A program made the position numbers and the translations under genes. From assembly GCA_005223185.1 (NCBI GenBank), contig NJBN01000002.1:62001-126000 (forward strand): a DNA stretch of 64,000 nt, written 5' to 3'. This document shows, one piece after another, positions 1 through 64,000 of this stretch. The number at the start of each line of letters is the position of its first letter. Positions within the stretch are counted from its first letter, which is position 1. The notes beneath the pieces are model-generated. The model saw nothing but the letters and a program-made list of their open reading frames with translations. It ran no database searches and had not been told where the DNA came from. The DNA comes from a candidate division LCP-89 bacterium B3_LCP (GTDB taxonomy: Bacteria > Electryoneota > B3-LCP).

Positions 1-123
1 ATGCAGGGCAATACAATATACACATAAACAACACACACTTACCTTCAGGAATTTACCTCACAAAACTGACTTCACCTGTAGGCAGCCATGTCGCCAAGAT
101 GGTTGTGGTGCGGTAAAAGAAAA

Positions 124-170
124 AATCTGAACCGCTGATTACACGGATTTCACAGATTAACAGGGATGAC
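124..170 (+). repeat. Dispersed intergenic repeat, copy A ('AATCTGAACCGCTGATTACACGGATTTCACAGATTAACAGGGATGAC')
   Basis: A diverged copy lies in inverted orientation at about 5641-5670; 22 of 26 aligned bases match by eye. Confidence 0.6.
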
Positions 171-190
171 AGACTGGCTAGGGCATTTGT

Positions 191-257
191 CATTCCGGGC
201 GAAGACCCGATGCGTAGCACTCTCCATAGGAGTCCTATGGACCTACGGAGAATCCAG
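191..257. repeat. Palindromic intergenic repeat ('cattccgggcgaagacccg...tccataggagtcctatgga...gaatccag')
   Basis: Perfect hairpin TCCATAGGA(223-231)-G-TCCTATGGA(233-241). The 13-mer CTCCATAGGAGTC recurs at 23011-23023. Confidence 0.55.
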
Positions 258-286
258 TGATTATTCCAAATTGTCACTCCGTTGTC

Positions 287-502
287 GCACCAGAATGAAT
301 TTCTGGTGCTCAGTATCTTAACTACAAAGTCGTTGAAACGACTAAAATACTTCAGACTGCGGTATTGGCTTTCCCGTAGGGATTCTTATGGAACAGCCAA
401 TTTGTACTACAAAATTGAGCACCGGAACTTCAGTCCGGTATGGAACGGTAGCTGTTGGGTTGTCCCGTAGGGACGGCTACGCCGCGCTACGCTTAACCCA
501 AC
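287..502. repeat. Array of five consecutive hairpins in intergenic DNA
   Basis: Arms: GCACCAGAA/TTCTGGTGC (287-309); AGTCGTT/AACGACT (328-343); TTGGCT/AGCCAA (365-400); ACCGGA/TCCGGT (421-439); GTTGGGTT/AACCCAAC (454-502), the last enclosing GTCCCGTAGGGAC (462-474). Confidence 0.6.
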
Positions 503-578
503 CTACAATTTACAAACTCCCAATTTATCCTTCATCCTTATATCCTTTCATTTAAATTCCCCCTGAAAAAAAATGCAC

Positions 579-607
579 TTGACTTTCCGGTAAAACATCA
601 TTATATT
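579..607 (+). promoter_or_regulatory. Putative sigma70-type promoter for the secreted-protein gene
   Basis: TTGACT (579-584), 17-nt spacer, TATATT (602-607); about 60 nt upstream of the ATG at 667. Confidence 0.5.
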
Positions 608-666
608 ATAAATTAGGTCTATCCGCAAAGTAGTTCGCTCGTCTGTAGTACCAATGTGGAGGAGTC

Positions 667-3021
667 ATGAGACGCCTGACATTCCTGGTGGCTTGCATTG
701 CTCTGATCCCCTTCCTGCTTTTTGCCGCCCAATCAACTCACAAAATTCCGGTTGAAAACTATCCCGTAACAACCGGTGATGTAACTGTAATCGCACCCAC
801 CAGTTTTCCGCCCTACCCAATCCCCGACAATCTGGACACGGTCGGTATAGTCGAAACCATCGGCACCACCTGGTATGAAAACCAGTGCCTGGGCGCTGCC
901 GGACGCCGGATCAACCGTACGGAAGACGGCTACACTCATTTCGTCTGGGCTAATGGGGAGAATTTCGGGTCGTCACATCGAGTTTACTATAATTATGTCG
1001 ATCCCTCTGGAAACCAGGCTTGGCCCGGGACCGGTTATCCGCTTGTATCGGAACAATCAGGTTCACCGACTCTTGATGTAAGTGATGATGGTGGTTTGTT
1101 CGCCGCCATGAATTACTACAGTCAGTTCTACGGAATGTATCACACTGCTGTTACCTATCCATCTCCATGGCAACCTATTCCCAGCCAACCACCTCTGGCA
1201 AATGGAGAGCCGGTACTCTGGCCCAAGATCAGGTTAGATCGAAATGGAGGTATACATTTGATTGCCAGTACCAATACCTCGATGCCCGGCGATCCTCATC
1301 ACGATTATTACATTTCAGGGACTTATAATCCGGTCACATACACAATCAACTGGGATCCTTCCTGGACGCCGATGGATTGGACCATGACTGTAGCGTCCGA
1401 TATTGCTGCATCCAGCGTTTCCGACCGGATGGCATACGGATGGACTTACTGCCGCGATCAGGGATTTCCTTTTTACGGCGATTTCAGCCAGCGCAACAAT
1501 GACATTTACATATTGATCGATGAAGACGGCAGTAATCCCGATTATAACGAAGCTTTCAATCTGACCAATTTCTTCTATCCGGATTATGGCTGGTTGCCGG
1601 ATACGCTCTTAGCCAACATGGATACCCTGCGGGCTTACACGGACGTCTCCCTCTTCTTCGACCAGAATGATTTTCTCCATGTGGTTTTCACCACACCGGC
1701 GTATTTTCAGTTGCAGGGAACTACCTACTGGCACGCATCCATAATCTGGCACTGGTCAGAACAGACGGAGCAGTTTTCAACAATTCACAACGCCTTCGAT
1801 GATTATTGGTGGAATTTCGTTGACTGCGGAGCCTGGAATGTCAAGGCGCAACGGGGTCAGTTAGGGCAGGATCCCAGCACCGGTTATCTTTACTGCGCTT
1901 ATCAGGTGTACGACTGCGACCCGATGGCAATCAGCGCGGGTGGGTATCCTTCCGGCGAAATCTATATGTCCGTATCGACCGATGGTGGCAACAACTGGGC
2001 GGTGGGGACGAACGTAACCGAAACAGTAACGCCCAATAATGCAGCTCCCGGTGCATGTTTATCAGAAATCTGTCCCACTATCGCTGAATTTATGGGTGAT
2101 GGCCGACCGGGACAGTGCCATTTAATGTATATAATGGACTTCGACGCCGGGAATGTGGTCCAGGGTGAAGGCACCTGGACGTTGAACAACGTGAGTTATC
2201 ATCAAGTACCTGTTGATTCCATCCCGACGGTGCCTCTGTTGCCGCAATGGCCCTATCCGGGAGGGATTTCTTTACATGTGTTTGCCTGGCACAATTTTTA
2301 CATCGAACTCGCCCCATTGAGTATGACTTCTTTCCCCTCCACTGGAGGTATATTAGAATATAACATTGAAGGTGGAAATAACGGCTTTTTTCCGGACGTG
2401 GATATCAAAGTTGAGGTCATGATCCCTGGCGGTGAAATAATCCCGGTAATGGGTCCCATATATAATTTCCCCATGCATCCAGGCTGGTCAGTCAGTCGCA
2501 ACAGAGAATTGCTCATACCAGCAGGTGCGCCTGAAGGAAATTACGTTTTGTACGCCTGTATAGGTCAGGACAATACCATTTTCCCCTGGACCATTTACGC
2601 TGTCGATCATTTATACTTCAGCAAAGAGGGAGCTGAAGGGACATGGTCAAGTCCCTGGTTTGCAGATAGCGGGGAATCATTTGAGGAACTGCTGACCGCC
2701 GATCCGCCGGATTCTCCAGCCAGGTTCCAAGTATATCAAAACTATCCCAATCCTTTCAACCCGACGACAGTTATCAGTTTCAATCTGCCAGTTGCAAGTT
2801 TGGTGAAGTTGGAGGTGTTTGATATAAATGGGCGCAATGTAGGGGCGAGGCATGCCTCGCCCTCGGGTCGGCACAAGACCGACCCCTACGCGAATGGGTA
2901 CTATCCCTCCGGTACCCACCAGATTACCTTTGATGGATCGGGGTTGGCGTCGGGGATATATATCTACCGTTTGAACGCAGGAGATTTCACGACATCAGGT
3001 AAAATGATATTGGTGAAATGA
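667..3021 (+). CDS. Secreted protein of unknown function with C-terminal T9SS type A-like sorting domain
   Basis: Signal peptide (MRRLTFLVACIALIPFLLFAA); C-terminal 'YQNYPNPFNPTTVISFNLP...GIYIYRLNAGDFTTSGKMILVK'; SD-like 'ggagg' before the ATG. Confidence 0.85.
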   Translation: MRRLTFLVACIALIPFLLFAAQSTHKIPVENYPVTTGDVTVIAPTSFPPYPIPDNLDTVGIVETIGTTWYENQCLGAAGRRINRTEDGYTHFVWANGENFGSSHRVYYNYVDPSGNQAWPGTGYPLVSEQSGSPTLDVSDDGGLFAAMNYYSQFYGMYHTAVTYPSPWQPIPSQPPLANGEPVLWPKIRLDRNGGIHLIASTNTSMPGDPHHDYYISGTYNPVTYTINWDPSWTPMDWTMTVASDIAASSVSDRMAYGWTYCRDQGFPFYGDFSQRNNDIYILIDEDGSNPDYNEAFNLTNFFYPDYGWLPDTLLANMDTLRAYTDVSLFFDQNDFLHVVFTTPAYFQLQGTTYWHASIIWHWSEQTEQFSTIHNAFDDYWWNFVDCGAWNVKAQRGQLGQDPSTGYLYCAYQVYDCDPMAISAGGYPSGEIYMSVSTDGGNNWAVGTNVTETVTPNNAAPGACLSEICPTIAEFMGDGRPGQCHLMYIMDFDAGNVVQGEGTWTLNNVSYHQVPVDSIPTVPLLPQWPYPGGISLHVFAWHNFYIELAPLSMTSFPSTGGILEYNIEGGNNGFFPDVDIKVEVMIPGGEIIPVMGPIYNFPMHPGWSVSRNRELLIPAGAPEGNYVLYACIGQDNTIFPWTIYAVDHLYFSKEGAEGTWSSPWFADSGESFEELLTADPPDSPARFQVYQNYPNPFNPTTVISFNLPVASLVKLEVFDINGRNVGARHASPSGRHKTDPYANGYYPSGTHQITFDGSGLASGIYIYRLNAGDFTTSGKMILVK
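2839..2889 (+). repeat. Nested palindromic element inside the CDS, cloverleaf-like
   Basis: Outer arms GTAGGGG(2839-2845)/CCCCTAC(2883-2889). Inner perfect 20-bp palindrome GGGCGAGGCATGCCTCGCCC (2843-2862) and hairpin GGGTCGG(2865-2871)/CCGACCC(2879-2885). Confidence 0.8.
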
Positions 3022-3024
3022 ACA

Positions 3025-3094
3025 GGGGAGGACAGACATTCTTGTCTGTCTGGTAATTATCGAATGGTGTCAGAGAGGAATGTCTAACCTCCCC
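3025..3094. repeat. Hairpin element downstream of the stop codon
   Basis: Outer GGGGAGG(3025-3031)/CCTCCCC(3088-3094); inner GACAGACA(3031-3038)/TGTCTGTC(3043-3050). A related element follows the paralog at 5492-5586. Confidence 0.55.
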
Positions 3095-3109
3095 CAAACG
3101 TGTTAAATG

Positions 3110-3154
3110 TTGCGTCAGGTCTTGGACGCCGAAGGCGGGTGTGACCTGACGCAA
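3110..3154. repeat. Long hairpin between the paralogous genes
   Basis: Perfect 12-bp arms TTGCGTCAGGTC(3110-3121)/GACCTGACGCAA(3143-3154), inner CGCC-GAA-GGCG. Confidence 0.75.
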
Positions 3155-3175
3155 GTTAACAAAACAGGAGGAATC

Positions 3176-5488
3176 ATGAAACATCTGATTATTTCCTTAA
3201 CCTTAATGACCCTGATCCCGGTATTCTCCTTCGCATCGACGAAACCACTAAAAACCCCGATGGTAAACTACCCGGTCATGACAGGAAATGAAGTGTACCC
3301 GGGATCACCGAAGTCCACACCGCCTCTACTTTTAGATAATCTCGACGTCATTGGAGAGATCGATACAATCGGTACCACTTGGGTCAAAATTCAGCACAAT
3401 GGTACCATAGGTCGAATGATTGAGAGAAGCACCGACGGCTACACGGATTTCGTCTGGATGAACGGTTTGGACTATGGTGTCATCAACCGCCACATTTACT
3501 ATAACTTCATCGACCCCCTTGGCGTCCAGGCTTGGCCCGGTGGTTATCCGGTGGAGTCTTCCCAACGTGCCGGTTATACTACCATGGATGTTGATTTTAA
3601 TGGAATAGCCTTTCCTGCTTTCCATTGGACAAATACTCCGGGTGGTGATTTCTGGACAGCGGTAGCAACAGATTTCTTTGCGCATACAGGTACGTTCATC
3701 ACCTATGAGACGCTACCATATGCTGGAGTGGATAAAATCATCTGGCCAAAGGTTCAATTCGATAGAAACCAGGTACTGCAAATAGTGTCTACAGAAAATC
3801 CGGGAGGTTTTGAATCCTATAGACATTTCTATACGACTGGAACCTACAATCCCTTGACTTACAGCATAGTTTATGAACCTTGGGAAGAGATGACCTGGAC
3901 CATGACCATAGCCGGCGATGTGGCGGCTTCGGACATCTCAGACCGCGTCGCTTACGGATGGACCTACTGCCGAGATGACGGTTTCCCTGCGCCTGGCGGA
4001 GATTACAGCCAGTACAATAACGATATCCACATTCTAATAGATGATGATGGATTGGATCCTGATTGGAGCCAGGCTGTTAACTTAACGGATTTCATTCCCC
4101 CCATACCTTTTTGGCCACCCTTTACACAAAATGGGGACACATTACGAGCTTACACTGATATGTCCCTGTTCTTCGACCAGGATGATTACCTTCACGTTGC
4201 TTTCACCACGCCTTCCTATTTCGAAATTCAGGGTATAATGTATTGGCACGCATCCATAATCTGGCACTGGACCGAACAATATCCCGATGAGTTCGTCATG
4301 ATCCATAACGCATTCGATGACTTCTGGTGGAATACAGTTGACTGCGGCACCTGGAATGTGAAGGCGCAGAGACCTTCATTGGCGCAGGATCCCAGTACGG
4401 GTTACCTCTATTGTTCCTATCAGGTCTTCGACTGCGATACTAATGCTATCAGCGCTGGAGATCTTCCCTCGGGAGAAGTTTTCGTTTCGGTTTCCACCGA
4501 CGGTGGAATGAACTGGGCTCTGGGTACTAATATCACCCAAACTGTCACACCTGATAACGGAGCGCCTGGAAGCTGTTTCAACGAAATATGCCCCAATATG
4601 GCTAAGCTTGTAGACGGCACCTGTCACATCATGTATGTGATGGATCACGATGCCGCCGATCCATACCGTTGAGCTACTCCAACGATAGGTGAGATCATCT
4701 ATCACAAAGTACCGGTTGACCTGATTCCCCAAACGCCTTTGGTTCAGCAGAATGTGCCCTTTCATGTGGATTATCCTCCCTTTGGGCCCTTTATAGCTGT
4801 TAATTCAATGGGAACCACTATTTTTTCTAATGAAGACGATACGCTGCTTTACAACATAGTTGGTTGGAACGATCAGCCCCGCATGGTAACTGTGGACATA
4901 TGGGCTGATGTGACGCTGCCTGATGGCAGTATCAGAGGTCCAATTTTCACTCCAGTTTATGATTTCGTGATGTATTCGTGCTATTTGGATACAAGCTGGT
5001 CCATTATCCGTAATCGCGATTTGTGCATCCCCGGATTCGCTCCTGAGGGTACATACCTTCTCAATGTCTATATAGGTGAATATGATCCGATAAATCCTAC
5101 CATAGAGGCTCTGAACCATCTCTATTTCTACAAAAATGAATCAACAGGAGGTGGTGGTGACCTATGGTTGGGCGGCGTTGACCTGTTGTCCGTTGAAGAT
5201 AATTCATTGACCACACCTGTTTTATATTCAAACTACCCCAATCCTTTCAACCCAACGACAGTTATCAGTTTCGATTTGCCAGTTGCGAGTCTGGTGAAGT
5301 TGGAGGTGTTTGATGTAAATGGGCGTAATGTTAACATGTCGGGGTCAGGGACGACCCCGACTACGGAATTCGGCGTTGGCACCCACCAGATTACTTTTGA
5401 TGGGTCGGGATTGGCGTCGGGGATATATATCTATCGTATAAGTGCTGGGGAGGTTTCGGTGACGGGTAAGATGGTGCTGATGAAATAA
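3176..5488 (+). pseudogene. Paralog of the 667-3021 protein, interrupted by an in-frame TGA at 4670-4672
   Basis: ORFs 3107-4672 and 4739-5488 share a frame and both align to the upstream paralog across the stop ('...DADPYR*ATPTIGEIIYHKVPVD...'). The likely start is ATG 3176 (signal peptide MKHLIISLTLMTLIPVFSFAS, 'aggaggaatc' upstream) rather than 3107. Confidence 0.75.
5338..5361 (+). repeat. Palindromic element inside the sorting domain of the second paralog
   Basis: GTCGGGGTC(5338-5346)-AGGGAC-GACCCCGAC(5353-5361). It sits at the same codon position as the 2839-2889 element. Confidence 0.75.
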
Positions 5489-5491
5489 CCT

Positions 5492-5586
5492 GGGGAGGAT
5501 AGGCGCCACTAAAGGGGCTTACGCCTATTCTTGCCCGTCGGATAACAATACCACAGAGGTGTCGGACAGGAATGTCCAATCTCCCC
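5492..5586. repeat. Hairpin element downstream of the second paralog
   Basis: GGGGAG/CTCCCC outer arms; inner TAGGCG/CGCCTA and GGACA/TGTCC. Organised like 3025-3094. Confidence 0.5.
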
Positions 5587-5638
5587 CTACTATGTAGAGG
5601 AGACTAAGTTCATCAGCCGGTGGACACCGTCCACTAAC

Positions 5639-5670
5639 TAATCTGCGTAATCAACGGTTCAGGTTCTTCC
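5639..5670 (-). repeat. Dispersed intergenic repeat, copy B (inverted relative to 124-170)
   Basis: Reverse complement reads 'GGAAGAACCTGAACCGTTGATTACGCAGATT'. Confidence 0.6.
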
Positions 5671-5728
5671 TTCCGCAATATCATAATTATCTCCCTAAAT
5701 ATCCCAAAGTAAATACTCCATTTTCGGG

Positions 5729-5758
5729 TTGACTTTTCCATGAATTATTTCGTATCTT
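5729..5758 (+). promoter_or_regulatory. Putative sigma70-type promoter
   Basis: TTGACT (5729-5734), 18-nt spacer, TATCTT (5753-5758). Confidence 0.45.
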
Positions 5759-5977
5759 ATTTGTTCAAACTCAAATCCAACCATTTGGGCTTGAGTAGAA
5801 GATAAATGGTTTTATTGTCTAAATACGGTACAGATTTGTTTGATTTAATTGATCTTTAAGGGTGTTAAATGCAAGCTGCTTCAATCTTACGCTGGAAAAA
5901 TTTGAAATTATCCTGGAATCAAGTTAACATACAGTGCCTCTTAGTTTTGTCGATTCTCGAGGCGAAAGAGTTGTGAT

Positions 5978-6009
5978 AAGTGCACGATAGCAATCGGTGC
6001 ACTTTTTTA
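5978..6009 (+). terminator. Rho-independent terminator or attenuator
   Basis: AGTGCAC-GAT-AGCA-ATC-G-GTGCACT stem followed by TTTTTT, upstream of the nif3-like start at 6050. Confidence 0.65.
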
Positions 6010-6049
6010 ACGCCCATTTTGATATCACTATGGTTCAAAAGGAAAGTCA

Positions 6050-7153
6050 TTGCGCATTCAGGACGTTATAGATTTTATCGAAAGATGGTGCCACCCGGGT
6101 GCAGCGCTGGAATATGACAATCCCGGTCTGCAGGTCGGTGATGCCAGCGCTAACTTGAAGAATATCCTGGTTACTCTGGATGTAACCGACCGCATCATTG
6201 AAGAAGCCGTTGAAAACCAGGTTAATCTCATACTCTCGCATCATCCTCTAATTTTTGAACCGTTGTCTCAACTGAACGTGAAAACGGGTCTGGGAAGACA
6301 GATCTCTGAATTGGTAAAAAACGATATCGCCGTTTACGCGGCTCATACCAATTTAGATGCCGCCAAGGACGGCGTTTCCATCATGTTGGCGAAACTCTTA
6401 GGAGTTGAAGACCCAACTTTCCTGACTCCGCCCGAGGGTGCCTGGATGAAGAAACTGGCGGTTTTCGTCCCGCCGACTGATGTTGAGGCTGTCCGCAGCG
6501 CCATGGCTGAAGTGGGCGCCGGTATGATTGGCGATTACTCTCACTGTTCCTTTAATATCCCCGGTGAAGGTACTTTCCTGGGTGGAGATTCTTCTTCACC
6601 AGCGGTCGGGAAAAAAGGCGCTCTTCAAAGCGTAGAAGAGATAAGGTTGGAAATGCTCCTGCCGGGCTGGTGCACGGACAGAGTGATAGCCGCCATGAAG
6701 AAGGCACATCCCTATGAAGAGGTTGCCTACGATCTTTATTCTTTGGATAATCACGATGTGAATTTCGGTTTTGGTGCTATCGGGAACCTAACACAGCCCG
6801 TACCACTTAAAGAACTACTGGAACAAATTCGGAAAAAACTCGGCGTAAAGATGTTGCGCGTGATGGAAGGTCCTGCTGAGAAGGTGACCCAACTGGCTGT
6901 TTGCGGTGGTTCCGGTGGACAATTAATTAAGAATGCCTGGTTGCGAGGTGCAGAAGTTTTCCTTACAGGCGAGATGAAGTACCATACGTTCTTAGAATAT
7001 GAAGACCGGTTGACGGTTGTAGTCGCTGGACATTACGCTACCGAACGGATTATCCTGCCGATCTGGGTAGAAAAGCTGCAAAAATGGCTGGCAGATGAAC
7101 CGGTTTCCGTAATAGAAACAAAAATGTTGACGAATCCTGTTAAATATATCTAA
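6050..7153 (+). CDS. Nif3-like dinuclear metal centre hexameric protein
   Basis: 'GLQVGD', 'LILSHHPLIF', 'AHTNLDAAKDGVS', 'TGEMKYH', 'GHYATE' motifs; TTG start. Confidence 0.9.
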   Translation: MRIQDVIDFIERWCHPGAALEYDNPGLQVGDASANLKNILVTLDVTDRIIEEAVENQVNLILSHHPLIFEPLSQLNVKTGLGRQISELVKNDIAVYAAHTNLDAAKDGVSIMLAKLLGVEDPTFLTPPEGAWMKKLAVFVPPTDVEAVRSAMAEVGAGMIGDYSHCSFNIPGEGTFLGGDSSSPAVGKKGALQSVEEIRLEMLLPGWCTDRVIAAMKKAHPYEEVAYDLYSLDNHDVNFGFGAIGNLTQPVPLKELLEQIRKKLGVKMLRVMEGPAEKVTQLAVCGGSGGQLIKNAWLRGAEVFLTGEMKYHTFLEYEDRLTVVVAGHYATERIILPIWVEKLQKWLADEPVSVIETKMLTNPVKYI

Positions 7154-7175
7154 ATAAAAGGTAAGGGAGGCGGAC

Positions 7176-7895
7176 TTGAGGACGCAGCTTGAACAATTAA
7201 TTCAGTTGCAGGATATTGACAATGAGCTTTTGGAGCTGCAACAGGAACGCGGCAATCTACCGGAAACTGTTGAGCGTCTCAGGGCCGAAATAGAAGAGAC
7301 CACTCACCTGCTGGATCTAAAACAAAAAGAGCAATTAAATGCAGGCAAGGAACGGCGGCGCATTGAAAACGAAGTCGAACTGGCTAAGGTTAGTTTGAAG
7401 AAATATCAGGATCAGCTTTTCAAGGTAACGAGTAACCGGGAATATGATGCCATCACCACCGAGATTGAATCGGCTAAGGCGGTAGTCAGTAATGGTGAAT
7501 CCCGCATTATTGAACTCTTGGGTCAGGAAGAAGAACTGGTTCAGACATGCGAGGAACTTGAGAAGAATCTCGAAGAAATCAAGTCAGATTTCGATGTGAG
7601 GGATGCTGAACTGCAGGAGAAAATAGCAGAAACATCGGACACCGAAGCGACTCTTAAGAAGAATCGCGTCAAAATTGTGGAACAACTGGCAAAACCGGTC
7701 TATGCTCATTATGAAAGAATCCATGTCGCCAAAGAAGACGGTATGGGAGTTGCCAGAGTTTACAACGGCGCTTGCGGAGGGTGTTTTGCCGCTATTCCAC
7801 CTCAGAAGCAGATGGAGGTAGCTTCCATGGAAGATTTCATTTTGTGTGAAACCTGTGGCCGCATCCTTGTCGATCCAAATAGCATGGAAATGTGA
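7176..7895 (+). CDS. Coiled-coil zinc-ribbon protein (DUF164/CdsZ-like)
   Basis: N-terminal coiled coil and C-terminal 'CGGCFAAIPPQK...ILCETCGRILV' zinc ribbon; TTG start. Confidence 0.85.
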   Translation: MRTQLEQLIQLQDIDNELLELQQERGNLPETVERLRAEIEETTHLLDLKQKEQLNAGKERRRIENEVELAKVSLKKYQDQLFKVTSNREYDAITTEIESAKAVVSNGESRIIELLGQEEELVQTCEELEKNLEEIKSDFDVRDAELQEKIAETSDTEATLKKNRVKIVEQLAKPVYAHYERIHVAKEDGMGVARVYNGACGGCFAAIPPQKQMEVASMEDFILCETCGRILVDPNSMEM

Positions 7896-7903
7896 TAATA
7901 TTA

Positions 7904-8242
7904 AGGAGGAGGCCAGGCGACCGCCTTCTGCTACATGCGGGGGGAGGAAAGTCCGAACACCACAGGACAGGACGCCCCTTTATGGGGGCGCCGCAAGGCG
8001 ACGGAAAGTGCCACAGAAAATATACCGCTCCGGTTATCCGGAGTAAGGGTGAAATGGTGAGGTAAGAGCTCACCGCTCAGGTGGTAACATCTGAGGCAGG
8101 GTAAACCCCGTCCGGTGCAAGACCAAATAAGCGAAAAATTCCGCTTGAGCGGAAGTGAAGCGGTCCGTTTCATTCGATTCGCGGGTAGGTCGCGTAGATA
8201 AATGGTCGTCCATGACAGAATTCGGCTTATCGGCCCCCTCCT
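7904..8242 (+). ncRNA. rnpB: RNase P RNA, bacterial A-type
   Basis: Conserved blocks 'GAGGAAAGTCCGAACACC', 'GGTAAGAGCTCACCG', 'GAGGCAGGGTAAACCCC', 'GGTGCAAGACCAAATA', 'ACAGAATTCGGCTTATCGG'; 5' GGAGG pairs with 3' CCTCC. Confidence 0.95.
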
Positions 8243-8274
8243 AAAAGGAAAGCTACTCTAAGGAGCAAAAATAA

Positions 8275-10446
8275 ATGGTCAACAAAGGCAGTGAGGATGC
8301 CTCTACTTTAGATCCTATCTTTCGCCCGAGATCGATCGCTGTTATCGGCGCCTCTCGAAAAAAGGGATCCATAGGTAGAAATATACTCCACAACTTAATT
8401 GAATTTGAATTTAACGGTCCCGTATTTCCCATCAATCCACAAGCGAACGTTATACATTCCATAAAGTGTTATCCATCTTTGCAGGATGTACCTGATGAGG
8501 TGGATCTGGCGATCATCGTTGTTCCCAAAAGTCTCGCCAACAAAGCTGTTGAAGATTGTGGTAAGAAAGGCGTAAAAGGCATAATCATGATCACCGCTGG
8601 TTTCAAGGAAGTTGGTGGTGATGGTTTGGAGCGCGAAAGAGAAATAGGGAAGATTCTAAAAAAATACCAAATGCGCATGGTCGGGCCGAATTGTATGGGC
8701 GTGATCAATACTCACCCTGATTTCAATTTGGATGCGACTTTTGCACCTTCCTTTCCTGCCGTTGGTAATATAGGCTTCCTGTCTCAATCAGGTGCGCTGG
8801 GAGCAGCTATTTTAGAGCATGCGAATGAACTGAATCTGGGAATCTCTCAGTTCGTGTCCGTGGGGAATAAACTGGATATTTCCGGTAATGACATCGTTCA
8901 CTACTGGGCTCAGGATGAACAAACCAAAGTTATACTACTCTACCTGGAGAGCTTTGGTAATCCTCGTGTTTTTACCCAGTTGGCAAGGGAGATCGTCAAG
9001 AAAAAGCCGATTATCTGCGTGAAGTCAGGCAGAACGCGGGCTGGAGCTAAAGCGGCTTCTTCTCACACCGGAGCACTTGCAGGAATGGATGTGGGGACCC
9101 ACGCTCTATTCGAACAGTGCGGTGTGTTACGTGTCAATACCGTTGAAGAGTTGTTCGATCTGGCGCAAGCCTTTTCACGCCAGCCCATTCCGAAAGGAAA
9201 ACGGGTGGCGATTTTAACAAACGCCGGCGGTCCAGGCATCATGGCAACGGATGCCACTGTCAGTGTTGGGCTGGAGATGGCGAAATTCAGCAAAGATACC
9301 GTAAGCAAACTGCGTGAGTTTCTTTCCACCGAGGCGAGCTTTTCAAATCCGTTAGACATGATAGCCTCTGCCAACGAAGAAGGTTATTTCAAATCGCTGA
9401 AAATCCTGCTGGCAGATGAAGGAGTGGATGCCGCTATAGTTATCTTTGTGCATCCCGTTTACATAGATGCCATCGGAATCGCCAGTTCCATAATAAAAGC
9501 CAGCAAGACTCAGAAGAAAAAGCCTGTGCTGTGCGTCTTTATGGGACGGAAGAATGAAGCTTCTGGTATTGAAGAGCTACAGAAAGCCGGGCTTCCTACC
9601 TATCTTTACCCGGAATCTGCTGCCATTGCCATTGCCGCCATGGAGAAATATCATAAAATTAAGACGCGGAAGAAGGGTAAAGTTGTTACCTTTAAAGACG
9701 TCAGCCCAGAAACTGCAGAAAAGATATTTAAGAAGGTACAGAGGGACGGGCGTGAAATGCTGACGGACCTGGAAGTCAACCGGGTGCTGGCAGCTTACAA
9801 TATACCCATGCCGCCCTTCACACTGGTAAAGTCCTTGGAAGACGCAGTCCGCTTCACTGAACAGAAGAATTATCCTGTAGTTCTAAAAGTGATTTCACCT
9901 GATGTGGTTCACAAATCTGACGTCGGAGGGGTCATTGTCGATCTTCGTGATGAGGCTGAACTGGTGCGCGGCTACATGAAGTTACGGGAGAATTTAGCTA
10001 AACTCGACCCGCCATTAGAAGACTATGAAATATTAATCCAGGAAATGGTTAAAGGCGGTAAGGAGTTGATCCTGGGGATGACGTACGACCCATCCTTCGG
10101 ACCGCTTATAATGTGCGGATTGGGTGGCATTTACGTAGAAATTCTGAAGGACGTCAATTTCCGCATCCACCCGATTACCGATCTCGATGCCAAAGAGATG
10201 CTTGAGAATTTGAAAGGCATCAAACTCCTAAAAGGTGTGCGCGGTGAAAAGGGTGTTGACTTAAAAGCGGTGATGGAAACTCTGCAGCGCCTATCGCAAC
10301 TGATCGGTGATTTCCCCGTCATCAAGGAAATGGATATGAATCCCTTCATGGCCTTCGCAGATCGCAAGAAATGCATGGCGTTGGATGCACGTATGTCCAT
10401 CCAGCCTGCTGAAATTGAAGAACTTACAGGTAAAGGGACGTCGTAA
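8275..10446 (+). CDS. Acetate--CoA ligase (ADP-forming), fused alpha/beta subunits
   Basis: N-terminal CoA-binding domain ('IAVIGASRKKGSIGRNIL'), 'SHTGALAG', C-terminal ATP-grasp ('PVVLKVISPDVVHKSDVGGV'). Confidence 0.9.
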   Translation: MVNKGSEDASTLDPIFRPRSIAVIGASRKKGSIGRNILHNLIEFEFNGPVFPINPQANVIHSIKCYPSLQDVPDEVDLAIIVVPKSLANKAVEDCGKKGVKGIIMITAGFKEVGGDGLEREREIGKILKKYQMRMVGPNCMGVINTHPDFNLDATFAPSFPAVGNIGFLSQSGALGAAILEHANELNLGISQFVSVGNKLDISGNDIVHYWAQDEQTKVILLYLESFGNPRVFTQLAREIVKKKPIICVKSGRTRAGAKAASSHTGALAGMDVGTHALFEQCGVLRVNTVEELFDLAQAFSRQPIPKGKRVAILTNAGGPGIMATDATVSVGLEMAKFSKDTVSKLREFLSTEASFSNPLDMIASANEEGYFKSLKILLADEGVDAAIVIFVHPVYIDAIGIASSIIKASKTQKKKPVLCVFMGRKNEASGIEELQKAGLPTYLYPESAAIAIAAMEKYHKIKTRKKGKVVTFKDVSPETAEKIFKKVQRDGREMLTDLEVNRVLAAYNIPMPPFTLVKSLEDAVRFTEQKNYPVVLKVISPDVVHKSDVGGVIVDLRDEAELVRGYMKLRENLAKLDPPLEDYEILIQEMVKGGKELILGMTYDPSFGPLIMCGLGGIYVEILKDVNFRIHPITDLDAKEMLENLKGIKLLKGVRGEKGVDLKAVMETLQRLSQLIGDFPVIKEMDMNPFMAFADRKKCMALDARMSIQPAEIEELTGKGTS

Positions 10447-10504
10447 ACCGACTTAACGGGCGTCCTGATAACATGAAAGTTAATATTAAGATAAATAAAG
10501 CCAG

Positions 10505-12208
10505 ATGCAAACCAAATGGGAAGTTGCGACTCCGGCCGATCAAAACTATGTTCAAAATCTTGCTGAGCAACTAAGTATTCCGGAACATATTGCGCAAGTT
10601 CTGATCAATCGGGATATCGGTACCCCAGAAACAGCGCGTCTCTTCTTCGGAGGAAAGACTGAAGATCTATACGATCCTTTTCTTCTGGCAGATATGGATG
10701 CTGCAGTTGACCGAGTTGTCAAAGCTCTACAGAAACAGGAAAAGATCATCATCCACGGGGATTATGACGTCGATGGCATCACTTCTGTTTCCATGCTCTA
10801 CTTATTTCTGCGGGATCTTGGTGGTCAGGTAAGTTACTACATTCCTGACCGTCAACAAGAGGGTTATGGTCTCTCCATGGGGGGAATCGAGGAATCGAAG
10901 CGCCGGGGCGTGAGCCTCATGATCTCGGTTGATTGCGGCATTACCTCGGTCTCAGAAGTTGAACTCGCCAAAAAGTTCGGCATTGACACCATAATATCCG
11001 ATCACCACGAACCCGGTCCAAGCCTGCCAGAAGCTGTAGCCGTTTTAGATCCCAAGCGAGCAGATTGTTCTTACCCTTTCAGTGAACTTGCCGGCGTTGG
11101 TGTAGCCTATAAACTGGCTCAGGGTGTTCTGCGCCGGATGAACTTAGAAGGCACTTACTTAGAACGATATCTTGATCTGGTTGCCATAGGGTCGGCGGCA
11201 GATATCGTCCCCCTGGTTGATGAAAATCGCATACTGGTAAAAGAAGGGTTAGAGCGTCTCAACCGTAATGGTAATGAGGGTTTGAAGGCGTTAATAGACA
11301 CCGCAAATTTCAAACGCGGCAACATTCAGGTCGGCAATATCGTTTTTGGACTGGCTCCGCGCATCAATGCAGTAGGTCGCCTTGGTTCCGCCGAAAGAGC
11401 GGTGCGGTTGCTGATCACCCGTGATTATAACCGCGCCCTGAATATAGCTTCCGTGCTTGAAAAGGAAAACAGAAAGCGTAAGGAAATCGACAACCACACG
11501 CTAAACGAGGCGCTGGAGAAAATCGCCGAGGAATATAATCCAGATCGTGATAGCGTAATCGTCTTATCCAGAGAGGCATGGCATCCGGGAGTAATCGGTA
11601 TTGTTGCTTCCCGCATCGTGGAAAAATATTATCGTCCCACAGTGATGATCACCATAGATGACGGGATCGGCAAAGGATCAGCACGGTCCATACCAGGGTT
11701 TGATCTTTTCAGCGCCATCAGGGAATGTTCTGATCTTTTAGAACAGTATGGTGGACATAAATATGCGGCGGGACTGACCATTCGTGAAGATCGGATAGAG
11801 GAATTCAGGGAACGGTTCAACCGGGTTTCAGCAGAAATGATCTCTCCGGAAGATCTCATACCGAAATTAGGGATCGATGCAGAAATTGATCTCGATGAAA
11901 TATCACCCGAAATAGTGAAGACTTTGAGGGATTTTGCTCCTTTTGGTCCCAAGAATATGAAGCCTAATTTCGCCAGCTATGATCTGGATATCGTTGGTGT
12001 TCCCAGAATCGTAGGTGCCAATCACCTGAAGTTCAAAGTTAAGCAACCCTCTTCCGGTGGGTTGGTCTTCGATGTGATAGGCTTTAACCTGGGGCACCTT
12101 CTTCCTGTTGCCCAACATGGGCACGGTGTCGATATGGTTTACAATATCGAAGAGAACGAATGGATGAATCAGGTGAACCTGCAATTATGCGCGAAGGATA
12201 TAAGATAG
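10505..12208 (+). CDS. recJ: Single-stranded-DNA-specific exonuclease RecJ
   Basis: DHH motifs 'HGDYDVDGITS', 'SVDCGITS', 'SDHHEPG'; DHHA1 'GGHKYAAGLTI'. Confidence 0.92.
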   Translation: MQTKWEVATPADQNYVQNLAEQLSIPEHIAQVLINRDIGTPETARLFFGGKTEDLYDPFLLADMDAAVDRVVKALQKQEKIIIHGDYDVDGITSVSMLYLFLRDLGGQVSYYIPDRQQEGYGLSMGGIEESKRRGVSLMISVDCGITSVSEVELAKKFGIDTIISDHHEPGPSLPEAVAVLDPKRADCSYPFSELAGVGVAYKLAQGVLRRMNLEGTYLERYLDLVAIGSAADIVPLVDENRILVKEGLERLNRNGNEGLKALIDTANFKRGNIQVGNIVFGLAPRINAVGRLGSAERAVRLLITRDYNRALNIASVLEKENRKRKEIDNHTLNEALEKIAEEYNPDRDSVIVLSREAWHPGVIGIVASRIVEKYYRPTVMITIDDGIGKGSARSIPGFDLFSAIRECSDLLEQYGGHKYAAGLTIREDRIEEFRERFNRVSAEMISPEDLIPKLGIDAEIDLDEISPEIVKTLRDFAPFGPKNMKPNFASYDLDIVGVPRIVGANHLKFKVKQPSSGGLVFDVIGFNLGHLLPVAQHGHGVDMVYNIEENEWMNQVNLQLCAKDIR

Positions 12209-12267
12209 TCTGAAAAGTAAATAATCGACAATACAACAATCAGCACAACTAACAATTGGAGGAGTCC

Positions 12268-13581
12268 ATGCGGGATGTTTTTGTAGTTTCTGGTGGCGTG
12301 TCAAAGTTCGCCAAAGCCAGACCCGATCGAACTTTTCAACCAATGGTCAAAGAGGCTTACGACTATGTACTCCAGGATATCGGTTTGGAGTTCAAGCAGG
12401 CTGCGGAATTGATTGAAGGATCAACAGCCTCTTATTTCTCAGATCACTTTGGCAGGCAGTTGATGGGTGGCGCTATGACCACCGATTATCTGGGTCTGTG
12501 TCCCAAGCACAACAAACGCATCGAAGGCGGAGGCGCTACCGGTGGTTTGAACTTCCAGGCAGGTTGGGAATCCGTTGCCTCCGGGCGTTTCGACATTGTC
12601 CTTACCTACGGCTGGGAGACCATGTCACACGTGAATACCTGGAAAGGTAATGAATTCATCGCCTTAGCTTCAGATGTAAGCTTCGACTATCCGGTCGGTG
12701 GTTTCTATTCCGGATATTATGCCATGATGGTTACACGGCATATGAAGGAGTACGGCACCACTGTAGAACAACTGGGGTTGGTTTCCGTCAAGAACCATAA
12801 CAACGCCTTCTATAATCCTTATGCTCAGAAGCGCATGAAGATCAACATCGAAGACGTCAGGAATTCCGAAATGGTAGCCTGGCCCCTGACGATGCTCGAT
12901 ATCTGTACCATGAGTGACGGAGCGGCAGCGGTACTTTTTGCCAGTGAAGAAGGCATGAAAAAGCTGGAAAAAGCCACGGGTAACACCATAAAACCGACCA
13001 AGGTTGTCGGAGTTGGCGGTGGTATGGACGCCATGCGTATGGCAGATCGGCCGCACGGTAAGGTTCCACTGCTGCCTCATGAGAATGCCGAGGATTACAA
13101 AAATCTGAAGTATCCCGGCGTGCACTCATTCCGTTCCGGGCGTAATGCCAGCATAGAAGCATATAAAATGGCTGGTATTGCCGATCCCATAAATGAATTG
13201 GACTTCATTGAACTGCATGATGCATATACATCTTCAGAAATACAGACTTACGAGGACATGGGTCTCTGCAAATATGGTGAAGGTGGCGGCTTTGTGGAGA
13301 GTGGAGCGCCCTTTATGCCGGGTTTAGACTACGGTTACAAATTGCCTGAACAGGGCAAAATCCCCGTTAATCCATCCGGTGGATTGATAGCCTGCGGGCA
13401 TCCAGTTGGCGCAACCGGTTTGATGCAAGCGGTCTTTGGGCACTGGCAGTGCCAGGGAACCATCGACAAGCACTTCGGTGATAAGACCCTCCAGATCAAA
13501 GACTGCAATCGCGGCGCCATCCACAGTCACGCTGGCACCGGAACCTATGTAACAGTTTCTATTCTCGAGAAAGGATTTTAA
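12268..13581 (+). CDS. SCP2/thiolase-like superfamily protein without the canonical nucleophilic Cys
   Basis: 'ELHDAYTSSE' and 'CGHPVGATG' thiolase motifs; 'EGGGATGG' where 'xNxxCxSG' is expected. ATG 12268 has 'ggagga' upstream. Confidence 0.85.
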   Translation: MRDVFVVSGGVSKFAKARPDRTFQPMVKEAYDYVLQDIGLEFKQAAELIEGSTASYFSDHFGRQLMGGAMTTDYLGLCPKHNKRIEGGGATGGLNFQAGWESVASGRFDIVLTYGWETMSHVNTWKGNEFIALASDVSFDYPVGGFYSGYYAMMVTRHMKEYGTTVEQLGLVSVKNHNNAFYNPYAQKRMKINIEDVRNSEMVAWPLTMLDICTMSDGAAAVLFASEEGMKKLEKATGNTIKPTKVVGVGGGMDAMRMADRPHGKVPLLPHENAEDYKNLKYPGVHSFRSGRNASIEAYKMAGIADPINELDFIELHDAYTSSEIQTYEDMGLCKYGEGGGFVESGAPFMPGLDYGYKLPEQGKIPVNPSGGLIACGHPVGATGLMQAVFGHWQCQGTIDKHFGDKTLQIKDCNRGAIHSHAGTGTYVTVSILEKGF

Positions 13582-13583
13582 TC

Positions 13584-14117
13584 ATGGCTGAAAAGAAAAA
13601 GTACTTCAAGCTGCCCGAAACCGATGATGGGACGACAGTCTTCAAGGTTCCTTTCCCCGAGAATTTGGAACACCTAAAAGAGATGTCCCCAATCTACATC
13701 AAGCAGCCCTATCAAATAGACTACCTGCACAGTTACGGTCAGGATTCACCCTTCTTCGCTGGTTTAACGGCGGGGAAGCTGTTGAGTACCAAATGTCCAA
13801 AATGTGGGTATTCTTACGGTACGCCACGCTTACATTGCATGTACTGCGGTACCGAATGCGATTGGGTTGAACTGCCGCGTGAAGGGTATGTCCACTGTTT
13901 CACAGTATGCCATTTCGGTAGTGAAGCATTCCTGCCCGAAACACCATTCATTCTGATAATGGTGGAATGGCCCGATGTGGATACCCTCTTCTTAGCGAGG
14001 TTGGTAGATGTGGATCCTGCAGACGCCAGTTTAGACTGGATCGGAATGAAAATCAGAGCTCAATTCCGTAGAAACTGCAAATTGAATCCCACTGACGTTT
14101 ACTTCGTTCCAGCTTAA
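13584..14117 (+). CDS. Zn-ribbon/OB-fold protein (DUF35/ChsH2-like)
   Basis: 'KCPKCGYSYGTPRLHCMYCG' zinc ribbon followed by an OB-like region; directly downstream of the thiolase-like gene. Confidence 0.85.
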   Translation: MAEKKKYFKLPETDDGTTVFKVPFPENLEHLKEMSPIYIKQPYQIDYLHSYGQDSPFFAGLTAGKLLSTKCPKCGYSYGTPRLHCMYCGTECDWVELPREGYVHCFTVCHFGSEAFLPETPFILIMVEWPDVDTLFLARLVDVDPADASLDWIGMKIRAQFRRNCKLNPTDVYFVPA

Positions 14118-14134
14118 ACGTCCATAAAAATAGT

Positions 14135-14161
14135 AGTTCCGGGGGTTCATCCCCCGGGACT
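14135..14161. repeat. Strong GC hairpin just upstream of the Fe-S protein gene
   Basis: AGTTCCGGGGG-TTCAT-CCCCCGGGACT (11-bp stem with one G-U). Confidence 0.65.
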
Positions 14162-14175
14162 GCAAAGTTCCCCTG

Positions 14176-15480
14176 ATGGCTCCGGAAATGGAACTTTCAA
14201 CGCATGCCCAGACTGCACTGGAGCAGATCGAGAAATGTACTTCCTGCGGTCTGTGCAAAGACGTTTGTCCGGTCTTCGCGCTCACCTTCAGAGAAGCCGA
14301 AAGCCCGCGCGGTAAGATCAATCTGCTGCGAGCCGTCCTGGATGCGAAACTCGAATCTGCACCGGAAACGGCGGACGTATTCAACAGATGCCTGTTGTGC
14401 TATGCCTGCCAGGATGCCTGTCCTGCTGGCGTCAGCACGGAGAAAATATGGATTTCCGGCAGGCAGACGATTGCAGATGAGGCGGGAATACCGTTATTAA
14501 AATCGCTCTTTCTAAAGCAGTTCTTGACCAATTCCAGTCTGTGGAAGACAGCACTCAAGGTTGGTGCGAAGCTGCCGGGTGGCGACACCACTATTAAACT
14601 GAAAGGAATGCGCTTCCCCCGGCCGTCCCAGAACCGTTTGGACCGGATTCTACCGGAAGTGCTGGAACCGCGTGGCAAACAGGTGGGCAGAATAGCGTTC
14701 TTTCCGGGTTGTATGCTGACGGAAGTGTTTCCTCACATAGGCTTGAAAGCGGCGGAGATACTGGCACATTTGGGTTATGAGGTGATAACTCCTCAGGATA
14801 GAGTCTGTTGTGGCGCTCCGGCATTCAACAATGGTGATATGGATACCGGCAGAAAACTGGCGCAGAAGAACCTGGAAGTATATTCTCACATGGAAGTGGA
14901 TGCCGTCATATCTCCGGATGCAACCTGCGGCGGCGCCTTTCGCCATGAATATGATATACTCTTCCCGCCTGGGTCAATTGGTCATAGCGAACACCGGGAA
15001 TTCAGGAAAAAGGTGAAAGATTTCGGCGAGTTTCTTCTGCAGGTATTTTCTAAAAGGTCTGACGTCGGCTTTAAACCTGTTGAGAATGTTGTTTCAGTGC
15101 ACGATTCCTGTCATCTGAACCACCTGCAACACAAAGCAGATGTGCCCCGGAAACTGCTGTCGTATATACCTGAATTAAAACAGGTGGAAAGCCCTCGCAA
15201 TGAACTCTGCTGCGGTTTTGGCGGGTCGTATTCCGTCATATTTCCATCTGAATCGAAGGCAATCGCCCGGCGCAAACTTGATTTCATGCAATCGTCTGGT
15301 GGGAAGACCTTTGTCGTGGGTTCACCGGGTTGTCTCTGGAACCTGCGTACTGAAGCCGCTGAACTTGCTCTTGACGTAAGTGTTGTGCACTACCTGGAAC
15401 TGGTATGGTATTCATTGATAGGAGCGGCAAAGCAGACCAAAAGTCCAGTTAGTAAGGAGAGTGATTCCGTAGCGGACTGA
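14176..15480 (+). CDS. (Fe-S)-binding protein, GlcF/heterodisulfide reductase-like
   Basis: Two 4Fe-4S motifs ('CTSCGLCKDVCP', 'CLLCYACQDACP') and CCG domains ('VCCGAPAF', 'LCCGFGGSY'). Confidence 0.88.
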   Translation: MAPEMELSTHAQTALEQIEKCTSCGLCKDVCPVFALTFREAESPRGKINLLRAVLDAKLESAPETADVFNRCLLCYACQDACPAGVSTEKIWISGRQTIADEAGIPLLKSLFLKQFLTNSSLWKTALKVGAKLPGGDTTIKLKGMRFPRPSQNRLDRILPEVLEPRGKQVGRIAFFPGCMLTEVFPHIGLKAAEILAHLGYEVITPQDRVCCGAPAFNNGDMDTGRKLAQKNLEVYSHMEVDAVISPDATCGGAFRHEYDILFPPGSIGHSEHREFRKKVKDFGEFLLQVFSKRSDVGFKPVENVVSVHDSCHLNHLQHKADVPRKLLSYIPELKQVESPRNELCCGFGGSYSVIFPSESKAIARRKLDFMQSSGGKTFVVGSPGCLWNLRTEAAELALDVSVVHYLELVWYSLIGAAKQTKSPVSKESDSVAD

Positions 15481-15564
15481 GTCGTTTTAATATGAATATA
15501 TCGCAGACAACGTTCTTTGAAAAATTGACGATCAGAGGGCAATCGTTGTACCAGGAATTCGGAT

Positions 15565-16905
15565 ATGATTGCCAGAATCGGTGAAGTAGCAAGCAGAATA
15601 TCCGCGCGTTTCGTTCCCGATCCGTTCATCTTTGCACTACTGCTGACTCTATTGACCATGATTTTGGGAGTCATCTTCACGCCCAGTTCACCGTTTGATA
15701 TGGCGAATCACTGGATGGGCGGCTTCTGGGATCTGTTGACCTTCGGCATGCAGATGGTTCTGATTCTGGTAACCGGCGGTGTATTAGCGCAATCTCCACC
15801 GGTTAAAAGGTTGATCACGATGATGGCAGGTATACCCAGAGATACTAAAAGCGCAGTGCTTTTAGTCAGCCTTTCTGCCATGATGGCTGCCTTAATTAAC
15901 TGGGGACTGGGTCTGATTGTCGGTGCTTTGCTGGCGCGGGAAACGGCGAAATCACTAAAGCTACGGGGAATAGCACATCATTATCCCTTAATAGGTGCCG
16001 CGGGTTATACCGGACTGCTGATATGGCACGGTGGTTTGTCGGGATCAGCTCCTCTGACTGTGGCAACAAGCGACCATTTCCTGTCTGATCTAACCGGCGT
16101 CATACCGGTGAGTACGACGATTTTCGGACACTTAAACGTCATTCTTGTCATAGCGCTCTTGATCGCAGTTCCCCTCTTTCTTCGGGGAATGCTTCCCCGC
16201 AAGAAAGACGAATGGCAGGAGTTTACCGGTGAAGTTGTGCAAGCTCAACCTGTTGCAGATTCACCCGCTGATAAGAAGACTCCGGCGAAAAAGCTGGAAG
16301 ATAGTAGCACTCTTACTGTTGTAGTCTGTGTTCTTGCCCTTGGTTACCTGATCTTCTATTTTGCACGTGAAGGGCTTTCTGGGCTGAACCTGAACAGCAT
16401 GAACCTGTTATTTCTGTTCTTAGGATTTCTTTTCTTTCTACGCCCGGTAAAATATGTGAAAGCAGTCAATCAGGCGGTCAAAGGCACATCGGGCATCATC
16501 CTGCAATTTCCCTTTTACGCCGGTATTATGGGAATGATGCGCCAATCAGGTCTCGTAGAAGTTTTTTCCAATGCTCTTGTTAATATATCAAATTCGGTGA
16601 CATTCCCTGTGTTTGCTTTCATCTCCGCTGGTCTAGTTAATCTATTCGTTCCTTCCGGCGGAGGACAATGGGCTGTGCAGGGACCTATTCTCATAAACGC
16701 TGCCCAACAGTTGGGCGTTACTTCCGCCGATACTGTGATTTCTTTAGCTTACGGCGATCAGTGGACCAACATGCTGCAGCCCTTCTGGGCGTTGCCATTG
16801 CTGGGCATCACCGGCTTAAAAGCAAGCCAGATAATCGGTTATACTGCTGCTTTGATGTTTTTAGTATTGCCGTTGATTGTGTTGGGTTTAATTCTGTTTA
16901 CATAA
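15565..16905 (+). CDS. Short-chain fatty acid transporter, AtoE family
   Basis: Polytopic membrane protein with 'PSGGGQWAVQGPI' and 'AYGDQWTNMLQPFWALPLLG', typical of AtoE. Confidence 0.88.
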   Translation: MIARIGEVASRISARFVPDPFIFALLLTLLTMILGVIFTPSSPFDMANHWMGGFWDLLTFGMQMVLILVTGGVLAQSPPVKRLITMMAGIPRDTKSAVLLVSLSAMMAALINWGLGLIVGALLARETAKSLKLRGIAHHYPLIGAAGYTGLLIWHGGLSGSAPLTVATSDHFLSDLTGVIPVSTTIFGHLNVILVIALLIAVPLFLRGMLPRKKDEWQEFTGEVVQAQPVADSPADKKTPAKKLEDSSTLTVVVCVLALGYLIFYFAREGLSGLNLNSMNLLFLFLGFLFFLRPVKYVKAVNQAVKGTSGIILQFPFYAGIMGMMRQSGLVEVFSNALVNISNSVTFPVFAFISAGLVNLFVPSGGGQWAVQGPILINAAQQLGVTSADTVISLAYGDQWTNMLQPFWALPLLGITGLKASQIIGYTAALMFLVLPLIVLGLILFT

Positions 16906-16961
16906 TTTGTATTACAAAATAAAGCTGATAATCATAATAGAAATAAAAACTTGGAGGCTGA

Positions 16962-17666
16962 ATGAACAAGGTTTTATCCTCTGCTGAAGAAGCCCTGAAA
17001 CTGGTTGGAGTCAAGGATGGCGACCGCATCATGCTGGGTGGTTTCGGGTTATGCGGAATACCGGAAAATCTGATCGAAGCATTGCGCGCCAGCGGCGTTA
17101 CAGGTATCACTTGTATATCCAATAATGCCGGTGTGGACGATTTCGGCCTGGGCCGGCTTCTGGACACGCGCCAGATCAAAAAGATGGTATCCACCTATGT
17201 AGGTGAAAACGCCATCTTCGAGAGACAATTTTTGGATGGTGAACTGGAGGTAGAATTCGTACCCCAGGGGACGTTTGCTGAACGCCTGCGAGCTGGTGGC
17301 GCGGGAATTCCCGCTTTCTACACTCCCACAGGTGTAGGTACGCCCATTGCCGAAGGCAAAGAGGCCAAGGAATTCGATGGAAAAACCTACCTCATGGAAC
17401 GCTGGCTAAAGGCAAGGCTGGCTTTTGTCAAAGCCTATAAAGGCGACCATTTTGGAAATCTGGTCTATCGCAAGACCGCACGTAATTTCAATCCCATGAT
17501 GGCTACCGCCGGTGAAATTACCATCGCCGAAGTCGAACATCTGGTGGAACCGGGAGAACTGGATCCGGAAGCGATCGTCACCCCTGGCATCACTGTACAG
17601 TACATTTTTGAAGGCAAGAATTACGAAAAGCGCATCGAACAGCGTACCGTACGTCCTAAAGCATAA
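16962..17666 (+). CDS. scoA: 3-oxoacid CoA-transferase, subunit A
   Basis: 'GDRIMLGGFGLCGIPENLIEAL', 'ISNNAGVDDFGLGRLL', 'FYTPTGVGT'. Confidence 0.92.
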   Translation: MNKVLSSAEEALKLVGVKDGDRIMLGGFGLCGIPENLIEALRASGVTGITCISNNAGVDDFGLGRLLDTRQIKKMVSTYVGENAIFERQFLDGELEVEFVPQGTFAERLRAGGAGIPAFYTPTGVGTPIAEGKEAKEFDGKTYLMERWLKARLAFVKAYKGDHFGNLVYRKTARNFNPMMATAGEITIAEVEHLVEPGELDPEAIVTPGITVQYIFEGKNYEKRIEQRTVRPKA

Positions 17667-17693
17667 CTTAAGCGTATTTAACGGAGAATTCTC

Positions 17694-18356
17694 ATGGCAG
17701 AATTAAAACCTCGTGATATAATCATCCATCGTGCTGCACAAGAACTGCAGGATGGGTTCTACGTAAATTTAGGCATCGGCATGCCCACCTTGGTTTCCAA
17801 TTACATCCCGGAAGGGATGGACGTCTTCATGCAGACTGAGAACGGTATGATGGGTTATGGTCCCTTTCCCTTTGAAGGTGAAGAGGACGCCGATCTTATC
17901 AACGCCGGTAAGCAGACCATCACCGAACTCCCCGGAGCGTCGTACTTCTCATCAGCGATATCATTCGCTATGATCCGCGGCGGTCATGTGGATCTGACCA
18001 TTTTGGGCGCCATGCAGGTGGCGCACAATGGTGACCTGGCAAACTGGATGATTCCCGGAGCTATGGTCAAGGGAATGGGCGGCGCTATGGATCTGGTGGC
18101 AGGCGCTAAAAAAGTTGTGATTACCATGATGCATGCTGCCAAGGATGGCAGCCCTAAGATCCTGAAGAAATGCACCTTGCCTTTGACCGGAGTCAGCGTC
18201 GTGGATATGATCATCTCAGAACTCTGTGTGTTCGACGTCAAGCGGCCTGAAGGCTTGGTCTTGAGGGAATTAGCGCCCGGTGTATCTGTTGATGACGTGC
18301 GCAAGGTAACCGAAGCGGATTTTGAAGTGGGTGATGTTAAAGAGATGACAATCTAA
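17694..18356 (+). CDS. scoB: 3-oxoacid CoA-transferase, subunit B
   Basis: '[17 protein letters not shown]', catalytic Glu motif '[10 protein letters not shown]'. Confidence 0.92.
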
Positions 18357-18402
18357 AAATGCCTATCGATAAAGCGACAGAAATTGCGGAGTTTTCACGG
18401 TA

Positions 18403-19674
18403 GTGTCCGGATTTTTGAAAGAACCAGAATTTGCATCCCAACGCAACCTGAAGCGCTTGATCCTGATAATCGCCTTGATAGCAGTTGTCTTAAGGCTGTT
18501 GGCTATCTGGATTCGTTCTGCTGATATTGAACAGAATGCCTTCGAATTTGGTAGGATTGCCGAGAATATCATTGCCGGTAATGGATTCTCATACGATTTC
18601 TGGGGAAGATATCCGCTTGCTCTGACCAGTTGGATGGCGCCACTTTACCCTTACATTCTGGCAGGTTACTATACGCTGTTTGGGCACAACTTATTAGGTA
18701 TGGCGGTAATTCAAGCAATTTTGGGTGGTGTAGTATGTTGGGTGTTGGGATTAATTGGCGTTCGTATTTCGTCCGGATTCGTCGGAGTAACGGCTGCAGC
18801 GATATGCGCAATTTACCCGGAATCCATATTCCACCCCCAGAAGTTCGTATCCGAACCCTGGCTGCTGGTATTCGAAGTGCTCTTCGTGCTCTGTGGTGCG
18901 AACTATATATGGTCGGGTAAGAGCAAATACCTCATTCTGGCAGGAATCTTAAGTGGATTAGCAGTGTTGTGCAAGGAATCAGCGCTGTTATTGCCGATAG
19001 CACTGATTGTTTGGGTTGGATTGAAGAAGGGATTAAAGGGGAAAACGATGCTGAAAGCACTGATTCCCCTGGCGTTGACCGTCGTAATTATCGCACCTTG
19101 GACGGTTAGGAATTACATCGTTTTCGATAAATTCATACCGGTGCGAACCAATTTCTGGTTTAACGTCTGGCGAGGTGTAAATCCCCATGCTACCGGCACT
19201 CCTCGGGGTTTCGATAAACTGGTCATTGAAAAGAGTATGGCGTCAGAGTATTTAAGTTCAGTTGATTCGCGTTTACATAATAATGAAATACAACGCGAAG
19301 GGGTTTACCGGGAATTTGCCTTACGGCATATCAAAGATGATCCTTTGCGGTATTTAGGATTATCATTGCGACGACTGGTTTACTTCTGGAGTGTAGATCC
19401 CACGCACCCTCTGACCGGTCATCCTCTATATTGGCTGCCCTGGTTAGGGCTGCTCATACTGGCGGGGTTAGGTGTTTTTGCGATGCGTGTTTCTTGGCAG
19501 GATTATTCTCTGTGGTACTTACTCTTTTTCGTCACCACGGTTGTATTCAGCCTGACGCTGGTACTTCCCCGATATCGAATACCACTGCAGCCTGGATTGA
19601 TGCTCTTAGCCGCCGAAGGGATAAGATGGATAACCAGGCGCTGGTTCACAAGTGATCATTATATACGAAAATAG
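18403..19674 (+). CDS. Glycosyltransferase family 39/ArnT-like membrane protein
   Basis: Multiple TM helices and '[18 protein letters not shown]', '[15 protein letters not shown]', 'PWTVRNY'; GTG start. Confidence 0.75.
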
Positions 19675-19694
19675 AAAAAATAAAGGTTCAAGAC

Positions 19695-20831
19695 ATGTTC
19701 CTGACTGAAGAACAAGAACTCCTACAACAGACTGTGTACGATTTTGCTCAGAATGAACTAAAACCACGCGCTGCCAAGTTCGATGAACAGGAATTCATCG
19801 ACCAGGATATTCTCACCAGTATGGGAGAACTTGGTCTGATGGGTGTTTGCTTTCCTGATGAGTACGGCGGCGCCGGGATGGATATGGTCTGCTATGCTAT
19901 AGCTGTCGAAGAGATCAGCAGAGTTTGTGCCGCTACCGGTATCACTCTGGCTGCTCATATTTCCTTAGGTACCAATCCCATCTATCTCTTCGGTTCTGAA
20001 GAACAGAAGCAGAAATATCTGCCCAAACTCTGTTCAGGGGAAGAACTGGGATCCTTCGGGCTGACCGAACCGAACGCAGGATCTGATGCCGGTGGTACGG
20101 AGACGACCGCCATACGCAAAGGGGATGAATGGGTTCTTAACGGTACTAAAATGTTCATCACCAACGGCAGCCTTGCTTGGACCAGCGTCAACACTGCCAT
20201 GACGGATAAGTCGAAAGGTTTAAAAGGGATATCGGCTTTTGTGATTGAACGGGGTACTCCAGGCTTCAGCGTCGGGGAGAAAATCCACAAAATGGGTATC
20301 CGTGGATCCGATACCACCGAACTGATCTTTGAAGACTGTCATATTCCTGCTGAGAATCTGCTTGGCGAGGAAAACGAGGGTTTCAAACAGTTCATGATCA
20401 TCCTGGATAGCGGGCGAATCAGCATCGGCGCTATGGCGTTGGGGATAGCTCAAGGGGCTTTTGATGAAGCTCTGCGCTATAGTAAAGAGCGCGAACAGTT
20501 CGGGCGTCCCATTGGTAGTTTGCAGGAAACTCAATTCAAACTGGCTGATATGGCAACCGAAATAGAAGCTGCCAGGCACCTGGTTTACCACGCTTCTCGT
20601 CTTAAGGATGCTGGTAAGAGCTATTCCAAGCAGTCGGCAATGTGCAAGGTGTATGCTTCAGAAGTGGCGGTGCGAACCTGCATCAAAGCTATACAGATTC
20701 ACGGTGGATACGGATACACCAAAGAGTATCCGGTCGAACGGATGTTCAGGGATTCCAAACTCACTACTATAGGTGAAGGCACGTCCGAAATTCAGAGGAT
20801 TGTCATCGCTAAAAATCTACTCACAGATTAA
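19695..20831 (+). CDS. Acyl-CoA dehydrogenase
   Basis: '[18 protein letters not shown]', '[36 protein letters not shown]'. Confidence 0.92.
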
Positions 20832-20852
20832 CTTATAGGATAGAAGCAAAAC

Positions 20853-21695
20853 ATGGAATTGGGAAGTTTTAAAATCGATATCCTTCACGACGGTTACTTC
20901 AAATTAGACGGCGGTGCCATGTTCGGCGTGGTTCCCAAACAGGTCTGGGACAGGCTGGAACCTGCTGATGATCGCAACCGCATCAAGTTAGCCTCCAATC
21001 CGACCCTCGTGAGGACCGGGGACCACACCATTCTCATAGATACCGGTCTGGGCGATAAATATGGTCCCAGCTCACTTGATCACTATGAAATTGAATTACC
21101 GCGCTACCTCACCGCAGAACTGCATCGATTGGGGTTGGAACCGGAGAACGTGGACTATGTCATAAACACTCATCTGCATTTCGACCACATTGGTGGTAAT
21201 ACCGTGAGGAACGAAGCGGGGGATTTCATCCCCGCCTTTCCCAACGCTAAATACGTCATGCAGAAAGCTGAGTATGAAGACGCCATGTCGCCGGGGCCGC
21301 GCACCAAAGCGAGTTACAATCCCGATGATATCGTACCACTACAGGAGAGCGGACAAATACACTTAATTGACGGTGATACTGAAGTTGTTCCCGGAATCCG
21401 TATGCGGGTCACGGGAGGGCACACGCGCTCCCATTCGATCGTGGAAATCGAAGCCGAAGGGCAAAAAGCTCTGTTCTTAGCCGATCTGATTCCCACCTCA
21501 TCGCACATAAGAGTGCCCTATGTTATGGGATACGATCTCTTTCCCGCTGATACAGCCACCTACAAGGAAGAGTTATTCAAAGAAGCAGTAGAAGGGGATT
21601 ATATCCTCATCTTCGAACATTCTCCCCATGTGAAAGCAGGACGGGTTCGTTTCGATGGGGATGAGATACGTTTCATTGCTGAACCTTACGCCTAA
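20853..21695 (+). CDS. MBL-fold metallo-hydrolase
   Basis: 'THLHFDHIGG' metal-binding motif, 'GHTRSHS'. Confidence 0.88.
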   Translation: MELGSFKIDILHDGYFKLDGGAMFGVVPKQVWDRLEPADDRNRIKLASNPTLVRTGDHTILIDTGLGDKYGPSSLDHYEIELPRYLTAELHRLGLEPENVDYVINTHLHFDHIGGNTVRNEAGDFIPAFPNAKYVMQKAEYEDAMSPGPRTKASYNPDDIVPLQESGQIHLIDGDTEVVPGIRMRVTGGHTRSHSIVEIEAEGQKALFLADLIPTSSHIRVPYVMGYDLFPADTATYKEELFKEAVEGDYILIFEHSPHVKAGRVRFDGDEIRFIAEPYA

Positions 21696-21733
21696 TCACA
21701 TATAAGTAAATAAAATATCTAAAAGGAGGAACT

Positions 21734-22918
21734 ATGGCCAACCTTAGAGATGTAGTTATTGTCAGCGCTGTGCGGACACCGATCGGCTGTTTCCTGGGTA
21801 GTTTATCAACTGTGCCGGCGCCACGGTTAGGCGCTGTGGCTATCAAAGCTGCGCTCGAACGTGCTCATCTGGATCCCGAACAAGTGGATGAAGTTATCAT
21901 GGGATGCGTATTAGCCGCTGGAGTCGGTCAGGCGCCTGCTCGCCAGGCGATGATCTATGCAGGCATTCCCAGATCGGCTGGCGCCATGACCATCAACAAG
22001 GTCTGTGGATCGGGTTTGAAATCAGTCATGCTGGCTGCTCAGTCAATTCAATGCGGAGAGGCTGACATAGTAGTGGCTGGTGGTATGGAGAACATGAGTT
22101 TAGTGCCGTTTTATTCACTGAATGGTCGTACCGGTTTTCGTATGGGACATGCCCAGTTGACCGATGGCATGATCTTCGACGGTCTCTGGGATATATACAA
22201 CAATTTCCATATGGGCAGTGCCGCTGAACTCTGTGCCAAGGAATTCAATATCACTCGCGAAGACCAGGATGCCTACGCGACAGAATCGTACACACGCGCT
22301 CAAGCGGCAATTGCTGATGGCAAATTCAAGGCTGAGATCGTTCCCGTGGAAGTGCCCGGACGCAAAGGACTGGTAACGGTTGTTGAAGAGGATGAGGAAC
22401 CAGGAAAGGGCAACGTCAGCAAATTTACTGCTCTTAGATCGGCCTTTATGAGAAATGGTACGGTAACGGCTGCAAACGCATCATCAATTAACGATGGTGC
22501 CGCAGCAGTGATCATGATGTCAGCAGAAAAGGCGAAGGATTTGGGATTGAAGCCATTGGCGAAGTTCGTGGCACACGCGACAGCAAGCAAGGATCCGGAA
22601 TGGTTCACCACAGCTCCAACCGACGCCATCAATAAACTCTTAAAGAAGACCAAGCTGTCAACCGATGATATTGATCTCTACGAGATCAACGAAGCTTTCT
22701 CGGTCGTTTCCGTCGCCAACAATCAACTGTTGGGATTGGATCCGGATAAGGTCAACGTCAAGGGTGGCGCGGTAGCTTTAGGTCACCCCATTGGAGCTTC
22801 GGGAACGCGCATCTTAGTAACGCTGCTTTACGCCATGAAGGATCGTAAAGCCAAGCGAGGTCTTGCTGCGCTCTGCATCGGCGGCGGCGAAGCTGTAACG
22901 GCAATAGTCGAGAGATAA
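21734..22918 (+). CDS. Acetyl-CoA C-acetyltransferase (canonical thiolase)
   Basis: 'INKVCGSGLKSVMLAAQ' nucleophile Cys, 'NEAF', 'GHPIGASG', 'CIGGGEA'. Confidence 0.92.
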   Translation: MANLRDVVIVSAVRTPIGCFLGSLSTVPAPRLGAVAIKAALERAHLDPEQVDEVIMGCVLAAGVGQAPARQAMIYAGIPRSAGAMTINKVCGSGLKSVMLAAQSIQCGEADIVVAGGMENMSLVPFYSLNGRTGFRMGHAQLTDGMIFDGLWDIYNNFHMGSAAELCAKEFNITREDQDAYATESYTRAQAAIADGKFKAEIVPVEVPGRKGLVTVVEEDEEPGKGNVSKFTALRSAFMRNGTVTAANASSINDGAAAVIMMSAEKAKDLGLKPLAKFVAHATASKDPEWFTTAPTDAINKLLKKTKLSTDDIDLYEINEAFSVVSVANNQLLGLDPDKVNVKGGAVALGHPIGASGTRILVTLLYAMKDRKAKRGLAALCIGGGEAVTAIVER

Positions 22919-23003
22919 GTTGTAAAACTTGACAGAACGGATCTTCCCGTTCACCAAATAAATACTATCAATTAAGTTGAGATTGTTACAGAAGTCCCGG
23001 AAG

Positions 23004-23106
23004 GTCATTGCTCCATAGGAGTCACTACGTGACGAGCCGAAGGCGAAGCAATCTTAAGTACTTATAAACCAAAAGATTGCTTCGGGGCTTTGCCCCTCGC
23101 AATGAC
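23004..23106. repeat. Nested inverted-repeat intergenic element
   Basis: Outer GTCATTGC(23004-23011)/GCAATGAC(23099-23106); inner GAAGCAATCTT(23045-23055)/AAGATTGCTTC(23073-23083); GTCACTACGTGAC(23021-23033); GGGGCTTTGCCCC(23084-23096). Confidence 0.8.
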
Positions 23107-23183
23107 GGTTAGACATAGTTATTCAATAATCTCAAGTTATACTTAAATAACCAATAACAAAAAGATTGCCTCTGGAGGAACGC

Positions 23184-24041
23184 ATGGCAGAAATAAAGAA
23201 AATCGCCGTAATTGGCGCTGGGACAATGGGCAACGGAATTACTCATGTCGCTTCGCAGGCTGGATTCGAGGTTACTTTAATCGACGAGAATCAGGAAGCT
23301 CTGGATAATTCGGGTCAAGTTATCGTGAAGAACATGAGTCGTCAGGTGCAAAAACGAGCTATCCCGGAATACCGCATGAACGATGCCCTGAAGAGAATCA
23401 CATACACCAAAGACTGGAAGGCTATCCCTGACGCAGATCTGATCGTGGAAGCGGTTTTTGAGGACGCAGATCTGAAAAAGAAGATCTTTGCGCGATTGGA
23501 CAAGGAAGCGAAAGCTGGCGCCATTCTGGCTAGCAATACCTCTTCCATTTCTATCGCCGAGATTGCGGGAGTTACCAAGCGCGCTGACAAAGTAATAGGC
23601 ATGCACTTCATGAATCCTGTCCCCATGATGCAGTTGGTGGAGATCGTCTGCGGTTCGGATACCTCTGATGAAACCTATGAAATCATCGAGAAACTTGCCC
23701 GGAAGATGGGGAAAACTCCGGCCAAAGCGAACGATTCCCCCGGTTTCATCGCCAATCGTATCCTCATGCCTATGATCAACGAAGCGATATTCACCTTGCA
23801 AGAGGGAGTCGGCACGAAAGAAGCCATCGATACCGTCATGAAATTGGGTACGGCTCATCCGATGGGACCGCTGACACTGGCTGACCTGATCGGTCTGGAC
23901 GTCTGCCTATCAATTATGCAAGTGCTATATGCCGGTTTCGGTGATGAAAAATACCGCCCTTGTCCATTACTGGAGAAAATAGTGTCTGAAGGAAACCTGG
24001 GTCGTAAGACGGGTAAAGGCTTCTATGACTACTCCACTTAA
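23184..24041 (+). CDS. hbd: 3-hydroxybutyryl-CoA dehydrogenase
   Basis: '[21 protein letters not shown]', '[16 protein letters not shown]', '[18 protein letters not shown]'. ATG 23184 after 'ggagga'. Confidence 0.92.
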
Positions 24042-24086
24042 ATTATCGCAAGAAACCCTGTAATATCATAGAATAAAGAGCGCTTT

Positions 24087-25247
24087 ATGGACTTAGCTTA
24101 CACAGAAGAACACGAACTTATCCGCAAGACGGCACGAGAGTTCGCTCAGGAGAGGTTAGCGCCCGGCGTAGCCGAACGCGATCGTGATATGATTTACCCC
24201 GAGGAACAACTCCGCGAACTCGGCGAACTGGGTTTCTGGGGCATATTCTTCGATGAGAAATACGGCGGCGCTGGATTAGACTCCATCAGCTACTGCATCG
24301 CCATTGAGGAGCTATCCAGAGTTGACGCTTCTGTCGGAGTGATAATCTCCGTCACCAACTCTCTGGCAGCTTACCCTATAGACAAGTTCGGCACTGAAGA
24401 GCAGAAACAAAAGTTCCTGGCGCCTCTGGTTTCAGGACAAAAACTTGGTGGATTCTGTTTGACAGAGCCGGGTGCCGGTTCAGATGCCGGGGCACAAAAA
24501 ACCACAGCAGTGGTTGACGGTGATAATTACGTCGTAAACGGTTCGAAGCATTTTGTTACTTCCGGTAAAAACGGCGATATCTTCATCGTTACTGCGGTGA
24601 CCGACAAATCCCAAGGCTTGAAAGGTACGTCAACGCTGATTATCGAACAGGGTACGCCTGGATTGACCGTGGAACCTCCTGAACATAAATTAGGCATCCG
24701 TGGCAGCGATACTCATGCACTCACCTTCGATGACTGCAAAGTGCCGGTTGCTAACCGTTTAGGTGCCGAAGGTGATGGATTCAAAGTCGCCATGACAGCT
24801 TTGGATTCAGGCAGGATGGGAATTGCAGCTCAAGCGCTGGGCATTGCTCAAGGTTCCCTGGATGCCTCACTTCAGTATGCCCATGAGCGTCAGCAGTTTG
24901 GGAAATTCTTGAAGGATTTCCAGGCAATACAGTTCAAATTGGCGGATATGGAGACCAGAATTCACGCTTCCAGGCTTCTACTTCATCAATCAGCGTTGCT
25001 GAAGGACGCCGGAAAGCGTTATACCAAGGAAGTGGCAATGGCGAAGGTCTTCTGTTCAGAAACTGCCATGTGGGCTGCTGAAGAAGCCGTTCAGATTTAC
25101 GGTGGGTATGGTTATTCAACTGAATATCCGGTGGAGCGCTTCATGCGTGACGCCAAGATCACCGAAATCTACGAAGGTACCAGTGAAATTCAGCGTGTTG
25201 TGATAGCTGCAAATCTCTTAGCTGAATGGGCAAAGATGCACGGTTAG
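24087..25247 (+). CDS. Acyl-CoA dehydrogenase
   Basis: 'CLTEPGAGSDAGAQKTTA', '[40 protein letters not shown]'. Confidence 0.92.
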   Translation: MDLAYTEEHELIRKTAREFAQERLAPGVAERDRDMIYPEEQLRELGELGFWGIFFDEKYGGAGLDSISYCIAIEELSRVDASVGVIISVTNSLAAYPIDKFGTEEQKQKFLAPLVSGQKLGGFCLTEPGAGSDAGAQKTTAVVDGDNYVVNGSKHFVTSGKNGDIFIVTAVTDKSQGLKGTSTLIIEQGTPGLTVEPPEHKLGIRGSDTHALTFDDCKVPVANRLGAEGDGFKVAMTALDSGRMGIAAQALGIAQGSLDASLQYAHERQQFGKFLKDFQAIQFKLADMETRIHASRLLLHQSALLKDAGKRYTKEVAMAKVFCSETAMWAAEEAVQIYGGYGYSTEYPVERFMRDAKITEIYEGTSEIQRVVIAANLLAEWAKMHG

Positions 25248-25326
25248 GATGAATAGACCGTGAACCCTATTGATGCTATTTCGAGGGTGCGTTAACAATG
25301 CTTTCAATATGGGTGTATGATCCGGT

Positions 25327-26490
25327 ATGAATGAAGTAACAGACTTACAGCCGGTCCCAAGGGCTCGTGCTATGCCGCCTTTCAGGGCTATGCAGCTTTT
25401 GGCAGAAGCACGTCGTTTGGAATCCCAGGGACGCGACATCATCCATATGGAGGTAGGTGAACCGGACTTCAAGACGCCCCAACACATCATTGAAGCTGCT
25501 TTTCAGGCCGCAAAGAACGGATTTACTTCCTATACACCGGCGGAAGGTATAGCTGAACTGCGTGAAGCGCTTGCGGACACTTACGAGGCGAGGTACGGCG
25601 TAGAAGTCAACCCTGATCGGTTCATCGTAACGGTAGGTTCCTCCCCCGCGCTCTGGCTGATCTTTTCAGCGATATTGGAACCAGGTGATGTCGTCATGAT
25701 GTGCGATCCTCATTACGCCTGCTATCCGAATGACGTTAGATACATTGGCGGTGAACCTGTCACATTCCCGGTGCGTTCCCAGGATGGTTTCCGTCTTGAC
25801 CCTGGAGAAAGCTGGAGCAAAAATGTGGATCGAGCTAAGGCTTTTCTGGTAAATTCTCCTTCCAATCCCACCGGTGCAGTGGTGGATCATGATGATTGGA
25901 GAGAATTAGCCGAACTGCCTGTGCCCTATATCATCTCAGATGAGATCTATCATGGCATAGAATACGGCGTCAAATCACATTCGGCTCTTGAATATCGACC
26001 GGATGCGTTCGTAGTTTCCGGATTTTCCAAGCTTTACGCCATGACTGGCTGGAGATTGGGTTGGATCATCTGCCCTGAAAATTTCATCGAACCGTTGCGC
26101 CGCATCCATCAAAATCTGTTCCTGTGTGCGTCTTCGTTCGTTCAGAAAGCAGGGATTGCTGCTCTGACGGGACCGCAGGGTGAGATTAAAAAGATGGTCG
26201 AAACATACGATAAGCGCAGAGTTTTTATCGTAGGTGCTTTGCGAGATATGGGGTTTGACGTTCCGGTTGAACCGAAGGGTGCATTCTACATATTAACAGA
26301 TGCGCGTCACTTGGATGAAAATTCAGAGAGGCTTTCACACCGCTTGTTGAATGAAGCCGGCGTGGCGGTCACGCCGGGCATAGACTTCGGTCAGGAAGCG
26401 GAAGGTTTCCTGCGCTTTTCCTATGCCACTTCAATCGAGAGCATAGCAGAAGGAATGAAGCGGATAAAGGGTTGGATTGACTCTCTGTGA
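25327..26490 (+). CDS. Pyridoxal phosphate-dependent aminotransferase, class I/II
   Basis: 'MEVGEPDFKTPQHI', 'NSPSNPTGAV', 'SDEIYHGIEY', 'SGFSKLYAMTGWRLGW'. Confidence 0.92.
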   Translation: MNEVTDLQPVPRARAMPPFRAMQLLAEARRLESQGRDIIHMEVGEPDFKTPQHIIEAAFQAAKNGFTSYTPAEGIAELREALADTYEARYGVEVNPDRFIVTVGSSPALWLIFSAILEPGDVVMMCDPHYACYPNDVRYIGGEPVTFPVRSQDGFRLDPGESWSKNVDRAKAFLVNSPSNPTGAVVDHDDWRELAELPVPYIISDEIYHGIEYGVKSHSALEYRPDAFVVSGFSKLYAMTGWRLGWIICPENFIEPLRRIHQNLFLCASSFVQKAGIAALTGPQGEIKKMVETYDKRRVFIVGALRDMGFDVPVEPKGAFYILTDARHLDENSERLSHRLLNEAGVAVTPGIDFGQEAEGFLRFSYATSIESIAEGMKRIKGWIDSL

Positions 26491-26503
26491 AGATTAGAAA
26501 CGG

Positions 26504-26528
26504 AGTTGTCGGTGCTATACCGGCAACT
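26504..26528 (+). terminator. Hairpin after the aminotransferase gene
   Basis: AGTTGTCGGT-GCTAT-ACCGGCAACT; no strong U-tract follows. Confidence 0.4.
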
Positions 26529-26630
26529 TAGACCCTGTATTTAATTGATCTAACCAGATCATAAATATTAATAGTGTCAGGCTGAACTAAGCCATAAATT
26601 TCTCAAAAAGGGATCGAACACTAAGTAATC

Positions 26631-28307
26631 TTGATCCTTTCACGAAAAGGAGAAATAAGCATGTTAGAAGATTTCCCCAAAACGAAAACCCTTGTAGGAC
26701 AGAAAGCAGATTATAAAATTCTAGAAAGCATAGGCGAAGGTGGGAAAGGTAAAACCTATCTGGCAGAAGTTGTAAATTCTAGGGATTCGTTAGCTATTGG
26801 ATATAAATGCGTTGTCAAAATCCCCAAAATAGAATTTCCAAAATTCACAATACAACAGAATATAGATTGGCTTCAAAAAATTCAGAACTCATTTGCCAAT
26901 GAGCTTAACAGTTTTTATCGTCTTCAAGGCTTAGACTGTGCCGCAGAAATCCTGGATTATGGAGCTATAGAGTTAGACATCGGTGATAAGAAACATCCTG
27001 CGCATTTTCTAGTGCAGCGCCATATAAAAGGTGAACAGCTTGATGAAATATTCCCTAAAAATTTGGGGGGTATTAAAACAGCGAAAGAATACTTTGAATG
27101 GTGTAGAAAATTAACTGAAGCGCTGCTGAAGATTCATCAGAGAGAAGTGATTCACGCTGATATCTGGCCGGCAAATATTATGGTATATAAGGGAGAGATC
27201 GTCTTCATTGACTTTGGTCAAGGTATTCTGAAGGATATTGATTTTATTACAGAAATTGGCGATAGGCGTGGTGATCATTATAATTATGTTGCTCCTGAAC
27301 GCCGAAATCTAAAAATGAGATGGTATGTGGAAGCTGATATTTATTCCTTAGGTGGTATTTTTTATTATCTTGCTACAGGGCAACCTCCACCTATACCCAC
27401 AGAAGATCATGATAAATTGAAGGAAAAGATAACCCGTAACATAAAGAGAATCAACATTGAGCTATATAATGCAAACTCGGGCGTTGTGGACGTTATTGCA
27501 AGATGCCTGCGCTATAAAAACCTGCACAGAACACCACATGCTGAAGGTATTCTACAGGATTTAGATATCTTTACGACAAAAAACGTCAGAAATCGGGATA
27601 AAAAACAAATCGAGATTACAAAGAATATTCCCAAAGAATTGGATACATTGAAGAAACATAATAATGGCCTGTTCTGTTGGATGGCTTACTCTGAAATTAG
27701 CCTCTTCCAGCAGAAATTGGAAAATATGCAGCAGGGAGTTTATGATCTAACTGGGGATTATGATGATATTATTAATGGATTGTGTAGGAATCTCGCAATT
27801 TTAAGTCAAGGTCATAAATACATCACCGTATCAACTCCACAGTTTTGGCATCCGGATAACTTGGGAGTGAATGGACGGTTCCTTACCATGAACAAATTGG
27901 TCGCTCAGCGCGGAGCCTGCATTCAGCGGATATTCCTCGTTACTGATGAGGACGAAGAAAAAGATGAGTACCTGCCTCATATTCTCAGAGCTCATAGGGG
28001 GAAAATTACCGAATTGCGGAAGGAGGGTTTCCAAAATGATGATATCAACAAAGCGGGATTACATGAATGGGTTTACAAGGCTACTATTGAGGAACGTGAA
28101 TTGCTGTTTCGTCGTGGCGGTCATTTTGGATTGTGGAAGAAAAGAGGTCAGTCCATGCTGATTTCACCGGTATACAACGAAAACAGAAGGATTGTAATTA
28201 TCCGATTCCGTTCTAATTCCCCATATAATACTGAAATGAGTAAAATTTTCAAAGGACTACGACAAGGTGCCAAATCGTTAATTAATTACAGGATAAAAAG
28301 TAAATAG
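26631..28307 (+). CDS. Ser/Thr protein kinase-like protein fused to an uncharacterised C-terminal domain
   Basis: 'ILESIGEGGKGKTYLA' Gly loop, 'VIHADIWPANIM' catalytic loop, 'IDFGQG', 'VEADIYSLGGIFYYLATG'. About 230 further residues unassigned. A better start is ATG 26661 (MLEDFPKTKT, SD 'aaggaga'). Confidence 0.75.
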   Translation: MILSRKGEISMLEDFPKTKTLVGQKADYKILESIGEGGKGKTYLAEVVNSRDSLAIGYKCVVKIPKIEFPKFTIQQNIDWLQKIQNSFANELNSFYRLQGLDCAAEILDYGAIELDIGDKKHPAHFLVQRHIKGEQLDEIFPKNLGGIKTAKEYFEWCRKLTEALLKIHQREVIHADIWPANIMVYKGEIVFIDFGQGILKDIDFITEIGDRRGDHYNYVAPERRNLKMRWYVEADIYSLGGIFYYLATGQPPPIPTEDHDKLKEKITRNIKRINIELYNANSGVVDVIARCLRYKNLHRTPHAEGILQDLDIFTTKNVRNRDKKQIEITKNIPKELDTLKKHNNGLFCWMAYSEISLFQQKLENMQQGVYDLTGDYDDIINGLCRNLAILSQGHKYITVSTPQFWHPDNLGVNGRFLTMNKLVAQRGACIQRIFLVTDEDEEKDEYLPHILRAHRGKITELRKEGFQNDDINKAGLHEWVYKATIEERELLFRRGGHFGLWKKRGQSMLISPVYNENRRIVIIRFRSNSPYNTEMSKIFKGLRQGAKSLINYRIKSK

Positions 28308-28446
28308 AACAATAATCAAACCCAAATAACTACAGATATCAGTTAAGGACAGCTTTTGTTTTGAGCTTGGTTGCAGATTGATTCCCATTTTCTATATGGG
28401 CGATAGGATCGAACTAGTTGTTCTAACCTTAGACTTCGGAGGAAAC

Positions 28447-29376
28447 GTGAATCCTGAAGATGAAAAAGGAAAAATCTGGTTTAGCGGCAAATTCGTGGAT
28501 TGGAAGGATGCCAACATCCACGTTATGTCACACGTTATACACTACGGTTCTGCGGTATTTGAAGGTCTTCGCTGTTATGATACGGCAAACGGCCCTGCCA
28601 CTTTTCGGTTAAAGGATCATGTCAACAGGCTATTCGATTCTGCCAAGATCTACCGCATGGAGATACCCTTCACGAGAGATGAGATTTTCGACGCCTGCCA
28701 GGAAACCGTTAAGATAAACAATATGAAGTCCGCGTATGTGCGCCCCATAGCCTTTCGCGGTTATAATACTCTGGGCGTCGATCCCACCGGTATCCCAATT
28801 GAGGTCGTCATCGGCACCATGAGCTGGGGCACATATTTAGGCGAAGAAGCCATCAATGTGGGTGTGGACGTGCGCATATCTTCCTGGACTCGCATCGCGC
28901 CCAATACCTTTCCCGCTATGGCTAAGTGTGGAGCTAACTACATGAATTCTCAGTTGATAAAGATGGAAGCTGCCGTCGATGGCTATATCGAAGGCATCGC
29001 CCTGGACGCCAACGGATATGTGAGTGAAGGCTCCGGAGAAAATATATTCATCATCAAAAATGGTAAAATTTTGACGCCCCCGCTGGGAGCGTCTGTACTG
29101 CCTGGAATCACGCGGAATTGTGTTATCACTCTGGCTGAAGAGATAGGTTACGAAGTAATCGAACAGTTAGTGCCCCGCGAACTGCTGTATATCGCAGATG
29201 AGGTCTTCTTCACCGGTTCTGCTGCTGAAGTCAGCCCTATCAAGAGCATTGACAGAATTCCTATAGGTTCTGGTAAGCGCGGTCCCCTTACCGAAAAACT
29301 GCAGCGACGCTTCTTCGATATCATCGAAGGTAAAGCGGAAGATAAATACGGCTGGTTAACCTACGTGTATAAATAG
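28447..29376 (+). CDS. ilvE: Branched-chain amino acid aminotransferase
   Basis: 'GSAVFEGLRCYDT', 'NYMNSQLIKMEA', 'GYVSEGSGENIFI', 'EVFFTGSAAEVSPI'. GTG 28447 after 'GGAGGAAAC' preferred over 28378. Confidence 0.9.
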   Translation: MNPEDEKGKIWFSGKFVDWKDANIHVMSHVIHYGSAVFEGLRCYDTANGPATFRLKDHVNRLFDSAKIYRMEIPFTRDEIFDACQETVKINNMKSAYVRPIAFRGYNTLGVDPTGIPIEVVIGTMSWGTYLGEEAINVGVDVRISSWTRIAPNTFPAMAKCGANYMNSQLIKMEAAVDGYIEGIALDANGYVSEGSGENIFIIKNGKILTPPLGASVLPGITRNCVITLAEEIGYEVIEQLVPRELLYIADEVFFTGSAAEVSPIKSIDRIPIGSGKRGPLTEKLQRRFFDIIEGKAEDKYGWLTYVYK

Positions 29377-29422
29377 AAGAATAAATCTTTGACAGAGATA
29401 ACCGTTAAGCTTTAAACAGATC

Positions 29423-29899
29423 ATGAATACTCGCAGGGAAGCACGCGAATGGGTAATGCAGGTGCTTTATGCTCGGGAAATCTCCGGTGATCCACTAAAA
29501 CAGATCCGAGCCCAATGGCAACCCCGTAATGCACGGCTTCCCCTGTATAATTTTGCCCTTGACGTTGCCCAAAAAACTGATGAAAGACATGATCAGTTAG
29601 ACAAAATTATCATCGAATATGCTGACAAGTGGGAGCTGGAAAGGATCGCTATTCTGGATAGAATCATCCTCCGCATGGCGATTTGTGAAATTCTCCATTT
29701 CGATGATATTCCGCCCAAAGTAACTATCAACGAAGCTATCGAAATCGCCAAAAAGTACTCCACGGAAAAGAGCGATAAGTTCATCAACGGCATTTTAGAT
29801 GCCGTCCTGCATCGGCACGACAGTGAAGGTGAACCTAAAAGCAAATCGAAAGTCATTAAGGAGAAACAGGGGAAAAAGACAGCATCGCGGGGTGGTTGA
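29423..29899 (+). CDS. nusB: Transcription antitermination factor NusB
   Basis: 'REAREWVMQVLYA', 'ILDRIILRMAICEILHFDDIPPKVTINEAIEIAKKYSTEKSDKFINGILD'. Confidence 0.93.
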   Translation: MNTRREAREWVMQVLYAREISGDPLKQIRAQWQPRNARLPLYNFALDVAQKTDERHDQLDKIIIEYADKWELERIAILDRIILRMAICEILHFDDIPPKVTINEAIEIAKKYSTEKSDKFINGILDAVLHRHDSEGEPKSKSKVIKEKQGKKTASRGG

Positions 29900-30598
29900 T
29901 TGAAGTTAGCGCTTATTTCTGACATTCACAGTAATTTGGAAGCTCTGACTGCAGCATTAGAAGCGGTTGAACGATTTAAGCCGGATGAGCTGATCTGCCT
30001 GGGTGATATAGTCGGGTATGGTGCTGATCCAGGTGAATGTATCGAACTGGTTCGGAATCATACATCCAGAGTAATCATGGGAAACCATGACGCTGCTGTT
30101 GCGAATCTCCTGCAGCCTGAAAATAATTTCAACGATTACGCGCTTACGGCTATCCATTGGACCCGATCCGTATTATCCGACGACCACAGGGACTATCTTA
30201 AAACTCTTCCACTTGAGATACTGTTCGATGACCTTCATTTAGTGCATGGAACCCCCGGAAATCCGGGGTCGTTTGATTATGTGCTCACAACCTACGACGC
30301 TGAAGTTCAATTTACGAATATCAAGGGCAGCAACTGCTTTATAGGTCACACTCACCGCCCTGGCATCTATATGGAAAGAGACCCAGTTGACAAGACCCAG
30401 CCAAAACGCATCATAAACATTGGCAGCGTAGGGCAACCCCGCGATGGAGATCCACGCCTCTGCTTCGCCCTGTATGAAACCAAAACCGAAGAGGTGGAGT
30501 TCATTCGGGTGGAATATGACATCGAAACCGCCGCCACCAAGATCCGCACTGCCGGTTTACCGGCACTTCTGGCGGAGAGGTTGGGGAGAGGGGGGTGA
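29900..30598 (+). CDS. Metallophosphoesterase/phosphodiesterase (YfcE/MJ0936-like)
   Basis: 'ALISDIHSNLEAL', 'CLGDIVGYGADP', 'MGNHDAA', 'LVHGTPG', 'FIGHTHRP'; TTG start overlapping the nusB end. Confidence 0.9.
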   Translation: MKLALISDIHSNLEALTAALEAVERFKPDELICLGDIVGYGADPGECIELVRNHTSRVIMGNHDAAVANLLQPENNFNDYALTAIHWTRSVLSDDHRDYLKTLPLEILFDDLHLVHGTPGNPGSFDYVLTTYDAEVQFTNIKGSNCFIGHTHRPGIYMERDPVDKTQPKRIINIGSVGQPRDGDPRLCFALYETKTEEVEFIRVEYDIETAATKIRTAGLPALLAERLGRGG

Positions 30599-30655
30599 GG
30601 GGAAAGTCGAAGCCACAGAAATCTCCAATGAATCACTAATAGGACGGAGAAGAAA

Positions 30656-31939
30656 ATGTTAGTGAATAAAATCAAGTTCAACAATTTTAGAAGTTTTAAG
30701 GATATAGATGTCGACCTTGGTAACTTCAATGTACTAATAGGGGCAAACGCGTCAGGGAAATCAAATTTCATTCAGGCCTTTAAATTTTTAAGAGATATTA
30801 AGGACTTTGGACTTGAAAATGCTATATCTATGCAAGGAGGTATCAAATACTTAAGGAATATTAGAATAGGCAATACAGGAGATTTATCGGTTGAGATTCA
30901 ATTTGATGGTGTTTTCAGCCATATTAATAAAGATAGCAATGGTGGTTATACCGCTGTGAAATTTACTGATTCAGCCTACACATTTACAATGCGATTTCAC
31001 AAGAAAGGTGAGGGTTTTACTATCGTCAAAGATAAACTTGAGCAGAACTGCGAATGGTATGAGATTGAGAAACCTTTTAAAACGGTTTATGAAATATCTA
31101 AAGGGAAAACTCTTTGGAATGGAAAATTTATCAATGAAGTCTTTGGACCAAGAAGAAATAGAAGGGTGTTCTCTACATTCGATCCTAGAACGGAGGACAT
31201 CGAAAGCAAACTTGATATGATGTTACCCCGATCCGTTGAAACCTACGAATTTAAAGAAAGGGAACTTATGTGGGAGCATCGATTCAGCTATAATATTATA
31301 CCACCTCTTGCGCTTTTTATTGAGTATACTGCAATTTATGATTTTGATCCAAAGCTCCCCAAAAAGGCTGTACCAATCACTGGTAAGGCGGAATTGGAAG
31401 AAGATGGCAGCAATTTAGCGTTAGTTCTCAAGAATATAATTAAGGATAAGGAACAAAAAAGAAGGTTCTTAAACTTAATCCAAGATCTTTTGCCGTTTAT
31501 TGATGATCTTGGTATAAGCAAATTTGCAGATAAATCTCATATATTTAAGTTAAGAGAAAAGTACTTCAAGGACCAATATCTTCCTGCATCGCTAATCTCA
31601 GACGGTACAATAAATCTAACAGCGCTGATTATTGCTCTTTATTTTGAGAAAAAGGATTTTATTATAATAGAAGAGCCGGAAAGAAATGTGCATCCAGCAT
31701 TAATTTCCAATATGATTGAAATGATGAAAGACGCATCTGAGAAGAAACAGATAATTGTAACTACTCACAATCCTGAAGTTGTGAGACATGCAGGATTGGA
31801 GAACCTATTATTTGTCTCCAGGGATTCTGACGGTTTCTCTGAAATAAAAAGGCTTCATGAAAGAGAGGAAATAAAGACATTTTTAAAGCATGAAATTGGC
31901 GTAGAAGATTTGTATATATTAGATCTATTGGAGGGCTAA
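30656..31939 (+). CDS. AAA_21-type ATP-binding protein (RecF/SMC/OLD-like ATPase)
   Basis: Walker A 'GANASGKSNFIQAF', signature 'SLISDGTINLTALIIAL', Walker B 'FIIIEEPERNVHP', H-loop 'VTTHNPEVVRH'. Confidence 0.88.
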   Translation: MLVNKIKFNNFRSFKDIDVDLGNFNVLIGANASGKSNFIQAFKFLRDIKDFGLENAISMQGGIKYLRNIRIGNTGDLSVEIQFDGVFSHINKDSNGGYTAVKFTDSAYTFTMRFHKKGEGFTIVKDKLEQNCEWYEIEKPFKTVYEISKGKTLWNGKFINEVFGPRRNRRVFSTFDPRTEDIESKLDMMLPRSVETYEFKERELMWEHRFSYNIIPPLALFIEYTAIYDFDPKLPKKAVPITGKAELEEDGSNLALVLKNIIKDKEQKRRFLNLIQDLLPFIDDLGISKFADKSHIFKLREKYFKDQYLPASLISDGTINLTALIIALYFEKKDFIIIEEPERNVHPALISNMIEMMKDASEKKQIIVTTHNPEVVRHAGLENLLFVSRDSDGFSEIKRLHEREEIKTFLKHEIGVEDLYILDLLEG

Positions 31940-32464
31940 ATGCAACACAAAAATCTCTGGGTGTGGGTAGAGGGAAATGACGATGCTCGTCTATTTAAAG
32001 AAAGAATAAAACCGATTTTCGATCAACGGTATTCGAGAGTTCGTATTCGGACGTATAGACACCTAAATAAAAAATTAATGTGTAAATTAATATCAGTAGC
32101 TAATGAAGAGAATGCTGATTATTTTCTCGTTGCTGATATAAATTCCGCCCCTTGCCCTTCTGCTAAAAAGAGCGAAGTAAGAAAAGTTTATTCAGATTTA
32201 GAAGACGAAAATATTATTGTAGTGATCCGTGAAATAGAAGGTTGGTATTTAGCTGGATTAGGTAATGATAGTTGCAGATCATTAGGGATAGAAACTTTTA
32301 ATAATACTGACCAAATTGGGAAGGGGAAATTTAAGGAATTAATGCCAACGAAATACGATTCTCGTGTGGATTACATGAGTGAAATTTTAAAACACTGGAA
32401 TATTAGAGTGGCACTTAAGAAGAATAGTTCATTTTCCTACTTCGCAAAAAAATACAATCTCTAA
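31940..32464 (+). CDS. Small Toprim/DUF4276-like protein partnered with the ATPase
   Basis: 'VWVEGNDDARLFKERI', 'YFLVADINSAPC', 'VVIREIEGWYLAGLG' resemble Toprim-like acidic motifs. The start follows the ATPase stop directly. Confidence 0.6.
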   Translation: MQHKNLWVWVEGNDDARLFKERIKPIFDQRYSRVRIRTYRHLNKKLMCKLISVANEENADYFLVADINSAPCPSAKKSEVRKVYSDLEDENIIVVIREIEGWYLAGLGNDSCRSLGIETFNNTDQIGKGKFKELMPTKYDSRVDYMSEILKHWNIRVALKKNSSFSYFAKKYNL

Positions 32465-32510
32465 ATAAGGTGAAGTCCCAACTTACAAACAGGTTACCAG
32501 AATTTAATAA

Positions 32511-35474
32511 ATGCCCAACTTCCTAAATAAATTCTTCGGAACTAAATCCGACCGTGAAGTCAAAAAGCTGCAGCACGCAGTAGGTGAGATCAACGGATTC
32601 TTTGAAGAGTACGAATCCTTGAACGATGACCAACTGCGCGCCAAGACGGATGAGTTTAAATCCCGCCTGCAGGACGGTGAAACCGTTGACGATCTCCTGC
32701 CGGAAGCCTTCGCTGCGGTTAAGTCCGCCTGCAAGCGGCTCGTGGGCAAATCCTGGGAAGCGGGGGGAGCTAAAATTACCTGGGATATGATCCCCTACGA
32801 CGTCCAGTTGATAGGAGGTGTCGTTCTACACCAGGGCAGAATCGCGGAGATGGCTACAGGTGAGGGAAAAACGCTCGTTGCCACCATGCCGCTCTATCTG
32901 AATGCTCTGGAAGGCGAGGGCTCTCACCTGATTACCGTCAACGATTATTTAGCCAGACGCGACGCCGAATGGATGGGCGGAATCTACGAAATGCTGGGAA
33001 TGACTGTGGGTATCAACCTGGCGCACATGCCCTACGCCGAACGCTATGCCGCTTACCGAGCCGACATAACCTACGGCACCAATAACGAATTCGGCTTCGA
33101 TTACCTGCGCGATAATATGTCAGTCAGCGTAGAAGGCGTCGTACAGCGCAAACATCATTACGCCATCGTTGACGAAGTTGATTCCGTCCTGATAGACGAA
33201 GCGCGCACCCCCCTGATTATATCCGGACCCGTTTCCCGCAGCACCCACAAGTTCGATGAATTAAAAGGACACATCCAGAAATTGGTCAGAAAGCAGAATG
33301 ATCTGGCTAATAAACTGATAGCGGATGCCGAAAAGCTCTTTGCTGAAGAGACCAACGATGCCGAATACGAAGCCGGAACAAAAATACTGCTGGCTCACCG
33401 CGCTGCTCCGAAAAATAAACGCCTGCTTAAACTCATGCAGGAAACAGGCACCAGAAAGCTGCGCACGCGCGTAGAAAACGATTACCTGCGCGATAAGCGC
33501 ATGCCCGAAATTGATGAACAACTATATTTCGTCATCGATGAGCATCATCACACCATTGACTTGACCGAGATGGGTCGAGATGAATTAGCGCATTCCACGC
33601 GGTCGGATGCCTCCATGTTTATACTGCCTGACATGGCTGAAGAACAGGTGCGCATCGATAATCTGGAAGTGGATGAGGAAACCAAACTGGAGATGCGCCA
33701 GAAAGCCGAAGACCTGTTTTTAGACCGCAGTGAGAGAAACCACAATATCGGTCAGCTTCTGCGAGCTCACATGCTCTATGAATCCGATATTGAATACGTC
33801 ATAGAAGACGGCGCGCGCATCGTTATTGTGGATGAATTCACCGGTCGTTTGCAGTATGGCAGGCGTTATTCCGATGGTCTGCACCAGGCTATCGAAGCCA
33901 AAGAAGGGGTGAAGATAGAGCGGGAGACCCAGACCATTGCTACGGTAACCCTGCAGAACTATTTCCGCCTTTACGATAAATTGGCTGGAATGACCGGTAC
34001 TGCTGAGACCGAGGAGCAGGAATTCTACGACATATACAAACTTGACGTGGTGGTTGCGCCTACCAACCAGACTGTCATCCGCAAGGACATCGATGATGTT
34101 ATCTACAAGACGAGAAAGGAAAAATACGAGGCAATTCTAAGCGAAGTAGAAGACTGCTATCACAATAAACAACCCATTTTAGTAGGTACTACCAACGTTG
34201 AAGTTTCAGAAACCTTAGCCCGTCTGCTCAAACGGCGCAAGATTCCGCATGAAGTCTTAAACGCCAAGCATCACGCACGTGAAGCTGAGATCATCACCAG
34301 GGCAGGGCAGCCAGGATCAGTAACGATAGCCACAAACATGGCTGGCCGTGGTACTGACATTAAACTCGGAAAGGGTGTAGTTGAAGTTGGCGGATTGCAG
34401 ATACTGGGCACTGAACGTCACGAATCCAGACGTATAGACCGCCAGCTTCGCGGCCGTTCCGGTCGTCAGGGCGATCCCGGTGTCAGCAAGTTTTTCCTCT
34501 CGCTGGAAGATGATCTGATGCGTCTCTTCGGATCTGAAAGGATCGCCGGCATTATGGATAGATTGGGTGTCAAGGAGGGTGAAGTTATCACCCATCCCAT
34601 GATCACCAAATCGATTGAGAAAGCCCAGAAACGCGTGGAAGCCCAGAACTTCGCCATACGTAAACATTTGCTGGAATATGATGACGTCATGAACCGGCAG
34701 CGCGAGGTGATTTACGAACGTCGCCGCCGCGTTCTGTTCGGTGAAGACATCGAAGATCTAGTTCTGGAGATGATGAACGAATGGATTGAAGATCTCTTCC
34801 TGAATAACACCGAAGAAGATGCTCCCATGCACGAATGGAATCTGGATGATCTGCAGAGGTCCCTGGGGAGCATTGCCCGCATCTTCTTCCAATCCGATGC
34901 GGAAGAATGGACGTCTTTGGGTCGTGATGAAGTAATGGATAGGATAAAGCAGGAAGGACGGGATAGCTTCGAGAGACGCAAAGGGGAGATTGACTCTGAA
35001 CTGCTGCCTAACTTCCTGCAGGGAACGATCCTGGCGTTCATAGATGAAGAATGGAAGGATCATTTATACGAGATGGATCGTATGAAAGAGGGAGTGGGTT
35101 TACGCGCTTACGGTCAACGAGACCCACTGGTGGAATATAAACGTGAAGGTTTCGAACTCTTCGGAGAGATGCTCAACCGTGTCAATGAGAAGGCTTTACG
35201 CAGCATATTTCAGAGCAAAATCTTGAGTTCAATCAAACCTGCCGAAAGCGTTACCGAGGAACAGATGACTGCGGTTCATCGGCAGGCGGCGGGTATGGCT
35301 TATGCTCATGCCCAGACTCCTCAGGAGGATGTACGAGCTCCTGCTGCTCGTGCACAAACTCAAGGTCAGGAACCAGGCAAACAGCAGCCTATTCGCAAGG
35401 GAAAAGCGCCCGGGCGTAACGATCCCTGTCCCTGTGGCAGTGGTAAAAAATACAAGCATTGTCACGGTGGCTGA
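32511..35474 (+). CDS. secA: Preprotein translocase ATPase SecA
   Basis: 'MATGEGKTLVATMPLYLNAL', 'VDEVDSVLIDEARTPLIISGP', C-terminal zinc motif 'GRNDPCPCGSGKKYKHCHGG'. Confidence 0.96.
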   Translation: MPNFLNKFFGTKSDREVKKLQHAVGEINGFFEEYESLNDDQLRAKTDEFKSRLQDGETVDDLLPEAFAAVKSACKRLVGKSWEAGGAKITWDMIPYDVQLIGGVVLHQGRIAEMATGEGKTLVATMPLYLNALEGEGSHLITVNDYLARRDAEWMGGIYEMLGMTVGINLAHMPYAERYAAYRADITYGTNNEFGFDYLRDNMSVSVEGVVQRKHHYAIVDEVDSVLIDEARTPLIISGPVSRSTHKFDELKGHIQKLVRKQNDLANKLIADAEKLFAEETNDAEYEAGTKILLAHRAAPKNKRLLKLMQETGTRKLRTRVENDYLRDKRMPEIDEQLYFVIDEHHHTIDLTEMGRDELAHSTRSDASMFILPDMAEEQVRIDNLEVDEETKLEMRQKAEDLFLDRSERNHNIGQLLRAHMLYESDIEYVIEDGARIVIVDEFTGRLQYGRRYSDGLHQAIEAKEGVKIERETQTIATVTLQNYFRLYDKLAGMTGTAETEEQEFYDIYKLDVVVAPTNQTVIRKDIDDVIYKTRKEKYEAILSEVEDCYHNKQPILVGTTNVEVSETLARLLKRRKIPHEVLNAKHHAREAEIITRAGQPGSVTIATNMAGRGTDIKLGKGVVEVGGLQILGTERHESRRIDRQLRGRSGRQGDPGVSKFFLSLEDDLMRLFGSERIAGIMDRLGVKEGEVITHPMITKSIEKAQKRVEAQNFAIRKHLLEYDDVMNRQREVIYERRRRVLFGEDIEDLVLEMMNEWIEDLFLNNTEEDAPMHEWNLDDLQRSLGSIARIFFQSDAEEWTSLGRDEVMDRIKQEGRDSFERRKGEIDSELLPNFLQGTILAFIDEEWKDHLYEMDRMKEGVGLRAYGQRDPLVEYKREGFELFGEMLNRVNEKALRSIFQSKILSSIKPAESVTEEQMTAVHRQAAGMAYAHAQTPQEDVRAPAARAQTQGQEPGKQQPIRKGKAPGRNDPCPCGSGKKYKHCHGG

Positions 35475-35568
35475 TCTTCACCGGTTGAGAATTAAAAAAA
35501 AGTATTTCTTTAGGGAGAAAATTTTATTATATTAAATAAGGGGAACAAATTGGGGGGAGAAATAACGC

Positions 35569-36072
35569 TTGCAGAACTACGAGGCCCCCGTGTATAATAG
35601 AATAATGGAAATCCTGGTCCTTCTTATGGACGAATTCGGTGATGACAAATGGCAGTTTGATCACATGGACCAGGTAAGTGAGGATTTAATTCAGAGAGGA
35701 TATACTGAACAGGAAATAAATACTGCTTTTTACTGGCTTTATAATCGTTTCGGCTGGGAAGACGCAACTCCTCCATATTCGCTTCATATCGACGATGCGA
35801 CAGGTTCATCCTACCGTGTGCTTCATCCACAAGAACAGAGGTTGATAACGCCTGAATCATACGGGTTCTTGTTGCAGCTCAGTTACCTGAAGTTAATCTC
35901 CCCCAGGGATATTGAAGAGGTGATAGAACGCGTCGCTATGCTGGACCTCAAATCCGCCACAGTCGATGAAATAAAGCCCATAATACAATCCATCCTTTTT
36001 GAAGAAAACAACATGTGGGGGAACAAGTATAAAGGCTTGAATCTCTCTCAAAAAGGTGAAACCTATCATTAA
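35569..36072 (+). CDS. Smg/DUF494 family protein
   Basis: 'MEILVLLMDEF' N-terminus and 'EEVIERVAMLD' typical of Smg; located before topA. Confidence 0.8.
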   Translation: MQNYEAPVYNRIMEILVLLMDEFGDDKWQFDHMDQVSEDLIQRGYTEQEINTAFYWLYNRFGWEDATPPYSLHIDDATGSSYRVLHPQEQRLITPESYGFLLQLSYLKLISPRDIEEVIERVAMLDLKSATVDEIKPIIQSILFEENNMWGNKYKGLNLSQKGETYH

Positions 36073-36101
36073 ACTCATGTTGGACACCGTCTTCAAGATA
36101 T

Positions 36102-38318
36102 ATGAACCTCATTGTAGTTGAATCACCTTCAAAAGCTCGCACGATCAAGAAGTTCTTAGGCTCTGGATTCGAAGTTACAGCCTCCTCCGGTCATATAAAA
36201 GATCTACCCAGGAAGGACTTAGGGGTTGACATTCTACACGATTTCAAGCCCAGTTACGGTCTCATCTCCGGAAAGAAGGGATTCGTAGATACCATCCGCA
36301 AGTTAGCCCAAAAAGCTGACCGGGTTTACATCGCTACCGACCCCGACCGCGAAGGCGAGGCAATCGCCGCTCACGTTGCTGAAATCATAGCCAAGTCTCA
36401 TCCTGACCCTAAGCGAGCGCTCTTTTATGAAATCACCCGCGACTCCGTTCGGAAAGCGATCAGTGAGTCTGGTGAAATCGACTATCACAAAGTCGATGCC
36501 CAGATTGCCCGGCGCGTGCTGGACAGACTGGTAGGGTACAAAGTAAGCCCATTTCTGTGGAAAACCATAGCCAAGAATCTTTCCGCAGGCCGCGTTCAAT
36601 CAGTTGCTCTACGTCTGATATGTGAACGGGAAGCTGAGATGGAGGCGTTCGTTCCTGAAGAATACTGGTCGATACACGCCCAGTTTTCTGCTAAGGGTGT
36701 GGACCCCTTCTGGGCTGAATTGGTCAAGTATAAAGGCAAAAAGGTCGCGCTTCCTGATCGAGAAACAGCGCAATCAATTCAGGATATTATCAAGTCCTCC
36801 GAATTTGCAGTAGCCGGAATTAACAAGAGCAACAAGAAGAGCAGACCGTACGCTCCTTATACCACCAGCACATTGCAGCAGGATGCTTCACGCCGCCTCT
36901 ATTTTACGGCTAAGAGGACCATGGCGCTGGCGCAGATGTTGTACGAAGGTGTCGAACTCTCCGGAGGAGAAACCACCGGTCTTATCACCTATATGCGAAC
37001 CGATTCAACTCGTGTCGCCCCCGAAGCTTTAAAATCCGCTAGAAGCTTTATAAATGGTCAGTTGGGTTCAGAATTCCTCCCGGAAAAAGCCAGAATCTAT
37101 TCCCAGAAGAAACGAACGCAGGACGCCCATGAAGCCGTTCGTCCGACCGACGTATCTAACACACCCGATAGTTTAAAGGACATTCTGGAACCAGCAGCCT
37201 GGAAATTATACGATCTGATCTGGCGGCGCTTTGTTGCCTCGCAGATGACTGATTCAATTTCGGAAGTTACCACCATCGAGATTGAAGGGAATCAACTGAT
37301 TTTCCGCGCTCGAGGTTCAAAGCGAATATTCGACGGTTTCCAAAAGGTTTACCCATTGGAAAATAGTAACGGAGAAACTCTACCGCTGTTCCCCGCAACT
37401 TTCAAGAAGGGTTCCACTACGGATTTAAGCGAGTTAAAAGCCAAGCAGCATTTTACCCAGCCGCCGCCACGGTTCACTGAAGCGACTTTAGTGAAGGCTC
37501 TGGATGAACTGGGTATAGGTCGTCCCAGCACTTACGCCACGATCATTGCTACACTGCATGGTCGTACCTATACGAAACGGGAAAAACGTAAATTAATACC
37601 CACGGATCTCGGCAAGACCGTTAATAAGATTTTGGTGGAACTGTTTCCTGATGTATTTGAAGTTAGTTTCACCGCTCGTCTGGAAAAACAGTTAGATCAG
37701 GTTGAAGATGGGACAAACTGGGTAAAGATCATTAGTGAGTTTTATGGACCTTTCGCCCGGACGCTGGAAGAAGCTGAAGGGAAGCGCAGCGAAATCAAGA
37801 AGAAGGTCCAGGAGGTTACCGATCAGCCTTGCGAAAAATGCGGCAAGCCCATGGTGATCAAATGGGGCAGACGGGGACGCTTTATAGCCTGCAGTGGGTT
37901 CCCGGAATGCAAGAACAGCAAGCCCTTAGAACCTCCTCAGAGCTCCGGTAAACAGTGCCCTGAATCTGAATGCGGCGGTGAACTTCTGATAAAAGAGGGG
38001 AAATACGGTCGCTTTTTAGGTTGCTCTAATTTCCCCAAATGCCGTCATTTAGAACCGATCGGTACCGGTGTGAAGTGCCTGCAGCCAGATTGTGATGGTG
38101 AATTAGTTGAGAGAAGTTCAAAAGGCAGGCGATTTTATTCCTGCAACCGCTATCCTAAATGTAAGTACCGCATTAATTATAAACCTGAACCAACCGCTTG
38201 TGACAACTGTGGACATCCATTTTTGATCCAAATTGGTAGTTCCGATGATGAGCAACTTGGCTGTCCCCAGTGTAAAGTAAAAATTGAGAAAGTTACGGAA
38301 TCCGAAAGCGCCTTATGA
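36102..38318 (+). CDS. topA: DNA topoisomerase I with four C-terminal zinc ribbons
   Basis: 'LIVVESPSKARTIKKFLG', 'ATDPDREGEAIAAH', 'GLITYMRTDSTR', repeated CxxC...C zinc ribbons. Confidence 0.95.
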   Translation: MNLIVVESPSKARTIKKFLGSGFEVTASSGHIKDLPRKDLGVDILHDFKPSYGLISGKKGFVDTIRKLAQKADRVYIATDPDREGEAIAAHVAEIIAKSHPDPKRALFYEITRDSVRKAISESGEIDYHKVDAQIARRVLDRLVGYKVSPFLWKTIAKNLSAGRVQSVALRLICEREAEMEAFVPEEYWSIHAQFSAKGVDPFWAELVKYKGKKVALPDRETAQSIQDIIKSSEFAVAGINKSNKKSRPYAPYTTSTLQQDASRRLYFTAKRTMALAQMLYEGVELSGGETTGLITYMRTDSTRVAPEALKSARSFINGQLGSEFLPEKARIYSQKKRTQDAHEAVRPTDVSNTPDSLKDILEPAAWKLYDLIWRRFVASQMTDSISEVTTIEIEGNQLIFRARGSKRIFDGFQKVYPLENSNGETLPLFPATFKKGSTTDLSELKAKQHFTQPPPRFTEATLVKALDELGIGRPSTYATIIATLHGRTYTKREKRKLIPTDLGKTVNKILVELFPDVFEVSFTARLEKQLDQVEDGTNWVKIISEFYGPFARTLEEAEGKRSEIKKKVQEVTDQPCEKCGKPMVIKWGRRGRFIACSGFPECKNSKPLEPPQSSGKQCPESECGGELLIKEGKYGRFLGCSNFPKCRHLEPIGTGVKCLQPDCDGELVERSSKGRRFYSCNRYPKCKYRINYKPEPTACDNCGHPFLIQIGSSDDEQLGCPQCKVKIEKVTESESAL

Positions 38319-38325
38319 GCGTATA

Positions 38326-39225
38326 ATGGATAGTATGAGACAACGGATCGATAGCTTTTCAGACTACCTTATCAACGAACTCTCCTTATCGGTAAATACG
38401 ATACAAGCCTATCAACGTGATTTACTGCAATACAGCGATTTCTTAGATACTACCGAAAGAACCGGCATTATAAGCCCGCAATCCATCAAGGATTTCGGGG
38501 CTTATCTTCTTAAAAAAGGACTGGTTCGCAGCAGCGTGGCGAGAAAGTTATCTGCCTTGCGTAGTTTCTGCAAATTTCTAAGCGAATCTGGCGATCTAAA
38601 TATTGAAATACCCAGCAGGATTCTACTGCCTAAGCGCGGCAAACAATTGCCCCGCTTCATCGATCAGAAATCCATAAACCAGATCATCGATTCACTTCCG
38701 ACCGATGGTGAATTGGCAGTCAGGTCGAAGTTGATCGTAGAGTTGCTGTACGGCTGCGGTCTGCGGGTCGCTGAATTGGCAATACTACAACTGGAAGATT
38801 TCGATCGGGAGCGCCGGGTAGTGCATGTTCTTGGGAAAGGTGGCAAGGAACGCTTTCTGCCAGTTGGCGATGCAGCTTTGCACTGTTTGGCTGAATATCT
38901 TAAAGTCAGGGGACAGACCGCTTCAGAGCGGAAATCGGAAGTTACTACTTCGCGGTTGCTTATAAGTGTAAATGGAAAACCCTTGAACGTCCGCGACCTG
39001 CAGAGATCAGTCGCCTCTATCCTTAAAAAACTTCCTGACACGCCCGGTCATAATCCCCATCTCCTGCGGCATAGCTTCGCAACCCATCTTTTGGAAAATG
39101 GCGCTGACCTGCGCGCCATCCAGGAATTGTTGGGTCATTCATCGGTAACAATCACTCAGAAATATACTCACGTATGTCGAACTAAACTAAAGGAGGTATT
39201 TGAACGAACACATCCGCGGTCATAA
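38326..39225 (+). CDS. Tyrosine recombinase XerC/XerD-like
   Basis: 'LLYGCGLRVAELAIL', 'HLLRHSFATHLLENGADLRAIQELLGHSSVTITQKYTHV'. ATG 38326 preferred; ORF opening at 38284. Confidence 0.9.
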   Translation: MDSMRQRIDSFSDYLINELSLSVNTIQAYQRDLLQYSDFLDTTERTGIISPQSIKDFGAYLLKKGLVRSSVARKLSALRSFCKFLSESGDLNIEIPSRILLPKRGKQLPRFIDQKSINQIIDSLPTDGELAVRSKLIVELLYGCGLRVAELAILQLEDFDRERRVVHVLGKGGKERFLPVGDAALHCLAEYLKVRGQTASERKSEVTTSRLLISVNGKPLNVRDLQRSVASILKKLPDTPGHNPHLLRHSFATHLLENGADLRAIQELLGHSSVTITQKYTHVCRTKLKEVFERTHPRS

Positions 39226-39267
39226 ATTCGATGATTTTCAAGACACAAAACCTCGAAAGGAGCCATT

Positions 39268-39555
39268 ATGCGAGTCAACGTCTCTGCAAGACATTTCAAA
39301 GCCAGTGATAAACTCCAGGAATTTGCTACTGGAGAAGTTATGAGATTGCAAAAGTACTTCGACAATATAACCTCTGGCGATATAGTTCTTAGCTGGCAAA
39401 AGGGTAGCAAATCCACAGAAATTATACTCAATGTCAACGGGACGAAGCTGACCGCAAACGAGGACAGCCATGACTTTTATAAAGGAATCCCCAAAACAGT
39501 TGGCAAGTTAGAATCACAGTTACGTAAGTACAAAGCCAAGCTGTATAAGCGTTAA
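39268..39555 (+). CDS. hpf: Ribosome hibernation-promoting factor, short HPF/RaiA type
   Basis: 'MRVNVSARHFKASDKLQEFATGEVMRLQKYFDNI'; SD 'aaagga'. Confidence 0.85.
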   Translation: MRVNVSARHFKASDKLQEFATGEVMRLQKYFDNITSGDIVLSWQKGSKSTEIILNVNGTKLTANEDSHDFYKGIPKTVGKLESQLRKYKAKLYKR

Positions 39556-39579
39556 TTAGTATGCTTACATGGAATTACA

Positions 39580-39614
39580 GGGCGGGTACCACCTACGGGA
39601 TTTACCCGCCCTTT
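39580..39614 (+). terminator. Rho-independent terminator-like hairpin between hpf and hprK
   Basis: GGGCGGGTA(39580-39588)/TACCCGCCC(39603-39611) followed by TTT. Confidence 0.65.
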
Positions 39615-39640
39615 CACCTTAAGTTAAGGGGAATCAAAAA

Positions 39641-40609
39641 ATGGATACTATTGAAGTCGGTCTTTTTTTTAAAGAGAATGAAACCCGTCTGCGCTTAGAA
39701 TTAGTCACAACCCGGGAAGGTCTGCGGAGGAAGATCACTCAAAAACACCTGCACCGACCGGGATTGGCTCTGGCTGGGTTTCTGGAACTCTTCACCTTTG
39801 ACCGTATCCAGATTTTAGGTAACACTGAGATGACTTATCTGCGTAACCTAAGCGAAGAAGAGAGGCGCGCAAAATACCAGAAAGTTTTTTCCCACAATAT
39901 CCCCTGCATGATCGTTACCGATTCTAATCCCATACCGCAGGTATTCATCGATGAAGCTAACGATAAGAAGTTGGCAGTGTTCAGCACTTCTCATTCTACA
40001 ACCGTTTTTATTCATCTATTGAGTGATTATTTAGATGACAAATTTGCACCGAAACTGACCATGCATGGATCACTTGTGGATGTCTATGGAACAGGGCTTC
40101 TATTAACGGGCAGATCCGGTATTGGCAAGTCGGAAATAGCACTTGATTTGGTGGAACGAGGTCACCGTTTGGTAGCTGATGACGTGGTTATTATCACCAA
40201 GAAAGCCGAGGGGATCTTAATAGGTTCCGGCCCGGAAATGCTCAAGCATTTCATGGAAATACGAGGTGTGGGCATCATAGACGTCTGGCAGGTTTTCGGT
40301 GTGCGCGCCATACGTTTGCAAAAGCGCGTTGAAGTTCAGGTCGAACTGGTGGATTGGGATTCCCAGGAAAACTACGAGCGAGTGGGATTAGATGAAGAAT
40401 TTAAGGATTTCCACGGTGTGAAGATTCCCTACCTGCAACTGCCCATATTTCCCGGTAAAAACATCACCGTTATTGCCGAAGTTATAGCGTTGAATTTACA
40501 CCTGAAGGTCTATGGTTACCATCCCGCCAGAGCTTTCAACCGCCGCTTGATAGGTGCCTTGACAAATAAGAAACGGGTATCCAGTTACCTTGATAAGGAT
40601 TATGAATAG
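39641..40609 (+). CDS. hprK: HPr kinase/phosphorylase
   Basis: Walker A 'LLTGRSGIGKSEIALDLVERGHRLVADD', 'EIRGVGIIDV'. Confidence 0.93.
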   Translation: MDTIEVGLFFKENETRLRLELVTTREGLRRKITQKHLHRPGLALAGFLELFTFDRIQILGNTEMTYLRNLSEEERRAKYQKVFSHNIPCMIVTDSNPIPQVFIDEANDKKLAVFSTSHSTTVFIHLLSDYLDDKFAPKLTMHGSLVDVYGTGLLLTGRSGIGKSEIALDLVERGHRLVADDVVIITKKAEGILIGSGPEMLKHFMEIRGVGIIDVWQVFGVRAIRLQKRVEVQVELVDWDSQENYERVGLDEEFKDFHGVKIPYLQLPIFPGKNITVIAEVIALNLHLKVYGYHPARAFNRRLIGALTNKKRVSSYLDKDYE

Positions 40610-40742
40610 AAGGAAATTTGCACACTATGAATCTTTAATATGAGCTAATCTTATCAGCCCTTTTATCTTGACTTTCTCCTTTCCCTGAGTTACTTTTATA
40701 GATATCAGCGTAAATCATCCAATCTTAAATAGAAACATAGCG

Positions 40743-41654
40743 ATGAAAGATTCCCATTCTGAATTTAAGATAGGCATAACCGTCTTGACTGCCATATTCA
40801 TTCTGCTGGCAGCGATAATTTGGGGCAAGCAGGTGCGCCTTACTTCCGGTACGTATGAGGTGGACGTACGTTTCAAGGATATCTCCGGCTTGGATCAGGG
40901 TGTGCCGGTGTTAGTCAACGGTGTGCATCGTGGCAAAGTGAAGGATCTTATCCTGCAGCGTGATGCTGTCATCGTGCGGATGGCATTGGAAGAAAGTGTC
41001 GTGCTTTATGATGATGCCCATTTTGAGATCACCAGTCCTGAACTGATGGGTGGGAAAGTTGTCAACATCTTCCCCGGTGTTTCCACCCTCATACCCGAAG
41101 AGGGTTTCGTTTTCCAAGGCGAAATCGGCGGCGACATGAATGAACTGATGCGGCGCTCCAGCGACCTTGTTGCGGATGTAAAGCGGCTCCTGAACGTTCT
41201 CGAATCGACCCTGCAAAACATCAATAAAACCGCAGGTGACCCCCGGCTCCAGGAAGCGTTGGCTTCCAGCGTCCACAACCTGGATGAATCGTCGCAGAGA
41301 ACTTTAGAATTCTTAACCATAAATGAAGGAAAACTCACTCAGGTGATGGACAACTTAGTGGTATCGTCAGGAGCGATTCGCGGTCTCGTGGAAAATCGCA
41401 GTGAAGATATAGAAAAGGCGATAGCAGAAATGGAAACTTTTTTCTTGCGGTTAAATACCATTACCTCAAAGCTCGACCAGATTGCCACCAAACTGCAGAG
41501 TGAAGACGGAACCCTGGGCATGTTGCTCAACGACGATCAATTAGCAATATCCCTGCAAACTACATTAGCTGATGTTGACTCACTGGTGAAGCAGATAAAA
41601 GACGAAGGCATCGAGACCAATATACATCTTTTCGGAAGAAAGAAGAGAAATTGA
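40743..41654 (+). CDS. MCE/MlaD family protein
   Basis: N-terminal TM and MCE domain ('FKIGITVL', 'YEVDVRFKDISGLDQGVPVLVNGVHRGKV'). Confidence 0.88.
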   Translation: MKDSHSEFKIGITVLTAIFILLAAIIWGKQVRLTSGTYEVDVRFKDISGLDQGVPVLVNGVHRGKVKDLILQRDAVIVRMALEESVVLYDDAHFEITSPELMGGKVVNIFPGVSTLIPEEGFVFQGEIGGDMNELMRRSSDLVADVKRLLNVLESTLQNINKTAGDPRLQEALASSVHNLDESSQRTLEFLTINEGKLTQVMDNLVVSSGAIRGLVENRSEDIEKAIAEMETFFLRLNTITSKLDQIATKLQSEDGTLGMLLNDDQLAISLQTTLADVDSLVKQIKDEGIETNIHLFGRKKRN

Positions 41655-42238
41655 TCGCCTCCATAATTCTATCAGCTGGTGATTCAAGACGGATGGGTCA
41701 ACCTAAAGCTCTGCTGCCATATAATGGCAATTGCTTTCTTGATAAAATAATTTCTGATTACTCAAGCTTAAGCTGCCAGCCCATAATTGTAGTTTTAGGG
41801 AAGGACGTCGATCTCATAGAATCAGGGTTACAGGATCAATTACATAAGGTGATGATAAATTCCCGCCCTGAGTTGGGACCCCTGTCCAGCTTGAAAGTTG
41901 GACTTTCAGGACTATTACCGGAAAACGAAGGCTGTTTCTTCCATCCGGTTGACCATCCGGTTGTGAAGGTGGAGACTCTAAAGAATGTGATTACCGCCTG
42001 GAACACCAACCCTGCCAAAGCCGTACGTCCGCGTTATAACCGGCGCGGAGGTCATCCGGTCTTAATCGGGAGCGAATGGATACAGCCAATACTTGACCTG
42101 CCTCCCCAGGCGAACATGCGGGACTTAATGCATTCCCGCTCCGAGGACGTCATCGAATTGGAGGTGTCAGATCCCGGCGTTATCCTGAATATCGACACCC
42201 CGGAACAGTACCATGAACTGCTTGCGAACGCAACATGA
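41651..42238 (+). CDS. Nucleotidyltransferase (MobA/MocA-like NTP transferase)
   Basis: 'IILSAGDSRRMGQPKALLPYNG', 'PVDHPVV', 'RYNRRGGHPVLI'; TTG start overlaps the previous stop. Confidence 0.82.
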   Translation: MIASIILSAGDSRRMGQPKALLPYNGNCFLDKIISDYSSLSCQPIIVVLGKDVDLIESGLQDQLHKVMINSRPELGPLSSLKVGLSGLLPENEGCFFHPVDHPVVKVETLKNVITAWNTNPAKAVRPRYNRRGGHPVLIGSEWIQPILDLPPQANMRDLMHSRSEDVIELEVSDPGVILNIDTPEQYHELLANAT

Positions 42239-43350
42239 GGACGATTTATTGTAAGTCCACCGCTTTTTTTATAAGCGCCCTGGTGGCAATTTCAATCACG
42301 GTTGATGTTGCGCTGGCAAACTGGTTCCTCTTGCCGGGTATATACTATTCTGATGATTACGGTTTAGTCGGTAGTATAGCTTTCATCAACGAAAATGCCG
42401 ATAAGGAAAGAGTTAGTTTAGGATTTTCCTATTTTGGTGAAGGGCAGGGGCAAGGTGATTTTCTCATCTTCCTTCCCGAAAATCATTCTGAATGGACTTT
42501 CAACCTTCTCTACCAGGCGTATGATCTGGATGCCTATTCTGTCTATGAATCTTTTCAGCAAGAGGTTCTAACCACAGATACCAGGTACTGGGTGGATCTC
42601 TGGATGCGATGCGATTTCCCCCGTGACGGTGGTATCTTCTATGGATTTGAGACTGCTTACCGCAGTTCTCAATTCAAGTACGGTTCTCTGGATTCCAGAT
42701 ATAACGGTTATCCTTCACCCATTACTTCCATTTTTACCGACGCGGAAGAATACGTCTTCTCACTGCGGGCAGGTTTGGAACGCCGTGATGACCGTTATAA
42801 CAGCTTCAGGGGAACGTATTTCCTCTGGCAGATAGATATCGGCAGATCAGATACAGGGTTCGACAACCATCAACTAATCAGAACCCAGGCTGATTTCCGT
42901 AAATACATACCCCTATCAAAAAGAAATTCAGCGATAGCGTTTAACCTGCGCGGTGGAGTTATCCACCATCAGGTACCCTACTTGAGCCAATTCAAAATGG
43001 GCGGTTCATTGAGCTTGCGCGGGTTTCCTCTCAATCGCTATTACGGAAACGGTTACTATCTACTGCGCACCGAATTTCGCAACGATGTGATACACGATCT
43101 GCCCAGTCCCTTAAGTCGGTTCTTCCAGGCTGAAGAGGGTGTTGACAATACTTTTTCATTGGGATTTGCACTTTTCACCGAGATTGGCGATCTCTGGAGA
43201 CCTGACTTGGGTTGGTGGGGATTGCGGCAGGGAGTGGGTGTGGGTCTACGGGCAGTGTTCCCACCCAGTGTGGTTGCCACCATAGATATCGCTACTCCCG
43301 TCGATTCCGATCATATCACCATTTACCTGAACATAGGGCAGAGCTTCTGA
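42235..43350 (+). CDS. BamA/TamA-like outer-membrane beta-barrel protein without POTRA domains
   Basis: Signal-like N-terminus, 'GGSLSLRGFPLNRYYGNGYYLLRTEFRND', terminal 'HITIYLNIGQSF'. Confidence 0.75.
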   Translation: MRTIYCKSTAFFISALVAISITVDVALANWFLLPGIYYSDDYGLVGSIAFINENADKERVSLGFSYFGEGQGQGDFLIFLPENHSEWTFNLLYQAYDLDAYSVYESFQQEVLTTDTRYWVDLWMRCDFPRDGGIFYGFETAYRSSQFKYGSLDSRYNGYPSPITSIFTDAEEYVFSLRAGLERRDDRYNSFRGTYFLWQIDIGRSDTGFDNHQLIRTQADFRKYIPLSKRNSAIAFNLRGGVIHHQVPYLSQFKMGGSLSLRGFPLNRYYGNGYYLLRTEFRNDVIHDLPSPLSRFFQAEEGVDNTFSLGFALFTEIGDLWRPDLGWWGLRQGVGVGLRAVFPPSVVATIDIATPVDSDHITIYLNIGQSF

Positions 43351-43354
43351 TCTG

Positions 43355-44092
43355 ATGAATGTTGATAGTGAAAATACGATGATAGAAGATAACAACAGCC
43401 GTGTCCTTGTGGTCGATGATGATTCGATGGTGCGAGAAGTTCTCCTGACCAAATTGGAACGGGCTGGTTATTCCGTGGATGGAGCTGCAGATGGAAAGGC
43501 GGCGCTGGACAAACTCACCGCTAATCCTCCCGATCTATTGGTATTAGACATAAAGATGCCTGATATGGATGGATACGAAGTTTGTCAAAAGCTCCGTAAT
43601 GATGACCGCACGAAAACGTTGCCGGTTTTAATGCTGACAGCATACGGTGGAATTGATCATATCATCAAGGGGCTGGAAGCTGGCGCGGATGACTACGTAA
43701 CCAAGCCTTTCCACATTGAAGAGGTTCTGGTGCGAGTGAGATCTCTCCTGAGAATGAAAAATATGGAGAGGGAATTAAGGGAAAAGGAGACTTTTTTAGC
43801 ACGTTTGGAGACTATGGGTCGGCTCCTGGTAACCATGTCTCATTATATTAACAATTCTCTGGCGATAATCAGCGGGCGCGCTCAGGCGACGAAAGCTGAT
43901 AATCAGGATCAGGTGCGAAAGTTAAAGCGAGCCTGTGCTAAGGAATCAAAACGCATTGCTGCAGTTTTGAAGAGCTTGGATGAGATGGCTAACGGTATGA
44001 AGTTGGGCACAACTTCCTATGTCGGTTCTGATGTCTCCATGTTGGATATTGAGGCTAAGATCGCCCGTCATCTGGAAACGGTTGAGGATTAG
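43355..44092 (+). CDS. Response regulator with C-terminal DHp-like helix domain and no HATPase domain
   Basis: REC 'VLVVDDDSMVREVL...LLVLDIKMPDMDGYEV...VLMLTAYG...DYVTKPF'; then 'METMGRLLVTMSHYINNSLAIISGRAQ'-like H-box region. Confidence 0.85.
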   Translation: MNVDSENTMIEDNNSRVLVVDDDSMVREVLLTKLERAGYSVDGAADGKAALDKLTANPPDLLVLDIKMPDMDGYEVCQKLRNDDRTKTLPVLMLTAYGGIDHIIKGLEAGADDYVTKPFHIEEVLVRVRSLLRMKNMERELREKETFLARLETMGRLLVTMSHYINNSLAIISGRAQATKADNQDQVRKLKRACAKESKRIAAVLKSLDEMANGMKLGTTSYVGSDVSMLDIEAKIARHLETVED

Positions 44093-44108
44093 ATGGGTGC
44101 GGTACGGT

Positions 44109-45278
44109 CTATTTATCTTCGAGGTGATTTAGAAGTCTATTCAATCCTAAGAACATCCATGCCTGAACCCAGCGGATGTGAGGTATTTTGTTGAGCCAGT
44201 ATCGACGCTTTTGGAAATAATAATATCCGGAACGATCCTGAAAGTTTTCAATTCCCCAGTGCGCAATTTTCTGGGCGAATTCCAATCCATCGGATGTGCG
44301 GTCATGCAAATGTGAGAAAGTAAGTATCCCTTGTGCTAAACAGTGTCCGTCAATGGGGTAGAGCGATCCGGGAGAGAACTTAGGAGCGCCATCCTGTTCA
44401 AAGAGTTGGTTGCGATAGTATTGGAGTCCCTTTTCTATTGCCGGTATAACAACCGGATCATCACTATAACGATAATAATCTTCCAACGATTCCAGTACAA
44501 ATCCCGTGTGATAATTGTCGATCCAATTGTGTACGGGATCCTCACCGTAGGGCCATGAACCATCTTCTTCCTGCGTTGAGATTACGTAAGCAGCCGCACC
44601 TCGCGCTTTCTCTAATAAACTCTCGTCATTGACCTTTCTACCCACACGCGCCAGCATTCTGGCTGCTAAAGCGGTAACATTTATTACACGGGAGAGGTCG
44701 TTGGGAGTGTAGCTGAAACATAAACCACCGTGAAATTCCCGGATGGTCAAATCATTTAGTGCAAATTGACAGGCGCCCTGTACAGTTTCAATCAGTTCGG
44801 GGGAAGGCTCCATTTCATTTAAATCCAGGATGGCTTCAACTGCGAACGCAGTATGAACCAGCGATGGTGTTTGAGCTGGTACGTAAAACGCGCGAGTCTG
44901 GTAGGGGAGATTGGTACCCCAGCAGGGTCCTGCATAACCTGGTATGATCTTATCAAACAACCGTTTTTTCAGTAACGATATGGTCTCGTTGAATTTAGGA
45001 TCAGGTTTTCTCTTATTACGTAAGACATACCCGGATATGAAGAGCGCTAAACCTTTGGCGAAACAATCTCTGCGGATGCCCATCATACGCCTGACGTTCA
45101 AGGGACTTATTTTAATTAAGTGATTCCCTGTCCAGCGCGGGTAACGGGTGCTGAATGGGAATATCCTGAATAAAGGCGAACCTAAAGCGTCCCAGGGGTC
45201 CCAACCTGAGAAATCGGTTTTTTCACAGTAGGCACGTAACGCTTGTTCTGATTGGGTAATTTTTGTAACGGGCTTCAT
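44109..45278 (-). CDS. Uncharacterised protein with predicted alpha/alpha-toroid repeats; sole convincing minus-strand gene
   Basis: Long ORF with 'GWDPWDALGSPLF', 'FAVEAILDLNEM', 'EEDGSWPYGEDPVHNWIDNYHTGFVLESLEDY' repeats. Confidence 0.75.
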   Translation of the reverse strand: MKPVTKITQSEQALRAYCEKTDFSGWDPWDALGSPLFRIFPFSTRYPRWTGNHLIKISPLNVRRMMGIRRDCFAKGLALFISGYVLRNKRKPDPKFNETISLLKKRLFDKIIPGYAGPCWGTNLPYQTRAFYVPAQTPSLVHTAFAVEAILDLNEMEPSPELIETVQGACQFALNDLTIREFHGGLCFSYTPNDLSRVINVTALAARMLARVGRKVNDESLLEKARGAAAYVISTQEEDGSWPYGEDPVHNWIDNYHTGFVLESLEDYYRYSDDPVVIPAIEKGLQYYRNQLFEQDGAPKFSPGSLYPIDGHCLAQGILTFSHLHDRTSDGLEFAQKIAHWGIENFQDRSGYYYFQKRRYWLNKIPHIRWVQAWMFLGLNRLLNHLEDK

Positions 45279-45293
45279 ATCTGTTAATAATAC

Positions 45294-45322
45294 TTGATTT
45301 TGTTTATAATATTTACTATATT
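45294..45322 (+). promoter_or_regulatory. Putative sigma70-type promoter of the exopolysaccharide locus
   Basis: TTGATT (45294-45299), 17-nt spacer, TATATT (45317-45322) in the divergent intergenic region. Confidence 0.5.
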
Positions 45323-45383
45323 TTTTGGAATTTACCGGTAAATATTTCTTGCAGGCAAGAATTTCCTATAGAAGGTAATAAAT

Positions 45384-46139
45384 GTGTTAAAGCGAAAGCA
45401 AGCTGAAATCCTAATAATTATAACCATCCTATCGCTCACGATTCTTCTTTGTTCTTGTGGTGGAGGAACGCCGCCAGCCATAGAAGAGATAGCCAGAATT
45501 CCGCTTCCCCAGTACATACCACCTCAGTCGGAAGAACTCCCTGAATATCTAATTGATTTTAACGATCTGATAGAAATCAAGTTTTTCAATAACCAGCAAT
45601 TTAATGAAATAGTGCGCGTCAGACCGGATGGTAGAGTATCATTACAACGTATCGGTGATTTGCTTGTTGTGGGCAGAACCCCGGATCAAGTCAAGGGTAT
45701 GATCACAGAGAGTTATGCCCGCATCATAAAGGATCCGGACATTACCGTTTTTGTCAGAGAGTTCGGATCACCTGAAGTCTATGTTCTAGGCGAAGTCCCC
45801 AGGCCCGGCGCCGTGCCCTATCGCGGGCAGTTGACCGCTCTTCAGGCAGTAGCCTTAGCAGGTGGTCCCACTAAATACGCAAAGATGGGCAGCGTACTGA
45901 TAATCAGGCAGGATGGCAATGAGTTGGTAGCAGCACGCTGGGATATGGATGACTTGATGGATGGCGACATCTTCAGGGGAGATCCGCCGGTGAGGCAGTT
46001 TGACATAATTTATATACCGCGAAATTTTATTTCCAAGGCTAACGATTTTGTGGATGCTTATCTTCCGGCAATTCTGATGCCGCTGGATCTTACGGTGCGC
46101 TGGATGTACTACCAGAGAATACTAAATACAGGTGAATAG
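45384..46139 (+). CDS. Polysaccharide export (Wza-like, SLBB) lipoprotein
   Basis: Lipobox-like 'LTILLCSCGG', 'DLIEIKFFNNQQFNEIVRVRPDGRVSLQRIGDLLVVGRTPDQV', 'VYVLGEVPRPGAVPYRGQLTALQAVALAGG'. Confidence 0.9.
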   Translation: MLKRKQAEILIIITILSLTILLCSCGGGTPPAIEEIARIPLPQYIPPQSEELPEYLIDFNDLIEIKFFNNQQFNEIVRVRPDGRVSLQRIGDLLVVGRTPDQVKGMITESYARIIKDPDITVFVREFGSPEVYVLGEVPRPGAVPYRGQLTALQAVALAGGPTKYAKMGSVLIIRQDGNELVAARWDMDDLMDGDIFRGDPPVRQFDIIYIPRNFISKANDFVDAYLPAILMPLDLTVRWMYYQRILNTGE

Positions 46140-46183
46140 TAACCAATAGATAAATTTAATTTGCTAAGATTACGGTAACCCCG

Positions 46184-46972
46184 ATGTATTTAGACTTTTT
46201 CGGTTTCAAAGAACAGCCCTTTAACGTCACCCCGGACCCCAAGTTCCTGAACTTCAGCGAATCCTACCAGGATGCCCTGGCGTATTTGATATACGGCATC
46301 CGCATGCGTAAGGGTTTCGTTGTGTTGACCGGGGAAATCGGAATCGGCAAAACCACCGTGATCAACGCCCTGCTGGAACGGCTTGACGATTCCCATCGAA
46401 TATCTTCTCTGGTTCATTCCAACATGAGCTTGAAAGATATGCTGCGGTTTATTTTCCGAGATTATGGTCTTGATGCCTCAGGTAAGTCCAAAAGTGAACT
46501 TCTGCTGAATTTGCAGGAATTCCTGATCAGATTGGACCAAAAGGGAGGTAACGCCGTATTAATAGTTGATGAAGCACAGAATCTGCGCAGTTGGCAGTTG
46601 GAAGAAATCCGCCTGCTATCCAATATCGAAACTGCCAAACGCAAACTGATCCAGATAGTGTTGGTTGGACAGCCGGAGTTACTGCATCTTATGAATTCCC
46701 TCGAACTGAAACAGTTCAAACAGCGCGTTTCCCTGCATTTTCATCTAACAACTTTGACTCAGGATGAGATGGAAACTTATGTCGAGCACCGCTTGAAAGT
46801 AGCCGGTTATCAAGGGAAACGGCTTTTTGAGGATGGCGCACTTGAAGAAATCTACAAGTTCAGCGAAGGAATTCCGAGACTGATAAATGCTATTTGTGAC
46901 CGTGCTTTGATAAAAGCCTGTGTATCAGGGCACCGTAAAATTGATCGTAAGTTACTTCGTAAAGTTATGTAG
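46184..46972 (+). CDS. ExeA-like AAA ATPase (EPS/XrtA-associated type)
   Basis: 'FGFKEQPFNVTPDPKFL', Walker A 'GEIGIGKTT', Walker B 'VLIVDEAQNL', 'GIPRLINAICDRAL'. Confidence 0.9.
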   Translation: MYLDFFGFKEQPFNVTPDPKFLNFSESYQDALAYLIYGIRMRKGFVVLTGEIGIGKTTVINALLERLDDSHRISSLVHSNMSLKDMLRFIFRDYGLDASGKSKSELLLNLQEFLIRLDQKGGNAVLIVDEAQNLRSWQLEEIRLLSNIETAKRKLIQIVLVGQPELLHLMNSLELKQFKQRVSLHFHLTTLTQDEMETYVEHRLKVAGYQGKRLFEDGALEEIYKFSEGIPRLINAICDRALIKACVSGHRKIDRKLLRKVM

Positions 46973-47027
46973 ATGTAGTAGTTACAAATTAAACCACTAA
47001 GGCAATCATCCACTTTTTGAGTAGCTC

Positions 47028-48236
47028 ATGAAAATATGGTCCAGAATTTCTTTACCGCTTCTAATCTTCATAACTGCTCTCTTACTCCGTATTCTCCATA
47101 TCGCATTCCTGGAAGAAGGCTTTTATTTTAGTGATTTCAAAGCCTATGACCGAGCCGCACAGTACTTAGTTGAGGGGCAGGGTTTCGATCCGGAATTTAA
47201 AAGACCACCTCTTTATCCCCTGTTTTTAGCGTTGCAGTATTTATTATTTGGGCATCACATCCTATTGATTCGCATATTCCAGGCAATTATGGGCGCCTAT
47301 AGTTGTGTTTTGATATTTTATATCGCTGATAAGCTGTTAGGGAAAAAACCTGCATCGATTTCTGCCTGGATATCCGTATTTTACCCCTATTACGTGTTTA
47401 TTACGGGTCTATTGTATCCCACGATGCTAACGACGTTCTTACTAATCTGTACAATATATTTCCTGGTTCTTGCAGTTCAGGACAAGTCTATTATATCTGC
47501 AGGCATCGCTGCATTTCTATTAGGTTTAGCCTCACTGGCTGTTCCGGTATGTTTGGCGTTTGTACCTTTTCTCTTGATCTGGTTCATATTTTGGAGTGGT
47601 CTGGGAAAGAGCCGCGGCTTAATCTACGGGTTGATCGCTTTGGTTGTCGTAGTTATCACGCTGGTTCCGTGGACTTATTACGGTTACCAACATTATGGTC
47701 GCCTTATAGTCATTGACCCTCGTCTGGAGAAACATCTTCCTATTATAAAATCACCAGATGAAAGTAATCCCAATGCGGGATATAATGGGGGGGGCGAGCG
47801 ATTCAACATGATTCTCGACCAACCTGGTCGTTTTATGGGTAACGCTGCTGGAGAATTCGTCCGATTCTGGAAATTTATTCCCGATCGTATCGTAACCAGC
47901 AGGATGGACTATCGCCAGAAAGTGCACGAAGAAGACGATCGGATGGTCGTTGATCATCCTTATACATCCCATTTTCTTGATTGGGTGAGTATTTTTTCGT
48001 ATGGTCCTGTGTTTCTTCTTGCGTTGGTGGGCATTGCACTCAATCTTGCACATTGGCAATTGATAAGTTTGCCGCTGCTGTTGGCAATATCCCAGGCGCT
48101 GGGTTATTCGATGTTTTTCGCTCAGACGAGATATCGTCTGCCCATCGAATTCTGCCTGATGATCTTAGCTGGCGGGGGCATATACATTATATGGAAAAAG
48201 ATAAGAAACCATAAAGAAGAGTACAACGAGGGATAA
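47028..48236 (+). CDS. Glycosyltransferase family 39-like membrane protein
   Basis: Polytopic, 'RPPLYPLFLALQYLLFGHH', 'VPWTYYGYQHYG'; related in layout to the 18403-19674 protein. Confidence 0.75.
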   Translation: MKIWSRISLPLLIFITALLLRILHIAFLEEGFYFSDFKAYDRAAQYLVEGQGFDPEFKRPPLYPLFLALQYLLFGHHILLIRIFQAIMGAYSCVLIFYIADKLLGKKPASISAWISVFYPYYVFITGLLYPTMLTTFLLICTIYFLVLAVQDKSIISAGIAAFLLGLASLAVPVCLAFVPFLLIWFIFWSGLGKSRGLIYGLIALVVVVITLVPWTYYGYQHYGRLIVIDPRLEKHLPIIKSPDESNPNAGYNGGGERFNMILDQPGRFMGNAAGEFVRFWKFIPDRIVTSRMDYRQKVHEEDDRMVVDHPYTSHFLDWVSIFSYGPVFLLALVGIALNLAHWQLISLPLLLAISQALGYSMFFAQTRYRLPIEFCLMILAGGGIYIIWKKIRNHKEEYNEG

Positions 48237-49187
48237 ATGGCGACTTATATGGTAACCGGTGGTGCTGGATTTATCGGTTCCAACCTGGTTGAAACACTTC
48301 TTGAACGAAACCACCAAGTCCGGGTAATCGATAACTTCTGCACTGGCAGGAGAGAAAATCTGGTGCCTTTTAATAATTCCTATACTCTCTTCGAGCATGA
48401 CATTGCTGACTATGAGGGATTAGAAGAAGCGCTCAATGGAGTTGATTATGTGCTGCACCAGGCAGCTCTGCCTTCAGTGCCGCGCTCAATCGCTGATCCC
48501 GTTTCTTCATTTCGGTCTAGTGTCGAAGGTACCATTAATCTACTGCAAGCTTGCCGCACGGTTGGTGTCAAGAGACTCGTTTTTGCATCTTCTTCTTCTA
48601 TTTACGGGAGTAACCCTGAACTGCCTAAACGAGAATCCATGAAACTCGCACCGCTTTCACCGTACGCAGCCTCAAAGCTGGCTGCTGAGACTTATTGCCA
48701 GGTGTATTACAAAGTATATGGTCTTCAGACCGTGTGCCTTCGTTACTTCAATGTTTTCGGGCCCAAGCAGGACCCAAATTCTCAATACGCCGCGGTTATA
48801 CCCAAATTCATACGCGCCGCACTGCGGGATGATACCCTGACTATCTTCGGTGATGGTGAACAGTCGCGAGATTTCACCTACATCACTAACGTTGTCAATG
48901 CTAATATCCTGGCTGCACAGAGTGAATCCGGAGCCGGTGAGGTCTTTAACCTCGCTTGCGGGGATAGAATTACTTTAAACCGCATGGTTGAGGAAGTTGA
49001 GAAATTCATAGGGCATAAGGTAAAGCGCCAGTACGACCAACCCCGACCCGGTGACGTGCCCCATTCTCAGGCTGATATAGAACGAATAAGTAACACATTC
49101 GGTTTTAAACCGCAAGTTTCCTTCGAAGAAGGATTAAGAATTACTTATGAATACTTTAAAGAGATATTTTCCCATCAGGAGCCATAG
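48237..49187 (+). CDS. NAD-dependent epimerase/dehydratase (extended SDR, UDP-sugar epimerase)
   Basis: 'MVTGGAGFIGSNLVETLL', 'SSSSIYG', 'SPYAASKLAAETYC'. Confidence 0.92.
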   Translation: MATYMVTGGAGFIGSNLVETLLERNHQVRVIDNFCTGRRENLVPFNNSYTLFEHDIADYEGLEEALNGVDYVLHQAALPSVPRSIADPVSSFRSSVEGTINLLQACRTVGVKRLVFASSSSIYGSNPELPKRESMKLAPLSPYAASKLAAETYCQVYYKVYGLQTVCLRYFNVFGPKQDPNSQYAAVIPKFIRAALRDDTLTIFGDGEQSRDFTYITNVVNANILAAQSESGAGEVFNLACGDRITLNRMVEEVEKFIGHKVKRQYDQPRPGDVPHSQADIERISNTFGFKPQVSFEEGLRITYEYFKEIFSHQEP

Positions 49188-49203
49188 ATCATACTTGAAT
49201 TGA

Positions 49204-50625
49204 TTGAAAATGGAAAAATCAAGCATCCCTGACAGAACTACTTCGCTCCGGCATTTCATGACTATAGTCTTCAAGCGTCTCTGGATTATTGCTGTAGTTG
49301 CGTTGTTGGCGCTTGCCGCAGGTTCAATGAAAGTATTGCGCACACCAGATTACTACAGGGCGCAATCAAAGTTACTGCTTGAACGCGATCCCGAACTCGA
49401 AAAAGCGCTCCTTCTGAGAGTTTCAAGTTCCGGCAGAACCGGTGAAGCGAGCTACAGTTATACACAGGAATCTGAAATAATGACTTCACGACCTGTGCTG
49501 GAAAGCGTGATTCGTGCCTTGAAACTGTACTCGTATGCTGACACAACAATTTATAAAACCCAACTGGAGAGGGGAATTGCCATGCAGGAAGCCGTTATCG
49601 AAGTCAGTTCGAGGCTCTCCATATCACCCTCACCGGATCCCAATATTATCAAGGTGCGCTATAAGTCCACAGATCCCCAACTGGCAGCTGACGTCGTCAA
49701 TGTGATTGTCGAGCATTATATCAACTACCGTTTTACCATATTCTCAGACGATCAATCGATTGCCTTTCTGGATCGACAGATGGAAGAAACTGCTCAAAGG
49801 CTGAATGACCTTACGCAGAGGAGGGCAGATTTCCAAAAGGATGGCACTCTCTACTCGCCAGATCGCGAAGGTCAACTCCTTTTCAACAGGTTATCGGATT
49901 ATGAAGACCGCGCTGACGCCGTGCGGCTTGATCGTATCTCTAAAGAATCCAGATTGCGGGCGCTGCGAAATCTTGTCAATAACGGTTCGTATGACGAACT
50001 CCCGGCTATAGATATGGGTGAAGATAACGTGCGTACGAAAGGGATATTTGAACTGAAAGATCAACTGCGAACTTTAGAATACGAAAGGGATTATTTACGC
50101 CAGAAATACACCGATTCATACGTGGAAGTTCAAGACAAGAACGCTGAAATAAAAGCCTTAACGAACCGTATAAATGATGGCATCATCGAATACGTTACAG
50201 TTCTGGAATCAAGCATTACTGCCCTCAGTAATGAAGAATCGATACTACGGCGCAGTGTTACAAATATTAGAACTGAAATTCGAAGCCTTTCCGGTAAAGA
50301 GCTTGAATTACAGAAGCTTTCACGAGGTATTACCGAAAATGAAGAACTCTATTCCGTCTTAATTAAGCAGCGTGAAGAGGCCAGACTTTCACAGTCCAAA
50401 AAGGAAATGGTAGTCAGAGTGAAGGTCATCAGCCCGGCGGTGGTGCCCATCGATCCAGTAGCGACTAACAGACCATTAAAATTGATGATGGTGCTTTTTT
50501 TCGGCATTTTCGCAGGTATTTCACTGGCGTTCTTCATCGATTTCTTCGATCATTCGTTTAAAAACGCTGAAGACGTTCAACGTTACTTAGATCTCGATAC
50601 CCTCGCATCAATCAGGAGTTTCTAA
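49204..50625 (+). CDS. Wzz/GumC-like polysaccharide chain-length determinant
   Basis: N- and C-terminal TM helices around coiled coil; C-terminal 'ATNRPLKLMMVLFFGIFAGISLAFFIDFFDHSFKNAEDVQRYLDLDTLASI'. Confidence 0.88.
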   Translation: MKMEKSSIPDRTTSLRHFMTIVFKRLWIIAVVALLALAAGSMKVLRTPDYYRAQSKLLLERDPELEKALLLRVSSSGRTGEASYSYTQESEIMTSRPVLESVIRALKLYSYADTTIYKTQLERGIAMQEAVIEVSSRLSISPSPDPNIIKVRYKSTDPQLAADVVNVIVEHYINYRFTIFSDDQSIAFLDRQMEETAQRLNDLTQRRADFQKDGTLYSPDREGQLLFNRLSDYEDRADAVRLDRISKESRLRALRNLVNNGSYDELPAIDMGEDNVRTKGIFELKDQLRTLEYERDYLRQKYTDSYVEVQDKNAEIKALTNRINDGIIEYVTVLESSITALSNEESILRRSVTNIRTEIRSLSGKELELQKLSRGITENEELYSVLIKQREEARLSQSKKEMVVRVKVISPAVVPIDPVATNRPLKLMMVLFFGIFAGISLAFFIDFFDHSFKNAEDVQRYLDLDTLASIRSF

Positions 50626-50630
50626 ACATC

Positions 50631-51410
50631 GTGAGCATTTACAGAGATATATTTAAATGGGCTGACAAGAAGGGGGATACCGATACCGTTCTGGATCTCG
50701 AAGAATCCCCGGATGAGGGCGCACATCCGTTATCGGATAAATTGCCTGGCTTTTTGGCTAATGATTTGCAGGTTCTGCAGGAAAACATCGAAGCGGTAAA
50801 AGCGGAAAATCCCTTCAAAACGGTATTACTAACTTCTTCTGTTCGGCACGAAGGGAGTTCCACCATAGTGGCGAACTGGGGACGTTTGCTGGCACGGGAA
50901 CGCCTTGAAGGTCTTCCTATCGATGCAGGTGAGACAATTACGGGTGGTGTCTTGATTATCGATGGAAATCTAAGGCGCCCCAGAATGCACACGCTGTTTG
51001 ATCTCGACCGTAAGAGGGGACTTACTGAACTCCTCGCGGGAGAACTCCAATTAGATCAGGTGCTGAAAGCCGCCCCGCGTAAGAATCTGTGGGTTATTAC
51101 TGCGGGGAAACCTGCTGCAAACCCTGCTGATTTATTGGGCTCCCTCCTCATGAAGGGGATATTAGAGGAAAGCAGCCGCCGGTTTCAAGTTGTGATCATT
51201 GATAGTGCACCCACTACTCAATATGCTGAAACCATTGCTCTTGCCAAGCAGGTTGAAGCTATCGTTTTGGTTGTGAGATCCGGTGTAACTCGCTGGGAAG
51301 TCGTCCTTTCTGCAAAAAAACAGCTCCGGCGAGTTAATTCCCGACTTTTAGGAGTTGTCCTGAATCAGCGTAAGTTCTATATCCCCGAATGGATTTATAG
51401 ACATATCTAA
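50631..51410 (+). CDS. CpsD/CapB-type BY-kinase-like protein with degenerate Walker A
   Basis: 'VLLTSSVRHEGSSTIVANWGRLLA', 'GGVLIIDGNLRRPRMHTLFDL', 'RGLTELLAG', 'LLGVVLNQ'. Confidence 0.82.
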   Translation: MSIYRDIFKWADKKGDTDTVLDLEESPDEGAHPLSDKLPGFLANDLQVLQENIEAVKAENPFKTVLLTSSVRHEGSSTIVANWGRLLARERLEGLPIDAGETITGGVLIIDGNLRRPRMHTLFDLDRKRGLTELLAGELQLDQVLKAAPRKNLWVITAGKPAANPADLLGSLLMKGILEESSRRFQVVIIDSAPTTQYAETIALAKQVEAIVLVVRSGVTRWEVVLSAKKQLRRVNSRLLGVVLNQRKFYIPEWIYRHI

Positions 51411-51507
51411 TAACCTGGTTAACTCCCTTTTATCTTAGAATTCCGATGGGAAATAGCGACCTTTTATACTGTCTTAAAAGGTTCATTAATTACTGGAGCG
51501 GCGCTCA

Positions 51508-53013
51508 GTGATCAAAGAGGACGTCCGTAAAGGATTTGCCAGCACTGTTTACAACTACATTGGTCTGCTCTTTGAAAAGCTGGTAACTGTTTTTGTGACT
51601 GTTTATGTCATAAGGAAACTCCCGGTTTTCGAGTTCGGTGTTTTTAACCTTTTTCAGGATACGATAAGCTTAGTTGCTGTTATGTTCTCTTTCGGCATTC
51701 CTTCACTTATAGAGAGATTCCTACCGGAATTATACGAAAGGGGGATGTTCAAAGACCTTAACCGCTGGGTTTATCGTGCATTGATAGCCAAGTTCCTCCT
51801 GGGAACCGTCGGTGCGCTGATCTGTTTCTTCGGAAGAGAATATATCGGTGAATTTCTAAATTCCGACAATTTTGCAGACCTTTATCCCATCTTCAGTCTG
51901 GGTCTCATATTTACCATTCTCAATCAAACCGCCCAAACGGTTCTCGATACATTTCTCCTGCAACGCCGCCGCAACGTAATCCGCGTAATTGTTTCAGCAA
52001 TTAGAGCCTGTTTGTACCTGCTGGCATTGTCTATGGGATACGGCTTAGTCGGTATCCTCTGGAGTTTTTCTATCGCCGCTATAGTAGGTTCTCTTCTATT
52101 CACTCACACCATCATCAGAATCAAATATCCGAAGAACGTCAAAGAAAACACCGAAGGAATGGGACAACTTACCGGCCGGTTCAAACGGTACGGGGCGTAC
52201 AGCTATTTGAATGAAATTGGCGGCATGATCCTGAGCCGCCGCATTGATAATTATCTGATTAGCTCCTACTTAAATCCGGCCGCCGCAGGAATTTACTCCT
52301 TCGCTCTACGTATCGTTGAAATGTTCATAGGTTTGACGCCACTACGTGTGGGTCATCTCATTATTTCGACGATTCTCTTCAGGCAGTTTACCGAAAATCC
52401 CACTGAAGATTTTCTGCAGAGGCGCTTTAATCTGCTCTGTAAGTTAGCGCTCTTTCTAACGCTTCCTGTACTGGTGGTTTTGGTAGGTCTTCGTTATGAA
52501 ATTACTAAGCTGATTGACGAGCGTTACTTAAAAGCGGTGAATATTATTGCTCTAATCGGTGTTTTTGAAGCGTTGAACTGCTTTTCCTGGCCCATCGCCT
52601 GGATGGCGCAATCCACTGAAAGGGTTCAGGTGCAACTCTGGTCGAAGATTGGTGCGATATATAATATAATCAGCGCTATAATTTTAATCCCCATGTACGG
52701 ACCTATCGGCGCAGCTTGGGCGACGGGAACTTCAGCAGTACTTAAGAACGGTTTGATGTTCTTCTTCCTGCGAAGGTATCTTCCCCTCACTTTTCCCTGG
52801 GTTTCAATTTTCAAACTGGCGCTTACGGGGGTTTTATCCTGGGGACTGGTTGAAATCCTACGTCAATATGCAGATGGGTTGGTTTTACTTATCCTTCTTG
52901 CCTGTGCTGGCGGAATTGTCTTTGTTGTGCTAAATAAACTGTTAAATCCATTTGATCCTGAAGAAATCGGCGGTTTGGAAAAAGCGCTTGGTAAGAAACT
53001 ATGGTTTCTTTAA
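51508..53013 (+). CDS. Polysaccharide flippase (Wzx/MATE-like)
   Basis: 12-14 TM helices; 'RKLPVFEFGVFNLFQDTISLVAVMFSFGIPSLIERFLPE'. Confidence 0.85.
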   Translation: MIKEDVRKGFASTVYNYIGLLFEKLVTVFVTVYVIRKLPVFEFGVFNLFQDTISLVAVMFSFGIPSLIERFLPELYERGMFKDLNRWVYRALIAKFLLGTVGALICFFGREYIGEFLNSDNFADLYPIFSLGLIFTILNQTAQTVLDTFLLQRRRNVIRVIVSAIRACLYLLALSMGYGLVGILWSFSIAAIVGSLLFTHTIIRIKYPKNVKENTEGMGQLTGRFKRYGAYSYLNEIGGMILSRRIDNYLISSYLNPAAAGIYSFALRIVEMFIGLTPLRVGHLIISTILFRQFTENPTEDFLQRRFNLLCKLALFLTLPVLVVLVGLRYEITKLIDERYLKAVNIIALIGVFEALNCFSWPIAWMAQSTERVQVQLWSKIGAIYNIISAIILIPMYGPIGAAWATGTSAVLKNGLMFFFLRRYLPLTFPWVSIFKLALTGVLSWGLVEILRQYADGLVLLILLACAGGIVFVVLNKLLNPFDPEEIGGLEKALGKKLWFL

Positions 53014-53037
53014 GCTTAGTTAGGGAGAATTAGGAAA

Positions 53038-54333
53038 GTGATAAAGCAAGGCGGTGATATGGCTGATAACGACCCTAAAAAAGTGCATATTAGACCCTTT
53101 CCTTATCCGTATAGAGCCGCTCTTACAATAGCCAACGACGTCGATCGTATAGGTACGTTTCAGGAGTTGAAAGCGATCCATGATGTTTTAAATGGCACCA
53201 AAGATACGCCCTGCGGACCAGGATTGGGCCTGGAAGTAGGTGATTCCTTCCACTTCTTTACAGTTCATCCCCAACAGGATGATACGCTGTCCTATTTTGA
53301 CGGTCTCACCAAAAGGCGTTCGTCCGCTGCTTCTGTTTTGCGGGAAGGCGTCAAATCCGGTCTGCTGGATACCATCCACACCTGGGGTAACTTCTCCCAG
53401 AAAGGTGGATTTTTCAGAGAATATGCCCAGCGCGCTTTCGAAGAACTGGACAAGTATAACCTGCTGATACCGGTCTGGACTAACCACGGTGATATCCATA
53501 ACTTTCAAAACATCGGCAGGAATGATTCCTTAGGTGACGTGCCCGAACACGTTTCCATGCGCGGTGATCGTAGCGAAGTTCTGGAATATCACTTTGATAT
53601 TGCCCGCCAGGCAGGTGTTCGCTATATTTGGATAAAAGAACTAACGTCAGTGGTAGGTCAGGAACGATCCTTAGATCCCCAGGACTGTCTGGACGAAGCT
53701 GGCTTTTTGGGGAAAAGTCTGCTTAAAGGCGTATTGAATAAAGCTCGAGGTGAAGGCGCCGCAAAAACTCTGCAGGTTGCCAATAAGTTGATTTCTCCGG
53801 TCAGATTGAGGGACGGAACGCAAGCCTACCAGATGCTTCGTTACGGTTACTATGATAAAGATGGATCAGATTCTCTGCCTGATTTAATTACCTCAAAAAA
53901 CTTAAGACGCTTGGTTGATATTGGTGGAGCGATGTTGCTTTACGTCCATCTTGGTAAAGGACGCCCTTCAGCGGAAACACCCTTTTCACCGGAGAGCTAC
54001 AGAGCTTTAGAGAGACTTAGCCATTATGCCTACGACGGTGATATCTGGGTGACCACAACTTCGAGGCTGTGTCGTTATGTGGAATTGCGCAGGCGTCTTC
54101 AACTCAACCTGAACACAACAGGTTCCAATCACATTATTTCCACGCAATTAGAACCATTTGGTGCTCTACCTGGCCCATCTTTGGATGGTCTTACTTTCTA
54201 TTGTGATCTGCAACTTGAAGATCATCTAAATGTAGATGAGGAGACAGTGCCAATTGTCCGCAATCCTGTTGATAATACGGGCAGAATTTCCTATTCGGTT
54301 CCACTTGCACCATTAGAATATTGCTGGCAGTAG
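53038..54333 (+). CDS. Polysaccharide deacetylase-like (NodB-fold) protein
   Basis: 'PYRAALTIANDVDRIG', 'LLDTIHTWGNFSQ', 'VWTNHGDIHNFQN' resemble NodB-fold positions; GTG start. Confidence 0.5.
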   Translation: MIKQGGDMADNDPKKVHIRPFPYPYRAALTIANDVDRIGTFQELKAIHDVLNGTKDTPCGPGLGLEVGDSFHFFTVHPQQDDTLSYFDGLTKRRSSAASVLREGVKSGLLDTIHTWGNFSQKGGFFREYAQRAFEELDKYNLLIPVWTNHGDIHNFQNIGRNDSLGDVPEHVSMRGDRSEVLEYHFDIARQAGVRYIWIKELTSVVGQERSLDPQDCLDEAGFLGKSLLKGVLNKARGEGAAKTLQVANKLISPVRLRDGTQAYQMLRYGYYDKDGSDSLPDLITSKNLRRLVDIGGAMLLYVHLGKGRPSAETPFSPESYRALERLSHYAYDGDIWVTTTSRLCRYVELRRRLQLNLNTTGSNHIISTQLEPFGALPGPSLDGLTFYCDLQLEDHLNVDEETVPIVRNPVDNTGRISYSVPLAPLEYCWQ

Positions 54334-54334
54334 T

Positions 54335-55456
54335 ATGCTTAAGATTGCGTTTATTCTTCAAGCTTTTTACGGAGATCATATCGGTGGTGCTGAGAGGCAG
54401 GTACAGATGCTGGCAGAAGCCCTGCGTGAAGACAACTGGGAGACTGCTTATATATGCGAACGCACATCCGATAAACCTGCCCATGAACGTGTTGCGGGAA
54501 TGCAGGTTTTTGCCTTGCCTATGCGTAAGAAGAGGAGTGCCTGGAAGAATAAGCGATTATTATGCCGTGCTATGGATGAAAGCCGTGCTGATATTTTCTA
54601 TCAACGTATTAGACATCCCTACACAGGATTGGGTGCAGCACATGCGAAAAAGCTGGGTAAACCTTTCATATTTGCTGCAGCATCCAAAGCGGACGTGGTG
54701 CGCGATAAAGATCTGCGGCAGAAGAGCCAGTCTAACAGTATTCAGGATAGTTTATTCCGCCCCTTAAATCGCCATCTGGAAGATGAGGGGATTTTAACCG
54801 CCAGTGCCCGGATTCTACAGACGTCTGAGCAACTGGAGTTACTGAAACGGCACTACCGTTGTAGTGGCGTGATTATTCCCAATCATGTTGTTATTCGTGA
54901 TGATTTAGCCAGGCAACAGGAAGGTCCACTCCAGGTTATCTGGATATCAAATATTAAGGCATTTAAGCGGCCTGAACTTTTTATTCAATTAGCTGAAAAT
55001 TGTGCTGACATTGACGCTGAATTCATCATGATCGGTTCCTGTGTAAGTCCTCAAATCCTTAAAGACATCAAGGAAGCCGAAGATAGAATAGAGAAATTCA
55101 GCTACATAGGTCCCATGGATCCTGTTGAAGCGGAAAAGCGGATTTCCCAGGCGTCAGTTCTGGTGAATACCAGCGAGTTCGAGGGATTTCCCAACGCTTT
55201 TCAGCAAGCCTGGATTTACGGAGTTCCAACAGTTAGTTTGGGCGTCGATCCGGACGGTGTCATTTCACGCGAAAAACTTGGTTCTTGCGTCTCTTCGCTA
55301 AAGGATATGGAAAATGAAGTGAGATGCCTGCTGAACGATGCCTCCCTGCGATCTGAAATCGGAGATAAAGCTCAGAAGTTTTCACGGCAAGAATATGATA
55401 TTAAGCAGTTACTTCCTAAGTATCTTGCACTATTTCACGATCTGCTGAAACAATGA
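54335..55456 (+). CDS. Glycosyltransferase family 4 (GT-B)
   Basis: 'GGAERQVQMLAEAL', 'VNTSEFEGFPNAFQQAWIYGVPTVSLGVDPDGVI'. Confidence 0.88.
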   Translation: MLKIAFILQAFYGDHIGGAERQVQMLAEALREDNWETAYICERTSDKPAHERVAGMQVFALPMRKKRSAWKNKRLLCRAMDESRADIFYQRIRHPYTGLGAAHAKKLGKPFIFAAASKADVVRDKDLRQKSQSNSIQDSLFRPLNRHLEDEGILTASARILQTSEQLELLKRHYRCSGVIIPNHVVIRDDLARQQEGPLQVIWISNIKAFKRPELFIQLAENCADIDAEFIMIGSCVSPQILKDIKEAEDRIEKFSYIGPMDPVEAEKRISQASVLVNTSEFEGFPNAFQQAWIYGVPTVSLGVDPDGVISREKLGSCVSSLKDMENEVRCLLNDASLRSEIGDKAQKFSRQEYDIKQLLPKYLALFHDLLKQ

Positions 55457-56598
55457 ACGTTCTCTGGGTAAATTCCGGCACAACTGATACACTGAGTAAT
55501 ACCAGATTGCACGGCATTATACCTGTATTTAACGAATGGGGTGATAAAAGCCACGCCATATTAGGTGGGAAATCCAGCGCAGATTTACCGGATTATTTTA
55601 TAATCATTCCAGTGCCTCTGGGTAAGCAGAGATTATATTGGTTACTGGTGACGCTGCTTCTCCCTTTCTTATGCCTCAAATATAAGACTGACATCATTTT
55701 GACTGACTGGATGTCAGCAAGACTAACTTATCTGGTTATACTACTTAAGAAAGTGGGACTGCTGAAATGCAAGTTAGTGCATGACGTTAGAACGGTTCCC
55801 GTCAGAGAAGACAGCGGCAAAGCTTACAGAGCTTATTCTGGTTCGTTGAAATATGCCCAACGCCATTTTGACGGATTAACCACCATCACCAATCCGCTTC
55901 GAGATGAAATCTGTGCCGAATTCGGTTTCCCCGAATCTAAGATTGGAGTTTGGACGTCCGGTGTGAACGTCGATCACTTTAAACCGCAGAATGCCTCCGG
56001 TTTGCGCAAAGAGCTGGGCTTGGAAGGAAAATTTGTGGTGTTCTATCACGGCGCAGTAAACGAAAACAGAGGCGTTATCGAACTTGCTGGTGCCGCTGAA
56101 CATTTACGTGATTTGCCAGATCTGCGCATCATCATTGTCGGGCGAGGAAACCGTTGGTCGGAATTGGAAACAGTCATAAAGCAGAAATCACTTGAACAAG
56201 TGATATTAAAGCCGGGTGTTCCCTATGCAGAAATTCCACGTTGGGTTGCCATGGCTGACCTCTGTGCGGTGCCACTGCCGGATCATCCCTGGTGGAGGGT
56301 ATCCAGCCCTTTGAAGCTGATGGAATACTTGGCTATGGAAAAACCTGTATTACTCACTGAAATGCCCGCTCATCGTGCTGTTATTCCGGACGATAAAGAT
56401 GCCTTCTACGTCCCCTCAGCAAACCCTGAAATGTTCGCCGTTGGGATTCGCAGGGCGATCTCACAGAAGGAACGATTCAAAGAGATGGGCGAAACGGGCA
56501 GACACAAGGCAAAATCCATTTTAACCTGGGAAATGCAGGCAAAATTCTTACACGACTATTTCGATAAAGTGCTGCAAGCTCAGATTAACCTAAACTAA
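55453..56598 (+). CDS. Glycosyltransferase family 4 (GT-B)
   Basis: 'VWTSGVNVDHFKPQ', 'FYHGAVNENRGVIELAGA', 'PLKLMEYLAMEKPVLLTEMPAHR'. Confidence 0.88.
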   Translation: MNVLWVNSGTTDTLSNTRLHGIIPVFNEWGDKSHAILGGKSSADLPDYFIIIPVPLGKQRLYWLLVTLLLPFLCLKYKTDIILTDWMSARLTYLVILLKKVGLLKCKLVHDVRTVPVREDSGKAYRAYSGSLKYAQRHFDGLTTITNPLRDEICAEFGFPESKIGVWTSGVNVDHFKPQNASGLRKELGLEGKFVVFYHGAVNENRGVIELAGAAEHLRDLPDLRIIIVGRGNRWSELETVIKQKSLEQVILKPGVPYAEIPRWVAMADLCAVPLPDHPWWRVSSPLKLMEYLAMEKPVLLTEMPAHRAVIPDDKDAFYVPSANPEMFAVGIRRAISQKERFKEMGETGRHKAKSILTWEMQAKFLHDYFDKVLQAQINLN

Positions 56599-56612
56599 AC
56601 ATTCTAATTGGC

Positions 56613-58031
56613 ATGATACTGAAAGGTACAAGTCATACCGTGATCGGCCGGCGAGCCATCATTACTTTGTTTCTGCTGCCATTTGCTATATTTGTTTCTA
56701 AGGCGGTAACAGGCGCGAGCAATTATTACCTTTTATTAGTAATGGCTGCAATCGTGTTCTTTACCGTCCTGACTCGCTTTGAATTCTCACTGTTACTTAT
56801 CGGGTTCACCAGCTATTTTCTCTCCTATATTATCTGGCTCTATGATCTTCCCGGTCCCTTGATCAATATGGGATATGCCTTGATCATCATGCTTCTTGTA
56901 AGAGAGCTCTTTTTTACTTCAGGTCTGACAATAGTTAGGACGCCAATTAATTATATCCTGTTTGCCATAGTGGCCTTAGGTTTTCTCTCCATCGCAGGTG
57001 GTGAATCCGGGGTATATCCCTCTTTGAAGGGTCTTCTAAGGCATATAGGTTTCCCCTTTCTCTTCATTCTGATCTTATTGGCAGAACCAGATGAAAAGCT
57101 GATGCGTAAGCTTATTATAGGGATAATCATTATAGCATTCGTCCAGGTGATTGCTTCAGTTCTCCAATTTACCTGGTACTCGACTATCGCGCCGAAACCC
57201 TACGGAACCCGCGCTGACCTGTCCGGTGGTTTATTGGCTTTCTCATGTGGAGGATTTACCGCCGTACTGATGGTGATGACTTTCTGCCTGCTGATGGGAT
57301 TCATTATTGTAAAAGGTCTAAACCTCAAACTTGCCGTTCTAACAGCACTCACTTTAGTACCGATCTACCTGTCTTCCGCTCGAGCTGGCGTTATGCTTAT
57401 AGCTATGTCAGTTTTCTATATGCTGATCGTTGCGCCGCTGTCGAAACATGGATCGTTATTCAATCGCATTCTAACAGCCCTATCGCTGTACTTTTTACTT
57501 TTGGGAGCGGCTTTAGCGGGTCTGGGAGGGCAGAGTTTCAAGGAGATACTGAACCCTCAGTATGCCTATGATTATAGCATCAAACAGTCCGATTCGGGTA
57601 TGGGCAGGCTGCAGGCATTTGAAGTCGCAGAAAAGGAACTTCGTAATTCGATAGAGAGGCTAATAGGGAGAGGTCCTGGCATTCTTACACCGACCACCGT
57701 TACCGAGAATCCTAATTCATTAATTGCTTCAAACCCGGCGCTTTTCAGGAATGTTACCGGTTACGCTACAACGGTAATTGAATTGGGTTACACCGGTTTG
57801 GTCTTATTTTTGCTTTTATATTTTCAAGTCTTTAGATTTACACGTCGTTTCCTCCGCTTGATAGACGACAAGTTTTGGGAATCAGTGGCGTTAGGGTTTT
57901 GTGGAACTATTGTAATTTATGTAATTTCAGCAATTTACATTGATTCCTGGATATTTTATCCTCTACCTTTTACTTTCTGGGCGATAGCTGCTGCTATCTA
58001 CCGTGTTGGCCAGATTCGAGGTATATTTTAG
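56613..58031 (+). CDS. O-antigen ligase/polymerase (Wzy-like) family protein
   Basis: Polytopic; 'LVPIYLSSARAGVMLIAMSVFYM', large periplasmic loop 'LIGRGPGILTPTTV'. Confidence 0.78.
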   Translation: MILKGTSHTVIGRRAIITLFLLPFAIFVSKAVTGASNYYLLLVMAAIVFFTVLTRFEFSLLLIGFTSYFLSYIIWLYDLPGPLINMGYALIIMLLVRELFFTSGLTIVRTPINYILFAIVALGFLSIAGGESGVYPSLKGLLRHIGFPFLFILILLAEPDEKLMRKLIIGIIIIAFVQVIASVLQFTWYSTIAPKPYGTRADLSGGLLAFSCGGFTAVLMVMTFCLLMGFIIVKGLNLKLAVLTALTLVPIYLSSARAGVMLIAMSVFYMLIVAPLSKHGSLFNRILTALSLYFLLLGAALAGLGGQSFKEILNPQYAYDYSIKQSDSGMGRLQAFEVAEKELRNSIERLIGRGPGILTPTTVTENPNSLIASNPALFRNVTGYATTVIELGYTGLVLFLLLYFQVFRFTRRFLRLIDDKFWESVALGFCGTIVIYVISAIYIDSWIFYPLPFTFWAIAAAIYRVGQIRGIF

Positions 58032-58166
58032 TTTTAAGTTTAATTTTTAAACTGGATCATGTTATGCCTGATACGCTATCGAAATCCAGTTATTTGCAGT
58101 CTCAGTTGCAGTGAAAGGAACGAGTATAAATTGTCGCTTTCAATCTCTAATCACTGAGGAACTATT

Positions 58167-59360
58167 TTGCGGATCCTGATTGTATCACATCTCTGGCCAC
58201 GGGAAAGCTGGTCTAATTACGGGATCTTCGTATCCGACCAGGCAGCGGCTCTCACGGAGCATGTTGACGTTACGGTCGCCGTTCCCATTGATTTGACCGT
58301 GAGAAGGTCCGAAATCAGCGTATTGAGTGTGATTTCAGGGATGGATAAGTACCGTAAGCGAACCAAGCCGGAATTGATCAGCTATCCTGAAATCAAATTG
58401 GTGGAAGTCCCTTTTAAAGCCGCATTACTCAGACAGAAATTCACTGAAAAAACGATCGGCAATCTGAGTGAAGCATTAAGCAGCGTCTCTTTGGGCAAGT
58501 TCGACTTGGTGCACGCTCATACAATCTATCCGGATGGTCTGGCTTGCGCGCAATGGTTGGAAGAACAAAAAACGCCGTTGGTAATAACTGCTCACGGTAC
58601 AGATGTTCATTCCATATCCGAAGGCGTCTTGAAGCTTTTGGATCCTCTGCTGCATCGGGCGGATGCTTTGGTTCCTGTGAGTAATTTCTTGGGCGACCAA
58701 CTGATCAAATTCGGCGCCGATAAGTCACAAGTTCGGGTGATCCCTAACGGCTTTGTAGCCCAACAGTTTTCCGATGTGGACGATTCCCATCGCGACCCTC
58801 GAAAAATCGTTCTGCTGGGAAATTTAAGACCGGTAAAGCGGGTTGACATTCTCATCCGTGCACTGCAATATTGCAGCGAAGATATCCATCTGGAAATTGG
58901 TGGGGATGGTCCCTCGAAAAAAGAACTTGAAAACTTAGTGAAAAAACTGGATCTGCAGGATAGAGTCAAGTTTTTAGGATTAGTGCCACGTAAAGACGTC
59001 CCGAGTTTCTTTGCCCAGGCATCTCTCATGTGTCTGGTGAGTTCACGGGAAGGTTGGCCCACAGTGATATTCGAAGCGCTCGCCTGCGGTACGCCGGTAC
59101 TGGCAACCTCGGTTGGTGGAGTCCCGGAAGCGTTGTCGCATGCGGGTCTGGGTCAGCTTGTTCCCCCGGACATCAATCCGGAAGCATTAGCAGAAGAGAT
59201 CGAATCATCTTTGGATTTCAACTGGAATCGGCAGTTCATCAGGGACTATGCCGGTCGTTTTTCTTGGGCGGAGATCGCTAAACAGTTAATGACTCTTTAC
59301 AGAGATATATTACCCGATTGCAACCCATCTGTACCTGATGAGTTACATTTACGGAGCTGA
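58167..59360 (+). CDS. Glycosyltransferase family 4 (GT-B)
   Basis: 'VHAHTIYPDGLACAQWL', 'VIPNGFV', 'SSREGWPTVIFEALACGTPVLATSVGGVPEAL'. Confidence 0.92.
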   Translation: MRILIVSHLWPRESWSNYGIFVSDQAAALTEHVDVTVAVPIDLTVRRSEISVLSVISGMDKYRKRTKPELISYPEIKLVEVPFKAALLRQKFTEKTIGNLSEALSSVSLGKFDLVHAHTIYPDGLACAQWLEEQKTPLVITAHGTDVHSISEGVLKLLDPLLHRADALVPVSNFLGDQLIKFGADKSQVRVIPNGFVAQQFSDVDDSHRDPRKIVLLGNLRPVKRVDILIRALQYCSEDIHLEIGGDGPSKKELENLVKKLDLQDRVKFLGLVPRKDVPSFFAQASLMCLVSSREGWPTVIFEALACGTPVLATSVGGVPEALSHAGLGQLVPPDINPEALAEEIESSLDFNWNRQFIRDYAGRFSWAEIAKQLMTLYRDILPDCNPSVPDELHLRS

Positions 59361-61341
59361 CGCCTTGCCATTTTTAATTACAGGTAAAACTCCGGTACAG
59401 ATTTCCGCTGCAATTATGGGGAAGATGAGGATATTCATCAGGCGGTTTGTCCTTAACCTGAAACGATCTTTGAAAGCAACCAGCGAACGCAATTGGATAG
59501 AAAATACCAGGGCAGTCGGTTTCATCTACGATGTCAAAGAAGCTGAGAGGATACTTAAGAAATACCCTGCTGTACATGATTCAATCATGCGAGAGGCTGA
59601 AAAAGCTATATCCGGTTACACGGATATTCCGGGGTTTGGCGAACGCTCCATACAGTTTAACGGAAGCGCTGATATATGGTGTGAAGAACCCTATGCCCAT
59701 CGCATGCTCTGCCGACTGGATTTTTTAAGACCTTTGGTTCGAGCTCATATTTTATCACCCGGAAGGTCTGACTATGCTTCATCCATTGAACGGTTACTGA
59801 TAGATTGGAACAATATTCACCTGACACACCGGCACTGGGATTCAGTTGATGAAGCCATACGCATCTTGATTCTGCTAGAAACCGTAAGCCTGGTAGGGAA
59901 TGATCTTTCAAATGAAGCTTTTCTGGCTGGGATAAAGAGCATCGTGCGCGCTGCCTGGTCGGTGGAAAAAAATCGTACCCGCACCGGCAATCACCTGATT
60001 TATGAAGGTTTAGCGCTCTACTTCGCGGGGAATTGCCTGCATAATTATTTTCGTTCATCCCATTGGCGAAAGCTGGGATCAGAGATCCTAGAAGAGACTA
60101 TGCGTCTGCAGGTTTTGAATGATGGCATGAACGCTGAACTATGCACCAGCTATCATCTCATCACCGGTACTAATTTTATCAAAGCGTGGGTGCTGGCGCA
60201 GAAGAGAGATGGGAGTTTTTCTAAAGAACATATTGACCGCTTGCGAAAGATGGCTCTTCAGGCTTCCAGACTGCAAGCAACTGATGGTGGATTCTTCTCT
60301 TTAGGCGACAGCGATAGGATGGCAGGATCGAGCAGGGAAGAGAATGAAGCGCGGGCATTCGCCCAACTGGGAACATTCCTGCAGAGTCCTGATGACAGCC
60401 AGAAACCACACGACCTTGAATATGAATTTCTGCTGGCTGACTGTGACGTAAGTTCTCTTATAGATGATAAAATAGCGGATGAATCCGCCTCATCGGAAGC
60501 TGGCGGTTATCATATATTTTCAGCTCAGGACGGTAGCAAACTGATCTTTGATGCAGGTCCCTTTGGACTTTCGGGTGCATCCCACCACGGGCATGCGGAC
60601 AGCCTGAGTTTCGCGGTGCATCTGCCGGATTGCCGGTTTCTCGTGGATCCCGGCGCCTTCAGCTACGTGGATTATAGAGCCCGTTCCTATGCGCGTTCGA
60701 CTTCTGCGCATAATACCGTCCGTATCGATGGACAGAACAGCTCTGAAGTATCAGGCGGTTTCACTTTTGGTAGAGGAGCTGACGCTGAACTGATCGAGAA
60801 GAAGGATCTGTCCTTTGGAGTAATCCTTACTGCGGAGCACGATGGATACACAAGGTTAAGTAATCCTGTCATCCATCGCCGGAGTCTAATCTGGTTGTAT
60901 GAAATGCCACTCTGCTTCATCGTTATCGACCATTTTGAAGGAACAGGAAAGCATTTAGCTGACCTCAACTTTCACGGTGAAATAGGGTGGAAGGTGATCG
61001 CAGAGAGCAATGAACGGATCATCTGGCAATTTGAAGATAAAAGCATCATACAATCAGCCCATTCGAATTGCCCTGTTCAGTTAGACGTTCTTCAAGGTGT
61101 GAAGGAACCGGAATGGCAGGGGTGGGTGTCACCTGTATTGGGTCAATATAAACCCGCTCCGGTGTTAGTACAAAAGTTAGAATTCAAGCAGCCAATTGAC
61201 ATAGTCAATATATTCTGCCGGGTTGATCAGGGAGATCCTGAACTTCAAATCGTTCAGAAAGATCAACATATCGAACTGGAAGGGCGCTTCGCGGTTCGCT
61301 GGAAATGGGCTGGAGAACGTCTTGAAGTAGAGATGGATTGA
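59338..61341 (+). CDS. Heparinase II/III family protein
   Basis: 'GASHHGHADSLSFAVHLPDCRFLVDPGAFSYVDYRARSYARSTSAHNTVRIDG'. The start is uncertain and may be downstream (ATG 59416 or 59425). Confidence 0.85.
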   Translation: MSYIYGADALPFLITGKTPVQISAAIMGKMRIFIRRFVLNLKRSLKATSERNWIENTRAVGFIYDVKEAERILKKYPAVHDSIMREAEKAISGYTDIPGFGERSIQFNGSADIWCEEPYAHRMLCRLDFLRPLVRAHILSPGRSDYASSIERLLIDWNNIHLTHRHWDSVDEAIRILILLETVSLVGNDLSNEAFLAGIKSIVRAAWSVEKNRTRTGNHLIYEGLALYFAGNCLHNYFRSSHWRKLGSEILEETMRLQVLNDGMNAELCTSYHLITGTNFIKAWVLAQKRDGSFSKEHIDRLRKMALQASRLQATDGGFFSLGDSDRMAGSSREENEARAFAQLGTFLQSPDDSQKPHDLEYEFLLADCDVSSLIDDKIADESASSEAGGYHIFSAQDGSKLIFDAGPFGLSGASHHGHADSLSFAVHLPDCRFLVDPGAFSYVDYRARSYARSTSAHNTVRIDGQNSSEVSGGFTFGRGADAELIEKKDLSFGVILTAEHDGYTRLSNPVIHRRSLIWLYEMPLCFIVIDHFEGTGKHLADLNFHGEIGWKVIAESNERIIWQFEDKSIIQSAHSNCPVQLDVLQGVKEPEWQGWVSPVLGQYKPAPVLVQKLEFKQPIDIVNIFCRVDQGDPELQIVQKDQHIELEGRFAVRWKWAGERLEVEMD

Positions 61342-61345
61342 CTTA

Positions 61346-62059
61346 ATGGAGATAAATCTTTTCGGTAAAGAGCGCCATATCCCTCTGAACGGGTTGAATG
61401 TTTCCCGTCAGTTGGAGTATGCCCTTTTAATGGAATATCTGAAACTAACAGGCAGTGAACTGCTTCTGGACGTTGCCTGCGGTGATGGCTATTGGACCGC
61501 TAAGATGATTCCTGAAGCGAAAAGTATCATCGGTTTCGATATGAACGATAAGCGTCTGCTTCAAGCACAGAAGTTAGCGCCCGGTCTAAGTGGTGCCATC
61601 AGAAGCGACGCCCATCATCTACCTTTCAAGGATGAATCTTTCGATGATACCATTGGAATCTGCGTACTGGAACATTTTCAGGATGACGTCGGTGCTCTAA
61701 AAGAACTGCGCCGGGTGACCAAAACCGGCGGTAAAATTGCCCTGACGGTGGATTCCTTCTCATATCCCGGCATGTCCGATGAAGAAAAGGCAGGACACGC
61801 GGAGAAATTTTCTGTAGCCCATCACTACACCATAGAAAGTATGACGGAAAAATTGCGGCAAGCCGATTTCGAAGTGACCCAATGGGATTATCTCCTGCGT
61901 AACCCCATTTCGGCGAATCTATACCGTCTTGCTTTGAAAGTACCAAAGCTGGCTTACTTCCTATTTCCTATCAGTTATCCTTTGAGCTTATGGAGCGAAC
62001 GACTCTCGAAAAACCGATCGAACGGGTACAAACTGGCGGTAGCCGCCCGGGCGCTGTGA
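61346..62059 (+). CDS. Class I SAM-dependent methyltransferase
   Basis: 'LLLDVACGDGYWTAKMI', 'IGICVLEHFQDDVGALKELRRVTKTGGKIALTV'. Confidence 0.9.
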   Translation: MEINLFGKERHIPLNGLNVSRQLEYALLMEYLKLTGSELLLDVACGDGYWTAKMIPEAKSIIGFDMNDKRLLQAQKLAPGLSGAIRSDAHHLPFKDESFDDTIGICVLEHFQDDVGALKELRRVTKTGGKIALTVDSFSYPGMSDEEKAGHAEKFSVAHHYTIESMTEKLRQADFEVTQWDYLLRNPISANLYRLALKVPKLAYFLFPISYPLSLWSERLSKNRSNGYKLAVAARAL

Positions 62060-63042
62060 AACCTTCAGGTGAAAGAGTCTTCATCACCTGGCTTCCCTTT
62101 TCCAGCCGCAGTGAAACTCTGGCTAAGAGCTTCGGCGCTGTATCGGTATATTTTGGCTATCTGGCTGGCGGTAACAACTTATTGAAGATCGCTCTTCGCT
62201 ATCTGTTGATGACAATTCATACTATCGGTTTCGTCCTGTCCCGAAAACCGAAATTGGTTTACGTGATGAATCAGCCAGTGTTTCTACCGCTGACACTCTT
62301 TCTCCTGTCGCGAATAATGCGAGTGAAATACGTCATAGATTCGCATTCCGGTCTCTTTAATAAGAAGGAGTGGCAGTGGGCGCTGCCACTGATGAAATAT
62401 GCCTACCGGCATTCGCTTTTTTCCATTGTGACCAACAAGAACCACTGCAATTTGGTTGAATCCTGGGGTGCAAAGGCAGAGATCTTGGGCGCTTTGACCG
62501 TCGGGGAAGAAGAGGTCGTACCCTTCAACAGGGTAGATGATCCCAGCATGGTGGTAATAGGCACTTTCGCTTCCGATGAACCCTTAGAAGAAATATTGGA
62601 AGCATGTCAAAAACTCCCGCATGTCAAGTTTTACGTCACAGGAGCACTGAAAAAAGCTCCCCCGGAATTGATCTCCAGCGCCCCCGAAAATGTCATCTTT
62701 ACGGACTTCATTTCCAGACCTGAATATGTCGGTTTAGTCCGGGCGATGGATGCGGCTATTATACTGGTAACGCACGATGACGTGATGCAGAGAGGAGCTT
62801 ATGAAGCTATGTCCTGGGGAGTACCGATTATCACTTCCGATTGGCTTATCTTACGGGAGAGCTTCACTAAAGGCACGATGTTTGTAGATAATACGCCCGC
62901 AGCCATCGCAGGGGCTGTAAACCAGTTACTGGAAAACCCAGACCACTATAAGAATGAAATAGACCAGTTACGTCGTGAGAGAGCTGATAACTGGGATAGA
63001 AATATAGAGCGTATCAACGCTTATACGGAAAAAAACCTTTAA
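62056..63042 (+). CDS. Glycosyltransferase (GT-B like)
   Basis: 'YVIDSHSGLFNKKEW', 'AYEAMSWGVPIITSDWLILRESF'. GTG 62056 gives a GTGA overlap with the methyltransferase stop; ORF opens at 61990. Confidence 0.78.
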   Translation: MKPSGERVFITWLPFSSRSETLAKSFGAVSVYFGYLAGGNNLLKIALRYLLMTIHTIGFVLSRKPKLVYVMNQPVFLPLTLFLLSRIMRVKYVIDSHSGLFNKKEWQWALPLMKYAYRHSLFSIVTNKNHCNLVESWGAKAEILGALTVGEEEVVPFNRVDDPSMVVIGTFASDEPLEEILEACQKLPHVKFYVTGALKKAPPELISSAPENVIFTDFISRPEYVGLVRAMDAAIILVTHDDVMQRGAYEAMSWGVPIITSDWLILRESFTKGTMFVDNTPAAIAGAVNQLLENPDHYKNEIDQLRRERADNWDRNIERINAYTEKNL

Positions 63043-63064
63043 CCAGAGGCTGTCGGAGATAAAT

Positions 63065-64000
63065 ATGAACATTTCTGTATTTGGCCTGGGCTACGTTGGC
63101 TGTGTTTCCGCCGCCTGTTTCGCCAAACTTGGACATAAAGTGATCGGTGTGGACGTCAATCCGGAAAAAGTACGTCTTATAAATGAGGGTAAGTCCACCA
63201 TCATTGAAAACGAAATCGGTGATATTGTCCGGGAGACGGTCGGGAGTGGGCAGCTTTCTGCCACCGAATCCACTGAAGAAGCGATTCTGGCGTCCGATAT
63301 CAGCCTTATATGCGTGGGGACCCCGTCGAATGAAAACGGCAGCCTTAATCTAAAATACGTCGAAAGTTGTGCCACCGCCATCGGTGAAGCGCTGGCAAAA
63401 CGAAATGGGTATCACGTAGTGGTTAATCGTTCAACCATGCTCCCTGAATCGATGAGAAACACAGTCATACCCGCATTAGAAGCGGGTTCCGGGAAAGTAG
63501 CCGGTTCCGACTTCGGGGTGTGCATAAATCCTGAATTCCTTCGCGAAGCAACTTCCGTTCGGGATTTTCACAATCCCCCCTATACTGTTATAGGAGCGTT
63601 AAATCAGCGCTCAGCGGATTTCTTCGCTCCGGTTTACGATGCCATAGATGCGCCGGTTCTGAAAGTCCCCATCGAAGTCGCCGAGATGATCAAATATGCG
63701 TCGAATTCATACCACGCCTTGAAGATATGTTTTGCCAACGAAGTTGGCAGACTCTGCAAATCAGCAGGCGTTGATTCACACCTACTGATGGATATATTCT
63801 GTAAAGATGATAAATTAAACACCTCAAAGGCTTATTTGAAGCCGGGATTCGCCTTCGGAGGATCTTGCCTGCCGAAAGATGTGCGAGCATTAAGTTACTA
63901 CGCGCGTTCAGTTGACCAGGAAGTCCCCGTCCTTGAGTCCTTAATACCCAGCAACAAGGTGCATCTTAATGAAGCGATCAAGATGATAACGCGGGGGGGA
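63065..64000 (+). CDS. UDP-glucose/GDP-mannose dehydrogenase, truncated by the window end
   Basis: My translation from ATG 63065: 'MNISVFGLGYVGCVSAACFAKLGHKVIGVDVN...'; then 'MLPESMRNTVIP', 'CINPEFLREATSVRDF', 'AEMIKYASNSYHALKICFANEVGR', 'FAFGGSCLPKDVRAL'. Not in the supplied ORF list. Confidence 0.92.
   Translation, partial: MNISVFGLGYVGCVSAACFAKLGHKVIGVDVNPEKVRLINEGKSTIIENEIGDIVRETVGSGQLSATESTEEAILASDISLICVGTPSNENGSLNLKYVESCATAIGEALAKRNGYHVVVNRSTMLPESMRNTVIPALEAGSGKVAGSDFGVCINPEFLREATSVRDFHNPPYTVIGALNQRSADFFAPVYDAIDAPVLKVPIEVAEMIKYASNSYHALKICFANEVGRLCKSAGVDSHLLMDIFCKDDKLNTSKAYLKPGFAFGGSCLPKDVRALSYYARSVDQEVPVLESLIPSNKVHLNEAIKMITRGG

What the first reader, a model, noticed from the sequence alone, without database searches (positions are those of the whole stretch)
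30656..32464. AAA_21 ATPase + Toprim-like two-gene cassette: candidate anti-phage system
The ATPase has Walker A, signature, Walker B and 'TTHNPEV' motifs. The adjacent 174-aa protein has 'VEGNDDARLF', 'VADINSAP' and 'EIEGWYLAGL', resembling DUF4276/RloB-like Toprim proteins. Known defence modules of this design include AbiL, PARIS (AriA/AriB) and OLD/Gabija-type systems. The AT-rich pair sits between a phosphodiesterase gene and secA, like a small insertion in core genes. The effector is short and has DxN rather than DxD, so it may be a new variant.
Basis: partly seen in the sequence, partly recalled or inferred. Interest (0 to 1): 0.62.

Follow-up and report, generated by a model that had tools for sequence, protein, structure and literature searches.

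The report
Split OLD-type ATPase–Toprim nuclease pair
Two adjacent genes encode an ATP-binding sensor and a small nucleic-acid-cutting partner, the design of known anti-virus modules; here they look like a recent insertion, but in one family of methane-making archaea the same pair is inherited like an ordinary housekeeping gene, so its job may not be only defence.

Summary
In detail: A (30656-31939, 427 aa, OLD/RecF-type ABC ATPase) and B (31940-32464, 174 aa) are intact and abut with no gap. B is a Toprim nuclease by model: pLDDT 95, top PDB matches are OLD Toprim domains, although every match is weak (none at E<=0.001), and the full OLD two-metal residue set aligns (E11, D15, D66, N/D68, E98, E100, K128). 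The A-B order is kept in 78 of 80 related loci across many bacterial and archaeal phyla. PADLOC files A as HEC-01A (1e-51); B matches HEC-01B weakly. It is thus a split OLD-type sensor-effector module, like PARIS but not a PARIS member. In the window it is a horizontally acquired, AT-rich insertion: three relatives have an empty PDE-secA site, and B occurs in 4 of 39 genomes of the phylum. "DxN" is not unusual: 31 of 62 homologues have N and 31 have D. Unexpectedly, in Methanoregulaceae the pair is core-like: 75 of 108 genomes, always one copy, fixed gene order, strong purifying selection; ordinary OLD Toprims occur in 11 of those 108. That fits a housekeeping role at least as well as classical defence. 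Anti-phage activity is plausible for the window copy, but untested.

The parts
30656..31939 (+). gene A: OLD/RecF/SMC-like ABC ATPase, 427 aa (predicted sensor/regulator)
   Evidence: Pfam AAA_21 7.6e-32, AAA_15 2.7e-22; PADLOC HEC-01A 1e-51
30740..30763 (+). Walker A GANASGKS (G29, N31, G34, K35 invariant in 56 homologues)
   Evidence: sequence
31592..31609 (+). ABC signature-like LISDGT (S315, G317 invariant)
   Evidence: sequence
31658..31681 (+). Walker B FIIIEEPE (E339, E340, P341 invariant)
   Evidence: sequence
31760..31777 (+). switch motif TTHNPE (T369, T370, H371, E374 at least 90% conserved)
   Evidence: sequence
31940..32464 (+). gene B: Toprim nuclease-like effector, 174 aa; start codon directly follows the stop of A, in frame
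   Evidence: AlphaFold2 pLDDT 95.1; Foldseek top hits are OLD Toprim domains
31970..31984 (+). Toprim motif 1: E11 (62/62) and D15 (61/62), aligned with BpOLD E400 and E404
   Evidence: BpOLD residues from PMC6755086
32135..32143 (+). Toprim DxD/DxN motif: D66 (62/62), residue 68 N in 31 and D in 31, aligned with BpOLD D455 and D457
32231..32257 (+). E98-I-E100-G-W-Y-L-A-G: E100 (62/62) and E98 (61/62), spaced like the metal B residues T506 and E508 of BpOLD
32321..32323 (+). invariant K128 (62/62), candidate counterpart of the catalytic lysine K562 of BpOLD
   Evidence: counterpart inferred from order and conservation, not from superposed coordinates

Best explanation
A and B form a two-gene split OLD-type module: an ABC ATPase (A) that senses and regulates, and a short Toprim nuclease (B) that acts as effector. 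Most likely A oligomerises through its ATP-binding heads, holds B inactive, and on meeting a trigger (a phage product or an abnormal nucleic-acid structure) activates or releases B, which cuts nucleic acid (DNA as in OLD/GajA, or tRNA as in PARIS AriB) with two metal ions held by E11/D15/D66/N68/E98/E100, helped by K128. In the window genome it is a horizontally acquired accessory cassette inserted between core genes, most likely serving anti-phage or anti-mobile-element defence. Shown by computation: gene pairing, predicted fold, conserved catalytic set, insertion, patchy presence in the phylum. Inferred: complex formation, trigger, substrate and defence.
For: Pairing in 78 of 80 loci with gaps from short overlap to a few bases in nearly all; A and B distances co-vary, r about 0.95. 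B model pLDDT 95.1; its best PDB matches are OLD Toprim domains (6nk8 E 1.6e-3 prob 1.0; 6njv; 6p74). B relatives match HEC-01B 62/62, mad4 33, AriB 28, DUF4276 34, OLD-like_TOPRIM 30. Catalytic residues match BpOLD in order and, for motif 1, the DxD and the E-x-E pair, in spacing. A-stop-B read as one chain: best PDB hits TsOLD (2e-17), GajA, retron Eco8 OLD. Insertion: nusB-PDE-secA-DUF494-topA order without the pair in G001, G004, G005; GC 0.34-0.35 against 0.50; the tree mixes phyla and both domains of life around the window copy. A nearby slot of the same operon holds a Tsp45I-like restriction-modification pair in G001, a HepT-like toxin in G005, and a kinase resembling PD-T4-6 in the window.
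Against: No activity data exist. B itself reaches PADLOC only at 3.5e-5 to 1e-4 over about half of the models, and no single Foldseek match of B passes 1e-3. Overall TM of the joined model to OLD is about 0.3, so the domain arrangement differs from, or is not comparable with, fused OLD. In Methanoregulaceae the family behaves as core. No match in phages, plasmids or viral contigs. Convincing defence neighbours are few in other genomes (no background rate measured).
Confidence: 0.6

Rival explanations
1. Housekeeping genome-maintenance or cell-cycle nuclease: the pair is a split relative of OLD ATPase-nucleases that serves DNA repair, replication or chromosome segregation, as reported for the archaeal OLD protein Cran1, and bacterial copies are transfers of that function.
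For: In Methanoregulaceae 75 of 108 genomes carry exactly one copy, against 98 of 108 for ribosomal protein S8 and 11 of 108 for ordinary OLD Toprim domains; conserved flanking genes in about 20 Methanolinea-type and 6-7 Methanoregula-type loci; distances follow flanking core genes with r 0.88-0.95 for three of four neighbours, dN/dS 0.05-0.16 there. In Planctomycetota it sits between lptB and def-fmt-rsmB-dnaA. Cran1 showed no antiviral effect and is needed for cell-cycle progression (PMC12796447).
Against: In the window's phylum it is patchy and inserted; 11 of 148 in a planctomycete order; 2 intact and 2 truncated of 14 in Halanaerobiaceae; cross-domain mixing in the tree. Low dN/dS and long residence do not exclude defence.
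Confidence: 0.28
2. Addiction or toxin-antitoxin-like selfish pair: B is a toxic nuclease held in check by A and the pair persists by post-segregational killing without a defence benefit.
For: Tight two-gene unit with absent or tiny gap; AriB-like effectors are restrained by their ATPase (PARIS literature).
Against: No plasmid or phage copies found; one copy per genome in all matched genomes; B without A exists in L090, so it is not always toxic alone; stable vertical inheritance in methanogens.
Confidence: 0.1
3. Catalytically weakened or regulatory B: the DxN change in this copy abolishes cleavage and B works as a binding or structural subunit.
For: N at position 68 in 31 of 62 homologues, mostly bacterial copies, while all 14 Methanomicrobiales have D.
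Against: All other catalytic positions are conserved; in BpOLD the second aspartate contacts metal A only through waters and single mutants kept activity (PMC6755086).
Confidence: 0.06

Closest known systems
PADLOC HEC-01 (Hma-embedded candidate 01)
   Same: Two adjacent genes, ATPase and Toprim-like protein; A matches HEC-01A over its full length at 1e-51; all 62 B relatives match a HEC-01B model
   Different: The window B matches only weakly and over half of the model; no Hma genes nearby; no paper held here describes what HEC-01 does
PARIS (AriA/AriB; 'class 4' OLD)
   Same: Split OLD ATPase plus Toprim nuclease in adjacent genes; 28 of 62 B relatives match AriB; solved AriA found by A at 4.6e-5
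   Different: The window B does not match AriB; similarity is remote; the family is common in archaea, whereas class 4 was reported only from bacteria (PMC12796447)
OLD nucleases class 1/2 (TsOLD, BpOLD, GajA) and retron Eco8 OLD
   Same: ABC ATPase followed by Toprim; same catalytic set; best structural matches of the joined chain
   Different: Two genes rather than one; B is short, with 28 instead of 54 residues between the metal B glutamate and the lysine; no UvrD helicase or reverse transcriptase alongside
MADS mad3/mad4
   Same: A matches mad3 at 1.5e-35, B relatives match mad4 in 33 of 62
   Different: No other mad genes adjacent; the pair stands alone
AbiL (AbiLi/AbiLii)
   Same: AbiLi model matches A at 4.8e-32
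   Different: AbiLii matches only 3 of 62 B relatives weakly, and not the window B
Cran1 (class 5 archaeal OLD)
   Same: OLD ATPase-nuclease kept vertically in an archaeal lineage, with a reported non-defence role
   Different: Single fused protein in Sulfolobales; no direct sequence comparison was made here

Membership tests
Toprim nuclease domain (OLD type) | Toprim fold with conserved E and DxD | tested here: met
   Model pLDDT 95.1, OLD Toprim domains as top PDB hits, weak E-values; E11 and D66 in 62/62, position 68 D or N
Toprim nuclease domain (OLD type) | Metal B residues and catalytic lysine (BpOLD E404, T506, E508, K562) | tested here: met
   D15, E98, E100, K128 conserved in 61-62 of 62 at corresponding places in the sequence order; correspondence not checked on superposed coordinates
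OLD ABC ATPase | Walker A, ABC signature, Walker B, H-motif in an OLD/SMC-like head | tested here: met
PADLOC HEC-01 | HEC-01A ATPase | tested here: met
   1e-51, residues 1-427 to 1-367 of 371
PADLOC HEC-01 | HEC-01B partner adjacent | tested here: inconclusive
   Window B 1.1e-4 over half of PDLC04194; relatives 62/62 to PDLC04191, best 2.4e-11
PARIS | ATPase and Toprim encoded separately by adjacent genes | tested here: met
PARIS | Effector matches AriB (DUF4435-type) | tested here: not met
   Window B has no AriB or DUF4435 match; relatives 28/62 and 12/62, weak
PARIS | Triggered by phage Ocr; AriB cleaves tRNA | not testable with these tools
   Needs experiment
Gabija | UvrD-like helicase next to the ATPase-nuclease | tested here: not met
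   Neighbours are PDE and secA; no helicase among the recurrent neighbours in relatives
Retron with OLD effector | Reverse transcriptase and ncRNA alongside | tested here: not met
   No RT gene next to the pair; no Rfam match in 26000-36000
MADS | mad1-mad8 gene set around mad3/mad4 | tested here: not met
   Only the two genes lie between PDE and secA
DUF4276 | Pfam PF14103 match | tested here: not met
   No match for window B; 34 of 62 relatives weak, best 4.6e-8
Anti-phage defence system | Protects against phage | not testable with these tools
   Needs plaque assays
Mobile/accessory defence gene | Patchy, insertional presence among relatives | tested here: met
   Window phylum: 4/39 genomes, empty sites in G001, G004, G005. 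Not so in Methanoregulaceae

The most novel reading that the evidence does not exclude
A split OLD-type ATPase-Toprim module has been taken over as a single-copy, vertically inherited genome-guarding or cell-cycle nuclease in Methanoregulaceae (DxD form), while sister copies (mostly DxN form) spread horizontally between bacteria and archaea, so one gene pair spans the line between mobile immunity and core physiology.
Probability: 0.28. Interest if true: 0.6.

Novelty: new variant of a known kind. Interest (0 to 1): 0.42.

Why it matters
OLD-type ATPase-Toprim modules are treated almost wholly as immune systems. A split pair that is accessory in many bacteria yet core-like in a methanogen family gives a natural test of whether such modules also serve ordinary cell functions, and of how immune and core genes exchange. 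It also defines a compact B subfamily with a clear set of residues to mutate.

Tried and rejected
Single-sequence searches of B in Pfam, NCBIfam, PHROGs and PDB gave nothing useful, as did the B profile against PDB. B in viral contigs, plasmids and phages: none. B model against viral structures: nothing below 1e-3; a phage RloB-like protein was second at 0.033. Rfam and tRNA scans: none, so no tRNA-borne island and no retron RNA. Literature searches for HEC-01 and DUF4276 found no description. 'DxN marks a new variant' rejected: half of the homologues have it. 'Shared nusB/PDE context with Planctomycetota' looked striking, but the maps show different loci (PDE beyond lptB; the nusB-like hit is the N-terminal part of rsmB), so it is not the same insertion site. 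PADLOC scan of 124 flanking genes from 38 loci gave a minority of defence hits and has no background rate, so it was left as inconclusive. PADLOC 'AriA' hits of A rest partly on models with the lengths of the general AAA_21/AAA_15 profiles and were not taken as PARIS evidence.

Full report
Observation. Gene A (30656-31939, 427 aa) and gene B (31940-32464, 174 aa) are intact on the + strand and B's ATG follows A's TAA without a gap. They lie between a calcineurin-like phosphoesterase and secA. GC is 0.347 and 0.341, third-position GC 0.33 and 0.29, against 0.50-0.51 and 0.51-0.55 in the flanking genes.

Gene A. Pfam AAA_21 7.6e-32 and AAA_15 2.7e-22; PADLOC HEC-01A 1e-51 over the full length; NCBIfam MAD3 5.6e-40 but far below its cut-off. 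Solved relatives found by sequence are GajA, TsOLD, PtuA, SMC/Rad50 heads and AriA. The motifs are conserved in 56 homologues. It is an OLD/SMC-like ABC ATPase.

Gene B. No curated family is reached. Searching 62 homologues one by one, all match HEC-01B, 33 match mad4, 28 AriB, 34 DUF4276, 30 OLD-like_TOPRIM, 12 DUF4435, 1 RloB, all weakly. AlphaFold2 gives pLDDT 95.1 and pTM 0.87. The first three PDB matches are OLD Toprim domains (E 1.6e-3 to 5.3e-3, probability 0.97-1.0); none passes 1e-3, so the fold assignment rests on this together with the residues and the family matches. BpOLD uses E400, D455, D457 for metal A, E404, T506, E508 for metal B and K562 (PMC6755086). B has E11, D66, N/D68, D15, E98, E100 and K128, each but position 68 in 61-62 of 62 sequences; the spacings E+4, D+2 and x+2-E agree. 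BpOLD D457 contacts metal A through waters, so N68 need not abolish catalysis. Position 68 is N in 31 and D in 31; all 14 Methanomicrobiales have D.

The pair. In 80 loci from 178 relatives, A is directly upstream of B in 78; exceptions are L072 (short B near CRISPR-like genes, by eye) and L090 (no A). A and B distances correlate at 0.94-0.96. Reading through the stop as one chain (A-S-B, an artificial joining made to use a single-chain predictor) gives pLDDT 93.6, pTM 0.89 and best PDB hits TsOLD, GajA and retron Eco8 OLD, in the order ATPase-Toprim. Overall TM is about 0.3, so domain placement is not shown to be OLD-like, and the joining itself may have shaped it.

Genomic behaviour in the window's lineage. 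B occurs in 4 of 39 genomes of the phylum. In G001, G004 and G005 the order nusB-PDE-secA-DUF494-topA is intact without the pair; in G003 the contig ends after PDE. The window copy is less like its own family's other copies (36-41% identity) than like some from distant phyla (44-46%), although tree support around it is low. The best reading is a horizontal insertion.

Genomic behaviour elsewhere. In Methanoregulaceae 75 of 108 genomes have B, each once; RpsH is found in 98 of 108, ordinary OLD Toprims in 11 of 108. Two fixed gene neighbourhoods recur there. Three of four flanking core genes co-diverge with A and B at r 0.88-0.95 (the fourth, an ABC exporter, 0.23, perhaps mixing paralogues), and dN/dS is 0.05-0.16. 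In the whole order it is 98 of 232, again one copy each. By contrast: 11 of 148 in a planctomycete order, 2 intact plus 2 truncated of 14 Halanaerobiaceae. So the family is accessory in most lineages and core-like in one.

Mechanism. Most likely A senses and restrains, B cuts with two metal ions. In PARIS, AriA detects a phage trigger and AriB cleaves tRNA; in GajA/OLD the Toprim cuts DNA. The substrate of B cannot be told from sequence. Defence is favoured for the window copy because it is an insertion and because a slot three genes upstream in the same operon carries a Tsp45I-like restriction pair in G001, a HepT-like protein in G005 and a PD-T4-6-like kinase in the window. Housekeeping is favoured by the methanogen pattern and by the precedent of Cran1, an archaeal OLD protein without detected antiviral effect that is needed for cell-cycle progression (PMC12796447).

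Verdict. The pair is a HEC-01-like split OLD module, a new variant of a known kind, with an unexpected core-like branch in methanogens.

Noticed in passing
26631-28307: AT-rich gene (GC 0.384) for a Ser/Thr protein kinase (Pkinase 1.2e-19) between an aminotransferase and ilvE; PADLOC PD-T4-6 4.9e-27 and mad6 1.9e-21. Kinase models match broadly, so a defence role is only a lead.
   Followed up: partly
L016:10557-12384; L018:3131-3535: The same slot upstream of ilvE holds a Tsp45I-like restriction-modification pair in G001 and a HepT-like RNase in G005: a possible insertion hotspot for defence genes.
   Followed up: partly
L013:739-4039; L014:6357-9589: In two other genera of the window's family the pair is followed, with a 4-base overlap, by a peptidase C69 gene (Pfam 2.1e-51 for the L014 copy): a conserved three-gene unit in a different locus.
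   Followed up: no
L026, L036, L040, L049, L092: In Planctomycetota the pair sits by def-fmt-rsmB-dnaA, downstream of lptB where the contig reaches that far: a stable place among core genes.
   Followed up: partly
G313:C1:15325-15573; G316:C347:8292-8540; G130:C1:604057-604251: Truncated B remnants (C-terminal half or less) in Halanaerobiaceae and Methanoregulaceae genomes, suggesting loss by decay.
   Followed up: no
PADLOC models PDLC04143 and PDLC04144: The labels HEC-01A and HEC-01B look swapped for these two models: PDLC04143 'HEC-01A' matches the Toprim protein and PDLC04144 'HEC-01B' the ATPase.
   Followed up: no
L080:11837-12997: A second gene with an OLD/SMC-like ATPase N-terminus lies near the pair in Methanocalculus; no B-like partner was seen next to it.
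   Followed up: no
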